In this document: positions 1 to 64,000 of the stretch, piece after piece | How the letters are laid out: each line of letters starts with the position of its first letter | How positions within the stretch are numbered: the stretch's first letter is position 1 | DNA from: Actinomadura sp. K4S16 | GTDB lineage: Bacteria; Actinomycetota; Actinomycetes; Streptosporangiales; Streptosporangiaceae | Reading direction: 5' to 3' | Length of the DNA stretch: 64,000 nt | NCBI RefSeq assembly: GCF_008327685.1 | Contig: NZ_BDDE01000014.1 | Span: 310,001 to 374,000, forward strand | Program-made: the position numbers and the translations under genes | The notes under the pieces: generated by a model | What the model was told of the DNA's origin: nothing | Databases searched by the model: none | What the model saw: the letters and a program-made list of their open reading frames with translations, nothing else

Positions 1-151
1 CACAGGTACCTCCAAATTCGCGTGCTCGAGCCGGACAGTTCCTGTCAGGATCTGTTAATGTCAGCCAGCAGGTCAACCCTTGAGCTGATTCCATCCTGAT
101 CTCGCTGGTCACAGGCTGGTCGCGGGCCGCGCGGCGCGGCGGTAATCGGGA

Positions 152-200
152 GAGCTCCTGGTAAGTCAAGGTTTGCGACCACCTTGGCCACCAGGAGCTC
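152..200. repeat. Nested perfect inverted repeat upstream of the transposase remnant
   Basis: GAGCTCCTGG (152-161) pairs perfectly with CCAGGAGCTC (191-200). Inside it CAAGGT (167-172) pairs with ACCTTG (181-186). It lies just upstream of the remnant ATG at 207. It could be a transposase leader hairpin that limits read-through translation, or part of an IS end. Confidence 0.6.
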
Positions 201-290
201 CTGTTGATGTTCTATCGTGCTGCGCTGGACCTGTCCCCCTCGGCCTGCGGGTTCGTGGCTGATCTGGTCCGCGGGCATCGAGCAACACCA
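152..290 (+). mobile_element. Remnant of the 5' end of an IS5-family transposase gene
   Basis: From the ATG at 207 about 25 codons read MFYRAALDLSP, then FVADLVRGHR. This is the usual N-terminus of actinobacterial IS5-type (IS112-like) transposases. After about position 285 the frame no longer resembles a transposase and no DDE domain follows anywhere in the window, so this is a decayed stub. A nested inverted repeat directly upstream (152-200) may be the original 5' regulatory hairpin or end of the element. It sits with an integrase fragment in a degraded island next to a tRNA gene. Family recognition is from memory of the motif. Confidence 0.55.
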
Positions 291-382
291 CCAACTCCAG
301 GCCACCGTCTCCTCACAAACGTGACCGGAGAGCCAGGGGAAGATCAAGCTGTCCGTGGAACCGGGGGAAGCTGGCGCGGCGG

Positions 383-721
383 ATGCTTGTCCCTCCGGAT
401 GCACCGGCCGCGTTGCCTCGGCCGTGGCTGGCGCGGCGGCTGTTGAATCGGCTCGCGCGGGCGTTGCGGAGGCTTGGGTGGCGTGTGGAGCGACGGTACG
501 CCAAGACCCTGCCCATGCTGCGGGTGCACTTCCCCGACGTTGCGGGCGTGGGCGAGAGCGTCACCGTGGTCCGCGGGGATGGCCGGTGGTGGTTCCGCTC
601 CAGTACGGGGGTGCTGCTGGCGCCGTGCTCGGATGTCGGCCTGGCCGTGTCGCGGGTGGCGGTGTCGCTGGATGAGTGGGTGGCTGCGGCGCGCTCGTTG
701 CGGAGGACGGGCGGGGCCTGA
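383..721 (+). CDS. Small hypothetical protein of the degraded island
   Basis: 112 codons; not recognised as a characterised family. The N-terminal half is very Arg/Leu-rich (LARRLLNRLARALRRLGW), followed by a compact region with GDGRWWFRSSTG. Composition and third-position GC look like real actinobacterial coding sequence rather than a shadow. No signal peptide or membrane segment is visible. Its stop (719-721) overlaps the first codons of the integrase fragment, which has lost its own upstream part, so this ORF may be a passenger of a partly deleted element. The start is uncertain; the ATG at 383 is the first in frame and has no convincing ribosome site. Confidence 0.45.
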   Translation: MLVPPDAPAALPRPWLARRLLNRLARALRRLGWRVERRYAKTLPMLRVHFPDVAGVGESVTVVRGDGRWWFRSSTGVLLAPCSDVGLAVSRVAVSLDEWVAAARSLRRTGGA

Positions 722-1303
722 TGCGATGGGGCGAGATCGGCGTTGCGCCGCTGCGATGTCGACCTCACCGCGCGCACCGTCCGGGTTCGTCACGCCTACG
801 TGGAACGGGCGAACGGTCAGATGCTGCTCGGGCCTCCGAAGTCAAAGGCGGGAGTTCGGACGGTCACCATTCCGGCCGCGATCGTCCCCCACCTGACGGC
901 GCACCTGGACAAGTACACAGGCAAGGAACCTCAAGCCCCGGTCTTCACGGGGCTCAGGGGCGGGTCGCTGCGCCGTAGCGGGTTCAACAAAGTCACCAAC
1001 TGGCGCCACGTGGTGAACGCACCCGGCGTCCCGAACCTGCATTTCCATGACCTCTGGCACACCGGTAGCCAGCTCGCCGCGGACATGGGCGTCTCGACCA
1101 AGAGCCTGATGGCGCGCATGGGCCACGACAATGAGCGGGCGGCGCTGCGCTACCAGCACCGGTCTGCCAAGGGTGACCGCATCATCGCTGACGGCCTCGA
1201 TGCCCTTGTTCGGGAAGAGCGCGGCGACGACGAGGGCCAGGACGGCGGAGCGGGCGGGCACCGGTGCCGGTTGCCTAATGGCCCGCCAATGGCCTGGCTG
1301 TGA
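718..1303 (+). pseudogene. Tyrosine recombinase (integrase) C-terminal fragment, frameshifted
   Basis: Only the catalytic half of a phage/AICE-type tyrosine integrase remains. The block around the first catalytic Arg (MRWGEIG) is read from 721. The continuation LRRCDVDLTARTVRVRHAYV lies in another frame, joined near 740 where about two bases appear to be missing. The later motifs KAGVRTVTIPA, HFHDLWHTG and LMARMGHDNERAALRYQH are intact except that the HxxR arginine is replaced by Trp (HDLW instead of HDLR). N-terminal core-binding domain, frame and one catalytic residue are therefore all lost. Its 3' end lies 63 bp from the encoded CCA end of tRNA-Gly, the usual integration target of such elements, so this is probably the scar of a former integrated element. 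Confidence 0.85.
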
Positions 1304-1321
1304 AGACAGCCAGAAACGATC

Positions 1322-1361
1322 AAGGCCCAGGTGCGGGGATGATGTCCCTGGCCTGGGCCTT
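1322..1361 (-). terminator. Hairpin downstream of tRNA-Gly
   Basis: AAGGCCCAGG (1322-1331) and CCTGGGCCTT (1352-1361) are perfect complements; a second GGGGA/TCCC pairing lies in the loop. It lies just past the tRNA 3' end on the minus strand and also closes the integrase remnant on the plus strand. Confidence 0.7.
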
Positions 1362-1366
1362 CGTGG

Positions 1367-1440
1367 TGGAGCGGGTGACGGGAATCGAACCCGCGCTGTC
1401 AGCTTGGGAAGCTGAAGTTCTACCATTGAACTACACCCGC
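1367..1440 (-). tRNA. tRNA-Gly (anticodon CCC), 3' CCA encoded
   Basis: Read on the minus strand, the acceptor arms GCGGGTG and CACCCGC pair and the T-arm carries GGTTCGATTCC. The anticodon stem TCAGC/GCTGA encloses loop TTCCCAA, giving anticodon CCC. Discriminator U and CCA are encoded at 1367-1370. The 3' end faces the integrase fragment, fitting use of this gene as an attachment site. A duplicate of the tRNA 3' end (a second att site) was not found within 1-1300. Confidence 0.95.
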
Positions 1441-1522
1441 GTCGGGCGGCCTTGACGGTGCCCGTGCCTTGGTTACTGTACCGGATCGCCGGTGGGGGCG
1501 TGGCGTGGGATAGCTTTCTGGG

Positions 1523-2098
1523 GTGCTGCTCTCCGATCGCGATATCAGGGCCGAGCTCGAGTCCGGGCGGGTCAAGATCGACCCGTACGAGCCGGTCATG
1601 GTCCAGCCGTCCAGTGTGGACGTTCGACTGGACCGGTACTTCCGGGTGTTCGAGAACCACCGGTATCCGCACATCGATCCCGCTGTGGAGCAGCCGGATC
1701 TGACGCGGCTGGTCGAGGTGGACGCCGAGGAGGCGTTCGTGCTGCATCCCGGGGAGTTCGTGCTGGCCTCGACGTACGAGGTGTTCGGGCTGCCCGAGGA
1801 TCTCGCGGCGCGGCTGGAGGGGAAGAGCTCGCTCGGGCGGCTGGGGCTGCTCACGCACTCGACGGCGGGGTGGATCGATCCGGGGTTCAGCGGGCACGTG
1901 ACGCTGGAGCTGTCGAACGTGGCGACGCTGCCGATCAAGTTGTGGCCGGGGATGAAGATCGGGCAGATGTGCCTGTTCCGGACGAGCTCGCCGGCGGAGT
2001 ACCCCTACGGGTCGGCGAAGTACGGGTCGCGGTACCAGGACCAGCGGGGGCCGACGCCCTCGCGGTCGTACCAGAACTTTCACCGGACGAAAGTGTAG
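1523..2098 (+). CDS. dcd: dCTP deaminase, probably the bifunctional dUMP-forming type
   Basis: 191 aa, GTG start, full family length. Deaminates dCTP and, in actinobacterial members such as the M. tuberculosis enzyme, also hydrolyses the product to dUMP, supplying thymidylate synthesis. Visible motifs: [11 protein letters not shown] (28-37), the catalytic block [17 protein letters not shown] (100-116), Glu129 in TLELSN, and the C-terminal [11 protein letters not shown] that closes over the nucleotide. The sequence is very close, from memory, to the mycobacterial bifunctional enzyme. It stands alone between tRNA-Gly and the betaine transporter; the dcd next to tRNA-Gly arrangement is common in actinomycetes. 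Mono- versus bifunctionality is inferred from similarity. Confidence 0.95.
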
Positions 2099-2280
2099 TC
2101 GCTTCGTTACCCGAACGTGACGCAAGTCACCAAAAGATGAAACATGTTCTCTGGACGGGTAGTTTCGGGCGACGCACAGGCATGGCGTTCGGTTGACACC
2201 CTCTTTACCTGAGGGCCGGGTGCCTGCACGGACGAGGCGACCCGTTTCCGCGCACCGGCGTGGGAACCCGGAAGGAGATC

Positions 2281-3540
2281 GTGTCAGTACTCCGCGCGGA
2301 AAGCGTCACCAAGCTCTTCGGCCGCAGGACGGCCGAGGCACAGCGGAAACTCAAGGCGGGCGCTGATCTGTCGGCGATCCGCGACCTCGGGGTCACACCG
2401 GCGGTGGTGGACGCCACGTTCGAGGTCCGGCAGGGCGAGATCTTCGTGGTCATGGGCCTGTCGGGGTCGGGGAAGTCGACCCTCATCCGGACGCTGAACG
2501 GACTGCTCGGGGTCACGTCCGGAAGTGTCGAGATCGACGGCCAGGACATCGCCGAGCTGCCGCCGAAGGCGCTGCGCGCGCTCCGGCAGCACAAGATCAG
2601 CATGGTCTTCCAGCACTTCGCGCTGTTCCCCCATCGGACGGTCCTGGCCAACGCGGCGTACGGGCTCGAGGTCCGCGGCGTTCCCAGGGAGGAACGAGAG
2701 AGGACCGCCCGGGAGTTCCTGGCGCTGGTGGGTCTCGAAGGCTGGGAGAACAAGCTCCCCGGTGAGCTGTCGGGCGGGATGAAGCAGCGGGTGGGGCTCG
2801 CCCGCGCGCTCGCCTCGGGTACCGACATCATCCTGATGGACGAGGCGTTCAGCGCCCTGGACCCGCTGATCCGCCGGGAGGTCCAGGACCTGCTGCTCGA
2901 TCTGCAGAGCCGGTTCGGCAAGACGATCGTCTTCATCACCCACGACCTGAACGAGGCCATGCGCATCGGCGACCGCATCGCGGTGATGCGGGAGGGGCGG
3001 ATCGTGCAGATCGGGACGGCCGAGGAGATCCTCACCGACCCGGCCAACGACTACGTCGCCCAGTTCGTCGCGGATGTGGACCGTACCAGAGTGCTGACGG
3101 CGGCCTCGGTGATGGAGAAGCCGCTGGTCACGGTGCCGGCATCGACCGGACCGCGGACGGCCCTCAGGACGATGCGCGAGCACCAGACCTCGGCGGCGTT
3201 CGTGGTCGGGCGGGACCGCAAGCTCGTCGGACGGGTGCGGGCGACGGTCATCGCGGACGCGGTGCAGGAGAACGTCCAGACGCTCGACGGCCTGATCGAC
3301 CCGGAGGACCCGGCGCCGGTCGCGCCGGACACCCCGGTCGCCGACCTGTTCGTGCGGGTCGCCGAGAGCGACCTGCCGGTGCCGGTGGCGGACGAGAAGG
3401 GGACGCTTCTCGGCGTGATCCCCCGGGTGACGCTGCTGGCGGCGCTCGGCGCGATCAACTCCCACGTGGAGGAGATGGTCGAGGAGGACGAGCCGGAACT
3501 GGCGCTGACGAAGGAGGGTGGCAGCGGTGACGACGACTGA
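2281..3540 (+). CDS. Glycine betaine / proline ABC transporter ATP-binding protein with CBS domains
   Basis: 419 aa. ATPase of an osmoprotectant importer (ProV/OpuAA type). The N-terminal extension before the nucleotide-binding domain is typical. Walker A GLSGSGKST lies at 59-67, signature LSGGMKQRVGLARAL and Walker B IILMDEAFSALDP follow, then two CBS domains from about residue 280 that in OpuA sense ionic strength. The GTG at 2281 is preferred over the in-frame GTG at 2260 because AAGGAG lies 5 bases or fewer upstream of it. First gene of a three-gene operon; the permease start overlaps its end by 14 nt. An acidic C-terminus (EEMVEEDEPE) follows the CBS region. Confidence 0.93.
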   Translation: MSVLRAESVTKLFGRRTAEAQRKLKAGADLSAIRDLGVTPAVVDATFEVRQGEIFVVMGLSGSGKSTLIRTLNGLLGVTSGSVEIDGQDIAELPPKALRALRQHKISMVFQHFALFPHRTVLANAAYGLEVRGVPREERERTAREFLALVGLEGWENKLPGELSGGMKQRVGLARALASGTDIILMDEAFSALDPLIRREVQDLLLDLQSRFGKTIVFITHDLNEAMRIGDRIAVMREGRIVQIGTAEEILTDPANDYVAQFVADVDRTRVLTAASVMEKPLVTVPASTGPRTALRTMREHQTSAAFVVGRDRKLVGRVRATVIADAVQENVQTLDGLIDPEDPAPVAPDTPVADLFVRVAESDLPVPVADEKGTLLGVIPRVTLLAALGAINSHVEEMVEEDEPELALTKEGGSGDDD

Positions 3541-4444
3541 CGCGGCGATGAAGCTGCCCCGGGTGCCGGTCGGCGAGTGGTTCGACGGCCTGGTGAGCTG
3601 GTGCACCGACAACCTGTCGTGGCTGTTCGACGGGATCGGCTCGGCGATCGAGGCGGCGGTGGACGGGCTGACGAGCGTCCTGACGGTCCTGCCGCCGCTG
3701 GGGCTGACGCTGGTGCTGGCACTGATCGCGCTGGTGGTGAGCGGCTGGAGGCTCGCCCTGTTCACGGTCCTCGGGTTCGCGCTGGTCGACAGCATGGAGC
3801 TGTGGGAGCCCGCGATGGACTCGCTGGCCCTGGTGCTCGTGTCGGCGCTGGTGTCGACGGTGGTGGCGATCCCGATCGGCATCGCGGCGGCGCGCAGCGA
3901 CATGGTGAGCCGGATCGTCCGCCCGGTCCTCGACTTCATGCAGACGATGCCGGCGTTCGTGTACCTGATTCCGGCGATCTTCTTCTTCAGCATCGGCTCG
4001 GTGCCCGGCGTGGTGGCGACGGTGATCTTCGCGATGCCGCCGGGAGTGCGGCTGACCGAGCTCGGCATCCGCGGCGTGGACCCGGAGATGGTCGAGGCGG
4101 GCGAGGCGTTCGGCACGCCGCCGGGCCGGATCCTGACCCGGATCCAGATCCCGCTCGCGATGCCGTCGATCATGGCGGGCGTCAACCAGCTGATCATGCT
4201 GTCGCTGTCCATGGTCGTCATCGCGGGCATGGTCGGGGCGGGCGGCCTCGGCGGCGAGGTGCTGGAGGGCATCAACCGGGTGGACGTCGCCAAGGGCTTC
4301 GAGGGCGGGATCGCGGTCGTGGTCCTCGCCATCTACCTGGACCGCCTGACCGGGGCGCTGGGCGATGGCCCGAGCATGATGCGCGCGCTGTTCACCCGCC
4401 CCCGCGCCGGCGAGGCCGCGATGGCCGGCGTCGGCGGCAACTGA
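3527..4444 (+). CDS. Glycine betaine / proline ABC transporter permease
   Basis: 305 aa integral membrane protein of the ProW/OpuAB type. About six to seven hydrophobic segments are visible from residue 50 onward, and the cytoplasmic EAA loop EAGEAFGTPPGRILTRIQIP that docks on the ATPase is intact. The GTG at 3527 is chosen because AAGGAGG (3511-3517) sits at ideal distance; the upstream in-frame GTG at 3518 overlaps that ribosome site. Translationally coupled to the ATPase gene and followed after 48 nt by the binding protein, completing one importer. Confidence 0.93.
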   Translation: MTTTDAAMKLPRVPVGEWFDGLVSWCTDNLSWLFDGIGSAIEAAVDGLTSVLTVLPPLGLTLVLALIALVVSGWRLALFTVLGFALVDSMELWEPAMDSLALVLVSALVSTVVAIPIGIAAARSDMVSRIVRPVLDFMQTMPAFVYLIPAIFFFSIGSVPGVVATVIFAMPPGVRLTELGIRGVDPEMVEAGEAFGTPPGRILTRIQIPLAMPSIMAGVNQLIMLSLSMVVIAGMVGAGGLGGEVLEGINRVDVAKGFEGGIAVVVLAIYLDRLTGALGDGPSMMRALFTRPRAGEAAMAGVGGN

Positions 4445-4492
4445 CTTCCGCTCCCCCCACATAACCCCCTGTAAGCGAACGAAAGGATGGGC

Positions 4493-5380
4493 ATGCGCTT
4501 CAAGTTGAAGGGCCTGACGGTCGCCGCGCTGACGCTGACGCTCGGTCTGAGCGCCACGGCGTGCGGTGATTCCGACTCCGGCGGGGGTGGGAAGGGCAAG
4601 GAGATCACCATCGGCATGGTCGCGGGCTGGGCCGAGGGTGAGGCCGCCACGGCCCTGTGGAAGCGGCTCCTCACCGACAAGGGCTACAAGGTGGACGTCA
4701 AGACCCTCGACACCGGCCCGCTCTACGCGGGCATGGCGAAGGGCGACGTCGACCTCTTCGTGGACGCCTGGCTCCCGGGCACGCACGAGGACTACTGGAA
4801 GCAGTACGGCGACAAGCTGGAGAAGGTCGGCGCCTGGTACGACTCGGCGCCGCTGACGATCGCGGTCCCGAACTACTCCCCGCTGAAGACGCTCGACGAC
4901 CTGAAGGGCAAGGGCGGCGCGTACGGCGGCAAGATCGTCGGCATCGAGAAGAGCTCCGGCCTGTACCGGGTGTCGCAGGAGAAGATGCTCCCCGCGTACG
5001 GCCTGAAGGACGAGTACAAGGTGACGACGTCCTCGACGGCGGCGATGCTGACCGAGCTCAAGAAGGCGATCGACGCGAAGAAGGACATCGTCGTCACGCT
5101 GTGGCGCCCGCACTGGGCGTACTCGAAGTACCCCATCCGCGACCTGCAGGACCCGAAGGGCGCGATGGGCAAGCCGGACGGCATCTACACCGTCGCCCGT
5201 GGGGACTTCGGCAAGGACCAGCCCGAGGTCACCGGCTGGCTGAAGAAGTTCAAGATGGACGACAAGCAGCTCGGCGCCCTCGAGGACCTGATGGAGAACC
5301 AGTACAAGGGCAAGCCGGACCAGGCGGTCGACGAGTGGCTCAAGACGAACCAGAGCTACGCCACCTCGCTGACCGGCTGA
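4493..5380 (+). CDS. Glycine betaine-type substrate-binding lipoprotein
   Basis: 295 aa OpuAC/ProX-type solute-binding protein. The signal peptide (RFKLKGLTVAALTLTLGL) ends in an ATAC lipobox, so it is expected to be membrane-anchored on the outer face and deliver substrate to the upstream permease. Several Trp and Tyr residues (AGWAEG, DAWLPG, AWYDSA, LWRPHW) are of the kind that form the quaternary-amine aromatic box. The ATG at 4493 is favoured over 4487 because GAAAGGA (4481-4487) is then correctly spaced. Last gene of the importer operon; a strong hairpin follows. Confidence 0.92.
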   Translation: MRFKLKGLTVAALTLTLGLSATACGDSDSGGGGKGKEITIGMVAGWAEGEAATALWKRLLTDKGYKVDVKTLDTGPLYAGMAKGDVDLFVDAWLPGTHEDYWKQYGDKLEKVGAWYDSAPLTIAVPNYSPLKTLDDLKGKGGAYGGKIVGIEKSSGLYRVSQEKMLPAYGLKDEYKVTTSSTAAMLTELKKAIDAKKDIVVTLWRPHWAYSKYPIRDLQDPKGAMGKPDGIYTVARGDFGKDQPEVTGWLKKFKMDDKQLGALEDLMENQYKGKPDQAVDEWLKTNQSYATSLTG

Positions 5381-5401
5381 CGCCGGGAACGTTCCCAGAG
5401 A

Positions 5402-5430
5402 GGGCCGTCCGGGTTTCCGGGCGGCCCTTT
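5402..5430. terminator. Bidirectional terminator between betaine operon and ZIP gene
   Basis: GGGCCGTCCGG and CCGGGCGGCCC form an 11-bp stem (one G-T pair) around GTTT, followed by TTT. It separates two converging genes and can serve both. Confidence 0.85.
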
Positions 5431-5431
5431 C

Positions 5432-6169
5432 TCAGCTCGCGAGCCCGACGCTGAACAGGACGGCGGCCAGGCCGAGCCCGGTGGCGGCCAGGGTCATGAT
5501 CCGCGGATGGACGCTGTGCGCCTCGGGCAGGATCTCGGCGGCGGCCAGGTAGAGCAGGACTCCTGCGAAGACGCCGAGGTAGGGGCCGAGGACGGCGTCC
5601 GGGACGGTCGCCAGCATGCCGATGGCCGCCCCGGCGACCGGGGCGGCGGCGTCGGCGAGCAGCAGCAGGACGGCGGGGCGCCGGTCGCCGCGGTACAGCG
5701 AGGCGGCGGTGAAGGTGTTGAAGCCGTCCGCGAAGTCATGGGTGACGACGGCGAGCGCCACGAAGACCCCCGTCTCGGTCCCGGTCTGGAAGCCGAAGCC
5801 GATGCTCAGGCCGTCCACCAGGCTGTGCACGACGAGCGCGAGCGCGGCGAGCAGCCCGCCGGAGCCGGAGCCGTGGACGTGCGCGTGCGGGGCGTACTCC
5901 TCCTCGTGGGCGCGGTGGATCGCCACCGCCTGCTCGACGACGTGCAGCAGCACGAACCCCGCCGCGAAGCCGATCATCGGGGCGGGGACGCCGAACGGGC
6001 GGTGCCGGGTCAGCTCCAGCGACTCGGGGATCAGGTCGAACGCGACGACGCCGAGCATCAGCCCGCCGGCCAGGCCGAGGACGAGGTGCCGGTGGTCGCG
6101 GACCCGCATCGCCGTGAGGCCGCCCGCGAGCGTCATCAGGAACGCGAGGACGGACACGAGCACGGCCAT
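5432..6169 (-). CDS. ZIP-family divalent metal transporter
   Basis: 245 aa with about eight hydrophobic segments. Metal-binding signatures of ZIP proteins are present: HSLVDGLSIG in the fourth segment and HDFADGFNTF in the fifth, plus a His-rich cytoplasmic loop (HEEEYAPHAHVHG) near residue 90. Likely imports zinc or another divalent cation. Monocistronic: it converges with the betaine operon and is separated from the lipoprotein gene behind it by 130 bp. The substrate cannot be fixed from sequence. Confidence 0.88.
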   Translation of the reverse strand: MAVLVSVLAFLMTLAGGLTAMRVRDHRHLVLGLAGGLMLGVVAFDLIPESLELTRHRPFGVPAPMIGFAAGFVLLHVVEQAVAIHRAHEEEYAPHAHVHGSGSGGLLAALALVVHSLVDGLSIGFGFQTGTETGVFVALAVVTHDFADGFNTFTAASLYRGDRRPAVLLLLADAAAPVAGAAIGMLATVPDAVLGPYLGVFAGVLLYLAAAEILPEAHSVHPRIMTLAATGLGLAAVLFSVGLAS

Positions 6170-6298
6170 CCCTGGGTTTTACCAGCGCGCCGACCGCCCC
6201 AATCCCCCTCCGGGCGGCGGGGGCGGACCCACCGGCGGGATGCCGCCGTCCGCTCGCCGGTCGCGCCCCGCCGCGCGATGCTCCGAGCGGACGGCGGG

Positions 6299-7069
6299 TC
6301 AGTTCAGCGCGTCGGCGTCGACGACGGTCTTCGCCGGCGGCCGCCGGACGTCCACCGGCTGGTCGTAGGCGAGGAAGTCGACCTGGTTCCCCGCGCCGCC
6401 GTCGAGCCGCAGCACGTAGGGCTCACCGCGCGTGGCCACGTGGATCTTGTCCCCGGTCGAGGCGACCAGCGCCACGGTGGGGATGCCGCCGACCGTCCCG
6501 GTCGTGCCCTTCTTCCAGCCGTCCAGCTCCTTCACGGCCTCGGTGAGCAGGGCCGACCGGTCCGTGAAGAGCGCGATCTCCTTGAACTCGCGGTTCTTGA
6601 CGGTCGTCCTGAGGTGCTTGCCGGACAGCAGCTGCACCGCGGGCTTCCCGCCGATCGACTTCCAGAACGCGTCGTCGCCCTTGAAGTAGAGGTCCTTGCC
6701 GATCCTGGTGATCTGGATGTTCTGGGCCCCCATCCCGAACGATCCGGTCGCCTTCGCCTTCCCCGCGTAGCGGAAGTCGAGCGCGTACTTCTCGCCCTCC
6801 TCCTCGACCTGCCCCCGCATCCGCAGTGACTTCGCCGACGCCGTCGCCTTGCGTGCGCGGCTCAGGATCTCGGCCGGGTTCAGCTTCTCCACCCCGTTGG
6901 GGATCGCGGAGGCGGGCGTGGGAGCGGCGGAGCGCGCGGCCGGCGTGGATGCCGCCTTCGCCGTCTCCTTGTTCTCGGCCGGGCCGCAGCCCACGGCGAA
7001 CGCCACCGTGAGCAGGAGCGCGGCCGACAGGCCCGGCGCGCGGCCGGCCCGCAGTCGGTGATGAGACAC
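6299..7069 (-). CDS. LppX/LprAFG-type lipoprotein
   Basis: 256 aa. N-terminal signal peptide with lipobox AVGC, then an Ala/Pro/Thr-rich linker (to about residue 60) and a LolA/LppX-like domain (LNPAEILSRARKATASAKSL, later GKDLYFKGDDAFWKSIGG). In actinobacteria these bind or carry lipids at the cell envelope, or act as sensors beside signalling genes. A divergent SARP-type regulator gene lies 184 bp away and may share its promoter region. The specific ligand is unknown. Confidence 0.82.
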   Translation of the reverse strand: MSHHRLRAGRAPGLSAALLLTVAFAVGCGPAENKETAKAASTPAARSAAPTPASAIPNGVEKLNPAEILSRARKATASAKSLRMRGQVEEEGEKYALDFRYAGKAKATGSFGMGAQNIQITRIGKDLYFKGDDAFWKSIGGKPAVQLLSGKHLRTTVKNREFKEIALFTDRSALLTEAVKELDGWKKGTTGTVGGIPTVALVASTGDKIHVATRGEPYVLRLDGGAGNQVDFLAYDQPVDVRRPPAKTVVDADALN

Positions 7070-7253
7070 CCCGTAGTCCTTTCGCTATTTCTTCACGGGG
7101 CAATCGCCCCCGTTGTCCGAAAAGAGACTGCTTGATGCCGTTGTCGAACCGCTGTCGTTATGCTGCCGTCACTGCGCCCGGGCTGCGGAACGACTGCGCA
7201 GGCGCCGATGACGAGGAGCGGGGGTGGTCGCGCTGCCGGGCGAGGGGTCCGCT

Positions 7254-9038
7254 ATGCGCTTCGAGATCCTGGGCCGGCCGGCCGCGTGGCGGGACGGCCG
7301 GGAACTCGACCTGGGCCCGGGCAAGCAGCGTGCGGTGCTCGCCGTCCTGCTGCTGACGCCCAACCGGGCGGTGTCGACGGCTTCGATCGTGGCGGCGGTC
7401 TGGGGCGACGAGCCTCCCGACAACGGCGCGAACGTCGTCCAGAAGTACGTGGCCGGTCTGCGCCGCGTGCTGGAGCCCGAGCGCTCGCCCCGTACTCCGG
7501 GGCGTCTGCTGAGGCTGACCGGTGCCGGCTACGCGTTGAACGTCCCGCCCGACGGTCTGGACGCCGAGGTGTTCCAGGACCAAGTGAAGGAGGCCCAGGC
7601 CGCGCGGGCCGCGGGCGACGCGGGGCGGGCCGAGGCCCTGCTGCACGAGGCGCTGGCCATGTGGCGCGGCCCGGCGCTGGCCGGGCTGAACGGCCAGTTC
7701 TTCGACGCGGCGCGGGACCGCCTGGAGGAGGAGCGGGCGGCGGCGCTGGAGGCGAGCGCCGAAGTCGGGCTCGACCTGGGGCGGCACGCGCAGCTGGTGC
7801 CCGAGCTGATCCGGCTGGTCGCCGAGTTCCCCCTCCGGGAAGGGCTGCGCTACCTGCTGATGCTCGCCCTCTACCGGTGCGGCAGGCAGGCGGAGGCCCT
7901 GGCCGCCTACCGGGACGCCCGCGCCTACTTCGCCGAGGAGTTCGGCGTCGAGCCGGGCGAACGGCTCCAGAGCCTGCATCTGGGCATCCTGCGTTCCGAT
8001 CCGGCGCTGGCCTCACCGCCCGCGCGCGAGCCGGAGGGGGCGGGCGATCCCCCGCCCGAACCGCCGACCGACGATCTTCCCGCGCGCCCCGGAGACGACG
8101 ACGTGTCACCGCCGGCCGCGCACGCCGTGCCCTCGTTCGCTCCGCCCGACTCGCCGGCCGTACCCGCCCGGGCCGAGGGGAGCGCCGCGCCGCTCCCGCC
8201 CCCCTTCCTCCCGGCGTCCGCCCCGGCCCACCCGCCCGTGTACGGCCCCCCGCCCGTCGGCGTCATACCGGCGGACCACGGTCGCCCCGCGCACGCCGCA
8301 TGGGCGGCGCCCCGGAGACGGCGCTTCCCGTGGGGGCGGATCATCCTGGTGACCGTCCCGATGCTCAGCTTCGGAGCCGCCACCTGGGCCCTGATCGGGT
8401 ACTTCGCTGGACGGCGCAGGAGCCTCGCGCTCGGGCTGATGGCGTTCGCCTACCTGGTGATGACGGTGGTCTTCTTCACCGGCGTCGAGATCACCGACCC
8501 GGACCACCCCGGATGGTGGGACCTCCCGCTGACCCTCTCGCTGCTGGGCACGACGTTCGGGGGCTCTCTCCAGCTGGCCCTCCTCACGGCCGAACCGGCG
8601 TCGTCCGGGCCCCACGGCGCGGGCCCGACCGCGCTCGACGTCGAGCTGATCGAGCGCAGGGTCCGCCGGGAGCAGGCCCGCTCGCTGGCGGCGCACCACC
8701 CGGCGGTCGCCCGGATGCTCGGCATCGGACGCCCCGACCTGCCCCGCGCGTTCGACGACGGGGGCCTGGTCGACGTGAACTCGGCGCCGGAGCACCTGCT
8801 GGCCACGCTGCCCGGCCTGGACCCCTACCACGCGAAGCTGGTCGTGCTGGCCCGGACGGCGCACGGCCCCCTGAGCACCGTCGACGACCTCGCCACCCGG
8901 CACATCCTCCCGTACCAGGCGGTGTACGCCCTGCGCGACGTGCTCGTCGCGCTCCCGCCGGCCGCGGCGGGGGAACCGGACGCGCCGGCGGACGGCGCGG
9001 CGCCCCCAGGCCCGCCTCCCGGCACCTGGACCCGGTGA
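7254..9038 (+). CDS. SARP-type regulator fused to membrane segments and a helix-hairpin-helix domain
   Basis: 594 aa. Order: OmpR-type winged-helix DNA-binding domain (about 1-95; GKQRAVLAVLLLTPNRAVS, GAGYAL), bacterial transcriptional activator domain (about 100-245), a long Pro/Ala-rich linker (250-360), two to four hydrophobic segments (about 365-445; IILVTVPMLSFGAATWALIG), then a C-terminal helix-hairpin-helix (VDVNSAPEHLLATLPGLDPY) resembling ComEA-type DNA-binding repeats. SARP proteins activate target genes; a membrane-anchored one with a second DNA-binding-type domain is unusual. The ATG at 7254 follows GAGGGG; an upstream in-frame GTG at 7224 is possible. A 10-bp terminator follows at 9044. 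Targets are unknown. Confidence 0.8.
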   Translation: MRFEILGRPAAWRDGRELDLGPGKQRAVLAVLLLTPNRAVSTASIVAAVWGDEPPDNGANVVQKYVAGLRRVLEPERSPRTPGRLLRLTGAGYALNVPPDGLDAEVFQDQVKEAQAARAAGDAGRAEALLHEALAMWRGPALAGLNGQFFDAARDRLEEERAAALEASAEVGLDLGRHAQLVPELIRLVAEFPLREGLRYLLMLALYRCGRQAEALAAYRDARAYFAEEFGVEPGERLQSLHLGILRSDPALASPPAREPEGAGDPPPEPPTDDLPARPGDDDVSPPAAHAVPSFAPPDSPAVPARAEGSAAPLPPPFLPASAPAHPPVYGPPPVGVIPADHGRPAHAAWAAPRRRRFPWGRIILVTVPMLSFGAATWALIGYFAGRRRSLALGLMAFAYLVMTVVFFTGVEITDPDHPGWWDLPLTLSLLGTTFGGSLQLALLTAEPASSGPHGAGPTALDVELIERRVRREQARSLAAHHPAVARMLGIGRPDLPRAFDDGGLVDVNSAPEHLLATLPGLDPYHAKLVVLARTAHGPLSTVDDLATRHILPYQAVYALRDVLVALPPAAAGEPDAPADGAAPPGPPPGTWTR

Positions 9039-9043
9039 CGGAA

Positions 9044-9073
9044 AGACCCCCGGACCGTGAGGCCCGGGGGTCT
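9044..9073. terminator. Terminator between SARP fusion and Fe-S reductase genes
   Basis: AGACCCCCGG (9044-9053) and CCGGGGGTCT (9064-9073) are perfectly complementary around a 10-nt loop, between two converging genes. Confidence 0.85.
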
Positions 9074-9086
9074 GATCCGTTCCGCG

Positions 9087-11234
9087 CTATTCGGCGGCGA
9101 CCGCTTCCTTCTCGGGCGCGGTGCCCTCGCCCTTGATGGAGCGGATCAGGAGCTGGGAGACGTCGACGACCTCCAGCGACTCCTTGGCGTCGCCCGCGTT
9201 CTTCTTCTCGTTGATGGCGTCGCCCAGCATGACCAGGCAGAACGGGCACGCGGTGGAGACGGTGTCGGGGTTGGTCTCCAGCGCCTCGTCCACGCGCTCG
9301 GTGTTGATCCGCTTGCCGATGCGCTCCTCCATCCACATCCGGGCGCCGCCGGCGCCGCAGCAGAAGCCGCGGTCCTTGTGCCGGTGCATCTCCTGCGTCT
9401 TGACGCCGGGGACGGTCGCCATGATGTCGCGCGGCTGCTTGTAGACCTTGTTGTGGCGGCCGAGGAAGCAGGGGTCGTGGTAGGTGATGTTCTCCTCGAT
9501 CGGCGTGACCGGGGTGAGCTTGCCTTCCTCGACGAGGTGCGCGAGCAGCTGGGTGTGGTGGACGACCTCGTAGTTCCCGCCGATCTGCGGGTACTCGTTG
9601 GCCAGGGTGTTGAAGCAGTGCGGGCAGGTCGCGACGATCTTCTTGACGCCCGCGTCGTTCAGCGTCTCGACGTTCTGCTGGCCGAGCATCTGGAAGACGA
9701 ACTCCATGCCGAGGCGGCGGGCCGGGTCACCGGTGCACGCCTCCATGGGGCCGAGGACGGCGAACTTCACGCCCGCGATGTGCAGCAGCTCGGCGACGGC
9801 CTTGGTCGTCTTCTTGGCGCGGTCCTCCAGAGCGCCGGCGCAGCCGACCCAGAACAGGTACTCGGTGTCCTCGGAGACCTTGTCGTCGACGACGTCGACC
9901 TCGAAGTCGAGCTCCTCGATCCACTCGAGGCGCTTCATCTCGGACATGCCCCACGGGTTGCCCTTGTTCTCGAGGTTCTTCAGCATGACGCCGGCCTCGG
10001 ACGGGAACGAGGACTCGATCATGACCTGGAAGCGGCGCATGTCCAGGATGTGGTCGATGTGCTCGATGTCGACCGGGCACTGCTCGACGCACGCACCGCA
10101 GTTGGTGCAGGACCACAGGACGTCGGGGTGGATGACGCCGTCGTCGCCGACGAGGGCCTTGTCCACCTCCATGGCGAGCTTCTGCTCGTCGGTGAACTTC
10201 TGCTGCTGGTCCTCGGACGCCGTGAAGTAGGGCGCCTTGGCCAGCGCGTGGTCGCGCAGCTCCAGGACGAGCATCTTCGGCGACAGCGGCTTGCCGGTGT
10301 TCCAGGCGGGGCACTGCGACTGGCAGCGACCGCACTCGGTGCAGGTCGCCATGTCGAGGAAGCCCTTCCAGGTGAAGTCCTCGATCTTGCCGCGGCCGAA
10401 GACGTCCTCGTCGGGGTCGGCCTCCTCGAAGTCGAGCGGCTTGCCGCCCGACATCATCGGCTGCGCGGCGCCGAGGCCGTCCGGGCGGCGCTTGAACATG
10501 ACGTTCAGCGGGGCCAGGAAGATGTGCAGGTGCTTGGAGTGGACGACGAAGACCAGGAAGACCAGCGCGACGCCGATGTGCAGCAGCAGGCCGACCGACT
10601 CCAGGACCTCCAGCGTGTGGTCGCTCAGCCCATCGAACAGGTGCCCGACGGCGTAGGAGAAGTAGGCGCCCCTGCCGTAGTCGAGGTTGCCGCTGGCCCA
10701 CTCCACGCCGCGGAAGAAGAACATCGTCCAGATCACGTTGAAGATCATGAAGAGCGTGATCCAGGCGCCGGACAGGTGCGAGCCCTTGAACCGGGACTTG
10801 CGGTCCAGCCGCTTCGGCGAGTTCTTGATCCGGATCGCGGTGAAGACGATCAGGCCGGCGGTGCAGGCGAGCGCGATCGTGTCCTGGACGAAGCCGATCG
10901 GCGGCCAGGTCTGCAGGCCCGGGACCTTGGCGTCCAGCCCGAACAGCAGCGCGACGGCCGCCTCCAGGTAGACCGTGATCAGCAGGATGAAGGCCCACAT
11001 GACCGCGGCGTGCGAGACTCCGGCGAGCGTCCACTTCAGCAGCTTGCGCTGGCCGAGGACCTCGACGGCCTGGCCCTCCACCGCTTTGGCGGGCTCACGC
11101 TTGACCTGCAGCGTCCGCTGGGGGTCCGGCTGCCCGCTCTTGGCGATCGCGTACAGGAACAGCACTCGCCTCCCGGCGAGCGCCAGCGCGACCGCCGTTC
11201 CGGCGAGCCCGATGACCAACGTGATCCAGAACAC
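9087..11234 (-). CDS. Membrane iron-sulfur reductase (heterodisulfide-reductase-like, CCG domains)
   Basis: 715 aa from the GTG at 11234, which is preceded by GAGGACGG. The N-terminal third is a membrane domain with about five helices resembling cytochrome b-type (NarI-like) subunits. Two [4Fe-4S] motifs follow, CTECGRCQSQCP (about residue 296) and CTNCGACVEQCP (about 374), then two CCG-type cysteine motifs, CPHCFNTLANEY (about 532) and CCGAGGARMW (about 623). The organisation matches the actinobacterial homologues of M. tuberculosis Rv0338c. It presumably passes electrons between a membrane donor and a soluble or quinone acceptor; the physiological partner is not known. Monocistronic. Confidence 0.85.
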   Translation of the reverse strand: MFWITLVIGLAGTAVALALAGRRVLFLYAIAKSGQPDPQRTLQVKREPAKAVEGQAVEVLGQRKLLKWTLAGVSHAAVMWAFILLITVYLEAAVALLFGLDAKVPGLQTWPPIGFVQDTIALACTAGLIVFTAIRIKNSPKRLDRKSRFKGSHLSGAWITLFMIFNVIWTMFFFRGVEWASGNLDYGRGAYFSYAVGHLFDGLSDHTLEVLESVGLLLHIGVALVFLVFVVHSKHLHIFLAPLNVMFKRRPDGLGAAQPMMSGGKPLDFEEADPDEDVFGRGKIEDFTWKGFLDMATCTECGRCQSQCPAWNTGKPLSPKMLVLELRDHALAKAPYFTASEDQQQKFTDEQKLAMEVDKALVGDDGVIHPDVLWSCTNCGACVEQCPVDIEHIDHILDMRRFQVMIESSFPSEAGVMLKNLENKGNPWGMSEMKRLEWIEELDFEVDVVDDKVSEDTEYLFWVGCAGALEDRAKKTTKAVAELLHIAGVKFAVLGPMEACTGDPARRLGMEFVFQMLGQQNVETLNDAGVKKIVATCPHCFNTLANEYPQIGGNYEVVHHTQLLAHLVEEGKLTPVTPIEENITYHDPCFLGRHNKVYKQPRDIMATVPGVKTQEMHRHKDRGFCCGAGGARMWMEERIGKRINTERVDEALETNPDTVSTACPFCLVMLGDAINEKKNAGDAKESLEVVDVSQLLIRSIKGEGTAPEKEAVAAE

Positions 11235-11519
11235 TGTTCCGTCCTCCTGGGGTACGGGCGATGGCAGCCAGCGTAGGGCTCGCGTCAGACTGCTCTCCAT
11301 CCGGGGCCGAATACTACTCGGCAGTAGCTTACGCGTCACATCCCCTGGTCAGCACCATCTGTGCCGATTTCCGGACCGCCAAGGCCTTCGATCTCCGCCG
11401 CATACCCTCGCCAATACCCGCGCACCGATGAGTATCCGCCGGATCACGAGTCCATACCACGTGGCGGGACGCGTCCACCCGCGTCCCGTCCAGCGGTATC
11501 CGATACGGAGGGACTCCCG

Positions 11520-12119
11520 ATGACCCCGATGCCCGACCTCGGCCCCGCCGCCCGGCGGATGGCAGGGCTGCTCGCCGACGTGCCCGACTCCCGGCTCACC
11601 GGGCCGACGCCCTGCGAGGGCATGTCGCTCGGCGCCCTCGTCGACCACGTGAACGGCCTGGCCCTGGCCTTCACCTGGGCGGCGAAGAAGGACTTCCCGG
11701 AGGGCCCGTCGCAGCCGCCGTCCGCCGACGCCGCCCGGCTCGACCCCGACTGGCGGGCCCGCGTCCCCGAGCGGCTCGACGCGCTCGCGGCGGCCTGGCG
11801 CTCCCCGGACGCGTGGCAGGGCATGACCCAGGCCGGCGGCGTCGACCTCCCCGGCGACCAGGCCGGCAACGTGGCGATGAACGAGCTGATCGTGCACGGC
11901 TGGGACGTCTCCCGCGCCACCGGCCGCCCCTACGACGTCGGCAAGGAGGAGATCGAGGCGTGCCTGGCCTTCGTCGCCCCGGCCGTCGAGCAGAGCGGCG
12001 GCCAGGGCATCCCGGGCCTGTTCGGACCGGCCGTCGACGCGGGAGCGGACGCGTCCGCGCTGGACCGCCTCATCGCCATGACCGGCCGGGACCCGTCCTG
12101 GACGGCGGAGCGGAGCTAG
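11520..12119 (+). CDS. TIGR03086-like / mycothiol-dependent maleylpyruvate isomerase-type protein
   Basis: 199 aa. The TPCEGMSLGALVDHVNG block near residue 25 and NELIVHGWDVSRATG near 120 are the metal-ligand-bearing motifs of DinB/MDMPI-like four-helix proteins. Many use mycothiol, or are of unknown activity. The ATG at 11520 is preceded by GGAGGG; the longer upstream frame is unlikely to be translated. Divergent from the Fe-S reductase (285-bp gap) and convergent with the next gene, with a 4-bp overlap of the stop codons. A second family member lies at 50957-51595. Confidence 0.8.
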   Translation: MTPMPDLGPAARRMAGLLADVPDSRLTGPTPCEGMSLGALVDHVNGLALAFTWAAKKDFPEGPSQPPSADAARLDPDWRARVPERLDALAAAWRSPDAWQGMTQAGGVDLPGDQAGNVAMNELIVHGWDVSRATGRPYDVGKEEIEACLAFVAPAVEQSGGQGIPGLFGPAVDAGADASALDRLIAMTGRDPSWTAERS

Positions 12120-12820
12120 TCCTCCGAGGGCTCCGAGACCTGCACGAGAAGGTCGTGGACGAAGTACGCCTCCATCGGCCGCCCGTCGAGCTGGAACGGC
12201 ACGACGTGGTAGTAGGCGTAAGGACTCCGCGTGGGCTCCCAGCCGAAGAACGCCTCGGCCTCCGGCCTCAGGACCGACCAGGGGCGCATGCCGTCCGCCG
12301 ACCGCATCGGCTCACCCGCCCGGCGCACGAACCGCCGGTCGAGGACGTAGTCGCCGGTCTCGGTGTCCAGGCTGGTGTGCTCCAGCCAGAAGTCGGGCCA
12401 GAGCGGGAGGGCGAACCGGTGCCGGGAGGGGCCGCCGCCGACCGGATCGCCCAGGACCGCCGCCAGGTCCTTGATCTTCGGCGCCTCCATGGCGGCCCAC
12501 CGGCCGGCCTCCTCCACCAGGCCGGCCGGCGGGTCGTCATACGGGGCCGGCGGTTCCGGGAGCGCCTCGGGGGCGATGCCGCGCATGTCGCGGAGCACGG
12601 AGAGCTGGTAGCCCTCCACGGTCATCGAGCGCGGGGGACGCGGCTCGGGGTCGGCGAACCGCTCGCACGACCAGCACCACCAGGGCTCGGGGCGGCCCAT
12701 GCAGTCGCCCGTGTAGTAGACCTCACGGCTCTCGTGCCGCCGGTACGGCCCGTCGCCGACGGGCATACCGGCCACCACGGGGACCAGCGGGCCGTCACAC
12801 CGTTCGCACCTCGGATTCAT
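12116..12820 (-). CDS. Hypothetical protein with N-terminal zinc-ribbon cysteines
   Basis: 234 aa, not recognised. CERC at residues 5-8 and CWSC at about 48-51, with another Cys near 40, suggest a zinc-binding ribbon. The middle is Pro-rich, and the C-terminal part has a Trp/Tyr-rich region (PLWPDFWLEHT, SPYAYYHVVPFQLDG). No membrane segment or signal peptide. It lies 36 bp downstream of the thiolase stop on the same strand only in position; the thiolase reads toward it, so co-transcription with the thiolase is possible. Confidence 0.6.
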   Translation of the reverse strand: MNPRCERCDGPLVPVVAGMPVGDGPYRRHESREVYYTGDCMGRPEPWWCWSCERFADPEPRPPRSMTVEGYQLSVLRDMRGIAPEALPEPPAPYDDPPAGLVEEAGRWAAMEAPKIKDLAAVLGDPVGGGPSRHRFALPLWPDFWLEHTSLDTETGDYVLDRRFVRRAGEPMRSADGMRPWSVLRPEAEAFFGWEPTRSPYAYYHVVPFQLDGRPMEAYFVHDLLVQVSEPSED

Positions 12821-12856
12821 GGCCCTTCAGACGCCGGCGGCCCCCGCGGTGTTCGG

Positions 12857-14065
12857 TCAGACCCGCTCGAAGATCGCGGCGAGGCCCTGGCCGCCGCCGA
12901 TGCACATCGTCTCCAGGCCGTAGCGGGCCTCGCGGCGGTCCATCTCGCGGGCGAGGGTGGCGAGGACGCGGGCGCCGGTCGCGCCGACGGGGTGGCCGAG
13001 GGAGATGCCGGAGCCGTGCACGTTGACGCGGTCCCAGTCGGCGTCCTTCAGGCCCCATTCGCGGGTGACGGCGAGGACCTGCGCGGCGAACGCCTCGTTC
13101 AGCTCGATGAGGTCGATGTCGGCGAGGGCGAGGCCGGCGGCGTCCAGGGCCTTGGCGGTGGCCGGGACCGGACCGATCCCCATCGTCTCGGGCGGCACCC
13201 CGGCGCGGGCCCACGAGACGAGCCGGACGAGGGGCCGCAGGCCCAGCTCGGCGGCGCGTTCGGGGGTGGTGACGACGCAGGCGGCGGCCGCGTCGTTCTG
13301 GCCGCTGGCGTTGCCCGCCGTGACGGTGGCCTCGGGGTCCTTCCTGCCGAGGACGGGACGCAGCTTCGCCAGGCCCTCGACCGTCGTGTCGGGACGCGGG
13401 TGCTCGTCGGTGTCGACGACCGTGTCCCCCTTCCGCGACCGGACGGTCACCGGGACGATCTCCTCGGCGAACACCCCCGACCGCTGGGCGGCCACCGCGC
13501 GCTGGTGGGAGCGGACGGCCAGCTCGTCCTGCTCCTGGCGCCCGATGCCGTACTCGCGGCGCAGGTTCTCGGCGGTCTCCAGCATCCCGCCCGGAACGGG
13601 GTGGTTGACGCCCCCGGCGGTCACCCGGCCCTGCGCGAGCGCGTCGTGCAGTTCCAGGGACGGCCCGCGCACGCCCCAGCGCGCCGCCGTCGTGTAGAAG
13701 GGCGCGCCGCTCATGCTCTCCGCCCCGCCCGCGATGATCACGTCGCTGACCCCGGTCTGGATCTGCATGGCGGCGTTGACGACGGCCTGGAGCCCGGACC
13801 CGCACCGCCGGTCGAGCTGGCTGCCGCCGACCGTGACGGGCAGCCCGGCGTCCAGCGCGGCGACGCGTCCGATGGCGGGGGCGTCGGAGGTGGGGTAGCA
13901 GTGCCCGAGGATCACCTCGTCGACCGCGTCCCCCGGCAGGCCGGTGCGCTCGACCAGGGCGCGGACGACGGTGGCGGCGAGCTCGGCGGACGTGACGGTC
14001 TTGAGCGCCCCGCCGAACCGGCCGATGGGGGTACGCAGCGGTTCGCAGATCACCGCGTCGCGCAT
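12857..14065 (-). CDS. Acetyl-CoA acetyltransferase (thiolase)
   Basis: 402 aa thiolase of the degradative/biosynthetic superfamily. The acyl-accepting Cys88 lies in DRRCGSGLQAV. The His motif GHPVGATGARVL is near residue 356 and the second catalytic Cys (MCIGGGQG) near 386. It condenses or cleaves acyl-CoA in beta-oxidation or related pathways. The ATG at 14065 has GAGGAG seven bases upstream; frame upstream of it is not coding. It is divergent from the 3-hydroxyacyl-CoA dehydrogenase (163-bp shared upstream region), and the two catalyse consecutive beta-oxidation steps. Confidence 0.93.
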   Translation of the reverse strand: MRDAVICEPLRTPIGRFGGALKTVTSAELAATVVRALVERTGLPGDAVDEVILGHCYPTSDAPAIGRVAALDAGLPVTVGGSQLDRRCGSGLQAVVNAAMQIQTGVSDVIIAGGAESMSGAPFYTTAARWGVRGPSLELHDALAQGRVTAGGVNHPVPGGMLETAENLRREYGIGRQEQDELAVRSHQRAVAAQRSGVFAEEIVPVTVRSRKGDTVVDTDEHPRPDTTVEGLAKLRPVLGRKDPEATVTAGNASGQNDAAAACVVTTPERAAELGLRPLVRLVSWARAGVPPETMGIGPVPATAKALDAAGLALADIDLIELNEAFAAQVLAVTREWGLKDADWDRVNVHGSGISLGHPVGATGARVLATLAREMDRREARYGLETMCIGGGQGLAAIFERV

Positions 14066-14228
14066 GGTGGGCTCCTCGGGACGGGGGTCGCGGGCACTTC
14101 GCAGGGTACGGCCCCCGCCCTGGAGGGCGGCGTCCGGGCTCGCGTCCCGCGGAGGGTTGAATGCTGGTACCCATGGCGGTGGCGAACCGGGACGTGGGCC
14201 GGAGGGCCGGACGAGTGCGGGAGGCGAC

Positions 14229-15770
14229 GTGGAGCAGTGGGCGGGCCGGGCGACGACGATCCGGGTGATCGGGGCCGGGGCGATGGGGCGCGGGATCGCG
14301 CAACTCGCCGCGGCGGGCGGGCTGACCGTGGAGCTGGCCGACATCCGGACGGAGGCCGTGATGGAGGCGGCCGAGTACGTCTGCGGCATGTTCGACCGGC
14401 TCGCCGCGAAGGGGCGCATGACGGCGGACGAGGCGGAGGCGGCGAAGGGGCGGCTCCGGCCGGTCGGCGAGCCGCTCACCCCGTTCCAGGACTGCGACCT
14501 CGTCGTGGAGGCCGTCCGGGAGGACATGGAGACCAAGCGGGAGCTGTTCAGGTCGCTGGAGAAGGTCTGCCCGGCGCACACGGTCCTCGCCACCAACACC
14601 AGCTCGCTGCCGGTGACGGCGATCGCCGCCGCGCTGGAGGACCCGTCCCGGGTGGCGGGGCTGCACTTCTTCAACCCGGTGCCGCTGATGCGGGTCGTCG
14701 AGGTGATCCCGGGGGCGCGCACGGCCGAGTGGATCCCGGACGCGCTCGCCGACCTCGTGAGGCGTCTCGGCCACACGCCCGTCCTCGCACCGGACGCGCC
14801 CGGCTTCCTCGTCAACCACGCCGGGCGCGGCCTGGTGACGGAGGCACTGCAGATCCTGTCCGAGGGCGTCGCCGAACCGGTGGACATCGACCGGATCGCC
14901 CGCGACGTGCTCGGCCTGAAGATGGGGCCGTGCGAGCTGCTCGACCTGACCGGGATGGACGTGTCGCACCCGGTGATGGAGTCCATCTGGACGGGCTTCT
15001 ACACCGAGCCGCGGTTCCGCCCGTCCAGGATCGGCCGGGCCCGCATGGAGGCCGGGCTCCTCGGACGCAAGACCGGCGAGGGCTTCTACAAGTACGTGGA
15101 CGGTGTGAAGCAGGAGCCCGCCGAGGCCGGTGCCCCGGCCACCGACTTCCGGCCCGTCTGGTTCCAGGAACCGCAGCACCGCGAGACGCTGGGCATGCTG
15201 CTGTCCGAGGCCGGCGTGGAGGTCGAGGCGGACGAGGAGCCGTCCGAGGAGGCCGTCCTGCTGGTCGAGGCCACGGCGGACATGAGCGTCGCCGAGCAGG
15301 TCGCCAACGGCCTCCCCGGAGAGCGGACCCTCGGGATCGACGGGTTCTTCGGGTTCTTCGGCCGGATCACCCTCACCGTGCAGCCCGCGCTCGACCCGGA
15401 GGCGGGCCGCGCGGCGCTCGCCGCCCTGCTCGCCACGGGACGGCCGGTGACCGTCGTGCGGGACGCGCCCGTCGCCGTCGCGCCGCGGCTGCTGGCGTCG
15501 ATCGTCAACGTGGGCTGCGGCATCGCCGAGCAGCGGCTGGCCAGTCCCGCCGACATCGACACCGCCGTCCGGCTCGGGCTCGGCTACCCGCGCGGACCGC
15601 TGGAGTGGGGCGACCACGTGGGCGCCGAGCGCGTGTTCGAGGTCCTGGTCCACATGCACGAGTCGACCGGCGACCCGCGCTACCGTCCGAGCGCCTGGCT
15701 GGACGAGCGGGTGTCGCTCGGCCTGCCCCTCACCGAGACCGGGACCGCACCGTCCGACCTGCTCGGCTAG
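14229..15770 (+). CDS. 3-hydroxyacyl-CoA dehydrogenase
   Basis: 513 aa, GTG start behind GGGAGG. NAD-binding GAGAMG at 15-20, catalytic-region HFFNPVPLMRVVEV, then the 3HCDH C-terminal domain (GFLVNHAGRGLVTEALQIL) and a second C-terminal copy near residue 410-490 (NVGCGIAEQRLASPADID, GLGYPRGPLEWGD). This is the PaaH/PaaC-like two-C-domain architecture. It oxidises 3-hydroxyacyl-CoA to 3-ketoacyl-CoA, the substrate of the divergently encoded thiolase. Whether the pair serves fatty acid, phenylacetate or branched-chain catabolism cannot be told from the neighbourhood. Confidence 0.92.
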   Translation: MEQWAGRATTIRVIGAGAMGRGIAQLAAAGGLTVELADIRTEAVMEAAEYVCGMFDRLAAKGRMTADEAEAAKGRLRPVGEPLTPFQDCDLVVEAVREDMETKRELFRSLEKVCPAHTVLATNTSSLPVTAIAAALEDPSRVAGLHFFNPVPLMRVVEVIPGARTAEWIPDALADLVRRLGHTPVLAPDAPGFLVNHAGRGLVTEALQILSEGVAEPVDIDRIARDVLGLKMGPCELLDLTGMDVSHPVMESIWTGFYTEPRFRPSRIGRARMEAGLLGRKTGEGFYKYVDGVKQEPAEAGAPATDFRPVWFQEPQHRETLGMLLSEAGVEVEADEEPSEEAVLLVEATADMSVAEQVANGLPGERTLGIDGFFGFFGRITLTVQPALDPEAGRAALAALLATGRPVTVVRDAPVAVAPRLLASIVNVGCGIAEQRLASPADIDTAVRLGLGYPRGPLEWGDHVGAERVFEVLVHMHESTGDPRYRPSAWLDERVSLGLPLTETGTAPSDLLG

Positions 15771-15774
15771 CGCC

Positions 15775-16860
15775 TCAGCCGGTCGGCTCGACGGGGTAGG
15801 CGGGGACCTCGTCCGTCCAGCCGTAGGAGACGAGCGCGCTGTAGGAGAAGACCGTGCCGGGCCTGGTGCCGCGCGCCGCCCTGCCCGGCTTCACCATCAC
15901 GGACTCCTGGGCGAGGAGCCGCCCGCTCGCCGGGTCGATCACCAGCCGCTCCTCCACGACGGTGTCGCCCGTGCGGACCTGCCGGGCGACGCCGTCGCCG
16001 CGCCGGCCGAGCGGGTCGGTGACGGGCCCGAGGGTGCGGATGCCCGGCGAATCGGCGAGCAGCCGGTAGACCGCGGCGCGCACCTCCGGCCGCACCGGCG
16101 CCGCGCCGATCTTCTGCGCGTTGCTCATCAGCCATTCGGCGGAGTCGACACGGCCCGGGACCTGTTCGAGGGCCCGGTCCAGGAACCGCCGGAGCCGCTG
16201 CGGGTCGGCGGGCAGTCTCCGCACGTCGGGTGCCGTGGCGCCCTCCCAGTCGGCGAGCCGGAACGCCTCTCCGCCCTTGACCTTCGACCTCGTCCAGGGG
16301 GTGGCGCCGCCCGCCGACGACCCGGTGCGGTGCGGCGACGGCTCGCCGGACGCACCGGGCCCAGGAGACATGACGGGGCCGCCGGAGGGCGCGGGGCCGA
16401 GGTCGCGGCTGCTGACCCGGCGCCCGCCGACCCATGCGTGCTTGCCGGGCCCGGCGTCCCAGAGGCCGATCTCCCGGACGGAGTAGTACTCGCGATCGCC
16501 GACGATCACGTGGCCGCCCTCCCTGGTGACGGCCGACCAGTACCGTCCGCGACCGGCCGGGGCGCCCTCCGCCTTGGTCGCCGCCGCCAGCAGCACGGTG
16601 CGGGCCGACCCCGGGGACGCGGTGCGCTGGTCGGGCGCCCGGGGCGTCGTGCCGGACGACAGCACGACGGCGCCCGCGGCCGCGGCGGCCGCCACGGCGA
16701 GCCCGAATCCGCCGAGGGCGAGCCGGGGCGTCCGGAACGTGCGCCGGGGCGCCCGCCGGGGCGAGCGGATCTCGCGCTCCAGCCGGGCCCGGCCGCGCGC
16801 CGCCGCGCCCTCCTCCGGCCGCTCGTCCAGCATCGTGGCGATCATCTGGAGTTCGTCCAT
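15775..16860 (-). CDS. CU044_5270-type membrane partner of ECF sigma factor, cassette 1
   Basis: 361 aa. N-terminal cytoplasmic segment (MDELQMIATMLDERPE), one hydrophobic helix around 50-70 (ALGGFGLAVAAAAAAGAVVL), then a large extracytoplasmic domain. It matches the actinobacterial CU044_5270 family that is regularly encoded just after ECF sigma genes and is thought to act like an anti-sigma or sensor. No zf-HC2 motif is present. The ATG lies 2 nt after the sigma factor stop, so translation is coupled. Homologous to the proteins at 19889-21115 and 21886-23052. Confidence 0.75.
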   Translation of the reverse strand: MDELQMIATMLDERPEEGAAARGRARLEREIRSPRRAPRRTFRTPRLALGGFGLAVAAAAAAGAVVLSSGTTPRAPDQRTASPGSARTVLLAAATKAEGAPAGRGRYWSAVTREGGHVIVGDREYYSVREIGLWDAGPGKHAWVGGRRVSSRDLGPAPSGGPVMSPGPGASGEPSPHRTGSSAGGATPWTRSKVKGGEAFRLADWEGATAPDVRRLPADPQRLRRFLDRALEQVPGRVDSAEWLMSNAQKIGAAPVRPEVRAAVYRLLADSPGIRTLGPVTDPLGRRGDGVARQVRTGDTVVEERLVIDPASGRLLAQESVMVKPGRAARGTRPGTVFSYSALVSYGWTDEVPAYPVEPTG

Positions 16861-16862
16861 GG

Positions 16863-17432
16863 TCAGGTTCCTTCCGTGTCGAGCGCGGCGCGCAGCTTCC
16901 CGCGCGCACGGTTGAGACGGGAGCCGACGGTCCCGTAGGGGACGCCGAGCGCCTCGGCGACCTCGGCGTGGGTGAGGCCGCTGAGCGCGACGAGCAGCAC
17001 CACGTCGCGGTCCTTGCGGGACAGCCCGCCGAGGGCCCGGGCGAGCCGCGGCTGCATCCCCTCGGCGGTCACCCGCGCGGCCACGCGGTCCTCGTGGCCG
17101 CCGGGGTCGCGGTCCGCGCCGACCTTGGCGAGCGCCCGGTAGCGGCGGGTCTCGGCGCGGCGGTGCTGGGCGATCAGGTTGGTCGCGATCCCGAACAGCC
17201 AGGGCCGGACGGTGCCGCGCGCCGGATCGAAGGCGGCGCGGCGGCGGAACGCGGCGAGGAACGTCTCGGCGACCACGTCGTCGGCGGTCTGCGGGCCGAG
17301 CCGTCCGGCGACGTAGCGGTGGACGTCGGCGAAGTGGCGGTCGTAGACGGCGGTGAAGCGGTCGCCGTCGCGGACGGACGAGGCGAGCAGCGCCTCGTCG
17401 TCCACCCGTTCGGTCTCGGTCGGGGCGGTCAC
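16863..17432 (-). CDS. ECF RNA polymerase sigma factor, cassette 1
   Basis: 189 aa. Sigma-70 region 2 (FTAVYDRHFADVHRYVAGRL to VRPWLFGIATNLIAQHRR) and region 4 (LSRKDRDVVLLVALSGLTHA, then GVPYGTVGSRLNRARGKL) are complete. The GTG at 17432 is preceded by AAGGGG and overlaps the stop of a 19-codon upstream ORF in a GTGA arrangement. It is coupled to the downstream membrane partner, so it likely responds to an envelope-associated signal. A box at 17512-17523 is shared with the other two cassettes. Confidence 0.9.
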   Translation of the reverse strand: MTAPTETERVDDEALLASSVRDGDRFTAVYDRHFADVHRYVAGRLGPQTADDVVAETFLAAFRRRAAFDPARGTVRPWLFGIATNLIAQHRRAETRRYRALAKVGADRDPGGHEDRVAARVTAEGMQPRLARALGGLSRKDRDVVLLVALSGLTHAEVAEALGVPYGTVGSRLNRARGKLRAALDTEGT

Positions 17433-17488
17433 TCGTCCGCCCCTTGTGCGGGGTCCGGCATGGGCACCTCCGGGGGGATGGTCGTCAT
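17429..17488 (-). CDS. Possible 19-codon leader ORF overlapping the cassette 1 sigma gene
   Basis: ATG at 17488 preceded by GGAGTAAGG, encoding the proline-rich peptide MTTIPPEVPMPDPAQGADE. Its TGA overlaps the GTG of the sigma gene (GTGA). The position would couple sigma translation to translation of the peptide. Nothing beyond position and ribosome site supports it, and cassettes 2 and 3 do not show an equivalent closed ORF. Confidence 0.3.
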   Translation of the reverse strand: MTTIPPEVPMPDPAQGADE

Positions 17489-17511
17489 CCTTACTCCGCC
17501 GTTCCCCGGAT

Positions 17512-17523
17512 CCGCTTTCACGC
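17512..17523 (-). promoter_or_regulatory. Shared upstream box, cassette 1
   Basis: On the minus strand GCGTGAAAGCGG followed by ATCCGGGGAACGG, about 80 bp upstream of the sigma start. The 25-nt stretch matches 22 positions of the equivalent site of cassette 2. It overlaps the stop codon of the MFS gene. Possibly the -35 part of an autoregulated ECF promoter. Confidence 0.5.
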
Positions 17524-19020
17524 CGATTCGGGGACCTTCTCCGGCCGGGCGCCTCCGGCGGACGTCGCGGCGCCGCGCAGCACGAGGGCCGCGAAGAGGG
17601 CGGTGGCAAGCATGACGCCGGAGGCCGCCAGGGAGCCCACGGAGACGGCGTGGGCGAAGGCGTCCTTCGCGGCGTCCGCGAGGCCGGGGTCGCCGACCCC
17701 GAGGGCTTCGCCGAGGGAGCGGCGGGCGGCGGCGGGGGCGGAGTCCGGCAGGCCGCGGGCGTAGGCGGCGGAGACGACGCTGCCGAGGACGGCGACGCCG
17801 AGCGCGCTGCCGAGCTCCTGCCCGGCATCGTTCACCGCCGAGCCGACCCCGGCCTCCTCGACCGGGACGGCGGCCATGAGCGTGCTGTAGGCGGGCGGTG
17901 CGCCGAGTCCCGCGCCGAAGCCGATGACGACGAGCCCGGTCGCGAGCGCGGCGTAGCCGTCGTCCGGTCCGGTCAGCCCGAGGGCCAGGAACCCTGCCGC
18001 GAGGACGGAGAACCCGGCGACGAGCGCGGGGCGGGCGCCGAAACGCGACTCCAGCGACGCGCCGAGGCCGTTGCCCGCGGCGGCGGACACGGCGACGGGC
18101 AGCAGCGCGAGCCCGGCCTTGAGGGGCCCGTAGCCGTGCACGAACTGGAGCAGCTGGGTCAGGGCGAACAGCGTCCCGGACAGCGCGAACCCGAACAGCG
18201 AAATCATGGCGGCGGCCCCGGAGAAGGCGCGGTCGCGCAGCAGGCGCAGGTCGAGCATCGGTTCCGGGTTGCGGTGCTGCCAGGCGGCGAACAGGGCGAG
18301 CGCGGCGGCGCCGACGGCCAGCCCGCCGAGCACGCGGGCGCCGGTCCAGCCGTGCGCGGGGCCGGAGATGACCGCCCACACCAGCGCCGACATGCCGACC
18401 GTGGACAGCACGGCGCCGGGCACGTCCGCGCGGCGGCGCGGCCCGCGCGACTCGGGGACGACGGCCAGCAGCCCGGCGACGGCGGCCGCGGCGACGGGCA
18501 CGTTCACCAGGAAGACCGAGCCCCACCAGAAGTGCTCCAGCAGGACCCCGCCGAGCGTCGGTCCGGCGGCGAGCCCGGCCATGGACGTCGCGCCCCAGAT
18601 GGCGAACGCCTTGGCACGCTCGTCCGGGCCGAAGACCTGCGCCATGATCGACAACGTCCCCGGCATGAGGAACGCGCCTCCCACTCCCATCAGCGCCCGC
18701 ATCGCCACGAGCTGGGCGGGGCCCTCCGCGAAGGCGGCCAGCAGGGACCCGGTGCCGAACAGCGCGAAGCCGATCAGCATCGCGCGGCGGCGCCCGTGCC
18801 GGTCGCCGAGGCCGCCCGCCGTGATCAGCAGCCCCGCGAAGACCAGCGAGTAGGCGTCGATCACCCATTGGACGTCGGACGTGGTGGCGTCCAGGTCCCG
18901 CAGCAGGGACGGGATCGCCACGTTGAGGACCGTGTTGTCGACCACGACGACGAACAGGCTGAGGCACAGCACGCCGAGGATCTGCCAGCGCCGCGGATGC
19001 GGGGACGGCGGCTCGCTCAT
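17518..19020 (-). CDS. MFS drug-efflux transporter, DHA2 (14-helix) type
   Basis: 500 aa. Opens directly into a helix (ILGVLCLSLFVVVVDNTVLN) containing the DHA2 antiporter motif DNTVLNVAIP; motif A-like GGLGDRHGRRRAM follows the second helix. Length and about 14 hydrophobic segments fit EmrB/QacA-type proton-coupled multidrug exporters. ATG at 19020 behind AGGGAG. Divergent from a TetR-type repressor gene with four operator-like repeats between them, so it is probably repressor-controlled. Substrate unknown. Confidence 0.9.
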   Translation of the reverse strand: MSEPPSPHPRRWQILGVLCLSLFVVVVDNTVLNVAIPSLLRDLDATTSDVQWVIDAYSLVFAGLLITAGGLGDRHGRRRAMLIGFALFGTGSLLAAFAEGPAQLVAMRALMGVGGAFLMPGTLSIMAQVFGPDERAKAFAIWGATSMAGLAAGPTLGGVLLEHFWWGSVFLVNVPVAAAAVAGLLAVVPESRGPRRRADVPGAVLSTVGMSALVWAVISGPAHGWTGARVLGGLAVGAAALALFAAWQHRNPEPMLDLRLLRDRAFSGAAAMISLFGFALSGTLFALTQLLQFVHGYGPLKAGLALLPVAVSAAAGNGLGASLESRFGARPALVAGFSVLAAGFLALGLTGPDDGYAALATGLVVIGFGAGLGAPPAYSTLMAAVPVEEAGVGSAVNDAGQELGSALGVAVLGSVVSAAYARGLPDSAPAAARRSLGEALGVGDPGLADAAKDAFAHAVSVGSLAASGVMLATALFAALVLRGAATSAGGARPEKVPESA

Positions 19021-19036
19021 GGTCACTCCCTGGTTT

Positions 19037-19112
19037 CTCGTACAGCGTTCGAGTTGACTCGCACACTGTATGACTTGCCTCGTACGGTGTTCAAATCCCG
19101 GTACTGTGTACG
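19037..19112. promoter_or_regulatory. Four operator-like repeats between MFS and TetR genes
   Basis: Four copies of a motif close to CTCGTACNGTGTTCG begin at 19037 (CTCGTACAGCGTTCG), 19058 (CTCGCACACTGTATG), 19079 (CTCGTACGGTGTTCA) and 19098 (CCGGTACTGTGTACG). Spacings are 21, 21 and 19 bp, about two helical turns, placing all on one DNA face. The last contains a perfect GTAC-TGT-GTAC palindrome. Likely binding sites of the adjacent TetR-type protein, covering both promoters. Confidence 0.7.
19065..19094 (-). promoter_or_regulatory. Candidate promoter of the MFS gene
   Basis: Minus-strand TTGAAC (19089-19094) and TACAGT (19065-19070) are separated by 18 bp. Both hexamers fall inside operator-like copies 2 and 3, consistent with repression by occlusion. 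Confidence 0.5.
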
Positions 19113-19131
19113 AGAGAGGGAGGATGTGCCG

Positions 19132-19845
19132 ATGGCCGACAAGAGCAGGGCGCCGTCCGTCTGGATGCGGCCGGAGCGCGCGCGACGCGCCCAGCCCGCC
19201 CTCAGCCGGGATCAGATCGTCGACGCCGCGCTCGATCTGCTGGACGCCGAGGGGCTGGACGGCCTCAGCATGCGCCGCCTCGGCACCCGGCTGAACTCGG
19301 GCGCGACGTCGGTGTACTGGCACGTCGCGAACAAGGACGAGCTGCTGGAGCTCGCCCTCGACCGGGTCATGGCCGAGGTGGCCGTCCCGTCGGGCGGCGG
19401 CTGGCGGGCCGCCGCGACCGGCTACGCGCGCGGCCTCCGCGCGATGATCCACCGGCATCCGTGGACGGTGACGCTGTTCGGCAGCCGCCCGATGATCGGC
19501 CCGAACTCGACCCGCGTCCTGGACGAGGTCCTCGCCGCGTTCCGCGCCGCCGGGTTCACCGGGTTCGACCTCGAGTACGCCTGGTCCGCGGTGGTCGACT
19601 ACGTCATCGGCGCGGCCGGCAGCGAGGCGAGCTGGCAGCGCAGCCAGCCCGGCACGTCCGCCGCCGAATGGGTCGAGAACCTCGGGCCCTACCTGAACCG
19701 GCTGGACGAGGAGCGCCCCGGCCTCGCGTCCCACATCCGGGAGATCTGGATGAAGGAGACCGGCGACGTCCTGGAGGGCCGCTTCGCCTTCGGGCTCGAC
19801 TGCGTCCTCGACGGCCTGGAAGCGCGCAGGCCCCCCGCCCGGTAG
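19132..19845 (+). CDS. TetR-family transcriptional repressor
   Basis: 237 aa. The N-terminal helix-turn-helix is clear (QIVDAALDLLDAEGLDGLSM, then LNSGATSVYWHVANKDELLE). The C-terminal domain (about 90-230) resembles the tetracycline-repressor-type ligand-binding domain (LRAMIHRHPWTVTLFGSRP). ATG at 19132 behind GAGGGAGG. Its divergent MFS neighbour and the repeats between them make it the probable local repressor, relieved by the exported compound. No terminator-like hairpin is seen after it. Confidence 0.9.
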   Translation: MADKSRAPSVWMRPERARRAQPALSRDQIVDAALDLLDAEGLDGLSMRRLGTRLNSGATSVYWHVANKDELLELALDRVMAEVAVPSGGGWRAAATGYARGLRAMIHRHPWTVTLFGSRPMIGPNSTRVLDEVLAAFRAAGFTGFDLEYAWSAVVDYVIGAAGSEASWQRSQPGTSAAEWVENLGPYLNRLDEERPGLASHIREIWMKETGDVLEGRFAFGLDCVLDGLEARRPPAR

Positions 19846-19888
19846 CGGACGGGAGGCCCGCGGCGGCGGAGGGCGGGTCGGGAGCGGG

Positions 19889-21115
19889 TCAGAAGGGCAG
19901 CTCCGCGGGCGGCTTCGGCCTGGTGTCCGTCCAGCGCGGCGAGCGGTCGGCCTCGTAGGAGATGACGAAGCCCGGCTTCATCTCCGCGTACGGGCCGCCC
20001 GGTTCGGTCAGCTGGTCCTCCAGGGCCAGCAGCGCGCCCGTGCGCTCGTCGAAGACGATCACGTTGCGGGAGCGGTACGTCCCCTGCTGGGCCTTCGGCG
20101 TACCGAACTCACCGGTCTCCGTGATGGCCCAGTCGGGCGTGGCCAGCGCGACCCCCCGGCGCCCCAGCGGGTCGGTCACGCGGCCGATCGCGCGGATGCC
20201 CGGCTGCGCGGCCAGTGCCTTGATCAGACCTGACCGGACCTTCGACGACACCGGGGCGGACAGCAGCGTCGACGTCCGGCGCATCTGCAGGCGGGGGATG
20301 ACACCCTCCTTGAGCTTCTTGCCCCCCGACCCATTCGGGTTCACCGCCCGCTCCATCTCCGCGGGGCTGAGGATCTCGGCGAGCTCGGCCGGGTCGGTCG
20401 GCAGGTTCCGCAGATCTCCCAGCGAGGCCCCGCCGCTGCCCAAGCCGTAGAACCTCCCGCCGCCCTTCGGGTCGACGCCCACGTTGGGACCGTTCACCCG
20501 CCACTTCGTCGCCTTGGTGGTGTAGGTGTGGTAGGCGTCGCCCGACCAGACGCGGATGGACGACGGCGAACCGGCCCTGCGCCACAGCGCCTCGTCCCGC
20601 GGGGTCTGCGGGCGGGCGGGGAGGTCGCGGTCGTAGTACGCCTCGCCCATCCCCTTCCTGGCACCGGCCCAGTGGAACATCTCGCTGTGCGCGCCGAAGA
20701 TCGCGTACGTGCCCGTCTTCGCCCGCACGACGTAGGCCTGGCCGCTGATCCTTTCGGCGGACCAGTAGTTGCCGGTCGGCTGCTCGGCGGCCCTGTCCGC
20801 CGCCACGAGCACCGCCTGCTTGTTCAGGTCGACGGCCCCGGGAGGCGTGCCGGGCGACGAACCCGGCGAGCCCTGGCCGGTGGCCACGATGGCGACGGCC
20901 GCGGCGGCGCCGGCCGCGACCAGCCCCACCCCCAACCGGACCGGCCACCCGAAGCGCCGCAAGCCCGTCCGGGGCGACCGCAGGCGCCCGCCGCCCGATG
21001 CCATCGCGTCCTCCAGCATCGCCAGCGCCCGCGCCGAAGCGTCCGCCGACGGGGGCGGCGGCTCGCCCAGCAGCCGCCGGACCCGGGCTTTCTCGTTCAT
21101 GTCGGTCTCGTTCAC
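19889..21115 (-). CDS. CU044_5270-type membrane partner of ECF sigma factor, cassette 2
   Basis: 408 aa from the GTG at 21115, which overlaps the sigma stop in a GTGA junction. Cytoplasmic N-terminus of about 55 residues, one hydrophobic helix (RLGVGLVAAGAAAAVAIVAT), then a long outside domain sharing ITETGEFG-type and IGRVTDPLGRRGVAL blocks with the cassette 1 and 3 proteins; VTDPLGR is common to cassettes 1 and 2, ATDPLGR in 3. Presumed sensor or anti-sigma; mechanism unproven. The longest of the three paralogues. Confidence 0.75.
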   Translation of the reverse strand: MNETDMNEKARVRRLLGEPPPPSADASARALAMLEDAMASGGGRLRSPRTGLRRFGWPVRLGVGLVAAGAAAAVAIVATGQGSPGSSPGTPPGAVDLNKQAVLVAADRAAEQPTGNYWSAERISGQAYVVRAKTGTYAIFGAHSEMFHWAGARKGMGEAYYDRDLPARPQTPRDEALWRRAGSPSSIRVWSGDAYHTYTTKATKWRVNGPNVGVDPKGGGRFYGLGSGGASLGDLRNLPTDPAELAEILSPAEMERAVNPNGSGGKKLKEGVIPRLQMRRTSTLLSAPVSSKVRSGLIKALAAQPGIRAIGRVTDPLGRRGVALATPDWAITETGEFGTPKAQQGTYRSRNVIVFDERTGALLALEDQLTEPGGPYAEMKPGFVISYEADRSPRWTDTRPKPPAELPF

Positions 21116-21750
21116 GCGGGCTTCTCCTCAACGATCAGCGCGGGATGGGTTCCGCCGAGCGACTCCCTCAGGCGGCGCCGGGCACGGTGCAGCCGGGACG
21201 CGACGGTGCCGGTCTTGAGGCCGAGCGCCTGCCCGACCTCCTCGTAGGTCAGGTCGGCCAGCGCCACCAGCAGCAGGACGTCCCGGTCCCCGCGCGGCAG
21301 CCGGGCCAGCGCGGCGGCGAGGTCCTCGCCCGCGCCGCCGGCCGTGACGCGCGCGGTGACCAGGTCCTCGTGCCCGTCCTGGACGTGCTCGGCGGGCGTG
21401 CGCGCCAGCGCCCGGTAGCGGCGGCCCTCCGCGCGCCGGTGCAGCCCGATCAGCCGGGTCGCGATCCCGTACAGCCACGGGCGGACCGACCCCCGGTCGG
21501 GGTCGAACCGGCCGCGCTTGTTGAACGCGGCGAGGAAGGTCTCCGCGGCGATGTCGTCCGCCGCGTCGACGCCGAGGCGCCGCGCCGCGTACCCGTGGAT
21601 CGCGGCGAAGTGGCGGTGGAAGATCTCCGCGAACGCGGCGGGCTCGCGCCGCGACCGGACGATCGCCGCCGCGTCGGAGGCGTCGGCGCCGGACGCGGCC
21701 GGCGCCGCGCCGCGCCGCGCCCCGGGATCCGGCGGGGGGTGAGAGGCCAT
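21112..21750 (-). CDS. ECF RNA polymerase sigma factor, cassette 2
   Basis: 212 aa. Region 2 (FAEIFHRHFAAIHGYAARRL, VRPWLYGIATRLIGLHRR) and region 4 (LPRGDRDVLLLVALADLTYE, KTGTVASRLHRARRRL) are intact. The first 30 residues are an Ala/Pro-rich extension, so a shorter start is possible. Operonic with the membrane partner. Its closest local relative is the cassette 3 factor (HGYAAKRLG, DVLLLVALADLT), which suggests these two arose by tandem duplication. Confidence 0.9.
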   Translation of the reverse strand: MASHPPPDPGARRGAAPAASGADASDAAAIVRSRREPAAFAEIFHRHFAAIHGYAARRLGVDAADDIAAETFLAAFNKRGRFDPDRGSVRPWLYGIATRLIGLHRRAEGRRYRALARTPAEHVQDGHEDLVTARVTAGGAGEDLAAALARLPRGDRDVLLLVALADLTYEEVGQALGLKTGTVASRLHRARRRLRESLGGTHPALIVEEKPA

Positions 21751-21812
21751 GAAGGTGATCCTCGTCGTCGGGGGGAGTTCTCGGTCATCCCGCTCTCAAC
21801 CGATCCCCGGAT

Positions 21813-21824
21813 CCCCCTTCACGC
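21813..21824 (-). promoter_or_regulatory. Shared upstream box, cassette 2
   Basis: Minus strand GCGTGAAGGGGG followed by ATCCGGGGATCGG, about 63 bp upstream of the sigma start. Almost the same as the cassette 1 site. Candidate autoregulated ECF promoter element. Confidence 0.5.
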
Positions 21825-21828
21825 GGAA

Positions 21829-21861
21829 GCGCCCCCCGCCCGGACGTCGGGCGGGGGGCGC
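21829..21861. terminator. Terminator after cassette 3
   Basis: GCGCCCCCCGCCCG (21829-21842) and CGGGCGGGGGGCGC (21848-21861) form a perfect 14-bp stem with a 5-nt loop between cassettes 3 and 2. It lacks a T-run, as is common in high-GC actinobacteria. Confidence 0.8.
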
Positions 21862-21885
21862 GGGAGGCCTGCGCGGTGCGGCCGC

Positions 21886-23052
21886 TCAGAAGGGCAGCTT
21901 CGCGGGCGGCTTCGGCACGGTGTCCGTCCACCCCGTGTCGCGGACGACCCAGTAGTTGATCACGAACCCGGGGGGCTGCTCCCGGTAGGCGCCGCCGGGC
22001 ACGGTCAGCACGTCCTGCTCGGCGAGCAGCTCACCGGTCTCCTTGTCGAAGACGAGCTCCGACCGCGACCGGTACTCCCCCCGCTCCTGCGGAGGCGCGC
22101 CGAACTCCCCGTCCACCTTCGCCACCGGGTTGTCGACGGCCAGCGCGACGCCGGTCCGCCCGAGCGGGTCGGTCGCGGCGCCGAGCGACCGGACGCCGGG
22201 CTGCGCGGCCAGCGCCCGCATCAGCCCCGCGCGGACCCGGGGCGGCAGCGGGACGTCCTCCAGCAGCGACGCGGTCACCCCGAGCCAGCGCGACGCGGGC
22301 AACGCGGGCGAGGCCCGCTTGGCCCGCCTGGCGATCAGCCGGTCCCTCGGCGTGTCCAGCGTGAAGAACATCCTGGCCAGCGCGTCAGGATCGTCCGGCA
22401 GGTTCTGGATCTCCTCGACGGTCAGCTCCTTGCCGCCGGTCCCCTGGACGTAGAACCTCCCGCCGCCCTCGCCGTCGGGATCGTCCGTCTCCCACTTCGT
22501 CGCCTTCTGGGCGTAGGTCCAGTAGTGGTCGTTCGACCAGACCCTGAACTCCTTCGGCGAGCCGGCGCGCCGCCACGCCGCCGCGTCCCGCTCCGTGAAC
22601 GGCCTGGCGGGCAGGTCCCGGCCGTAGCCCACGTTCCCGCCGCCCCGTTCGGCCGCCGACCAGAAGAACGTCTCGCTGTGCGCGCCGACGATCGCGTACG
22701 CGCCGGTCTTCGGCCGCATGATGTACGACTGGCCCTGGATCTGGTCGGAGAACCAGTACTTGCCGGTCGGCTGCGCGGCGGCCTTCTCCGCCGCCGCGAG
22801 CACGGCCTGCCGGCCGAGGTCGACGGCGGGCGCGGGCGGCGCGGGCGACCCGGACCCGGTCACCGTCACCGCGACGGCCACGGCCGCGCCGGAGGCGACC
22901 ACGCCGAGCCCCGCCTTGAACCGCCATCCGAGCCGGACGCGGCGGCGGGACGCCGGCTCCTGGAACATCCGGGCGCGGGCCTCGGTCATCTCCCGCAGCG
23001 TCGGCGGGGCGGGCTCCCCGTACGCCTCGCTGATCGCGCGCAGCTCATCCAT
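21886..23052 (-). CDS. CU044_5270-type membrane partner of ECF sigma factor, cassette 3
   Basis: 388 aa from the ATG at 23052 (MDELRAISEAYGEPAPP), eight nt inside the end of the sigma gene. N-terminal cytoplasmic part of about 50 residues, one hydrophobic helix (FKAGLGVVASGAAVAVAVTV), then an extracytoplasmic domain (DLPARPFTERDAAAWRRAGS) also found in the cassette 2 protein as DLPARPQTPRDEALWRRAGS. That block and the C-terminal GWTDTVPKPPAKLPF / WTDTRPKPPAELPF pair show that cassettes 2 and 3 are recent paralogues. Confidence 0.75.
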   Translation of the reverse strand: MDELRAISEAYGEPAPPTLREMTEARARMFQEPASRRRVRLGWRFKAGLGVVASGAAVAVAVTVTGSGSPAPPAPAVDLGRQAVLAAAEKAAAQPTGKYWFSDQIQGQSYIMRPKTGAYAIVGAHSETFFWSAAERGGGNVGYGRDLPARPFTERDAAAWRRAGSPKEFRVWSNDHYWTYAQKATKWETDDPDGEGGGRFYVQGTGGKELTVEEIQNLPDDPDALARMFFTLDTPRDRLIARRAKRASPALPASRWLGVTASLLEDVPLPPRVRAGLMRALAAQPGVRSLGAATDPLGRTGVALAVDNPVAKVDGEFGAPPQERGEYRSRSELVFDKETGELLAEQDVLTVPGGAYREQPPGFVINYWVVRDTGWTDTVPKPPAKLPF

Positions 23053-23668
23053 GGTCGTCCTCCAGATCACGCGTCGGGTCGGTGCCGCCGAGCGCCTCGC
23101 GCACCTTCTTCCTGGCCCTGCTGAGCCGCGACCCGACCGTCCCGTACGGGACGTCCAGGGCGGCGGCGACCTCCTCGTGGGTGAGGTCGGCGAGCGCGAC
23201 GAGCAGCAGCACGTCCCGTTCGCCCGCGGAGAGCCCGGCGATCGCCCCGGCCAGCCGGCCGCGCAGGCCCTGCGCGCTGACCCGGGCGTCCACCCGGTCG
23301 GCGTGCCCGGCCTCGTCCTGGACGGGGCCGAGCCGCGCCCGCGCCCGCAGGCCGCGCACCTCGCCGCGCCGGTGCTTGCTGATCACGTTGGTCGCGATGC
23401 CGTAGAGCCAGGTCCGGACGGCGGCGCGGGACGCGTCGTAGCGCGCCCGCACGCGGAACGCCTCCAGGAAGGTCTGCGCGGCGACGTCGGACGCGGCGTC
23501 CGGCCCGAGCCGCTTGGCCGCGTACCCGTGGATCTCGGCGAAGTAGGCGTCGAAGATCTCGCCGAACCGTTCGGGGTCGCGCAGGGACATCCGCATGACG
23601 CCGGAGTGGTCGGCCCGCCCCGGACCCCCGTCCCGGGGCGGGTCTGCGGTGAGGGGTTCCCCTGTCAT
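23045..23668 (-). CDS. ECF RNA polymerase sigma factor, cassette 3
   Basis: 207 aa from the ATG at 23668, six bases after AAAGG. Region 2 (FGEIFDAYFAEIHGYAAKRL, VRTWLYGIATNVISKHRR) and region 4 (LSAGERDVLLLVALADLTHE, DVPYGTVGSRLSRARKKV) complete. It overlaps its membrane partner by 8 nt. The regulated genes are unknown; the secreted subtilase gene ends 75 bp upstream on the same strand. Confidence 0.9.
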   Translation of the reverse strand: MTGEPLTADPPRDGGPGRADHSGVMRMSLRDPERFGEIFDAYFAEIHGYAAKRLGPDAASDVAAQTFLEAFRVRARYDASRAAVRTWLYGIATNVISKHRRGEVRGLRARARLGPVQDEAGHADRVDARVSAQGLRGRLAGAIAGLSAGERDVLLLVALADLTHEEVAAALDVPYGTVGSRLSRARKKVREALGGTDPTRDLEDDHG

Positions 23669-23725
23669 GTGCTGCCTTTCCGTGGCGCGGGCGGCGGTCA
23701 CTGACGTATCACCCGGAGCCCCCCA

Positions 23726-23737
23726 CCGCTTTCACGA
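23726..23737 (-). promoter_or_regulatory. Shared upstream box, cassette 3
   Basis: Minus strand TCGTGAAAGCGG, 58 bp upstream of the sigma start. The core GTGAAAGCGG is identical to cassette 1; downstream similarity is weaker, and a CGTC suggestive of an ECF -10 lies about 20 bp further on. Confidence 0.45.
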
Positions 23738-23742
23738 CACGG

Positions 23743-26700
23743 CTACCGGACGCGGTAGGCGCGGATGACCCGCTGGTCGACGCCGCTGCCGCCCGCGTCC
23801 TTCGCGCTGACGCGCAGCGAGACCGCCTGCCCCTCGACCGGCGCCGGGAGCGGGGCGCCGAACCGCCCGCCGCCGAGGGCCTTCACCCGGGCCTCCTGCC
23901 AGGTCGCGCCGTCGTCCACCGACGTCCAGAACCGCAGCCCGGTGATCGCGGCCTTGCCGGAGCCCGCCATCCGCGCGGCGGTGAGCACGGCGGGCTTCCC
24001 GGACGGCTGGTTGCGCAGGTCGAGGTTCAGGTCGTAGTCGACGAGGAGGAGCGGCAGGTTGGCGCTCTCGTGGCCGCCCGGCGCGCCGGAGCGGAACGTC
24101 CAGGACGTCGAGGTGCGGATCGACACCGGGACGACGGCCGACGCGTCGTTCTCGTACGTCAGCCGGTACCCCGCCTCTTCGGCCGGGACGGTGAACTCGC
24201 CGAACGGCCCGTTCCTCTCGCCGATCTTCTTGGCCCCCGCGAACAGCGCCATGCGCCCCTTCACCTCGTGCATGGCGCAGTCGAAGCCGTCCGGACGGGT
24301 CTGGAGGTCGACGAGCGCGACGCGCATGCTCTGCCCGGTGCGGGCCGCGGGGTAGCGGGCGCAGCCGCTGGGCGTGACGCCGGTCCCCGAGTACGGGCCG
24401 GGGCGCAGCGGCTGGCGGCCCCAGCGCTCGGAGACCCGCCCGCCCGGCTTCAGTTCGCCGAACGGCCCCTGGTCCACCCAGAAGTCCTCACCGAACTTGA
24501 CGAACCCCTCGTCCCCCCACAGCAGGCCGGAGCCGGTCGAGACGTAGTCGGTCCGGGACGTTCCGGGCTTGACGTCCCCGTTCGCCTCGAACATCAGCAG
24601 GCCCTCCGGGCTGATGCCGTAGCGCTTCTCGCCCATGGGGATGCCCGCGTCCCCGTCGAACGCGGCGAACCGCTGGTCGACGCGGGCCATCCGCTTGACC
24701 TCGGCGGGGGTGACGACGTGCGTCAGGTCGGCGGGGACTCCGTTGCCCAGGGGGTGCAGGACGTCGTAGACCGTGCCGGGCGCGCTCAGCCGGTGGTTGG
24801 TGTACGCGCGGAACGTCCCGGTCTCCACGCCGTCCATCCGCTGGGCGTACACGGGCGCCTTCGCGGGATCGAAGGAGTAGGCGCTGAACCACCACAGCCC
24901 CTGCCCTGCGTCGCGGACCATGTCCGCCGACAGCATCGACTGCTGGGTCTCGACGCCTTCCACGCGCGCGCCGACCTTGACGGCGGCGGCGCCGTCGAGC
25001 GTGACGGTCGTGGGCCCGTCGACCGCCACCTCGGGGTCTCCGGCCAGCGCCGAACGCCAGTCGCCGGTGTCGTCCACGTTGCCGAGGACCGCGTAGCGGC
25101 CGTCGGGGACGCGGACCTTCGCCGTCCCGGTGGCGTCGACCCACTGGGAGAACAGCGCCATGTCGGCCAGGTTGACCACGGTGGCGGAGGCGGAGAAGTC
25201 CGCCGGGTCGGTGCCCGGCAAGGGGGTGGCCTTGATCGTGAGGTCGTGCGACGGAGGCTCGACGTAGAACGTGACGGGCGTTTCGAGGGTCGCACCGCCG
25301 CCCGTCGCCGTCACCACGGCCGTGTACAGGCCGGGACGGCCGGCGAGCTCGGCCGCGTCCACGGTCAGGGCCGCCTGGCCGGTGCCGCCCGCCGGGACGT
25401 CCACGCCGGAGGGGACGCTCGCCGCGCCGTTCGCCGCGTGCCCGCGACGGTCGACGACCTTCACGCTCAACCGCATGCGAACGGGGCGGGGGGCCCGGGA
25501 CGTCCAGCCGAGCTTCGCGGACAGCGCCCTGTGCTCGGGGAACCGCGACGTGCCGAGGTCGACGATGCTCTGCGCGGCGAGGACGGGGCTCTTCGCGGCC
25601 TCGCCCGCGTCGAGGCGTCCGGCCCCGCCCTCGAAGGCGTCACCGCCGGTCGCCGGGTCGGCCGTCCCGACGAGGGCGGCCTTGAGGCGGGAGGGGCCCC
25701 AGTCCGGGTGCTTCGCGGCGAGCAGCGCGGCGGCGCCGGCGACATGCGGCGTGGCCATCGACGTCCCGGACGCCTTGGTGTAGCGCGCTCCGGTCGGTGT
25801 GCCCATGGCGGTGCCCTCGGCGCGGGCCGCGATGATGTCGACGCCCGGCGCGACGATCTCCGGCTTCGCGACGTGCCCGCGCGGTCCCCGGCTGGAGAAC
25901 TCGGCGAGGCGGTCGCGGGCGTCGACGGCACCGACGGTGAGCGCGGCATCGGCCGTTCCGGGCGTGCCGACCGACCCGACCAGGCCTTCGTTGCCCGCCG
26001 CGACGACGAACAGCGTCCCGTGCCGCTTCGTGAGGTCGTTCAGGGCCAGCGAGAGGGGATCGGCGCCGTCGGTGGGGGCGCCGCCGAGGCTCATGTTGAC
26101 GACGTCGGCGCGCGGCGCGGCCCACTCCATCCCGGCGATCACGCTGGAGTCGGTGCCGGAGCCCTCGTCGTCCAGGACCTTGCCGATCAGCAGGTCCGCC
26201 TGCGGCGCGACGCCCCGGCGCTCCCCGTGGGAGGCGGCGCCCGTTCCGGCGACGGTCGAGGCGACGTGCGTGCCGTGCCCGACCCGGTCGGCGGTGTCGG
26301 GCGACTCGGAGAAGTTCTTCGTCTGGGTGATGCGCCCCTTGAGGTCGGGGTGCCCGGCGTCCACACCCGTGTCGAGGACGGCGACCTTCGCGCCCTCGCC
26401 GGTGTACCCGGCGCTCCAGGCCGCGGGCGCGCCGATCTGCCGCAGGTTGGAGTCCAGCCGGTGGGCGGCGGGGGCCCGGGGCGCGGCGAGCGCACCGGGC
26501 GCGGTGGTGAAGCGCGCCTTGACCTTGCCGTCCAGCCAGATGTGCCGGATCCCGCCGGTGGCCTTGACCGACGGCATCCCGGCCAGCGCGCCGCCGAGCC
26601 GCGGCGCGTCGCCCTTGGGCTGCCGGACGGCGGTGGCGCCGATGCTCGGGAGCTCCCGCGTCGTGCTGAGCGTCCCACCGAGCGCCTTGCGGGGGCTCGT

Positions 26701-27102
26701 CCCCGCGGACCGCTGCACGATCAGCGGCAGGTCGCCGCTGCGGGCGTCGTCGTAGCCCTGCGCGATCAGCGCGGTGACGTCGAACAGCTCGGGGTCGATC
26801 ACCCGGCCGACCAGCCCGGCGACGTCGACCGGGGTGACGACGACGTGCCCGTCCGGGCGGACCTCCTTGCGGAAGGAGTGCTCCTCCCGGCCGGGCGCCG
26901 GCGTCACCGACACCAGCGGGGGCCTGCCCTTGATCGTCCGGACGGCGACCACGTCCCCGGTGAGCAAGGTCACCTTCCATGAGCCGCCGGGGTCCAGGCC
27001 GCCCGCCGGCGGCGCGGCGTGGGCGGGCGGGGGGACCGCGGCCAGCGTCCCGGCCGCGAGCAGGATGCCGAGCAGGGCCCGGCTCCGGCGTCTGTGCGTC
27101 AT
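23743..27102 (-). CDS. Secreted S8 subtilisin-family serine protease
   Basis: 1119 aa. Signal peptide with an AHA-A cleavage site near residue 29, then a prodomain-like region to about 200. The catalytic triad is complete: Asp244 (AVLDTGVDAGH), His276 (GHGTHVAST) and Ser448 (GTSMATPHVAG), with oxyanion Asn371 (VVAAGNEG). About 600 residues of C-terminal beta-rich domains follow, with no LPxTG anchor, so it is expected to be released. ATG at 27102 behind AGGAG. Resembles large actinomycete extracellular proteases; the substrate is unknown. Monocistronic. Confidence 0.93.
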   Translation of the reverse strand: MTHRRRSRALLGILLAAGTLAAVPPPAHAAPPAGGLDPGGSWKVTLLTGDVVAVRTIKGRPPLVSVTPAPGREEHSFRKEVRPDGHVVVTPVDVAGLVGRVIDPELFDVTALIAQGYDDARSGDLPLIVQRSAGTSPRKALGGTLSTTRELPSIGATAVRQPKGDAPRLGGALAGMPSVKATGGIRHIWLDGKVKARFTTAPGALAAPRAPAAHRLDSNLRQIGAPAAWSAGYTGEGAKVAVLDTGVDAGHPDLKGRITQTKNFSESPDTADRVGHGTHVASTVAGTGAASHGERRGVAPQADLLIGKVLDDEGSGTDSSVIAGMEWAAPRADVVNMSLGGAPTDGADPLSLALNDLTKRHGTLFVVAAGNEGLVGSVGTPGTADAALTVGAVDARDRLAEFSSRGPRGHVAKPEIVAPGVDIIAARAEGTAMGTPTGARYTKASGTSMATPHVAGAAALLAAKHPDWGPSRLKAALVGTADPATGGDAFEGGAGRLDAGEAAKSPVLAAQSIVDLGTSRFPEHRALSAKLGWTSRAPRPVRMRLSVKVVDRRGHAANGAASVPSGVDVPAGGTGQAALTVDAAELAGRPGLYTAVVTATGGGATLETPVTFYVEPPSHDLTIKATPLPGTDPADFSASATVVNLADMALFSQWVDATGTAKVRVPDGRYAVLGNVDDTGDWRSALAGDPEVAVDGPTTVTLDGAAAVKVGARVEGVETQQSMLSADMVRDAGQGLWWFSAYSFDPAKAPVYAQRMDGVETGTFRAYTNHRLSAPGTVYDVLHPLGNGVPADLTHVVTPAEVKRMARVDQRFAAFDGDAGIPMGEKRYGISPEGLLMFEANGDVKPGTSRTDYVSTGSGLLWGDEGFVKFGEDFWVDQGPFGELKPGGRVSERWGRQPLRPGPYSGTGVTPSGCARYPAARTGQSMRVALVDLQTRPDGFDCAMHEVKGRMALFAGAKKIGERNGPFGEFTVPAEEAGYRLTYENDASAVVPVSIRTSTSWTFRSGAPGGHESANLPLLLVDYDLNLDLRNQPSGKPAVLTAARMAGSGKAAITGLRFWTSVDDGATWQEARVKALGGGRFGAPLPAPVEGQAVSLRVSAKDAGGSGVDQRVIRAYRVR

Positions 27103-27341
27103 CGAGTCTCCTCTGCCATGGCCGTCCCGGAACGGACGGTCTCCATTGATCAGCCGAAGCGACTGATCGACTTCACGGCGGAGCCCCGAGCGCCGGGCGG
27201 CGCGGCCACCCCTCGCTCCTTCTCGTGGAGGACGAGGGCGCCGCGGTCCCTCCTCCGGCCGGGCGAACTTCTCCTCGGCGAACCGGCGGCGGGAACCGGA
27301 ATAGGCCGCTCACTCGTCCTGTTGTAGAGGTCGTCAGCAAA

Positions 27342-27362
27342 GTTGAGTCCGGCCGACTCAAG
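27342..27362 (+). promoter_or_regulatory. HAIR operator 1 (HspR binding site)
   Basis: GTTGAGT-N7-ACTCAAG matches the HspR-associated inverted repeat CTTGAGT-N7-ACTCAAG with one change. It lies 115 bp upstream of dnaK, just upstream of a TTGACA hexamer, so HspR encoded four genes downstream should autorepress the operon. Confidence 0.88.
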
Positions 27363-27366
27363 TCAT

Positions 27367-27395
27367 TTGACAGGAACGAGGATGCCGGGCAACCT
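27367..27395 (+). promoter_or_regulatory. Candidate heat-shock promoter of dnaK
   Basis: TTGACA at 27367-27372 with CAACCT 17 bp downstream (27390-27395). The -35 is perfect, the -10 weak. It is bracketed by the two HAIR sites. Confidence 0.55.
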
Positions 27396-27414
27396 TGCGG
27401 ACAGAAGACTCAAC
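27394..27414 (+). promoter_or_regulatory. Degenerate HAIR operator 2
   Basis: CTTGCGG-N7-ACTCAAC keeps the half-site spacing of HAIR with three changes. It is 52 bp downstream of site 1 and overlaps the presumed -10, fitting cooperative HspR binding. Confidence 0.55.
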
Positions 27415-27476
27415 CGGCCGCGCCTCGGGGGCGACCGGGGCTGCGATATCACCGGATACGACGGAGGACGAGAAAC

Positions 27477-29338
<1,862 letters not shown>

Positions 29339-29342
<4 letters not shown>

Positions 29343-29989
29343 CGTCCTCTCCCAACGAGGGCGAGGAGAAGGAGGGCCCGGTGATCCGCGACAAGCGGCG
29401 CATCGATCCCGAGACGGGGGAGGTCCGGGAGCGGGCGGGGGAGTCCTCGCCGGCCCCGGAGGCCCCGGCGGACGGGGGCGCCAAGGCCACCGATGAGGAG
29501 GTCTCCTCTCTGAAGACGCAACTGGCGGAACGGCTCGCCGACCTCCAGCGCCTGAAGGCGGAGTACGACAACTACCGCAAGCGCGTCGAGCGCGACCGGG
29601 TCGCGGTCCGCGAGCAGGCCCTCGGGCAGGTGCTGTCCGAGCTGCTCCCGGTGCTGGACGACATCGGCCGCGCCCGTGACCACGAGGAGCTCACCGGCGG
29701 GTTCAAGTCCGTCGCGGAGAGCCTGGAGGCGGTCACCGGCAAGCTCGGCCTGGAGCGGTTCGGGGAGAAGGGCGAGCCCTTCGACCCGGTCGTGCACGAG
29801 GCGCTGATGCACTCGCACTCGACCGAGGTGACCGAGACGAGCGTCACCGACGTCCTCCAGCCCGGGTACCGGATCGGCGAGCGGGTCCTGCGGCCCGCCC
29901 GCGTGGCGGTGGCCGACCCCGCTCCGGACTCCGGAGCCGACGAGCCCGGCGGCGAGCCGGGCGAATCGAACGACGAACCGGGCGAATGA
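29339..29989 (+). CDS. grpE: Nucleotide exchange factor GrpE
   Basis: 216 aa, GTG start within a GTGA overlap with dnaK. N-terminal acidic disordered part (1-55), long helix ([20 protein letters not shown]) and the C-terminal beta domain ([41 protein letters not shown]). Releases ADP from DnaK. The tail after residue 195 is Pro/Glu/Gly-rich and may be flexible. Confidence 0.97.
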
Positions 29990-29996
29990 TCCTCAG

Positions 29997-30022
29997 GGGG
30001 CCCGCCCGGACGGGCGGGCCCC
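29997..30022 (+). terminator. GC hairpin between grpE and dnaJ
   Basis: GGGGCCCGCCCG and CGGGCGGGCCCC are self-complementary with a 2-nt gap, a few bases after the grpE stop and without a T-run. More likely a partial terminator or mRNA-stability element inside the operon than a full stop. Confidence 0.6.
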
Positions 30023-30073
30023 GCAGGGGCCTGAAGACATGTGGCAAGTGGCGATAGCAGAAGGCGGGGCGCC

Positions 30074-31243
30074 GTGAGCACCAAGGACTACCTGGAGAAG
30101 GACTACTACAAGGTCCTCGGTGTCGCGAAGACGGCCTCCCAGGAGGAGATCAAGAAGTCCTACCGGAAGCTGGCGCGCAAGTACCACCCGGACGCCAACA
30201 AGGGCGACACCGAGGCCGAGGACCGCTTCAAGGAGGTCTCGGAGGCCTACGACGTGCTGTCCGACGAGAAGCGCCGCAAGGAGTACGACGCGGTGCGCTC
30301 GATGCCGGGCGGCTTCCGCGGCCAGCAGGGCGGCGGCTTCCCGTTCGACCTCGGCGACATCTTCGGCCAGTCGGGCGGGACGCAGACGGGCGGCGCCGGG
30401 GAGCGCATCGGCGACCTGTTCGGCGGCCTGTTCGGCGGGCGCGCCGGCGGCGGCGCCCGCACGGCGGGGACGCGGCGCGCGCGGCGCGGCGCGGACGTCG
30501 AGACCGAGGTGACCCTGTCGTTCGGCCGCGCGATGAACGGCGTCACCGTCCCGATCAAACTGACCAGCGAGGCGGCCTGCAACAGCTGCCGCGGGACGGG
30601 GGCCAAGGCCGGCACCGTGCCGCGGGTGTGCCCGAACTGCGAGGGCACCGGGCACGAGACCCGCAACCTCGGCAACTTCGGCTTCCAGGAGCCGTGCAAG
30701 GAGTGCCGCGGCCGGGGACTCGTCGTCGACGACCCGTGCCCGACCTGCCACGGCAGCGGCCGCGCAACCGGCACCCGGACCATCCAGGCCCGCATCCCGG
30801 CGGGCGTGGCGGACGGGCAGAAGATCCGGCTGAAGGGCAAGGGCGCGCCCGGCGAGAACGGCGGCCCGGCCGGCGACCTGTACGTGAACATCAAGGTGCT
30901 GCCGCACAAGGTGTTCGGCCGCAGCGGCGACAACCTGACGCTGACCGTCCCGGTGACCTTCCCCGAGGCGGCGCTCGGCGGCGAGATCAGGGTGCCGACC
31001 TTCCAGGGGCAGCCCGTCACGCTGAAGCTGCCCGAGGGCACGCCGAACGGCCGCAAGTTCCGCGTGAAGGGGCGCGGCGCACCGCGGCGCGACGGCACGA
31101 AGGGCGACCTGCTCGTCACCGTCGACGTGCACGTCCCGCAGAAGCTCGACGAGCAGTCGCGCGAGGCGCTCGCCAAGCTCCGGACGGCGGGCGCGGGCGA
31201 CGACCTGCGCGCCGACCTCCTCCAGCAGGCCAGACAGGAGTGA
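30074..31243 (+). CDS. dnaJ: Co-chaperone DnaJ
   Basis: 389 aa, GTG start. J domain with HPD at 38-40, Gly/Phe-rich segment (about 85-140), four zinc-finger repeats ([32 protein letters not shown]) and the C-terminal substrate domains. A full type I DnaJ that stimulates DnaK ATPase. The N-terminus ([16 protein letters not shown]) is of the DnaJ1 form found in actinomycete dnaK operons. Followed by hspR after 5 nt. Confidence 0.97.
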
Positions 31244-31248
31244 TCTTC

Positions 31249-31695
31249 ATGGATCCCTTCGGCGACGACACTCCGGTCTACGTGATCTCCGTGGCGGCGC
31301 AGCTGTCCGGGCTGCACCCGCAGACGCTGCGCACCTACGACCGGATGGGCCTGGTGTCCCCCGGCCGTACGGCGGGCCGGGGACGCCGCTACTCCATGCG
31401 GGACATCGTGATGCTCCGCGAGATCCAGCGGCTCTCCCAGGAGGAGGGCATCAACCTGTCCGGCATCAAGCACATCCTGGAGCTGCAGCGCGACAACGCC
31501 CGGCTCCGCGAGGAGCTCGCCAAGGCGCACGCCGCGCTGGAGGAGCTCGCGAACGAACTCGAATCGACCCGTGCGGTCGCGGCGCGGCTGGCGCAGCAGC
31601 GGCGGCACGGGGAACCGAGCGGCACTCCCGGCGCCGACCTCGTGCCCATCAGGCGGACGAGCGTCGTGGTCTGGCACGAGCGCAACTCGGACTGA
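31249..31695 (+). CDS. hspR: Heat-shock repressor HspR (MerR family)
   Basis: 148 aa. MerR-type winged helix at the N-terminus ([37 protein letters not shown]) followed by a coiled coil ([20 protein letters not shown]). Represses the operon by binding HAIR sites together with DnaK, giving feedback on chaperone supply. ATG at 31249 with AGGAG eight bases upstream. Closes the four-gene core; clpB follows after 149 bp that hold a triple hairpin repeat. Confidence 0.96.
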
Positions 31696-31700
31696 ATAAG

Positions 31701-31822
31701 GCAGTTGTCGGGGGTCTGGGGGTTGTCCCCCAGAAGGACAGAGCAGTTGTCGGGGGTCTGGGGGTTGCCCCCCAGAAGGACAGAGCAGTTGTCGGGGGTC
31801 TGGGGGTTGCCCCCCAGAAGGA
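31701..31822 (+). repeat. Three tandem 42-bp hairpin repeats between hspR and clpB
   Basis: Units start at 31701, 31743 and 31785 with exact 42-bp period; the third is cut to 38 bp. Each carries CTGGGGG-TTGY-CCCCCAG, a 7-bp stem with tetraloop, and two G5 tracts. Copies differ only at one loop base (T in copy 1, C in 2 and 3). Possible attenuator, RNA-stability element or REP-like repeat. Confidence 0.92.
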
Positions 31823-31844
31823 ACACGGCTTACGGGGTGGGGCG

Positions 31845-34442
31845 ATGGACTACAAGCTGACGCAGAAGAGCCAGGAGGCGCTGTCGATCGCCGTCCGCAG
31901 GGCGGCGGCCGAGGGGCATCCCGAGGTCGAGCCGCAGCACCTGCTGGTGGCGCTGATCGGGCTGCCGGACGGGACGGCCGTGCCGCTGCTGGAGGCGGTC
32001 GGCGCCGACTGGCAGGTGATCCGCGGGCGGGCGGAGGAGCAGCTCGCGGCGATGCCGAAGGCGCAGGGGTCGACGGTGGCGACGCCGCGGCTGTCCGGCC
32101 AGCTCCAGCGGTCGGTCAACACGGCGGCCAACCGCGCGCAGCAGCTGGAGGACGAGTACGTCTCGACCGAGCACCTGCTCGTCGGGCTGGCGGCCGACGG
32201 CGGCCCGGCGGCGGGCCTGCTGAAGGAGTTCGGCGCGACGCCGCAGGCGCTGCTGGACGCGTTCGAGAAGGTGCGCGGGCACGCCCGCGTCACCAGCGAG
32301 AACCCCGAGGGCACCTACCAGTCGCTGGAGAAGTACGGCGTCGACCTGACGGCGGCGGCCCGCGACGGCCGGCTCGACCCGGTGATCGGCCGCGACTCGG
32401 AGATCCGCCGGGTGATCCAGGTGCTGTCGCGCCGGACGAAGAACAACCCGGTGCTGATCGGCGAGCCCGGCGTCGGCAAGACGGCCGTGGTCGAGGGGCT
32501 GGCGCAGCGGATCATCGCGGGCGACGTCCCCGAGTCGCTGCGCGGCAAGAGCCTCATCTCGCTCGACCTCGGCGCGATGGTCGCGGGCGCGAAGTACCGC
32601 GGCGAGTTCGAGGAGCGGCTCAAGGCCGTCCTGAACGAGATCAAGGAGAGCGAGGGGCAGGTCGTCACGTTCATCGACGAGCTGCACACCGTCGTCGGGG
32701 CGGGCGCGGCCGAGGGCGCGATGGACGCCGGCAACATGCTGAAGCCGATGCTGGCCCGCGGCGAGCTGCGGATGATCGGCGCGACGACGCTGGACGAGTA
32801 CCGGGAGCGGATCGAGAAGGACGCGGCCCTGGAGCGCCGGTTCCAGCAGGTGTTCGTCGGCGAGCCGTCCGTCGAGGACACGATCGCGATCCTGCGCGGG
32901 CTGAAGGGCCGGTACGAGGCGCACCACAAGGTGCAGATCAACGACTCGGCGATGGTGGCGGCGGCGACGCTGTCCGACCGCTACATCACCTCCCGGTACC
33001 TGCCGGACAAGGCGATCGACCTGGTGGACGAGGCCGCGTCCCGGCTGCGCATGGAGATCGACTCCCGGCCGGTCGAGATCGACGAGCTGCAGCGCGCCGT
33101 CGACCGGCTGAAGATGGAGCAGATGAACCTGGAGAAGGAGACCGACGAGGCGTCCCGGCAGCGCCTCGAACGGCTCCGCGCCGACCTCGCCGACAGGCAG
33201 GAGCAGCTGAGCGGCCTGAACGCCCGCTGGGAGCGGGAGAAGGCCGAGCTGAACCGGGTCGGCGAGATCAAGGAGCGGATCGACCAGCTGCGCGGCGAGG
33301 CGGAGCGGGCCGAGCGCGACGGCGACCTGGAGACGTCCTCGCGGCTCGTCTACGGCGAGATCCCGGCGCTGGAGAAGCAGCTGGAGGAGGAGGCCGAGGC
33401 GACCGAGAACCGCGACACGATGGTCAAGGAGGAGGTCGGCCCGGACGACGTCGCCGACGTGGTCGCGTCCTGGACGGGCATCCCGGCGGGCCGGCTGCTG
33501 GAGGGCGAGACCGCCAAGCTGCTGCGCATGGAGGACGAGCTCGGCAGGCGGCTGATCGGCCAGGAGGCCGCGGTCCGCACGGTGTCGGACGCGGTGCGCC
33601 GCGCCCGCGCGGGCATCTCCGACCCGGACCGCCCGACCGGCTCGTTCCTGTTCCTCGGCCCGACGGGCGTCGGCAAGACCGAGCTGGCGAAGGCGCTCGC
33701 GGAGTTCCTGTTCGACGACGAGCGGGCGATGACCCGCATCGACATGAGCGAGTACTCCGAGAAGCACAGCGTCGCCCGCCTGGTCGGCGCGCCGCCCGGA
33801 TACGTCGGCTACGAGGAGGGCGGCCAGCTCACCGAGGCCGTCCGGCGCCGCCCCTACTCGGCGGTCCTGCTGGACGAGGTGGAGAAGGCGCACCCCGAGG
33901 TCTTCGACATCCTCCTGCAGGTGCTGGACGACGGCCGCCTCACCGACGGCCAGGGCCGCACGGTCGACTTCCGCAACACGATCCTGATCCTGACCTCCAA
34001 CATCGGGTCGCAGTTCCTGGTCGACCCGACGCTGGAGAACGGGGCCAAGCGGGAGGCGGTGTGGAACGCCGTCCGGAACTCGTTCAAGCCGGAGTTCCTC
34101 AACCGCCTGGACGATGTGATCCTGTTCGACGCGCTGTCGACCGACGAGCTGACCCGCATCGTCGACCTCCAGGTGGACCGGCTGGCCGGCCGCCTCGCCG
34201 ACCGGCAGCTCTCGCTGCGGGTCACGCCCGCGGCCCGCGAGTGGCTGGCGCTGACCGGCTACGACCCGCTGTACGGGGCGCGCCCGCTGCGCCGCCTCGT
34301 GCAGACGGCGATCGGCGACCAGCTCGCCCGCGAGCTGCTGTCCGGGGAGGTCCGCGACGGCGACGAGGTGGTCGTCGACCTCGACGAGGCCGCCGACAGC
34401 CTGACCGTCAAGCCGTCCGGCGGGCTGACGCTGACGAATTAG
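31845..34442 (+). CDS. clpB: Disaggregase ClpB
   Basis: 865 aa, usual length. N-domain (1-145), first AAA+ module with Walker A GEPGVGKT near 205, coiled-coil middle domain (about 405-525, [20 protein letters not shown]), second AAA+ with GPTGVGKTE near 604, and the C-terminal domain. Works with DnaK/DnaJ/GrpE to dissolve aggregates. No HAIR site is visible in the 149 bp upstream, so it is probably read from the dnaK promoter through the hairpin repeats, or from a promoter not recognised here. Confidence 0.98.
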
Positions 34443-34451
34443 CGGAGAGGG

Positions 34452-34482
34452 GGCGGCCCCGGGACGAGGCCCCGGGGCCGCC
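34452..34482. terminator. Terminator after clpB
   Basis: GGCGGCCCCGGG (34452-34463) and CCCGGGGCCGCC (34471-34482) form a perfect 12-bp stem around seven bases, followed by TT. It separates clpB from the converging roadblock operon. Confidence 0.85.
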
Positions 34483-34530
34483 TTCGCGGGCCGTTCCGCC
34501 GGCGTGGGGTGTGGGCGGCGGAACGGCGGG

Positions 34531-34902
34531 TCAGATCTCCAGGTTCTCCTCGATGTCGCGGAGGCGGTGGCGGGCCAGGGCCAGGTTGCCGCGGTTCCGG
34601 TCGAGGGCCATGTAGAGGAAGAGGCCCTTGCCCTTGCGGCCCGTGACCGGCCGGATGACGTGGTACTGGCTGGAGATGCTGATCAGGATGTCCTCGATCT
34701 CCTCCTGGATGCCGAGCTGGTCCATCGTGCGGAGCTTGGCGCGCACCACCTCGGTGTTCCCGGCGGCCGCGACCTGGAGGTCGAGGGCCTTGGAACTGCC
34801 GAGGTGGCCGAGCGCCATCCCGCTGTTGTAGTCGACGACGGCGACGCCGATGGCCCCGTCGATCGACATCATGTCCTTGAGGGCGAGGTCGAGGTTGGAC
34901 AT
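34531..34902 (-). CDS. Roadblock/LC7 domain protein, short form C
   Basis: 123 aa, single roadblock/LC7 domain. Starts MSNLDLALKDMMSIDGAIGV; ends LDRNRGNLALARHRLRDIEE. In actinobacteria such proteins (CvnB-like) regulate small MglA-type GTPases in conservons. No GTPase, histidine kinase or DUF742 gene is adjacent, so the partner is elsewhere or absent. Last gene of a four-gene minus-strand operon, 22 bp after its neighbour. Paralogue of the gene at 36175-36558. Confidence 0.82.
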   Translation of the reverse strand: MSNLDLALKDMMSIDGAIGVAVVDYNSGMALGHLGSSKALDLQVAAAGNTEVVRAKLRTMDQLGIQEEIEDILISISSQYHVIRPVTGRKGKGLFLYMALDRNRGNLALARHRLRDIEENLEI

Positions 34903-34924
34903 GGTGCTCCCCTTTCGTTCGTTG

Positions 34925-35410
34925 TCATGAGCGGCGCGTGCCCGTGAGGTGGGCGGCGATGGCTCGGGCGGCGGGGCGCGACTCCAGGTGGAGGCGCCCC
35001 ACGTTGACGTCCGGGTCCGCGAGGACGGTGAGGGACGCGGTGGGGCCGGCGGCGTAGCTGACCACGTAGCCGTCCACGCCGCGGATCACGACCTCGTGGA
35101 AGGCCCCGCCGTGGGCGGTCTCCGCGATCCGGTGCGCGAGGGACAGGCCCGTCGCCGTCACGGCCGCCATGCCGGAGGGTTCGACGGAGTCGGGCAGGTC
35201 GTGCGCGATGAGCAGCCCGTCCACCGAGGCGACCAGGCCCCCGTTGAGCTGCGGGACGCGGGCCCGCAGCGCCCTCAGTTCGGCCACCACCGCCTGTTCG
35301 GTCGCCCGCGCCGCCTGCTCGGCCGCGCGGGCCGCCGCGGCCGTCGTGCCCGCCGTGACCGCCCCCGCTCGTTTCGCCACCTTCGTCAGCCTTTCGATCA
35401 AGTGAGCCAC
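34925..35410 (-). CDS. Roadblock/LC7-like protein with Ala-rich N-terminal helix, form B
   Basis: 161 aa, GTG start at 35410. Residues 1-50 form an Ala-rich amphipathic stretch (TAAAARAAEQAARATEQAVV), followed by a roadblock-like fold (LNGGLVASVDGLLIAHDLP, then GYVVSYAAGPTASLTVLADP). The N-terminal helix could be a coiled coil or a localisation element. Third gene of the operon. Function unknown beyond the fold. Confidence 0.7.
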   Translation of the reverse strand: MAHLIERLTKVAKRAGAVTAGTTAAAARAAEQAARATEQAVVAELRALRARVPQLNGGLVASVDGLLIAHDLPDSVEPSGMAAVTATGLSLAHRIAETAHGGAFHEVVIRGVDGYVVSYAAGPTASLTVLADPDVNVGRLHLESRPAARAIAAHLTGTRRS

Positions 35411-35426
35411 TCGGTCCCCAGCACGG

Positions 35427-36173
35427 TCAGCGGAGCTCCACCAGCGCCGCGTGGAGCCGGACGAGCAGGTCGTGGTCCGCCGGCGCCCAGTCGGCGGGGA
35501 TCTCCTCGCGGATCGGCGGGGCGGCCGCTCCGGCCGGCCGGGCGGGCGTTCCGTCCGGCGGGCCGGTCCGCACCAGCGACGCGGCGGCGAGGCCGCGCAC
35601 GGCGAGCAGGCAGCCGAACACCGTCCGCCCGAGGTCGCGCGCCAGTTCCCCCGGGGTGCGCAGGCCGTCGGCGTTGATCAGGATCTCCGCCTGGACGCCG
35701 GTCAGGATGACGCGCTGCCGGCCGACGCGCCGGACCGGCACGACCGGCGCGGTGTCCACGCCCGCGTCGGGCCAGGCGGCGTCGAGGACGGCGCGGCGGC
35801 GGCGCCGCTCGTGGACCAGCGTCGCCACGGTGATCCGCCTGGAGCCGCCGCTCGGCGGCCCCTCGGTGAACACCGGCTCGGCCTCCGAGGCGAGCAGGAG
35901 GCAGGCGGCGTCGAACGTCGCGAGCAGCGCCGGCAGCTCCGGGTCGGGGCCGTCCGGCCGGGCGGCGGGTTCCGGCGCGTGCCGGCTCTCCGCGCGGGTG
36001 ACGGCCCCGCGTTCGACGTGGAACGCTCCGTCACCGCCCACCCGCAGCACGCCGGTGGCCTTCTCCCGCTCCAGGGCCGCCAGTGCTCCGCCGACCCGTC
36101 CCGCGCTCACGTGCGCCCGGTCATTCGCGTGCGCCCGGTCATTCGTGTGCGCCACGCCGCCCACGTGCGCCAT
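35427..36173 (-). CDS. DUF4388-like protein with hexapeptide N-terminal repeats
   Basis: 248 aa from the ATG one base after the preceding stop. The first 24 residues are four six-residue repeats (MAHVGG, VAHTND, RAHAND, RAHVSA). Then GALAALEREKATGVLRVGGD resembles the start of DUF4388/PATAN domains, which accompany roadblock and GTPase signalling modules. The C-terminal half contains ILINADGLRTPGELARDLGR, a winged-helix-like stretch. Translation is coupled with the upstream roadblock gene. The domain assignment is by motif only. Confidence 0.55.
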   Translation of the reverse strand: MAHVGGVAHTNDRAHANDRAHVSAGRVGGALAALEREKATGVLRVGGDGAFHVERGAVTRAESRHAPEPAARPDGPDPELPALLATFDAACLLLASEAEPVFTEGPPSGGSRRITVATLVHERRRRRAVLDAAWPDAGVDTAPVVPVRRVGRQRVILTGVQAEILINADGLRTPGELARDLGRTVFGCLLAVRGLAAASLVRTGPPDGTPARPAGAAAPPIREEIPADWAPADHDLLVRLHAALVELR

Positions 36174-36174
36174 G

Positions 36175-36558
36175 TCATCCGCCCGTGATCTCGCCGAGGA
36201 GGTCGCGCATGCGCAGCCGGGCCAGCGCGATGTTTCCCCTTTCCCGATCGAGCAGCAAATGGACGAATAGATGCCCGTCGAGATTGGCGCCCGCGAGGGC
36301 CAATAAGTGATATCCACCCGTACCGCAAACGATGATCTCCTCGACGTCGTCTCCCGCCGCGGTGGCGCTGAGCGCCGGCGACGCCAGCACCGCCCGCACC
36401 ACGTCGGTCGCCCCGGCCGCGTCCTCGTGCTGGTCGACGACGTCCTCCCGGCCGGCCGCCGCCACGGCGAGCCCGCTGGCGCAGTCGACGAGCGTGACCC
36501 GCCGCGCCCCCGGAATGGTCATCATCGACGCGAGGCAGCCGTCAATGCCCAAGCCCAT
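36175..36558 (-). CDS. Roadblock/LC7 domain protein, form A
   Basis: 127 aa from ATG 36558. The start is chosen because MGLGIDGCLASMMTIPGARR then aligns with the form C N-terminus, and because a promoter-like pair lies just upstream; the longer frame from 36594 or 36681 would run through it. The C-terminus (LLLDRERGNIALARLRMRDL) is clearly homologous to form C. First gene of the operon; the next start is 1 nt after its stop. Confidence 0.72.
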   Translation of the reverse strand: MGLGIDGCLASMMTIPGARRVTLVDCASGLAVAAAGREDVVDQHEDAAGATDVVRAVLASPALSATAAGDDVEEIIVCGTGGYHLLALAGANLDGHLFVHLLLDRERGNIALARLRMRDLLGEITGG

Positions 36559-36589
36559 TTCCCCACCGAATGAGAGTTGCAAGGACTCG

Positions 36590-36617
36590 ACCATAGCCAG
36601 AACATTGCCGCCAGCAA
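36590..36617 (-). promoter_or_regulatory. Candidate promoter of the roadblock operon
   Basis: Minus-strand TTGCTG (36612-36617) and TATGGT (36590-36595) with a 16-bp spacer, in a conspicuously AT-rich patch (about 36590-36680). It would give a leader of about 25 nt before the ATG at 36558. Confidence 0.45.
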
Positions 36618-36756
36618 CACTAATCAGTAAATTTCCCGCGACGGCCAAGAATGGGGTATAAATACCGCCCGGTATGACCACCGGTCAGGCTCGTGTGAGG
36701 CGCCGCGCCCGGAATCGGCTCCCTCCCCGCCGCCGGTTCGGGGTCGTCCGCAACCG

Positions 36757-38001
36757 TCAGTCCGCGCGCCGGACCTCGGCGAGGCGGCGGGCCAGGTAGC
36801 GGCGGTCGGCCTCGGTGCGGGCCAGCGCGAGGGCCTCCCGGTAGGCCGCGGCGGCCTCGTCCGGACGGCCGAGGCGGCGCAGGAGGTCCGCCCGCGTGGC
36901 GTGGAGCAGGTGATAGCCGTCCAGGCCCTCGATGCGGTCGACCAGGGCCAGACCCGCCGAGGGGCCGTCCGCCATCGCCACCGCGACGGCGCGGTTGAGC
37001 CGGACGACCGGCCCCGGGCTCATCGCTTCGAGCCGTCCGTACAGGGCGGCGATCTGCGGCCAGTCGGTCTCGGCCGCCGTGCGTGCGGTGGCGTGGCACG
37101 CGGCGATGGCCGCCTGCACCTGGTACGGGCCCGGTTCACCGCGGCGCAGCGCCCCGTCGACGAGCGCGGCGCCCTCGGCGATCGCCGCGTGGTCCCAGCG
37201 ACGCCGGTCCTGGTCCTCCAGCGCGACCAGGTCGCCCGACCCGTCCGTCCGGGTGGCGTGCCGGGAGTGCTGGAGCAGCAGGAGCGCGAGGAGCCCGGCG
37301 ACCTCCGGGTCCCCGGGCGCGAGGCCGTGCAGGAGCCGGGCGAGGCGGATCGCCTCCGCGCAGAGGCCGGCGCGCACCGGGTCCGCGCCCCCGCTCGCCG
37401 CGTAGCCCTCGTTGAACAGCAGGTACACCACGCCGAGGACGGACGCGGTGCGCTCGGGCAGCAGGTGCGCGGGCGGCACCCGGTACGGGATGCCCGCCTG
37501 GCGGATCTTCCGCTTGGCCCGGACGAGCCGCTGCGCCATCGCGGGCTCGGCGACCAGGAACGCCCGCGCGATCTCCCCCGTGGTCAGGCCGAGGACGGTG
37601 CGCAGCGTGAGCGCCACCCGGGCCTCGACCGGCAGCGCCGGATGGCAGCAGGTGTAGATCAGCCGGAGCCGGTCGTCGGGCAGGCCGCCCGCCTCGGTCG
37701 GCTCCTCCGCGCCCGCCGTCGCCCCCAGCTCCCTGAGCTTCGCGTCCTCCGTGGCGCCGCGCCGGATCCGGTTCAGCGCGTGGTTGCGGGCCGTCGTGGT
37801 CAGCCACGCGCCCGGCCGGCGCGGCACCCCGTCCCGCGGCCAGCGTTCGAGGGCGCGCGCGAACGCCTCCTGGGCGCACTCCTCGGCGAGGTCCCAGTCG
37901 CCCGTCATGCGGATGAGGGTCGCGACGACCCGGCCCCACTCATCGCGGAAGGCCGCCGCGACCGCGTCTCCGGCCTCCGTCAGTCCTCCCCGAACGGCCA
38001 C
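36757..38001 (-). CDS. ECF sigma factor of the YCII-associated (ECF42-like) type
   Basis: 414 aa. Region 2 (FRDEWGRVVATLIRMTGDWD, CAQEAFARALERWPRDGVPR), region 4 (VLGLTTGEIARAFLVAEPAM) and a long C-terminal extension (about 190-414) with TPR-like helices (YHLLHATRADLLRRLGRPDE). Long-tailed ECF factors linked to DGPF/YCII proteins are a known class. GTG at 38001 lies inside the end of the YCII gene (22-nt overlap). The C-terminal extension probably replaces an anti-sigma factor as control element. Confidence 0.88.
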   Translation of the reverse strand: MAVRGGLTEAGDAVAAAFRDEWGRVVATLIRMTGDWDLAEECAQEAFARALERWPRDGVPRRPGAWLTTTARNHALNRIRRGATEDAKLRELGATAGAEEPTEAGGLPDDRLRLIYTCCHPALPVEARVALTLRTVLGLTTGEIARAFLVAEPAMAQRLVRAKRKIRQAGIPYRVPPAHLLPERTASVLGVVYLLFNEGYAASGGADPVRAGLCAEAIRLARLLHGLAPGDPEVAGLLALLLLQHSRHATRTDGSGDLVALEDQDRRRWDHAAIAEGAALVDGALRRGEPGPYQVQAAIAACHATARTAAETDWPQIAALYGRLEAMSPGPVVRLNRAVAVAMADGPSAGLALVDRIEGLDGYHLLHATRADLLRRLGRPDEAAAAYREALALARTEADRRYLARRLAEVRRAD

Positions 38002-38330
38002 AGCGGCCGCACCTCGATCGACCCGTACCGCGCCGACGGGTGCTTGGAGGCGATCTCGACGGCCTCCTCCAGGTCGGCGCAGTCGATCAGGTCGAAGCCG
38101 AGGATCTGCTCCTTGGTCTCGGTGAACGGACCGTCCGACAGCAGCGTCTCGCCGTCGCGCACGCGGACGGTCGTCGCGGTGTCGGTGGGGCGCAGCCGGT
38201 CGCCGAGCTTCCGGACGCCGCGGCCCTCCATCTCCTTCACCCAGGCCTCCGTGTCGGCGATCATCGCCGTCAGCTCGTCCGGGGACAGCTCGTCCTTCTC
38301 GACTCCGCAGATCATCATCAGGTACCGCAT
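37980..38330 (-). CDS. YCII/DGPF-domain protein
   Basis: 116 aa. Starts MRYLMMICGVEKDELSPDEL and carries the hallmark DGPFTETKEQILGFDLI. Such proteins are found immediately before ECF42-type sigma genes; the biochemical role is not established. ATG at 38330 behind GAGGA. Overlaps the sigma gene by 22 nt and follows the MFS gene by 14 nt, so all three appear co-transcribed. Confidence 0.88.
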   Translation of the reverse strand: MRYLMMICGVEKDELSPDELTAMIADTEAWVKEMEGRGVRKLGDRLRPTDTATTVRVRDGETLLSDGPFTETKEQILGFDLIDCADLEEAVEIASKHPSARYGSIEVRPLWPFGED

Positions 38331-38344
38331 GGTTCCTCCTCGTA

Positions 38345-39742
38345 TCAGGTTGTGACCTTCACCGGCTCCGGAACTCGTCGCCGGGCCGGCGTCTTGAGCA
38401 GCGCGACCGCGACCACGGCCCCCGCGAGGGCGATCCCGGCCGAGGCGGCGAAGGCCGCGCGGAACCCGGCGGCGGGCTCGGCGACGTCCGCCCAGGACAG
38501 GACGGCGGTGGACGCGACCGCCACACCGAACGCGCCGCCGAACTGGAACGCGGCCGTGTTGATCCCGGACGCCAGGCCCGCGTCGCCCTCGGTGGCCCCG
38601 GCGAGGGCGGCGACCGACCCGGCGACCCCGGACGCTCCGAGCCCGAACCCGAGCAGCACCAGCCCGGGCAGCAGGACGCTCGCATAGCCGCCCGCCGGCA
38701 CGCGTGCCAGTGCGAGGCAGCCCGCGGCCATGAACGCCAGCCCGGCCGGCGCGACCGCCCGAACGGTGACCCGCCGGAGTGCCGCCTGCGCGGTGAACGA
38801 CCCGGCGACCGCCGCCACCGGCAGCACCGCCGTGGCGAAACCGAACACGAGCGGCGAGTAGCCGAGGACGCCCTGCGCGTACAGCGACAGCGCGAGCGAC
38901 GTCCCGAACACCGTCATCGCGGCCGCCAGCGCGACCGCGTTCCCGCCGGTGAGGCGGCGCGACCGGAACGTGCGCAGCGGGATGAGGGGCGCCGCCGACC
39001 GCGATTCGGCGAGCACGAACGCCAGCCCGGCGGCGACCGCGACCGCGAACGACCCGGCCGTCCACGCGCTCGCCCAGCCCTTCTCGGGAATCCGGACGAC
39101 CCCGTGCACCGCGGCCGACGCCGCCAGCGTCACGGTCAGCGCGCCCACCGGATCGTAGGCGCGGCGCGTCCCGCTGCGGCTCTCGTCGAGCAGCGACGGC
39201 CCGAGAGCGAGCAGCACCAGCGCGACCGGCACGTTCAGGAAGAAGATCGACCGCCAGCCCGGCCCGCCGGTGAGCGGGCCGCCGGCCAGCAGCGCCGCCG
39301 TCGCGCCGAACCCGCCCACGCCCGCCCACACGGCGATCGCCCGGTTCCGCTCCGGCCCCTCCGCGAACGCCGCCGTCACGATCGACAGCGCGCTCGGCGC
39401 CATCAGCGCCGCCGACACCCCCTGCGCCACGCGGGCGCCGATCAGCACCCCGCCGCTCCAGGCGGATCCGCACAGCAGCGACGCCGCGAGGAACAGGCCC
39501 GTCCCGGCGAGGAAGGTCCAGCGCCGTCCGGCCAGGTCGGCCATCCGGCCGCCGAGCAGCAGCAGGCCCCCGAACCCGAGCAGGTAGGCGCTCAGCACCC
39601 ACTGCGCCCCGCCGCCGGTGAACCCGAGGTCGCGCTCGACCGACGGCAGCGCCAGCAGCACGATCTGCGAGTCGAGGATCACCATGAAGTTCGCCGCGCA
39701 CAGCAGCCCGAGCGCCGCCCACCGGCGCGTGTTCCCATCCAT
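38345..39742 (-). CDS. MFS transporter, drug-efflux (DHA2-like) type
   Basis: 465 aa. First helix LGLLCAANFMVILDSQIVLL with the ILDSQIVLLALP motif, then GGRMADLAGRRWTFLAG (motif A) and about 14 hydrophobic segments. ATG at 39742 preceded by GGGGGAG. It heads an apparent operon with the YCII and sigma genes, suggesting that this signalling unit and the pump respond to the same compound; that is inference from layout. Substrate unknown. Confidence 0.88.
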   Translation of the reverse strand: MDGNTRRWAALGLLCAANFMVILDSQIVLLALPSVERDLGFTGGGAQWVLSAYLLGFGGLLLLGGRMADLAGRRWTFLAGTGLFLAASLLCGSAWSGGVLIGARVAQGVSAALMAPSALSIVTAAFAEGPERNRAIAVWAGVGGFGATAALLAGGPLTGGPGWRSIFFLNVPVALVLLALGPSLLDESRSGTRRAYDPVGALTVTLAASAAVHGVVRIPEKGWASAWTAGSFAVAVAAGLAFVLAESRSAAPLIPLRTFRSRRLTGGNAVALAAAMTVFGTSLALSLYAQGVLGYSPLVFGFATAVLPVAAVAGSFTAQAALRRVTVRAVAPAGLAFMAAGCLALARVPAGGYASVLLPGLVLLGFGLGASGVAGSVAALAGATEGDAGLASGINTAAFQFGGAFGVAVASTAVLSWADVAEPAAGFRAAFAASAGIALAGAVVAVALLKTPARRRVPEPVKVTT

Positions 39743-39903
39743 GTCTCCCCCTCCGCCGGATTGCCTCTCCCCCTGTCGACACTCGGCACCGGCCGATTTC
39801 GACACCCTGGAGGAGATTTCGCGAGGAAGACCGAACGGCGGCTCTTTACGCTGTGAGCGTGCAGCCGTTCCGTACAGAACGTACAGAAGGCAGAGTGCTC
39901 CCC

Positions 39904-40893
39904 ATGAGGCTTCTGATGCTGGGCGGGACGGAGTTCGTCGGACGGGCCGTCACCGAAGAGGCACTCGGCCGCGGCTGGGATGTCACGGTCTTCCACAGAG
40001 GGCGCCACGAGCCGCCCCAAGGGGTCGCGTCGCTGCACGGCGACCGCACGGCCGAGGGCGGCCTCAAGGCCTTGGAGGACGGGGAGTGGGACGCCGTCGT
40101 CGACACCTGGTCCGGGGCGCCGCTCGCCGTCCGCGACACCGCGCGCCTGCTCGCCGGCCGGGTCGCACGGTACGTCTACATCTCCAGCCGCTCGGTGTAC
40201 CGGTTCCCTGAGCCGGCCGGGCTCGGCGAAGAAGCCGAGGTGGTGGACGGCTCCCCGGACGACGGCGATGTCGAGGACTACGCGGCGTTGAAGCGCGGCG
40301 GGGAACTCGCGGCGCTCGACGCGTTCGGGGACGACGCGCTCCTGGTGCGGGCGGGTCTCATCCTCGGCCCCTACGAGAACATCGGGCGGCTGCCCTGGTG
40401 GCTCACGCGCATGGCGCGCGGCGGCGACGTCCTGGCTCCCGGCCCCCGCGACGCCGGCTTGCAGTACATCGACGTCAGGGACCTCGCCATATGGACGCTC
40501 AATGCCGTCGAACAAGGGCTCGGCGGGCCCTACGACCTGGTCAGCCCGCCCGGCCACACGACGATGGACGAGTTGCTCCAAGCCTGCGTCGACGTGACGG
40601 GCTCGGACGCGAACCTCGTCTGGACGGCCCCCGAAACGATCCTGGAGGCGGGCATCCGGCCGTGGATGGACCTCCCCGTCTGGCTTCCGCCTGGGGAGGA
40701 CTACGACACCCTCCACAAAGGCAACGTCACCAAGGCCCTTTCGGCAGGGTTGCGTTGCCGGCCCGTCCGGGAGACGGTCGCGGACACCTGGGAGTGGCTC
40801 CGGTCGATAGGCGGCACGGCCCCGCAGCGCCCCGACCGTCCAGTGCTCGGCCTGGATCCCGAGAAGGAGAACGAGGTCCTGGGATCGCGCTGA
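39904..40893 (+). CDS. NAD-dependent epimerase/dehydratase-family protein
   Basis: 329 aa. Rossmann motif MLGGTEFVGRAV at the N-terminus, VYISSRSVYRFPEPAG (extended-SDR core) near 100, and an YxxxK-like YAALKRGGE near 135. Resembles actinomycete atypical extended SDR proteins annotated as reductases. Substrate unknown. Start at ATG 39904 because the Rossmann fold begins there; an upstream in-frame GTG at 39853 is possible. Divergent from the MFS operon. Confidence 0.8.
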   Translation: MRLLMLGGTEFVGRAVTEEALGRGWDVTVFHRGRHEPPQGVASLHGDRTAEGGLKALEDGEWDAVVDTWSGAPLAVRDTARLLAGRVARYVYISSRSVYRFPEPAGLGEEAEVVDGSPDDGDVEDYAALKRGGELAALDAFGDDALLVRAGLILGPYENIGRLPWWLTRMARGGDVLAPGPRDAGLQYIDVRDLAIWTLNAVEQGLGGPYDLVSPPGHTTMDELLQACVDVTGSDANLVWTAPETILEAGIRPWMDLPVWLPPGEDYDTLHKGNVTKALSAGLRCRPVRETVADTWEWLRSIGGTAPQRPDRPVLGLDPEKENEVLGSR

Positions 40894-40999
40894 CCCGTAC
40901 CCCTGCGCGAGATCGTCCCTCGCGGCCCGGCGTCGTGCGCGGCTTGTCTCAGGGCCGGGCTGTGGACACATGGGCGCCCGTCCGCTAGAGAGGCGTTCT

Positions 41000-42625
41000 A
41001 TGACCGCTTTGGTACTCGGCCCCCACCTCCGGCACGTGAGTCACCACACCGCGACGATCTGGGTGGAGACCGACCGTCCGTGCGAGGTCAGGGTCGTCAA
41101 CCGGGAGCAGGGGGTGGACGCGTCCGCCCGCACGTTCACGGCGCACGGCCACCACTACGCCGTCGTCGAGATCGACGGGCTCGCGCCGGGGGCCCGGATC
41201 CCGTACGAGGTGGTGGCGGACGGCGAGACCGTCTGGCCCGAGGGAGGCGGCGGGCTTCCCCCGTCCCTCATCAGGACGCTGCGCGAGCACGGCGAGCTGC
41301 GCATCTCCTTCGGCTCCTGCCGCCGCTCCCCCGGCACCGTGGAGGAGTACGGGCACGACGCCCTCACCGCGTTCGCGGACAGGCTCCGCACGGGCGGGGA
41401 CGACGTCGCCTGGCCGGACGTCCTGCTCATGGTCGGCGACCAGGTGTACGCCGACGAGCTGACCCCGCAGATGCGCGAGTTCATCAGCGGCCGCCGCGCC
41501 CCGGGCTCGCCCCCGGACGGCGAGGTCGCCGACTTCGAGGACTACACGCAGCTCTACAAGCTCGCCTGGCACGACGACCCGGCCGTGCGGTGGCTGCTGT
41601 CCACCGTCCCCACCTTCACGATCTTCGACGACCACGACATCCGGGACGACTGGAACACCTCGTACACCTGGCGCCAGGAGATGTGGTCGCAGCCCTGGTG
41701 GAAGGCCCGCATCACGGGCGGCATCGGGTCGTACTGGATCTACCAGCACCTCGGGAACATGGCGCCGCAGGACCGGGCGTCCGACCCCGTCCTCGCGGCC
41801 GTCCGGGCGGCCTCGGACGAGACCGGCGACGCGGGCGCCGTCCTGGACGAGTTCGCCGAGAAGGCCGACAAGCGCCCCGACAGCACGCGCTGGAGCTACG
41901 CCCACGACTGGGGCGGCACGCGCCTGATCGTCGTCGACAGCCGCTGCTCCCGACTGCTCACGGCCGACCGGCGCGGCATGCTCGACGACGACGAGTTCGA
42001 CTGGCTGGACGGCCAGTGCCAGGGCGGCATGGACCACCTGCTCATCGCCAGCTCGCTCCCCTATCTGCTGCCCATGGCGATCCACCACGCCGAGTCGTGG
42101 AACGAGGCCGTCGCGGGCGGGGCGTGGGGGAAGCGGGTCGCGGCGCTCGGCGAGAAGGTCCGCCAGGCCGCCGACCTGGAGCACTGGGCCGCGTTCGAGC
42201 GGTCGTTCCGCGCCGTCGCCGCCGACGTGGTCGCCGTCGGGCGCGGGGAACGCGGCCCGGCGCCGGCGAGCATCTCGTTCCTGTCCGGCGACATCCACTA
42301 CTCCTACCTGGCGCGGATCACCAAGCCCGCCACGCAGTCGAAGATCAGCCAGGTCGTCTGCTCTCCCCTGCGCAACCCGCTGGAGGGCAAGTTCCGGTGG
42401 GCGAACCGCCTCGCCTACTCCCGGACCGCCGGGGGACCGTTCCGCGCACTGGCGAAGATGGCGAAGGTCCCCGTCCCGCCGATCCGGTGGCGGATGACGA
42501 ACGGCCCCTGGTTCGACAACGCCATCGCCACCGTCGAGCTGTCCGGACGCGACTGCCGCGTGCGCTGGGAGACGCCGGGGGACACCGGCACGCTGTCCGA
42601 GATGGGGCGCGCCGGCATCACGTGA
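41000..42625 (+). CDS. PhoD-like metallophosphatase
   Basis: 541 aa. Metal-binding motifs FGSCRRSP, MVGDQVYADEL, FDDHDIRDDW and LSGDIHYSYL are those of the PhoD alkaline phosphatase/phosphodiesterase family. No signal peptide or Tat motif at the N-terminus (MTALVLGPHLRHVSHHTATI), so unlike classical PhoD it should be cytoplasmic. ATG at 41000 behind AGAGAGG. A 13-bp hairpin follows. Substrate unknown. Confidence 0.85.
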   Translation: MTALVLGPHLRHVSHHTATIWVETDRPCEVRVVNREQGVDASARTFTAHGHHYAVVEIDGLAPGARIPYEVVADGETVWPEGGGGLPPSLIRTLREHGELRISFGSCRRSPGTVEEYGHDALTAFADRLRTGGDDVAWPDVLLMVGDQVYADELTPQMREFISGRRAPGSPPDGEVADFEDYTQLYKLAWHDDPAVRWLLSTVPTFTIFDDHDIRDDWNTSYTWRQEMWSQPWWKARITGGIGSYWIYQHLGNMAPQDRASDPVLAAVRAASDETGDAGAVLDEFAEKADKRPDSTRWSYAHDWGGTRLIVVDSRCSRLLTADRRGMLDDDEFDWLDGQCQGGMDHLLIASSLPYLLPMAIHHAESWNEAVAGGAWGKRVAALGEKVRQAADLEHWAAFERSFRAVAADVVAVGRGERGPAPASISFLSGDIHYSYLARITKPATQSKISQVVCSPLRNPLEGKFRWANRLAYSRTAGGPFRALAKMAKVPVPPIRWRMTNGPWFDNAIATVELSGRDCRVRWETPGDTGTLSEMGRAGIT

Positions 42626-42631
42626 CGCACG

Positions 42632-42672
42632 GGGTGCGTTCGCTCCGCCCCCTCGACAGAGCGAACGCACCC
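42632..42672 (+). terminator. Terminator after the PhoD-like gene
   Basis: GGGTGCGTTCGCT (42632-42644) and AGCGAACGCACCC (42660-42672) are perfectly complementary over 13 bp. No T-run. Confidence 0.8.
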
Positions 42673-42810
42673 GCCCGCGTGGAACGGCCCGCCCCTGACG
42701 CCTTCCACACACCTCCAACGGCGCGGCGCCTCGGCTATGACGCGACCCGCCGATACATGTGCGACCAAATTGAGCGACAACAAGTGGTCAATCAGTCACA
42801 ATGAGCAAGC

Positions 42811-44184
42811 ATGGAGCGAGGGGACGACGCGACGGGGCCCGGCGGCGCCGAGGCCGGCGACGCCGTGCTCATCTACCGGGTCCGCCAGGGCGAGGACGCC
42901 GCCTTCGGCATCCTGTACGAACGGCACCTGCCGGCCGCGCGCAGGCTCGCGGGGCAGCTGACCGAGCGCGACGCCGCCGAGGACGCCGTCCAGGAGGCCT
43001 TCACGAAGGTCCTCGCCGTCCTGAAGCGCGGGGGCGGGCCCGATTCCGGGTTTCGGCCCTACCTGCTCACGGTGGTGCGGAGGACGGTCTACGACCGGCA
43101 GCGCGCCGACCAGCGCCTCCACCGCACCGGCGACATCGAGGCGTACGACGTCGAGGAGCCCTTCGACGACCCGGCGGTCGAGGAGCTGGAGCGTTCGCTG
43201 ATCGCGCGCGCGTTCCTCTCGCTGCCCGACCGCTGGCAGACCGTCCTCTGGTACACCGAGGTCGAGGACGGGAGGCCGGCCGACGTCGCCCCGATCCTCG
43301 GCCTGACCGCGAACGGCGCCGCCGCCCTCGCCTACCGGGCCCGCGAAGGGCTGCGGCAGGCCTACCTGCAGATGCATCTGGAAGACCTCGAAGCCGACGA
43401 CGCGTGCCGTCCCGTCCTGGCCAAGCTCGGCGCCTACGTGCGGGACGCGCTCCCCTACCGCGACTCCCGCAGGGTCAAGCGGCATCTCGACCGCTGCAAG
43501 CGCTGCAAGGGCCTGCACGGGGAGCTGGCGCAGGTGAACACGGCCCTGCGCGACATCATCGGCCCGCTCATCCTCGGCTCGGCGAGCGCCGCCTACCTGG
43601 CGTCCAGAGGCGGCCTCCTCCTGTGGCTGCGCGACCTGCCCCGGCGCCGGCAGATGATCGCCGCGGCCGTGGCGGTCCTCGCCGGGGCGGTGGCGCTGGG
43701 CCTGACGCTCGCGTCGGACGAGCAGGCGGCGCCCGTCCCGGACGGACCGCCGCCCGCCGTCGCCGAGCCGGCCGTCCCACCCGCTCCCAGGCCGCCCGCC
43801 TCCAAACCGCACGCCTCCAAACCGCACGCCTCGAAGCCGCCGGTCACCAGACCGCACGCGAAGCGTCCCGCGTTCGTCCGTCCGATGGCGGACACTCCCC
43901 GCGGCCGGCCGTCCCGCCCCGCGCCGAAGCCACGACCGCATACCGGCCCGCCGCACGCCGCACCACCCGCGCAGAAGCCCTCCACGCCCCGCCCGACTTC
44001 GCCCGTTCCTCCGACCGCACCCCCGGGAGGCCTGCTGGTCGACATCGAACTGCGGGTGCCGCTGCTGTCCGCCGAGGTACGCGTCCGCCTCGGCGTCGAC
44101 ACGCCATGCGGCCAGGCCCGCTTCATATGGCACCGCACCGCGCCTACGGCACCGCGCCCGGCCGCGCCCGCCACGAGGAGATGA
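42811..44184 (+). CDS. Membrane-tethered ECF sigma factor with built-in zinc-finger and transmembrane helix
   Basis: 457 aa. Sigma region 2 (FGILYERHLPAARRLAGQL, AAEDAVQEAFTKVLAVLK) and region 4 (LPDRWQTVLWYTEVEDGRPA, GLTANGAAALAYRAREGL). A zinc-finger anti-sigma-like motif, HLDRCKRC, follows near residue 230, then one transmembrane helix (MIAAAVAVLAGAVALGLTLA, about 287-306) and a Pro/Lys/His-rich outside tail with ASKPH repeats and a small C-terminal domain. Sigma and its inhibitor are fused in one polypeptide. ATG at 42811 has only a weak ribosome site. No separate anti-sigma gene is adjacent. Confidence 0.85.
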   Translation: MERGDDATGPGGAEAGDAVLIYRVRQGEDAAFGILYERHLPAARRLAGQLTERDAAEDAVQEAFTKVLAVLKRGGGPDSGFRPYLLTVVRRTVYDRQRADQRLHRTGDIEAYDVEEPFDDPAVEELERSLIARAFLSLPDRWQTVLWYTEVEDGRPADVAPILGLTANGAAALAYRAREGLRQAYLQMHLEDLEADDACRPVLAKLGAYVRDALPYRDSRRVKRHLDRCKRCKGLHGELAQVNTALRDIIGPLILGSASAAYLASRGGLLLWLRDLPRRRQMIAAAVAVLAGAVALGLTLASDEQAAPVPDGPPPAVAEPAVPPAPRPPASKPHASKPHASKPPVTRPHAKRPAFVRPMADTPRGRPSRPAPKPRPHTGPPHAAPPAQKPSTPRPTSPVPPTAPPGGLLVDIELRVPLLSAEVRVRLGVDTPCGQARFIWHRTAPTAPRPAAPATRR

Positions 44185-44466
44185 AGCGGGGGTCGCGGGC
44201 ACGTCCGGACTGAACCCGCGACCTGATTCTTCCCGTAAAGATCCTCCGGAAGGGCCGGACGGAGCCTAAAGGGCTGGTAGCGTCCGCCGCGGCTCCCGAT
44301 TCCTTGTTACCGGGGAGTCGCCAACCGGCGGCTTGCCATGAAAGAGTGGCGAATCGCCGTAACGGCCTACCGGGCAGACGGGCTTCACTACGCTATAAGC
44401 GCCCGGGGTCGCTTACGCCGAAGTGGGCACGCTGTGAACTCCCGTGTTGAGGAAGGACGGTGCCGC

Positions 44467-45810
44467 ATGGATCGCTGCGCGCTGTTCGTGGACGCCGGCT
44501 ACCTGCTGGCTGACGGTGCCATGGCGGTACACGGCACGCGCCATCGCGAGACCGTCTCATGGGATTTCGGCGGCCTCCTGCAGCTGCTCGGCAACCTCGC
44601 CAGGGAGCGCACCGGCATGCCGCTGCTGCGCTGCTACTGGTACGAGGCGACGGTCGAGGGGCGCCGCACCCCCGAGCACGACGCGCTGGCAGACCTGCCC
44701 GGCCTCAAGCTGCGGCTCGGCCGGATCCGCCCCGGCCGCCGCGAGGGCGTCGACGCCGAGATCCACCGCGACCTGATGGCCCTGGCCCGCAACTCCGCGC
44801 TGGCCGACGCCGTCGTGGTGAGCGGCGACGAGGACCTCGCGCAGGTCGTCGCCGACGCCCAGGACCTCGGCGTCCGCGTGACGATCGTGCACGTCGCCGT
44901 CGACGGCAACTGGACGATCTCCCGGGTGCTGCGCCAGGAGTGCGACGACCTCATCGAGATCGGCTCCGGCCACCTGCGCCCCTACGTGAACCTGCTCGCC
45001 GGCGCGGACAGCGGCTCCTCCTCGCTCGGGACGAGCCCGCTGTCCAACGGGCACGGCGCGACGAACGGGCACGCGAGCTCGCTCGGCCCGCTCCAGACCA
45101 CCTCGAACAACGGGCCGCCCCCCGCGTCCCCGCTGAGCGTCCCGCCCCCGCCCCCGGCCTCCACCCCGGCCCCGCCCGTCCGCGACCTCGGCCCTGCCAT
45201 GACCGGCGGGTTCGGCGGCGGATCCGCGGCGACCGGCGGCTCGGGCACCGGGACCGGCCCCATGCCGCTGCCGGGCGGCTCGGGCGGCGGGTACGGCGGA
45301 TCGCCCTACAGCTCCGGCGGGCAGCCGCTCCCTTCGCAGCCCGCCCCGGCCCCGGCGGCCGGGCCGTCCTCGACGCAGGCCCCGGCTCCGGCCCCCTCCG
45401 CCCCGCCGCCGAGCCTCGGCCCGCAGTACACCTCCTCCCCTGTCCCGGCGCCGTCCCCTCCGCCGCCCCCGCAGACCCTCCAGCCGCAGACGATGCAGTC
45501 CGGCGGCCAGCAGCACGGCCCCTACACCGGCCCTCAGCAGATGCCCGTCCCGGCACAGCAGACGCCCACGCTCTCGGATGCCGTCAAGGCCGCCCACCAG
45601 GAGGGCCAGGACTTCGGCGAGTCCGTCGCCCGGGACGCCCCCGCCCTGTGGCTGGAGGCCGTCCTCGCCCGCAAGCCGCGCATGCCCTCCGACCTGGAGG
45701 CCAGGCTGCTGCAGGGCTCCTCCCTGCCCATCGACTTCCTCCTGCACGACGAGGTGCGCCACGCCCTGCGCCGGGGCTTCTGGGACGCGCTCGAACGTTC
45801 ACGCAGGTGA
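44467..45810 (+). CDS. NYN (PIN-like) domain protein with Pro/Gly-rich middle region
   Basis: 447 aa. The N-terminal 170 residues are an NYN domain with the acidic residues expected for metal-dependent ribonuclease folds (FVDAGYLL, GVDAEIHRDL, VVSGDEDLAQV). Residues about 190-370 are low-complexity Pro/Gly/Ser. The last 75 residues form a conserved helical domain (AHQEGQDFGESVARDAPALW to VRHALRRGFWDALERSR). Common next to the TPR / pyrE region in actinomycetes; RNA processing is plausible but not shown. A 282-bp upstream gap holds no recognisable gene. Confidence 0.82.
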   Translation: MDRCALFVDAGYLLADGAMAVHGTRHRETVSWDFGGLLQLLGNLARERTGMPLLRCYWYEATVEGRRTPEHDALADLPGLKLRLGRIRPGRREGVDAEIHRDLMALARNSALADAVVVSGDEDLAQVVADAQDLGVRVTIVHVAVDGNWTISRVLRQECDDLIEIGSGHLRPYVNLLAGADSGSSSLGTSPLSNGHGATNGHASSLGPLQTTSNNGPPPASPLSVPPPPPASTPAPPVRDLGPAMTGGFGGGSAATGGSGTGTGPMPLPGGSGGGYGGSPYSSGGQPLPSQPAPAPAAGPSSTQAPAPAPSAPPPSLGPQYTSSPVPAPSPPPPPQTLQPQTMQSGGQQHGPYTGPQQMPVPAQQTPTLSDAVKAAHQEGQDFGESVARDAPALWLEAVLARKPRMPSDLEARLLQGSSLPIDFLLHDEVRHALRRGFWDALERSRR

Positions 45811-45896
45811 CCTGACGTCCCCTCATTAGCACCGGTATTCCACGATCATCATCGATTCGCCCGCTTCGGCCGGGCGGTGCCGGGTAGCGTTGAACC

Positions 45897-46544
45897 GTGA
45901 CGCATGTGACGGAAGACGATCTCGACGATCTGGAGTTCGACACCCTGCGCACCGGCGATCACATCTCGGCGGCCCGCCGGCTGGCCGAGTTGGCCGAGTC
46001 GGTGTCCGGCGGAGTGTCCCGCGCCAACGTCCTCCTGCGCGCGGGCGAGCAGTGGCAGCACGCCGGCGACCACGCCAGGGCGGCCGAGCTGTACCGCCGG
46101 GCCATGGAGGACGGCGGCGAGACCTACGGCGACGCGCGCGCCTACCTCGCCGACGCGCTCTTCGAACTCGGCCAGGCCGACGAGGCCCGCGCCCTCGTCG
46201 AGCAGATCCGCGACGACAAGCCGCGCGACCCCGAGGTGTACCGCGCCGTGGCCGAGGTGCTCTACGCCCAGGGCGACGCGACCGGCGCCCACGAATGGGC
46301 CACCAGCGGCGCCGACGTCGTCCTAGCCCTCCGCGACCGCGCGGTAGGCACCGGCATAGGCGGCGGCCCCGACGAGGGCCCGTCCCCGGAAGCCGACACC
46401 CTCACCCCGGGCCTGGACGACGTAGCCCTGGCCGAGGACAGCCTGGAAGCCCTCCTCCGCCTCCGCTACCGCGCCCGCATAGACCTGGGCCGCAGCGAAG
46501 ACGACTACGACGCACTGTTGGACGACCTCCTAAAGAACTCTTAG
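45897..46544 (+). CDS. Tetratricopeptide-repeat protein
   Basis: 215 aa, GTG start. Helical repeats from about 25 to 140 (AARRLAELAESVSGGVSRAN, GEQWQHAGDHARAAELYRRA, LADALFELGQADEARALVEQ). Acidic C-terminus. No signal peptide; likely a scaffold. Lies 86 bp after the NYN gene on the same strand, in the gene order seen upstream of pyrE in actinomycetes. Precise function unknown. Confidence 0.75.
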   Translation: MTHVTEDDLDDLEFDTLRTGDHISAARRLAELAESVSGGVSRANVLLRAGEQWQHAGDHARAAELYRRAMEDGGETYGDARAYLADALFELGQADEARALVEQIRDDKPRDPEVYRAVAEVLYAQGDATGAHEWATSGADVVLALRDRAVGTGIGGGPDEGPSPEADTLTPGLDDVALAEDSLEALLRLRYRARIDLGRSEDDYDALLDDLLKNS

Positions 46545-46548
46545 TTAC

Positions 46549-46748
46549 CCAGGGGGAGCGACCCCCCTGGAACCCCCCGTTGCGACGCGGGCGATCCTCA
46601 CGCCGCCGTTGCGGCTCTTGTGCCCGTGACGGCGTGTGCGGCGTCGCTGCGGTCGCCCGCGTCGGCGGGCATGCGCGTTGCGCTCGCTGCACTCGCTCCA
46701 CGCACCTGCCCGCGCTGTGACTTCCCAGGGGGGCGACCCCCTGGGAAG
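46549..46748. repeat. Intergenic segment bounded by two GGGGG/CCCCC hairpins
   Basis: CCAGGGGG/CCCCCTGG (46549-46556 and 46563-46570) follows the TPR stop. CTTCCCAGGGGG/CCCCCTGGGAAG (46721-46732 and 46737-46748), a perfect 12-bp stem, precedes the hydrolase stop. They act as terminators for the converging genes. About 150 bp between the hairpins hold no gene that I can support. Confidence 0.75.
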
Positions 46749-46754
46749 ACACAG

Positions 46755-47279
46755 TCACAACCTCGTTATTAGTTCGCTCAGGGATTGGGCTACTGCGGTG
46801 GGGGGGTCGTGTTCGGTTGTCGGCCAGCCTCGTAGGTGGGCCTCTCTGATGGCCTGGTCGTGCTCGGGGGAGGCGGAGCGGTCCGAATGGGTGCGGAGGT
46901 AGCCGCAGGGCGCCTCGGGCCAATCTGGGGCCGTGGGGAGGGTGTCCTGCGGGGCGCCGTGGTCGTGGCGAGCGGGGCGGGGTAGGTCGGCGTCGACGAA
47001 GACGTAGCCGCCTACCGGGCGGTGGGCGGCGCGCTGGGCCAGGGCGATGCCCGGCAGCAGGGGGCCCGCGGCACCGTGGGCCACGAGGACGAGCGGGGCC
47101 ACCGGGTCGGTGGCGGTGATGGTCAGCGAGACGCGGGCGATGTAGCGGGGGCCGTCGTCGCCCGGGACGTCCGGGGCCACCACGTCCAGGCCGTAGGAGC
47201 GGAGCATCTCGGGGAGGTCGCCCCAGGAGGCCGCGGTGGCGCCGGGGGCGTGCAGCAGGACGACGGTTCCGGGTGTCAC
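46755..47279 (-). CDS. Alpha/beta-hydrolase-fold protein lacking the nucleophile serine
   Basis: 174 aa, GTG start. VVLLHAPGATAASWGDLPEM and VVAPDVPGDDGPRY match the first strands of the alpha/beta hydrolase fold. The nucleophile elbow reads VAHGAAGPLLPG where relatives have a G-H-S-type elbow, so the catalytic Ser is missing and the protein is shorter than usual enzymes. It may be a non-enzymatic binding protein. Divergent from pyrE, 59 bp apart. Confidence 0.7.
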   Translation of the reverse strand: MTPGTVVLLHAPGATAASWGDLPEMLRSYGLDVVAPDVPGDDGPRYIARVSLTITATDPVAPLVLVAHGAAGPLLPGIALAQRAAHRPVGGYVFVDADLPRPARHDHGAPQDTLPTAPDWPEAPCGYLRTHSDRSASPEHDQAIREAHLRGWPTTEHDPPTAVAQSLSELITRL

Positions 47280-47338
47280 CCCGCGAACCGTACACGCCGG
47301 GGCCGGGGCGCGTACGCAGGGTGAATAGGGTTCTGCAC

Positions 47339-47875
47339 GTGAGCGATCGAGATGAGCTGCTGCAGAAGATCAAGGACAAGGCCGTGGTGCACGGGGACTT
47401 CGTGCTGTCCTCCGGCAAGCGGGCGTCCTGGTACGTGGACCTGCGCCGGGTGACGCTGGACGGGGCCACGGCCCCGCTGGTGGGCCGGGTCATGCTGGAC
47501 GAGACCGCCGACCTGGACTACGAGGCCGTCGGCGGGCTCACGCTCGGGGCCGACCCGGTGGCCACCGCGATGCTGCACGCGGCGGCGGCGCGCGGCCGGG
47601 CGCTGGACGCGTTCGTCGTCCGCAAGGCGGGCAAGGCCCACGGGCTCCAGCGCCGGATCGAGGGGCCGGACGTGGCGGGCCGACGCGTCCTCGCGGTGGA
47701 GGACACCTCGACCACGGGCGGCTCGGTCCTCACCGCGGTGGAGGCGCTACGCGAGGCGGGAGCGGAAGTCGTCGCGGTCGCGACGATCCTGGAGCGCGGT
47801 GCAGCCGGCCGGATCGCCGAGGAGGGGCTGGAGTACCGGCACCCGTACGACGTCGCCGACCTGGGGCTCGGCTAG
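47339..47875 (+). CDS. pyrE: Orotate phosphoribosyltransferase
   Basis: 178 aa, GTG start. Catalytic loop VVRKAGKAHGLQRRIEG and PRPP-binding motif VLAVEDTSTTGGSVLTAVEA. Makes OMP from orotate and PRPP in pyrimidine synthesis. Isolated from other pyr genes, as in other actinomycetes. Its stop overlaps the end of the converging gene by 4 nt. Confidence 0.96.
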   Translation: MSDRDELLQKIKDKAVVHGDFVLSSGKRASWYVDLRRVTLDGATAPLVGRVMLDETADLDYEAVGGLTLGADPVATAMLHAAAARGRALDAFVVRKAGKAHGLQRRIEGPDVAGRRVLAVEDTSTTGGSVLTAVEALREAGAEVVAVATILERGAAGRIAEEGLEYRHPYDVADLGLG

Positions 47876-48336
47876 CGGGCCTTGATGAACCACTGGGCGC
47901 GCTGCCCGTTCGGCTGGCGCGGCTGGACCTCCCCGTAGATCACGACCTGCAGGGAGCCGCCGTTGGAGGCGGCGACCGCCAGGGGCGCCTCCTTGAACTG
48001 GAGGGTGTCGCCGGTGCTGAGGGGGCCGTTGGCGAGGACCTTGCCGCCGGCGTCGGCGACGCGGACGACGACTTTCGTGGGCTGGCCGGTCACGTGGATC
48101 ACCAGGGGCAGCGCGGCCGTGGGCGACGTCGTGGCCTCGCTGCCGCTCGGGGTCTTGCGCCCGCCGTCGCTCGAAGCCGAGACCCCGGTGGCGGGGCCCT
48201 TCTTGTCGGGTTCGCTCATGATCGCGTTGACCAGGGCCATGCCGCCGACGATGAGCAGGGCCAAGGCTGCCATCACGGCCAAGGCCGCGATCAGTATGCG
48301 CGCGAGACCCCTAGGGTCCGACCGGTGACGTCCCAC
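47872..48336 (-). CDS. Single-pass membrane protein with RodZ-C-like outer domain
   Basis: 154 aa. One transmembrane helix at about 13-35 (ILIAALAVMAALALLIVGGM), a Ser/Thr/Gly linker, then a beta-rich domain (VIHVTGQPTKVVVRVADAGG, LSTGDTLQFKEAPLAVAASN) that resembles the DUF4115 domain of RodZ. No helix-turn-helix is present. Separated by only 9 bp from the DedA gene on the same strand, so co-transcribed with it. Function unknown; an envelope role is likely. Confidence 0.65.
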   Translation of the reverse strand: MGRHRSDPRGLARILIAALAVMAALALLIVGGMALVNAIMSEPDKKGPATGVSASSDGGRKTPSGSEATTSPTAALPLVIHVTGQPTKVVVRVADAGGKVLANGPLSTGDTLQFKEAPLAVAASNGGSLQVVIYGEVQPRQPNGQRAQWFIKAR

Positions 48337-48345
48337 ATGGGGAGG

Positions 48346-49071
48346 TTAGCGATAACTGTCACCGCTGAGCGACGGACGGGACTCTTCGGGACCATTCTTA
48401 TTCGGACCGTGGTCCGTTTTGCGCCCCTTCAGGACCTCCCGAATGATCGGAATGACCGAAAGAACCAAGATGACCGCTACGCCCGGGAGGATGTACTTCT
48501 CAACGTCGGGCACTTCGGACCCGAGGAAGTGGCCGAGGAGGAACAGCGCGTCCGTCCAGACGATGCCGCCGATCGCGTTCCAGACGAAGAACTTCTTCGC
48601 GTCCATGCCGAGCATCCCGGCGAGCGGGTTCAGGAACGTCCGAACGATCGGGATGAACCGGGCGAGCACCACGGCCTTCGCGGGACCGAACCGGTTGAAG
48701 TAGTACTCGGCCTTCTCCACCCACTCGTGCTTGAAGATCCGGGAGTCGGGCCGGTCGAAGAGCTTGCGGCCGTAGCGGGCGCCGAGGAAGTGGCCGAGCT
48801 GGGCGCCGGCGATCGCCGCCACCGGGCCGCCGATGAGCAGCCAGGGCAGCGACAGCGGCTGGAACTCCTGCCCGTTGACGGTCGAGACCGCCGTGAGGAT
48901 CCCCGCGGTGAACAGCAGCGAGTCGCCCGGGAGGATGCAGCCGACCAGAAGGCCGGTCTCCGCGAAGATGATGGCGAGCACGCCGATCGTCGCGAACGTG
49001 CCGAAGAGCTGCAGCCACGCGGTGGGGTGCAGCCACTCCATGATGTCAAGGGGAAGGGCAGTGAGATCCAC
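48346..49071 (-). CDS. DedA-family membrane protein
   Basis: 241 aa. About five to six hydrophobic segments with the family features GDSLLFTAGIL, GAQLGHFLGARYGRKLF and VVLARFIPIVRTFLNPLAGM. Recent work on the family points to polyprenyl-phosphate or phospholipid flipping. Precedes the RodZ-C-like gene and is divergent from fbaA across 169 bp. Substrate not deducible from sequence. Confidence 0.92.
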   Translation of the reverse strand: MDLTALPLDIMEWLHPTAWLQLFGTFATIGVLAIIFAETGLLVGCILPGDSLLFTAGILTAVSTVNGQEFQPLSLPWLLIGGPVAAIAGAQLGHFLGARYGRKLFDRPDSRIFKHEWVEKAEYYFNRFGPAKAVVLARFIPIVRTFLNPLAGMLGMDAKKFFVWNAIGGIVWTDALFLLGHFLGSEVPDVEKYILPGVAVILVLSVIPIIREVLKGRKTDHGPNKNGPEESRPSLSGDSYR

Positions 49072-49240
49072 ACCGCGAGCGTACCTTTCCCCACGCTCCG
49101 ATTAGGCGAGATACTGAGCGCGGACGGCATGCCCGAACCGGAAACCGCGTGACCTGGGCACTCACTGGGTACGCGGACGTCCGGGAGCTACCGCCCGGCC
49201 GGATGCCCGGCGGCACCCTGCGTATGAAAGGACGCTGACA

Positions 49241-50263
<1,023 letters not shown>

Positions 50264-50270
50264 TGGAGCG

Positions 50271-50300
50271 GGCCGGGGGCCGCGCGGCCGGCCCCCGGCC
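50271..50300. terminator. Terminator after fbaA
   Basis: GGCCGGGGGCC (50271-50281) and GGCCCCCGGCC (50290-50300) pair over 11 bp with an 8-nt loop. Confidence 0.8.
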
Positions 50301-50339
50301 GAGCCCGTTGCCTGACGAAACGCGGGTAGGGTCGAAGGC

Positions 50340-50789
50340 GTGGCACTGCCCCGCACGTACGAGTCGCAGAACTGCTCGGTCGCCCGCTCGCTGGAGGTCG
50401 TGGGCGACCGCTGGACGATGCTGGTGATCCGCAGCGCCTTCCAGGGCGTGCGGCGCTTCGACGACTTCCAGGACGCCCTCGGCGTGGCCCGCAACGTCCT
50501 CACCGACCGGCTCAACCGGCTCTGCGACGAGGGCATCATGCGCCGCGTCAGGTACCAGGAGCGGCCGGACCGGTACGAGTACCGGCTGACCCGCAAGGGC
50601 GTGGAACTGTGGCCCGCGGTCATGACCCTGATGATGTGGGGCGACCGCCACTACGCGCCGGACGGCCCGCCCCTGGTCATCGGCCACCGGGGCTGCGACG
50701 GCACGCTGACCCCCCGTTTCACCTGCGATTCCTGCGGGGCGCAACTCGGCCCCGGCGACGTCGATCCCCGTCCCGGCCCGAGCGCCTGA
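50340..50789 (+). CDS. HxlR-family transcriptional regulator
   Basis: 149 aa, GTG start. Core NCSVARSLEVVGDRWTMLVI with the conserved Cys near residue 11, winged helix (VRRFDDFQDALGVARNVLTD, RYQERPDRYEYRLTRKGVEL). The C-terminal CDSC plus an upstream Cys could bind metal. HxlR proteins often sense thiol-reactive compounds. The candidate target downstream is a maleylpyruvate-isomerase-like gene 167 bp away on the same strand. Confidence 0.9.
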   Translation: MALPRTYESQNCSVARSLEVVGDRWTMLVIRSAFQGVRRFDDFQDALGVARNVLTDRLNRLCDEGIMRRVRYQERPDRYEYRLTRKGVELWPAVMTLMMWGDRHYAPDGPPLVIGHRGCDGTLTPRFTCDSCGAQLGPGDVDPRPGPSA

Positions 50790-50956
50790 TTTGGCGGTAC
50801 AGCGCACCTTCCCCGCGAAACGTGCGCCTTTCTCGATAAACGCCGACGTTTCATTTTTCTCGGCGGCCGCAGGATTGGCTCCGCCAGGGCCGCCGATGAA
50901 TTCTCCGCGCGGCGGCGGTCTGCCCTGGTGACCGTCCTAGCGAGCGGAGGAGCCGA

Positions 50957-51595
50957 ATGCGGGAATCGGCCGGCGCGTCAATGTCCCTCCCACCGAGTAC
51001 GCCCCTCCCTTCGAGCCCGTCCCCGCCATCGAGCGCGGGCATCCTGGAGTGCTCGATCGGTTTCCTCCTGACCGCCGTCCAGCCCGTCACTCGGCGAATG
51101 CTCACGCGCCCGACGCCGTGCGCCGAATGGGACCTCCACATGCTGCTGCTGCACATCGGCGACTCCCTCGCCGCGGTGCACGAGGGTTTGGCGGCGGGCC
51201 GGATCGGCCTCCGCCCCGTCGCTGTCGAACCGGCCGGCGACCCGGTGTCGGCACTGCGCGTGCAGGCCGTTCGCGTGCTCCGCCACGCCAGGGCCTCCGC
51301 CGCCTGCCCGGGCCGCGGCACGAGGGCGGCGATCGGCGACCTGCGGATCCCCGGCGAACTGGTGGCCGGCGCGGGTGCTCTCGAAGCGGTCGTGCACGGT
51401 TGGGACGTCGCGCAGGCGACCGGCGCAAGGCAGCCCGTCCCTCCAGGTCTGGCCGTGCACCTCCTCACGGTGGCGAGAACCCTGGCGCCGCCGGACGGGC
51501 GCTGTCCCCTCTTCCGCGAACCGGTCGAAGCGGGTCCGCACGCGTCGCCCGGCGAACGCCTCGTCGCCTTCCTCGGCCGCCGCCCGCCGCCCTGA
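50957..51595 (+). CDS. TIGR03086/MDMPI-like protein
   Basis: 212 aa. TPCAEWDLHMLLLHIGDSLA and EAVVHGWDVAQATG are the hallmark helices of mycothiol-dependent maleylpyruvate isomerase-like proteins. The first 27 residues are low-complexity Ser/Pro and may not be translated; the Met at residue 9 is another possible start. Second member of the family in this window. Activity unknown. Confidence 0.78.
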   Translation: MRESAGASMSLPPSTPLPSSPSPPSSAGILECSIGFLLTAVQPVTRRMLTRPTPCAEWDLHMLLLHIGDSLAAVHEGLAAGRIGLRPVAVEPAGDPVSALRVQAVRVLRHARASAACPGRGTRAAIGDLRIPGELVAGAGALEAVVHGWDVAQATGARQPVPPGLAVHLLTVARTLAPPDGRCPLFREPVEAGPHASPGERLVAFLGRRPPP

Positions 51596-51642
51596 CGGGC
51601 CGGCCGCCGCCCGGATCGCGGCGCGATGCACCGGGCTCGTGG

Positions 51643-51689
51643 GTTGCTTCACACAACTTCATGCGGTCCAATAAGTTGTGTGAAGCAAC
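51643..51689. promoter_or_regulatory. Perfect 17-bp inverted repeat spanning the GNAT start region
   Basis: GTTGCTTCACACAACTT (51643-51659) is the exact reverse complement of AAGTTGTGTGAAGCAAC (51673-51689), with a 13-bp spacer. The right arm itself is AGTTG-N7-CAACT, a MarR-type operator shape. The right arm covers the GTG at 51680, so a bound protein would block transcription or initiation. Confidence 0.75.
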
Positions 51690-52210
51690 TCGATGTGCGC
51701 AGCGCCGCTCGCATTGACGCCGCGCTGGCCGACGTCCGGATCCGCCCGTACGGGATCACCGACGGCCCCCGCGTCCGGCGGATGTCGGAGCGGCTCTCGG
51801 CCGCCAGCCTCTACACGCGCTTCTTCTCGGGGACGCCCCGCATCCCCGACCACTACATGGGCCTGCTCGACCGCCTCGACCACTGGGACCGCGACGCCCT
51901 CGTCGGCCTGGACGGCGACGAGATCGCCGGCATCGCCGAGTACGTCCGCGACCCCGCGCGGCCCTGGCGGGCGGACGTCGCCGTCCTCGTCACCGACCCG
52001 TGGCAGCAGCGGGGCCTGGGCACCACCCTCGTCGGCCACCTAGCGCGACTGGCCGCACGGCGCGGAATCAACGAGTTCGACGCGGACATCATCCTCACGA
52101 ACCGGCAGGGGCTCCACTTCGTCCGGCACGGCTGGCCGTCCGCCCGCTCCACCCTGGACGGCGGCGCGGCCCACTTCACCCTGCCTCTCGCCGGCGCCAC
52201 CATTCGCTGA
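51680..52210 (+). CDS. GNAT-family N-acetyltransferase
   Basis: 176 aa from the GTG at 51680. Acetyl-CoA-binding signature VTDPWQQRGLGTTLVGHLAR near 110, followed by the C-terminal GLHFVRHGWPSARSTLDGG. The start is uncertain: neither GTG 51680 nor GTG 51695 has a clear ribosome site, and the former lies inside a perfect inverted repeat, so the messenger may be leaderless. Substrate unknown. Confidence 0.75.
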   Translation: MKQLDVRSAARIDAALADVRIRPYGITDGPRVRRMSERLSAASLYTRFFSGTPRIPDHYMGLLDRLDHWDRDALVGLDGDEIAGIAEYVRDPARPWRADVAVLVTDPWQQRGLGTTLVGHLARLAARRGINEFDADIILTNRQGLHFVRHGWPSARSTLDGGAAHFTLPLAGATIR

Positions 52211-52239
52211 GGCCGGTCAAGAAGGTTCGGCACGTCCGC

Positions 52240-53034
52240 TCATGGTTTGCGGGCCACGCCGCCGTAGAGGCCGACCTGTTCGGGCGGGACGACCGGGCCC
52301 TCGGGGCGCCAGGACGTGATGTAGCCGAGGCCGGGGTCGACCGGTTCCAGGCCCGTGAAGAACCCGTTGATGGCGTCGCGGTTCCGGGGAGTGATCTGGG
52401 CGCTGGGAGCCTGCCTGGTGTACTCCTCGGCGGCGTCGGACGCCCCTTGCGGGTTCTCCTCGGGCGTGCCGTGTGAGATCACGAGGTAGGAGCCGGGCGC
52501 CAGCCGGTCCACCAGCCTTGCCACGATGCCGTGCACGCCGTCCTCGTCCGGGAGGAAGTGCAGGATCGCGACCAGGAGGAGGGCCACGGGCTCGTCGAAG
52601 TCCAGCGTGGCCGCCGCGTGCTCCAGGATCGCGTCCGGCTCGCGCAGATCGGCCTCGACGTAGTCGGTGGCGCCCTCGGGGGTGCTGGTGAGCAGGGCGC
52701 GCGCGTGGACGAGGACGACGGGGTCGTTGTCGGCGTAGACGACGCGGGCCGCGGGCTCGATCCGCTGCGCCACGTCATGGACGTTGTCCTGCGTCGGCAA
52801 GCCCGTCCCGATGTCCAGGAACTGCCTGATGCCGGCCTCACCGGCCAGGTACCGGACGGCCCGTCCGAGGAACGCGCGGTTCTCCCGGGCGACCAGGCGC
52901 ATGCTGGGAATGATCTTCAGCAGCCCGTCGGCGACCTTGCGGTCGACCTCGTAGTTGTCCTTGCCGCCCAGCAGGTGGTCGTAGACGCGGGCGGGGCTCG
53001 GGACGGACGTGTCGACGCCCTGCGGCCTGCTCAT
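52240..53034 (-). CDS. SAM-dependent methyltransferase-like protein (DUF574 type)
   Basis: 264 aa. Opens with ARVYDHLLGGKDNYEVDR and has a SAM-binding QFLDIGTGLPTQDNVHDVAQ and VVYADNDPVVLVHARALL. This is the expanded actinomycete DUF574 family, many copies per genome, with largely unknown substrates. Converges with the GNAT gene; the 271 bp upstream is shared with a divergent secreted-protein gene. Confidence 0.9.
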   Translation of the reverse strand: MSRPQGVDTSVPSPARVYDHLLGGKDNYEVDRKVADGLLKIIPSMRLVARENRAFLGRAVRYLAGEAGIRQFLDIGTGLPTQDNVHDVAQRIEPAARVVYADNDPVVLVHARALLTSTPEGATDYVEADLREPDAILEHAAATLDFDEPVALLLVAILHFLPDEDGVHGIVARLVDRLAPGSYLVISHGTPEENPQGASDAAEEYTRQAPSAQITPRNRDAINGFFTGLEPVDPGLGYITSWRPEGPVVPPEQVGLYGGVARKP

Positions 53035-53305
53035 CGGTTGATCGTAGGCGGACGCGGCGGCGAGCTCCAGATGCGTTCCGCGGCTCCGGACGCGGCATCG
53101 CTCCGCCGTGCCGCCGGCGAACCGCCGCCCCTGGTGGGAGCGCGGGCGGCACGGCGATTACTGACCGGTAGCGGCCACGGGGACGGCACGGAGACGCTGC
53201 ACGGGATCTTGAGATCGGGAGAAGTGGATCTTTACAGTGTGGACTGGTTGGAACGTTCTCAAGCGCTGCGATCGCGTGCGCCCGCCAGGAAGGCACCCCA
53301 CCCCC

Positions 53306-54175
53306 ATGAAGTTCTCCACTTCCCGTGCCCGGATGCGCGCCCTGCTCCGGTCCGCCCGGCTGCTGTCCGCTCTCGCGCTGACCGTGCCGGCCGCCGTCGT
53401 CGCCCTCGGCGCCGCGCCCGCGGCCGCCGACTTCGGCGAGAACGCGCCCGTCGAGTTCGACTTCGGCGACTGCCCCGACCAGCTGCCCGTCGGCGCCGAC
53501 CCCGCCAACTGGCAGTGCGCGGTCATCGTCCTCAGCGGCGGCACGATGAAGCTCGGCTCGATGACGCAGCAGATCACCGAGCCGGTCACGATCACCATGC
53601 AGTCCAGCTTCGACCCCGAGACGTCCGAGCCCGTCAACATCTTCGTGAGCATGCGGTCGAAGGCGATGACCGTGCCGGACGGCGCGCTCGGCATCCCCGG
53701 GACGGGGTCCCTCCCGCTGCTCGGCCTCAAGGTCAAGACCCAGTACGTCGGCAGCTTCAGGCTCTACACCACCGACCAGGGCCAGTACGCCTCCACGATC
53801 GACATGAGGATCAAGCTCAAGAACGATCTGCTCGGTGACGGCTGCTACATCGGCTCCAAGAAGGCACCGATCTCGCTGAACCTCGTCGGCGACGACGGCT
53901 CGGTCGAGTGGTTCGACAACGCCATCGCCATGAAGATGAACGACACGACGTTCTCCGTCCCCGCGAGCAGCTGCGGGGCGCTCGGCTGGCTCGTCGACTT
54001 CCGCGCCGGACTGCCGTCGGCGTCCGGGAACAACGCCGCGAACTTCCAGATGTACCTGACGAGCAAGAGCTACACCGAGTTGTTCCCGGCCATGCGGACC
54101 CAGGTCAAGGGGGCCGGCTCGACGGCACCGAAGCTGACGGACCTGGTCGCCTCCCTCTTCGGATCCGGCAAGTAG
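53306..54175 (+). CDS. Secreted protein of unknown function
   Basis: 289 aa. Arg-rich N-terminus, hydrophobic helix (LLSALALTVPAAVVALGAAP) and an AAA-D cleavage site near residue 41 mark an exported protein. The mature part is rich in beta-forming Thr/Val/Ser; single cysteines at GDCPD, WQCAV, GDGCYI and SSCGAL could make two disulfides. No family recognised with certainty. ATG at 53306 is the residue where signal-peptide character begins. A 10-bp terminator follows. Confidence 0.72.
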   Translation: MKFSTSRARMRALLRSARLLSALALTVPAAVVALGAAPAAADFGENAPVEFDFGDCPDQLPVGADPANWQCAVIVLSGGTMKLGSMTQQITEPVTITMQSSFDPETSEPVNIFVSMRSKAMTVPDGALGIPGTGSLPLLGLKVKTQYVGSFRLYTTDQGQYASTIDMRIKLKNDLLGDGCYIGSKKAPISLNLVGDDGSVEWFDNAIAMKMNDTTFSVPASSCGALGWLVDFRAGLPSASGNNAANFQMYLTSKSYTELFPAMRTQVKGAGSTAPKLTDLVASLFGSGK

Positions 54176-54204
54176 CACGCGGCGGGTGCGGGCAGCCCCT
54201 GTCC

Positions 54205-54226
54205 CCTGGGCGCGTCCGCGCCCAGG
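54205..54226. terminator. Terminator after the secreted-protein gene
   Basis: CCTGGGCGCG (54205-54214) and CGCGCCCAGG (54217-54226) form a perfect stem with minimal loop. Confidence 0.75.
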
Positions 54227-54286
54227 CGGCGGGGGCCCGCGCCCCGGGTTGTCGGGCGCCCGCCGGGGCTGCTTACGATGGCCCGC

Positions 54287-54700
54287 ATGACCCAGAACCT
54301 GCTCGGCGGCCCCGCTCCGACCGAACTTCCGGACAACGAAGAGGCCCGGACGGCCCTGGAGAACGGCATCGACCCGTTCGAGGTCGCCGCGCGCCACCCG
54401 GACTACCCGGGCGCCTGGGCCGAGCTGGCCGACCGCTCCTTCGCCAAGGGCAGCGTCATCGACTCCTACGCGTTCGCCCGCACCGGCTACCACCGCGGGC
54501 TGGACCAGCTGCGCAGGGCAGGCTGGAAGGGCCACGGCCCCATCCCCTGGGAGCACGAGCCGAACCGCGGCTTCCTGCGCGCCCTGCACGCCCTCGCCCG
54601 TGCCGCCGCCGCCATCGGCGAGGACTCCGAGGCCGAGCGCTGCCGGACCTTCCTCCGCGACAGCAGCGCCGCCGCGGCCGACGCCCTCAACGGCTCCTGA
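54287..54700 (+). CDS. DUF3151 family protein
   Basis: 137 aa. Residues WAELADRSFAKGSVIDSYAF, GYHRGLDQLRRAGWKGHGPI and NRGFLRALHALARAAAAIGE match DUF3151 (Rv0360c-like), a conserved actinobacterial helical protein encoded near fba and purA. No ribosome site precedes either ATG (54278 or 54287), so the messenger may be leaderless. Function unknown. Confidence 0.85.
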   Translation: MTQNLLGGPAPTELPDNEEARTALENGIDPFEVAARHPDYPGAWAELADRSFAKGSVIDSYAFARTGYHRGLDQLRRAGWKGHGPIPWEHEPNRGFLRALHALARAAAAIGEDSEAERCRTFLRDSSAAAADALNGS

Positions 54701-54813
54701 CGCAGGCGGTCCGGCGGCCGGACGGGCCGTCCGCCGGACCCGCCGCCCAAGGCCCCGGCCGGGGGCGGATCCGCCTCCGGTTTCCTTGCAGCCCAGCTGA
54801 GGGTACGCTTTGA

Positions 54814-56157
<1,344 letters not shown>

Positions 56158-56165
56158 TGCGCTTT

Positions 56166-56314
56166 TCTCCTCCTTCGGGCCTAGCGGCCCTCCATCGTCG
56201 AAAAACGCGGGCGATCGCTGGCATCGCTCCGTCTCGCCTTGGCGGCTCGCTGCGCGATCAGGTTCTCGCTTCGCTCGAACCTGCCTTCGGACGCGATCGC
56301 AACCATTGAGGTCG
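56166..56314 (+). repeat. 149-bp repeat, copy L, after purA
   Basis: 145 of 149 bases match copy R (57287-57435) in reverse complement without gaps; weaker similarity runs on for about 30 bp. Internal hairpins: GGGCC-TAGC-GGCCC, GCGAT-N7-ATCGC, and GCGATC/GATCGC enclosing CAGGTTC/GAACCTG. The copy is sense-oriented relative to purA. Short ORFs through it are not supported as genes. Confidence 0.95.
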
Positions 56315-56373
56315 TCGCGTGGTTGCTGTGGTGGCCGGGGTCTGCGCCCGCGCGTTCGGTCACGGACGGTAGC

Positions 56374-57225
56374 GTGCGTTCGGTGATCTCCATCATCGAG
56401 GTGCACGGACATCGTGGGGCGCGGGGCCTCCGTCCGGAGAACACCCTGCCCGGCTTCGCCCATGCTCTCGACCTCGGCGTCGACACCATCGAGCTGGACG
56501 TGGGCATGTCCTCGGACGGCGTCGTCGTCCTCGGCCACGACCAGGTGGTGTCCCCCGCCGTCCTCGCCGACACGGGCCCCGCCTGGCCGGGCGACCCCGC
56601 CTACCCCTACGTCGGCAAGCCCGTCCGCGAGCTGTCCCTAGCCCAGCTGCGGACGCTCGACGCGGGCCTGAGCTGCGACGCCGCCCCGATGCCCGGCACC
56701 CGCATCCCCACGCTCGCCGAGGCGTGCGCCCTCCTGGCCCCCGCGGACGTGGGGCTCTCCGTCGAACTCAAGACGGACCCGACCTGGACCGACGAGGAGG
56801 TGGAACTCCTCACCGCCGCCGTCGCGGCCGTCCTGAAGACCTTCGGCTGCACCGAGCGCTCCCGGCTCCTGGCCTTCGACTGGCGCGTCCTGGCCGAGGC
56901 CCGCCGCCACTACCCGGACCTGGGCCGCGTCGCCCTCATGGAACGCAAGACCCTCGCCCCCGGCACCGGCTGGCTGGCGGGCCACTCCCCGGCCGACCCG
57001 GTCGCCGCCGCCTTCGCCCTGGGCGCCACGGCCGTCTCCCCCGAACACGCGATGACGACACCGACCCTGATCGACCAGGCCCACGCCCTGGCCCTCCCCG
57101 TCATCGTCTGGACGGTCAACACCCCCGCAGACATGACCCGCTTCATAACCCAAGGCGCAGACGCAATAGTCACCGACTACCCCGACCGCCTGCTGGCCCT
57201 CATGGCCGCAACCCCCGCCGTCTGA
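56374..57225 (+). CDS. Glycerophosphodiester phosphodiesterase
   Basis: 283 aa from the GTG at 56374. Catalytic His pair and metal ligands in HGHRGARGLRPENTLPGF and IELDVGMSSDG, with VVLGHD; later VSVELKTDP-like SVELKTDPTW and TVNTPADMTRFITQGADAIV. TIM-barrel GDPD that releases glycerol-3-phosphate from deacylated lipids. No signal peptide, so cytosolic. An upstream in-frame ATG (56239) would translate the repeat and is rejected. It is flanked on both sides by the 149-bp repeat. Confidence 0.92.
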   Translation: MRSVISIIEVHGHRGARGLRPENTLPGFAHALDLGVDTIELDVGMSSDGVVVLGHDQVVSPAVLADTGPAWPGDPAYPYVGKPVRELSLAQLRTLDAGLSCDAAPMPGTRIPTLAEACALLAPADVGLSVELKTDPTWTDEEVELLTAAVAAVLKTFGCTERSRLLAFDWRVLAEARRHYPDLGRVALMERKTLAPGTGWLAGHSPADPVAAAFALGATAVSPEHAMTTPTLIDQAHALALPVIVWTVNTPADMTRFITQGADAIVTDYPDRLLALMAATPAV

Positions 57226-57286
57226 TCCACAAGGCTCAGTTCTTCGCCCTGGATCGCAACGCTCAGCCACCGCCGCAACCCCGCAG

Positions 57287-57435
57287 CGACCTCAATGGCT
57301 GCGATCGCGTCCGAAGGCAGGTGCGAGCGAAGCGAGAACCTGATCGCGCAGCGAGCCGCCAAGGCGAGCCGGAGCGATGCCAGCGATCGCCCGCGTTTTT
57401 CGACGATGGAGGGCCGCCAGGCCCGAAGGAGGAGA
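57287..57435 (-). repeat. 149-bp repeat, copy R, after corA
   Basis: Inverted relative to copy L. In sense of corA it begins 13 bases after the stop, preceded by TTTTTT. Differences from L are four single substitutions, one in a hairpin loop (TAGC to TGGC) and one breaking a pair of the CAGGTTC stem. Confidence 0.95.
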
Positions 57436-57448
57436 GAAACGCAAAAAA

Positions 57449-58534
57449 CTAGAGCCAGCCGTTGCGGCGGAAGCCGCGGTAGAGGGCGAAGCAGGCGAGG
57501 GTGATGACGCTGAGGATCATGGGGTAGCCGTACTGCCAGCGGGTCTCGGGCATGTGGTCGAAGTTCATGCCGTAGACGCCGGCGATGGCGGTGGGGACCA
57601 TGAAGATGGCGCCCCAGGCGGAGATCTTGCGCATGTCCTTGTTGTCGGCGACGGTGACCTGGGTCATGTGCGCGTGGAGGATGGGGTTGAGGAGCTCGTC
57701 GTAGGACTCGACCTGCTCGCGGACGCGGGTGAGGTGGTCCTCGACGTCGCGGAGGTACTCCCTGATCTCGGCCGGGACGAAGCGGCGGCCGGACAGGCTG
57801 CGCAGCGGGCCGGCGAGCGGGCCGACGGCGCGCTTGAGCTGGATGACCTCGCGCTTGAGCCGGTAGATGCGCCGGGACTCGTCGGTGCGCTCGGGCGAGA
57901 AGACGGCCTCCTCGACCTCGTCGATGTCCTCCATGACGGCGTTGGCGACGCCGACGTAGCCGTCCACGACGCGGTCGGTGACGGCGTGCAGGACGGCGGC
58001 GGGGCCGAGGGCGAGGCGGCCGGGGTCCTTCTCCAGCTGGCGGCGGACGGGGCCGAGCGCGCCGTGGGCGCCGTGCCGGACGGTGACGACGAAGTCGGGG
58101 CCGCAGAACAGCATGATCTCGCCGGTCTCGACGACCTCGGCTCCACCGGGGCCGCTGGAGACGTAGCCGACGGTCTTCATGACGACGAAGTGGACGCCGT
58201 CGTAGCGTTCGAGCTTGGGGCGCTGGTGGGCGTGGATCGCGTCCTCGACGGCGAGCGGGTGCAGGCCGAAGACCTCGGCGAGGTCGCTCAGCTCGGCGGC
58301 GGACGGCTCGTGGAGGCCGACCCAGACGAAGCCGGCGCTGTCGCCGTCGGGGACGAGCCGGCCGTCGCGCACCAGGCGGACGGCGTCGGCGACGGTTTCG
58401 GTGCTGACGCGGTGGCCGTCGATGTAGGCGGCCCAGTCGATGACCGCCGAGTCGCGGTTCGGAGCCTGCACGCCGCTCGGGCGGCCGCGCGTCTTGAAGA
58501 GCACGCGGCTGGGGCGGACTCGTGTCATGGCCAT
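57449..58534 (-). CDS. corA: CorA-family magnesium/cobalt transporter
   Basis: 361 aa. Cytoplasmic N-terminal domain, long helices (about 150-290) and two C-terminal membrane segments with the selectivity motif YGMNF near residue 320. Forms a pentameric Mg2+ channel. ATG at 58534 behind TAGGAG. The 58589-58705 leader ORF and a 9-bp hairpin precede it; copy R of the 149-bp repeat follows it. Regulation by translation of the leader is a hypothesis. Confidence 0.95.
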   Translation of the reverse strand: MAMTRVRPSRVLFKTRGRPSGVQAPNRDSAVIDWAAYIDGHRVSTETVADAVRLVRDGRLVPDGDSAGFVWVGLHEPSAAELSDLAEVFGLHPLAVEDAIHAHQRPKLERYDGVHFVVMKTVGYVSSGPGGAEVVETGEIMLFCGPDFVVTVRHGAHGALGPVRRQLEKDPGRLALGPAAVLHAVTDRVVDGYVGVANAVMEDIDEVEEAVFSPERTDESRRIYRLKREVIQLKRAVGPLAGPLRSLSGRRFVPAEIREYLRDVEDHLTRVREQVESYDELLNPILHAHMTQVTVADNKDMRKISAWGAIFMVPTAIAGVYGMNFDHMPETRWQYGYPMILSVITLACFALYRGFRRNGWL

Positions 58535-58567
58535 GAGGTGCTCCTAACCCGCCGGCCACGCACGCAG

Positions 58568-58607
58568 CGCGCGCTCAACCCCCGCTGGTCAGCGAAGGGA
58601 GCGCGCG
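58568..58607 (-). promoter_or_regulatory. Hairpin overlapping the end of the corA leader ORF
   Basis: On the transcript CGCGCGCTC (58599-58607) pairs perfectly with GAGCGCGCG (58568-58576); the loop contains CGCTG-ACC-AGCG. The 5' arm lies in the last codons of the leader ORF and the 3' arm downstream of its stop, so ribosomes on the leader would melt it. Confidence 0.65.
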
Positions 58608-58705
58608 AGGGCGAAGGCCGGGCGCCAGATGGAGGCGGACGGAGGGACAGCCCTGTCCGGACTGTGAGGGTTCTCTGGCGAACTGCAAGTATCACCAGGA
58701 CTCAT
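58589..58705 (-). CDS. Putative proline-rich leader peptide of corA
   Basis: 38 codons, too short for usual gene finding: MSPGDTCSSPENPHSPDRAV, then PPSASIWRPAFALARSLR. AAAGGAGGT at 58713-58721 is a nine-base perfect complement of the 16S rRNA end, seven bases before the ATG, the strongest ribosome site in this window. Seven prolines, including one Pro-Pro pair. The stop lies 54 bp before the corA start, and a stable hairpin spans the stop. By analogy with enterobacterial mgtL and corL leaders it could couple corA transcription or translation to leader translation; this is inference. No match is known to me. Confidence 0.55.
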   Translation of the reverse strand: MSPGDTCSSPENPHSPDRAVPPSASIWRPAFALARSLR

Positions 58706-58902
58706 CCCGACCACCTCCTTTCACGCGCCTCGACGGCGGGCGGTCAAGCCCGTCGCAGCCTACCAGCCGATATGTAGGACGCCGCCCGTATCGGTGAGGT
58801 TCACACGCCCCCCGTGTGACGGCGGCCTCACCCCGCTCCATCCCCGTCCGCACGGGGGTTATGCGCCCCCGGCGCGGCGGCGCGGACCAGTAAGCTCACG
58901 AC

Positions 58903-60153
58903 GTGCGAGTACTCGTCCTTGGATCGGGTGGCCGCGAGCATGCGCTCGCCCGCGCCCTGCACCGCGACCCTGCCGTCACCGCCCTCCACTGCGCCCCGGG
59001 CAATCCGGGCACGGCAGAGATCGCGGACAACCACCAGCTCGATCCGACGAACCGCACGGCGGTGGTGGAGCTGGCCACGCGGCTCCGGATCAGCCTGGTC
59101 GTCGTCGGGCCGGAGGCCGTGCTCGTGGCGGGCGTGGGTGACGCCCTGCGCAAGGCCGGCATCCCCTGCTTCGGGCCGGACCGGGCCGCCGCCAAGATCG
59201 AGGCGTCCAAGGCGTTCGCCAAGGAGGTCATGGCGGCGGCGGGGGTGCCGACCGCCGACTCGCGGGTCTGCGAGTCGACCGGGCAGGCGGAGGAGGCGCT
59301 CGACGCCTTCGGCCCGCCGTACGTGGTGAAGGACGACGGGCTGGCGGCCGGCAAGGGCGTCGTGGTCACCGAGGACCGCGACGAGGCGCTGCGGCACGCG
59401 GACGCCTGCGAGCGCGTCGTGGTCGAGGAGTACCTGGACGGCCCCGAGGTCTCCCTGTTCGCGCTGTGCGACGGGCAGCACGCCGTCCCGCTGCTGCCGG
59501 CGCAGGACTTCAAGCGCGCCTACGACGGCGACGAGGGCCCGAACACGGGCGGCATGGGCGCCTACACGCCGCTGCCCTGGGTGCCGCCGGGTCTGGTGGA
59601 CGAGGTCATGGCCGCGGTCGTCCAGCCGACCGTCGACGAACTGCGCCGCCGCGAGACCCCGTACGTGGGCGTGCTGTACGCCGGGCTCGCCCTGACGTCC
59701 AGGGGCGTGCGGGTGGTGGAGTTCAACGCCCGCTTCGGCGACCCCGAGACCCAGGTCGTCCTGGACCGGCTGGCCACCCCCGTCGCCACGCTCCTCCAGG
59801 CGTGCGCGATCGGCGGGCTCGACCCGGCCCTACGGCTTGAATGGCATCCGGGCGCGGCCGTCACGGTGGTCGTGGCGGCCGAGGGCTACCCTGCCGCTCC
59901 GGTGAAGGGCGACGAGATCACCGGCCTGGACGAGGCCGCCGCGGTGGAGGGCGCCTACGTGCTGCACGCGGGCACCGGGCTCGGCGGCGAGGGGCAGCCG
60001 GTCGCGAGCGGCGGGCGCGTCCTGAACGTGGTCGGCACCGGACCCGATCTCGGCGCCGCCCGCGCCGCCGCGTACGAGGCCGTCTCCAAGATCGGTCTGC
60101 GCGGCTCCCACCACCGCACCGACATAGCGCTGAAGGCGATCTCCATGCCATGA
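58903..60153 (+). CDS. purD: Phosphoribosylamine-glycine ligase
   Basis: 416 aa, GTG start. N-terminal VRVLVLGSGGREHALARAL, ATP-grasp core (VVKDDGLAAGKGVVVTEDRD, NTGGMGAYTPLPWV) and the GARS C-domain (GWHP-type LEWHPGAAVTVVVAAEGYP). Second step of purine synthesis. The 368-bp upstream interval is shared with the divergent corA unit and holds its leader ORF; the purD promoter is not evident. Confidence 0.97.
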   Translation: MRVLVLGSGGREHALARALHRDPAVTALHCAPGNPGTAEIADNHQLDPTNRTAVVELATRLRISLVVVGPEAVLVAGVGDALRKAGIPCFGPDRAAAKIEASKAFAKEVMAAAGVPTADSRVCESTGQAEEALDAFGPPYVVKDDGLAAGKGVVVTEDRDEALRHADACERVVVEEYLDGPEVSLFALCDGQHAVPLLPAQDFKRAYDGDEGPNTGGMGAYTPLPWVPPGLVDEVMAAVVQPTVDELRRRETPYVGVLYAGLALTSRGVRVVEFNARFGDPETQVVLDRLATPVATLLQACAIGGLDPALRLEWHPGAAVTVVVAAEGYPAAPVKGDEITGLDEAAAVEGAYVLHAGTGLGGEGQPVASGGRVLNVVGTGPDLGAARAAAYEAVSKIGLRGSHHRTDIALKAISMP

Positions 60154-60155
60154 TT

Positions 60156-60177
60156 ACTTGATTACAACTAATCAAGT
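60156..60177. promoter_or_regulatory. Perfect AT-rich palindrome upstream of ltrA-like gene
   Basis: ACTTGATTA (60156-60164) and TAATCAAGT (60169-60177) with spacer CAAC. A 22-bp perfect operator-like palindrome in strongly GC-rich DNA, 11 bp before the start at 60188 and 3 bp after the purD stop. MarR-type sites have this shape. Confidence 0.75.
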
Positions 60178-60187
60178 GAGGTCAGGC

Positions 60188-61325
60188 ATGGCTTCCTCCT
60201 CCGTGCCCGTACGCGAAGAGGTCTACCGCGTCACGACGCTGGAGCTCTTCTTCGACCTGGTGTTCGTCTTCGCGGTGACCCAGCTCAGCCACGTCCTGGT
60301 CAAGGAACTGAACGTGCTGGGCCTGCTCCAGATCGTGCTGATGTTCGGCGTCCTGTGGTGGATGTACGGCGGCTACGCCTGGCTGACGAACACGCTCACG
60401 CCAACGACGACGGGACGGCGGCTGCTGCTCCTGGTCGGGATGGCCGGGTTCTTCATGGTCGCCCTGGCCACCCCGACGGCGTTCAAGGGCGGCGGCGTGC
60501 TGTGGGGCCTCGGGTACCTGGTGCTGGTGCTCGCCCACGTGACGCTGTACGCGCAGGGCAATCCGCACATCCTGCGCGTCCTGCCGGCCAACCTCCTCGC
60601 GGCGGTGCTCATCATCGTCGCCGGGATCCTCGACCACGGGCCGGGGGTGTACGTGCTGTGGACGCTCGCGCTCGTCGTCCCGATCGTCCAGCCGTACATC
60701 GTGCCGCCGGGCGGGCTGTTCACCATCCAGCCCGCGCACATCGTGGAGCGGCACGGGCTGCTCGTCATGATCACGATCGGCGAGTCGGTGATCGCGGTCG
60801 GGGCGGGCGCCGAGCACGCGCACCTGGACCCGGGCCTGGTCGTCGCCGTGCTGCTCGGGCTGGCGCTCGCGGCCGCCGTCTGGTGGAGCTACTTCGCCAG
60901 GGACGACGAGCGCGCCGAGGAGTCGCTGACCGCGGCGGACGACCTGCGCCGCACCCAGATGACGATGTTCGGCTACTTCTACGCCCACATCCCGCTGGTC
61001 GTCGGGATCATCGTCGCGGCGGCCGGGATGGGGCAGGCCGTCGGGCACGCCTGGGACGCCCTGCACCTCGGCCCCGCGCTCGCGCTGGCCGGCGGCGTCG
61101 CGCTCTACCTGGCGGGCGACGTCGCGTTCCGCCGGATCGTGCGCATCGGGCCGTCCCGGATCCGGCTCGGCGCCGCCGCGGTCGCGCTCGCGGCCACCCC
61201 GCTCGGCCTCTGGCTGGCCGCCGCGGAGATCGCCGCCCTCGTGCTGGTGATCGTCGCCGCGCTGGCACTCGAACACGCGGCGACCCGGCCGGACGCGGCG
61301 GTTCCCGGCCTGGGACAATCGTCGG

Positions 61326-61333
<8 letters not shown>
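60188..61333 (+). CDS. Low-temperature-requirement A (LtrA) family membrane protein
   Basis: 381 aa with about ten to twelve hydrophobic segments. Hallmarks VTTLELFFDLVFVFAVTQLS and ERHGLLVMITIGESVIAVGA. The ATG at 60188 follows GAGG; the longer frame from 60158 would run through the palindrome. Family function is not established despite the Listeria cold phenotype that named it. purB starts inside its last codons. Confidence 0.9.
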
Positions 61334-62636
<1,303 letters not shown>

Positions 62637-62644
62637 GAGGGGCC

Positions 62645-63433
62645 GTGAGGGGGATCCTGACCGAGCTGAACGCCTACCCGCTCAAGAGCGGCGGCGGGAC
62701 CGCGCTGCGCACCGCCGAACTGACCGCGCGCGGCCTGCCGTTCGACCGCGAGTTCATGCTGGTCACCCCCGAGGGCCGCTTCCTGTCCCAGCGCGACCAC
62801 GCCCGGATGGCGCTGATGAGCCCGTCCTACGACGGGACGGTCCTCACGGTGGACGCGCCGGGCGCCTCGCGGCTCGTCCACAAGGCCGTGGACGCGGGCG
62901 AGGTGCGGGAGGTCTCCGTCCAGCGGTCGGAGTGCCAGGGCGTCGACCAGGGCGACGAGGCGGCGGCCTGGTTCGGCGACCTGCTCGGCGCCGACTGCCG
63001 CCTGGTGCGCTTCACCGGGCGGCGGCCCACGCGCCGCGGCGGCGGCGAGGTCATGTTCGCCGACGGCTACCCGCTGCTGGTCATCTCCGCCGAGTCGCTG
63101 GCCGACCTCAACACGCGGCTCGACGAGCCGCTCCCGATGAACCGGTTCCGCCCGAGCCTCGTCGTCGAGGGCCTCGGCCCCTACGGCGAGGACGAGGTGC
63201 GGCTGCTGCGCGTAGGCGAGACCGTGATCGAGATGGTCAAGCCGTGCTCCCGGTGCGTCATCACCACCACCGACCAGCGGACCGCCGAACGCGGCCGCGA
63301 GCCGCTGCGGACGCTCGCCTCCTACCGCACCCGGGAGCGCGGCATCCAGTTCGGCCAGAACTGCGTTCCGCGCGTCCTCGGCACGCTCACGGTGGGCGAC
63401 CCGGTCGAGGTCGTCGAGGTCCGCACCCCTTGA
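62645..63433 (+). CDS. MOSC-domain protein
   Basis: 262 aa, GTG start with AGGAGG upstream, 8 nt after purB. N-terminal MOSC_N beta-barrel (LNAYPLKSGGGTALRTAELT, GLPFDREFMLVTPEG) and MOSC domain (MNRFRPSLVVEGLGPYGEDE, VKPCSRCVITTTDQ). The Cys in KPCSRC is the probable sulfur/molybdenum-cofactor ligand, as in mARC-type reductases. Likely handles oxygenated nitrogen substrates or a metal-sulfur cofactor; not certain. Confidence 0.92.
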   Translation: MRGILTELNAYPLKSGGGTALRTAELTARGLPFDREFMLVTPEGRFLSQRDHARMALMSPSYDGTVLTVDAPGASRLVHKAVDAGEVREVSVQRSECQGVDQGDEAAAWFGDLLGADCRLVRFTGRRPTRRGGGEVMFADGYPLLVISAESLADLNTRLDEPLPMNRFRPSLVVEGLGPYGEDEVRLLRVGETVIEMVKPCSRCVITTTDQRTAERGREPLRTLASYRTRERGIQFGQNCVPRVLGTLTVGDPVEVVEVRTP

Positions 63434-63449
63434 TGATCTTCAAAACACC

Positions 63450-63497
63450 GGCGGCGGGGGTTCGCCGCCCCTAGGCTCCTTCTGGGAATTTTCCCAG
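63450..63497 (+). terminator. Hairpins after the MOSC gene
   Basis: GGCGGC/GCCGCC around a GGGGGTT-containing loop at about 63450-63469, then CTGGGAA-TT-TTCCCAG at 63482-63497. Together they should terminate the purB-MOSC transcript. The rest of the gap to 63697 holds no gene that I can support. Confidence 0.65.
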
Positions 63498-63696
63498 GGA
63501 ACGCGAACCTTTGGCGTGTTCCGGAAGTCTCAACGAGCAGACTGACGCCCGCGGGACCAAGGCCGGACACCACACCTCCGGCCCGATGGTTTACTGGGGT
63601 CGCGTCGGCAACGGGGGGACACCGTCAGGCACGCTCGGCCCTCGTGCTCCCAACTGGATCGCACACGCAACCGCACCCGAGAGGAAGTTAGGCGGC

Positions 63697-64000
63697 ATGA
63701 GCATGGGCCACGAGGTTCGCTACCGCATGCGCGGCGGCCGGCAGCTGCACGGCACGGTCTTCATCCAGGGCGCGAAGAACGCCGTCCTGCCGATGATCGG
63801 CGCCTCGCTGATGGCCTCCAGGGGACGCACCGTGCTGCGCAACGTCCCGATCATCGAGGACGTGCGGCGGGCGGTGGAGCTCGCGCGGGCCGTGGGCGCC
63901 AAGGCCGAGCTCCACGAGACCGAGCGCACGCTGGTGATCGACGCGTCGTCGCTGAACAGCCCGGTGCTGCCCGCCGAGATCGCGTCCCGGTTCCGCGGCT
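63697..64000 (+). CDS. murA: UDP-N-acetylglucosamine 1-carboxyvinyltransferase-type enzyme, 5' part only
   Basis: 101 codons visible before the window ends. YRMRGGRQLHGTVFIQGAKN contains the active-site KN pair and GAKNAVLP of MurA; the following VPIIEDVRRAVELARAVGAK is the usual second strand-helix unit. MurA starts peptidoglycan precursor synthesis. Actinomycetes can have two MurA-type genes, and the catalytic Cys/Asp loop lies beyond the window, so paralogue status is open. ATG at 63697, upstream GAGAGGAAG. Confidence 0.88.
   Translation, partial: MSMGHEVRYRMRGGRQLHGTVFIQGAKNAVLPMIGASLMASRGRTVLRNVPIIEDVRRAVELARAVGAKAELHETERTLVIDASSLNSPVLPAEIASRFRG

Follow-up and report, generated by a model that had tools for sequence, protein, structure and literature searches.

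The corA locus and its leader ORF

The window, which here means the whole 64 kb stretch of Actinomadura sp. K4S16 DNA that was analysed, carries on its minus strand a magnesium transporter gene preceded by a short upstream open reading frame (uORF) with a strong ribosome site. The features of the locus are as follows.

57449 to 58534, minus strand: corA, 361 aa, a CorA-type Mg2+ transporter with YGMNF (Pfam CorA, E 1.2e-55; sequence)
58541 to 58546, minus strand: corA Shine-Dalgarno sequence TAGGAG (sequence)
58568 to 58607, minus strand: perfect 9-bp inverted repeat, CGCGCGCTC (58607-58599) and GAGCGCGCG (58576-58568), with the uORF stop in the loop
58589 to 58705, minus strand: leader uORF of 38 codons (translation), codons 2-16 under purifying selection
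58711 to 58721, minus strand: uORF Shine-Dalgarno sequence AAAGGAGGTGG, also the 5' strand of predicted helix P1 (sequence)
58757 to 58765, minus strand: extended -10 box TGGTAGGCT, candidate corA promoter (TGNTANNNT motif across leaders)

The nearest named corA loci all belong to Actinomadura, 11 of the first 12 being 79-92% identical and that of A. alba 73%. The uORF product is MSPGDTCSSPENPHSPDRAVPPSASIWRPAFALARSLR followed by a stop, and the ribosome site GAAAGGAGGTG lies directly 5' of the uORF, with 8 nt between GGAGG and the ATG. The stop codon occupies 58591-58589, from which 54 nt lead to the corA start at 58534. A preliminary description of this DNA had reported a 38-codon ORF with seven prolines, a strong Shine-Dalgarno sequence at good spacing, and an ORF end inside a perfect 9-bp hairpin 54 nt before corA; each of these was found at the positions it gave. 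Nine-base-pair repeats of such kind have 90 start positions in this GC-rich window, and the hairpin alone is not remarkable there. The genome contains a second CorA match (G000:C11:202375-203397) with one in-frame TAG, and upstream of it there was neither such a leader nor a covariance-model match.

Of 51 leaders, 48 have the TGNTANNNT motif at a distance of 39-60 nt on the 5' side of the uORF ATG, against a background of 0.0023 per 75 nt, and none has an extended -10 box between uORF and corA. Because the box sits upstream of the uORF, the corA transcript very probably includes the leader, and the concern raised in the preliminary description, that the transcript might begin downstream of 58589, is not borne out. 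The interval 58400-58950 holds no classical -35/-10 promoter pair and no intrinsic terminator. As for Rho-dependent termination, the uORF stretch 58671-58594 shows a mild C-over-G excess, which 3% of random stretches reach.

Conservation of the leader across genera

The leader DNA was found by BLAST in all 36 genomes of the genus, the window's own included, among 59 genomes searched; any match at all was seen in 39 of the 59, and the three outside the genus were short matches. Its presence in 36/36 genomes makes conservation far beyond chance, so that the loss of the ORF in relatives, which the preliminary description had named as the finding that would speak against it, was not encountered. 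The conservation set comprised 49 loci, of which 42 were distinct; the uORF was intact by script pattern in 40 of these 42 (L042 and L113 show it separately), with lengths of 32 to 43 codons. GGAGGTGG in the uORF Shine-Dalgarno sequence is invariant across the 47 rows of the Actinomadura alignment A2, and L135, which is not in A2, has GGGGGGTGG as its uORF ribosome site with the leader present.

Selection on the peptide is confined to its beginning. Across 51 distinct Actinomadura-like leaders, codons 2-16 had a mean pairwise dN/dS of 0.28 as against 1.05 in the remainder, where the pairs are not independent and the leaders were chosen for intact ORFs. As judged by these substitutions, amino-acid selection is limited to codons 2-16, with none seen after codon 16. 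A chance ORF is ruled out by this selection together with the conservation in all genomes of the genus. Codons 2-16 are also unusual in their usage, as 8 of 15 in the window end in T versus 24 of 1216 in three GC-rich window genes. Codon 8 is AGT in 42/51 Actinomadura-like, 32/33 other-genera and 35/35 Streptomyces leaders. Residues 2-6 include an acidic residue as well as a proline in 51/51 Actinomadura-like and 33/33 other-genera leaders, as well as in 34/35 Streptomyces leaders in a set whose pattern partly requires proline and in 35/41 Streptomyces-type rows with a looser pattern; L190 has neither within these residues. The proline richness emphasized in the preliminary description is confined to Actinomadura rather than common to the family of leaders, as the median number of prolines per leader is 7 for Actinomadura-like leaders, 4 for those of other family genera and 1 for those of Streptomyces, where the median uORF length is 15. 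These medians rule out proline stalling as a general principle.

Similar leaders precede corA in other lineages. In other genera of the family, MSSGDPSSTCSRT-like leaders were present in 33/33 loci (L139-L171), and in Streptomyces and Actinacidiphila, one group of CorA rows had MDRSRPCSST-like leaders upstream in 41/41 cases and its sister group in 0/45. Neither a similar uORF nor a match to model R1 (below) was seen at eleven CorA paralogues in the order (L172-L182). Among the CorA copies L215-L254 of the class no similar uORF was seen, an absence that is not established because 24 of the 40 regions have no CorA anchor; one of these 24, L254, does carry the Streptomyces leader. In a CorA protein tree with 134 members, of which 83 rows were labelled as leader-bearing, the label required 3 changes versus 41 in shuffles, and one of the three was L135, which itself bears a leader. 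The leader-bearing rows form two groups and not one clade, namely 42 of the order and 41 of Streptomyces type plus L190. Comparison across genera shows that the uORF start, the strong Shine-Dalgarno sequence, the N-terminal peptide and the position before corA are kept. The link to the Streptomyces leader is weaker, as it rests on position, ribosome site and a P(C/S)S(S/T) core. In further family genera (L183, L184 and L185), CorA is preceded by MSQPPST or MSRPPST uORFs behind a site of GGGAGGTG or GGGGAGGTG type, and these uORFs are possibly a reduced relative of the leader.

Two covariance-type models were built, R1 from other genera, with the window's own genus excluded, and R2 from the Actinomadura group. 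R1 finds the window leader at 58626-58726 (E 3.8e-6) and, among 78 sources, matches 53/53 that bear a leader and 0/25 others (10 of Streptomyces type including L190, 11 paralogous and 4 other), with one extra weak reverse-strand match in L126. R2 finds 33/33 other-genera leaders (worst E 0.0036), with three weak matches elsewhere. The Streptomyces-type leader is found by neither model. Since the models score sequence and structure together, their matches show relatedness and not the fold itself. Searched over 121 genomes of the order at E<=0.01, R1 gave 63 matches in 62 genomes, one per genome in 61 of them and two in G108; 61 of the 63 stand 71-308 nt upstream of a same-strand CorA match. The remaining two lie over long open frames and appear to be chance matches. 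A leader common to several Mg2+ genes is ruled out by this distribution. At the same threshold R1 missed at least two leader-bearing genomes, G111 and G011, among the 20 listed of the 59 genomes without a match.

Over 246 genomes of the class at E<=0.1, R1 matched in 13, ten of them within the family. One match outside the family (L284, G197:C310:206-295, minus strand, E 2.8e-4) is a leader-like MSSGDPDHSRCTA uORF whose downstream gene runs off the contig. Another (L286, G227:C37:70887-70948, minus strand, E 0.058) combines a strong ribosome site with a short uORF that begins MSPCH and lies about 190 nt ahead of a protein resembling DUF1003, a domain with a possible link to Mg2+. DUF1003 was rejected as a second leader target. 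The domain occurs in 28/30 genomes, and a scan of the loci L287-L316 gave six unrelated short ORFs. An MgtE model matched 0/30 relatives.

Predicted RNA structure of the leader

The helices considered here are listed below, and all are predictions from folding and alignment.

58631 to 58642, minus strand: anti-Shine-Dalgarno sequence CCGTCCGCCTCC within the uORF, forming the 3' strand of P1 (P1 cells paired 99.1%, 46 distinct rows)
58675 to 58698, minus strand: helix P2, CTGGTG (58698-58693) with CGCCAG (58680-58675), over codons 3-11 (folding, sequence)
58647 to 58665, minus strand: hairpin P3, ACAGTCC with GGGCTGT (folding, sequence)
58548 to 58624, minus strand: helix P4, CGCCCGGCC (58624-58616) with GGCCGGCGGG (58557-58548), one of two competing folds
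58527 to 58559, minus strand: hairpin P5, GGCCGGCGGGT arm over the corA start codon with the corA Shine-Dalgarno sequence in the loop (group consensus)

Consensus folding of the Actinomadura leaders (45 of 51, with L040, L042, L043, L132, L136 and L137 dropped) pairs the uORF Shine-Dalgarno sequence with CCGUCCGCCUCC inside the uORF, forming P1, which encloses P2 and P3. The same junction plan, with other sequences, was obtained by consensus folding of 33 leaders from other family genera. In single-sequence folding of the window, the leader (58750-58534) had a z of -3.99 and the junction a z of -3.52, and the predicted unpaired probability of the uORF Shine-Dalgarno sequence was 0.001. Taken as single sequences, 29/51 Actinomadura-like, 12/33 other-genera and 0/35 Streptomyces leaders gave a Shine-Dalgarno/anti-Shine-Dalgarno duplex at p<=0.05 against shuffles. 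In alignment A2 (47 of 51 leaders; L040, L043, L132 and L136 left out), 96.9% of cells were paired and 1 pair was changed on both sides; covariation in this alignment is weak, and its score of 0.074 was exceeded by one slid control (+3, 0.099). Alignment A1 (33/33 other-genera leaders) had 91.2% of cells paired and a covariation of 0.158 versus 0.131 in shuffles, with 0/500 as high. The uORF Shine-Dalgarno sequence is thus predicted to be sequestered within the uORF by a three-way junction, P1-P3. The expectation of the preliminary description that a leader ORF and RNA structure precede corA holds, and its emphasis on the 9-bp hairpin gives way to the predicted P1 junction as the key structure.

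Two folds compete for the RNA just before corA. P4 and P5 are mutually exclusive because both use the arm GGCCGGCGGG, an arrangement that would suit a switch. Both arms could be located in 49 of 51 leaders; of these 49, 29 gave P4 a probability of 0.5 or more and 12 gave P5 a score of 0.5 or more, and P5 on its own was predicted at -17.6 kcal/mol. The Actinomadura consensus fold has the local hairpin P5 over the corA start and P4 absent, and in the best single fold of 58750-58534 the shared arm pairs with the 5' end instead. P4 was therefore no longer taken to be the one fold ahead of the Actinomadura corA. When the 5' arm of P4 was masked as it would be by a ribosome, the corA start codon became less open in only 25/49 leaders and its median openness moved from 0.43 to 0.48, a result that gives no consistent output. 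For the window's own leader, the corA Shine-Dalgarno sequence had a predicted openness between 0.52 and 0.83, depending on which codons were masked.

In other genera, P4 joins the uORF end to RNA adjoining the corA ribosome site. The P4 alignment A3 (30 of 33 leaders; L139, L140 and L167 dropped) had 85.0% of cells paired and 24 cells changed on both sides, with 0/500 shuffles as high and all slid controls lower, for a structure that was derived from the same alignment; further pair types were no better than shuffles (423/500). In Streptomyces, the consensus fold pairs GCUCUUCC with the Shine-Dalgarno region, and an alternative partner is the downstream GGAAGAGC, whose columns are 99% identical versus 63% for the spacer. 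Of the eight GCUCUUCC/GGAAGAGC pairs, seven hold in at least 32/35 leaders and one in 31, with one double change each at two pairs.

Comparison with known leaders

Rfam contains a magnesium-sensor family and an M-box family. At curated cut-offs the whole window gave a tRNA match alone (a tRNA gene at 1370-1440, minus strand), with no magnesium family and no M-box. Relaxing the threshold to E up to 10 for 58300-59000 returned a trypanosome snoRNA and Chloroflexi-1, and eight relatives at E up to 1 returned two microRNA matches, one of them on the L254 leader, all far below cut-offs. A known RNA family is ruled out by the lack of a relevant match in window, region and relatives, and a known small-protein family by the lack of any match of the uORF product in NCBIfam or Pfam.

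The closest analogies are enterobacterial. In Salmonella and E. coli, as described in the sections of PMC11552253 on these leaders, the mgtL uORF lies inside a three-way junction whose stem A sequesters its Shine-Dalgarno sequence, and the corL uORF belongs to a structured leader whose folds exclude one another; the N-terminus of MgtL is a destabilizing EPDP motif of acid and proline in the corresponding part of PMC11282234. The corA leader resembles mgtL/mgtA in being a Mg2+ transporter uORF with N-terminal acid and proline and a predicted three-way junction, but its peptide and RNA are different, have no Rfam match and precede corA. It shares with corL the kind of downstream gene and a structured uORF leader with competing folds (predicted here), whereas corL is described as carrying one proline in the conserved part of its N-terminus and as poorer than mgtL in acidic or proline residues (PMC11552253, same sections). 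For mgtQ/mgtB of Salmonella, the relevant portion of PMC8092293 reports a very short ORF with early acidic codons and alternative stems, one hiding the transporter ribosome site; mgtQ requires Asp2 and Glu5, and its proline codon acts solely via base pairing. Acidic codons near the ORF start and alternative stems (predicted here) are common to both leaders; mgtQ differs in lying between two operon genes and in a proline codon relevant through base pairing only. In all three enterobacterial cases, efficient uORF translation is opposite to transporter expression, as far as these parts of PMC11552253 and PMC8092293 go.

Among actinobacteria, the M. tuberculosis rv1805A leader is likewise a Mg2+-related leader with a conserved uORF, but its sensor is an M-box riboswitch, according to the part of PMC12810186 concerned, and the corA leader has no M-box match. 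Actinobacterial amino-acid leader peptides also combine short leader ORFs with hairpins (main text of PMC1262725 and PMC8079986, in which the words corA and magnesium do not occur); unlike them, the corA leader has no run of a single regulatory codon and no U-run terminator, and these classical attenuator features were absent from the uORF and from 58400-58950, respectively. Among the matches listed, titles and abstract openings on corA leaders, on corL/mgtL, on Streptomyces uORFs, on mycobacterial magnesium uORFs and on actinobacterial leader peptides described no such leader (subscription literature lay largely outside). The kind of leader is known; the lineage, peptide and RNA appear new.

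Proposed mechanism and alternatives

The element is very likely a regulatory leader. Because it is kept across many related genera, it is probably a transporter-level switch read by ribosomes, and we give about an even chance to the reading that it is a conserved cis-acting actinobacterial corA leader in which expression would be set by the travel of ribosomes through the uORF. By analogy with the enterobacterial leaders, Mg2+ is, by a little, the probable signal. In the scheme we propose, the uORF Shine-Dalgarno sequence would be hidden in the predicted junction P1-P3, and one arm before corA would have two alternative partners, the uORF in P4 and the corA start in P5. With enough Mg2+, ribosomes would finish the uORF and corA output would be low, as in mgtL, corL and mgtQ. 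At low Mg2+, ribosomes may fall off in the first codons, where acid plus proline and rare T-ending codons occur, after which the RNA would adopt its other state and corA would be expressed. Either Rho or the corA start site may provide the output step. The more tentative part of this scheme is that early drop-off serves as the sensor, a possibility suggested by the same analogy.

Translation may instead be coupled to corA through a different signal. A translation-coupled attenuator could respond to other translation stress, be it slow decoding at rare T-ending codons, an antibiotic that targets the ribosome or inefficient rescue of paused ribosomes, and higher Mg2+ uptake would then be the remedy. 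The dominance of rare T-ending codons in codons 2-16 fits such a signal, as does the AGT kept at codon 8, which acid/proline destabilization does not require; the acid plus proline trait is kept too, however, and 61/63 model matches stand before a Mg2+ transporter gene, and we consider this alternative unlikely. It is less probable again that the three-way junction RNA senses the ion directly, in the manner of a riboswitch, with translation of the uORF from its hidden start site merely the output. The nearly complete predicted pairing of the uORF Shine-Dalgarno sequence and the recognition of the leader across genera by R1 and R2 would agree with a direct sensor, but the amino-acid selection on codons 2-16 would be needless for a pure RNA sensor and no relevant Rfam match was found. 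A functional microprotein, for example a CorA regulator, is very improbable, since the purifying selection on its first 16 residues is set against a dN/dS near 1 over the remainder and lengths that vary from 32 to 43 codons, with a Streptomyces median of 15.

Returning to the ribosome-read Mg2+ switch, a broader reading is that actinobacteria evolved a family of ribosome-based Mg2+ sensors independently of enterobacteria, built from an eight-to-sixteen-codon acid/proline peptide in rare codons and a site-hiding three-way junction, dedicated to corA and extending from Actinomadura to Streptomyces. We regard this as a reasonable possibility that falls short of an even chance. In the sources cited above, as far as they cover it, the idea of Mg2+ sensing through ribosome stability so far rests on enterobacterial mgtL, corL and mgtQ. 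If the reading is true, the same plan before corA in a distant phylum, without detected homology, would be an independent natural replicate of that idea. The leader idea is directly testable in Streptomyces, and many genomes gain a conserved small ORF and a leader RNA that lack annotation.
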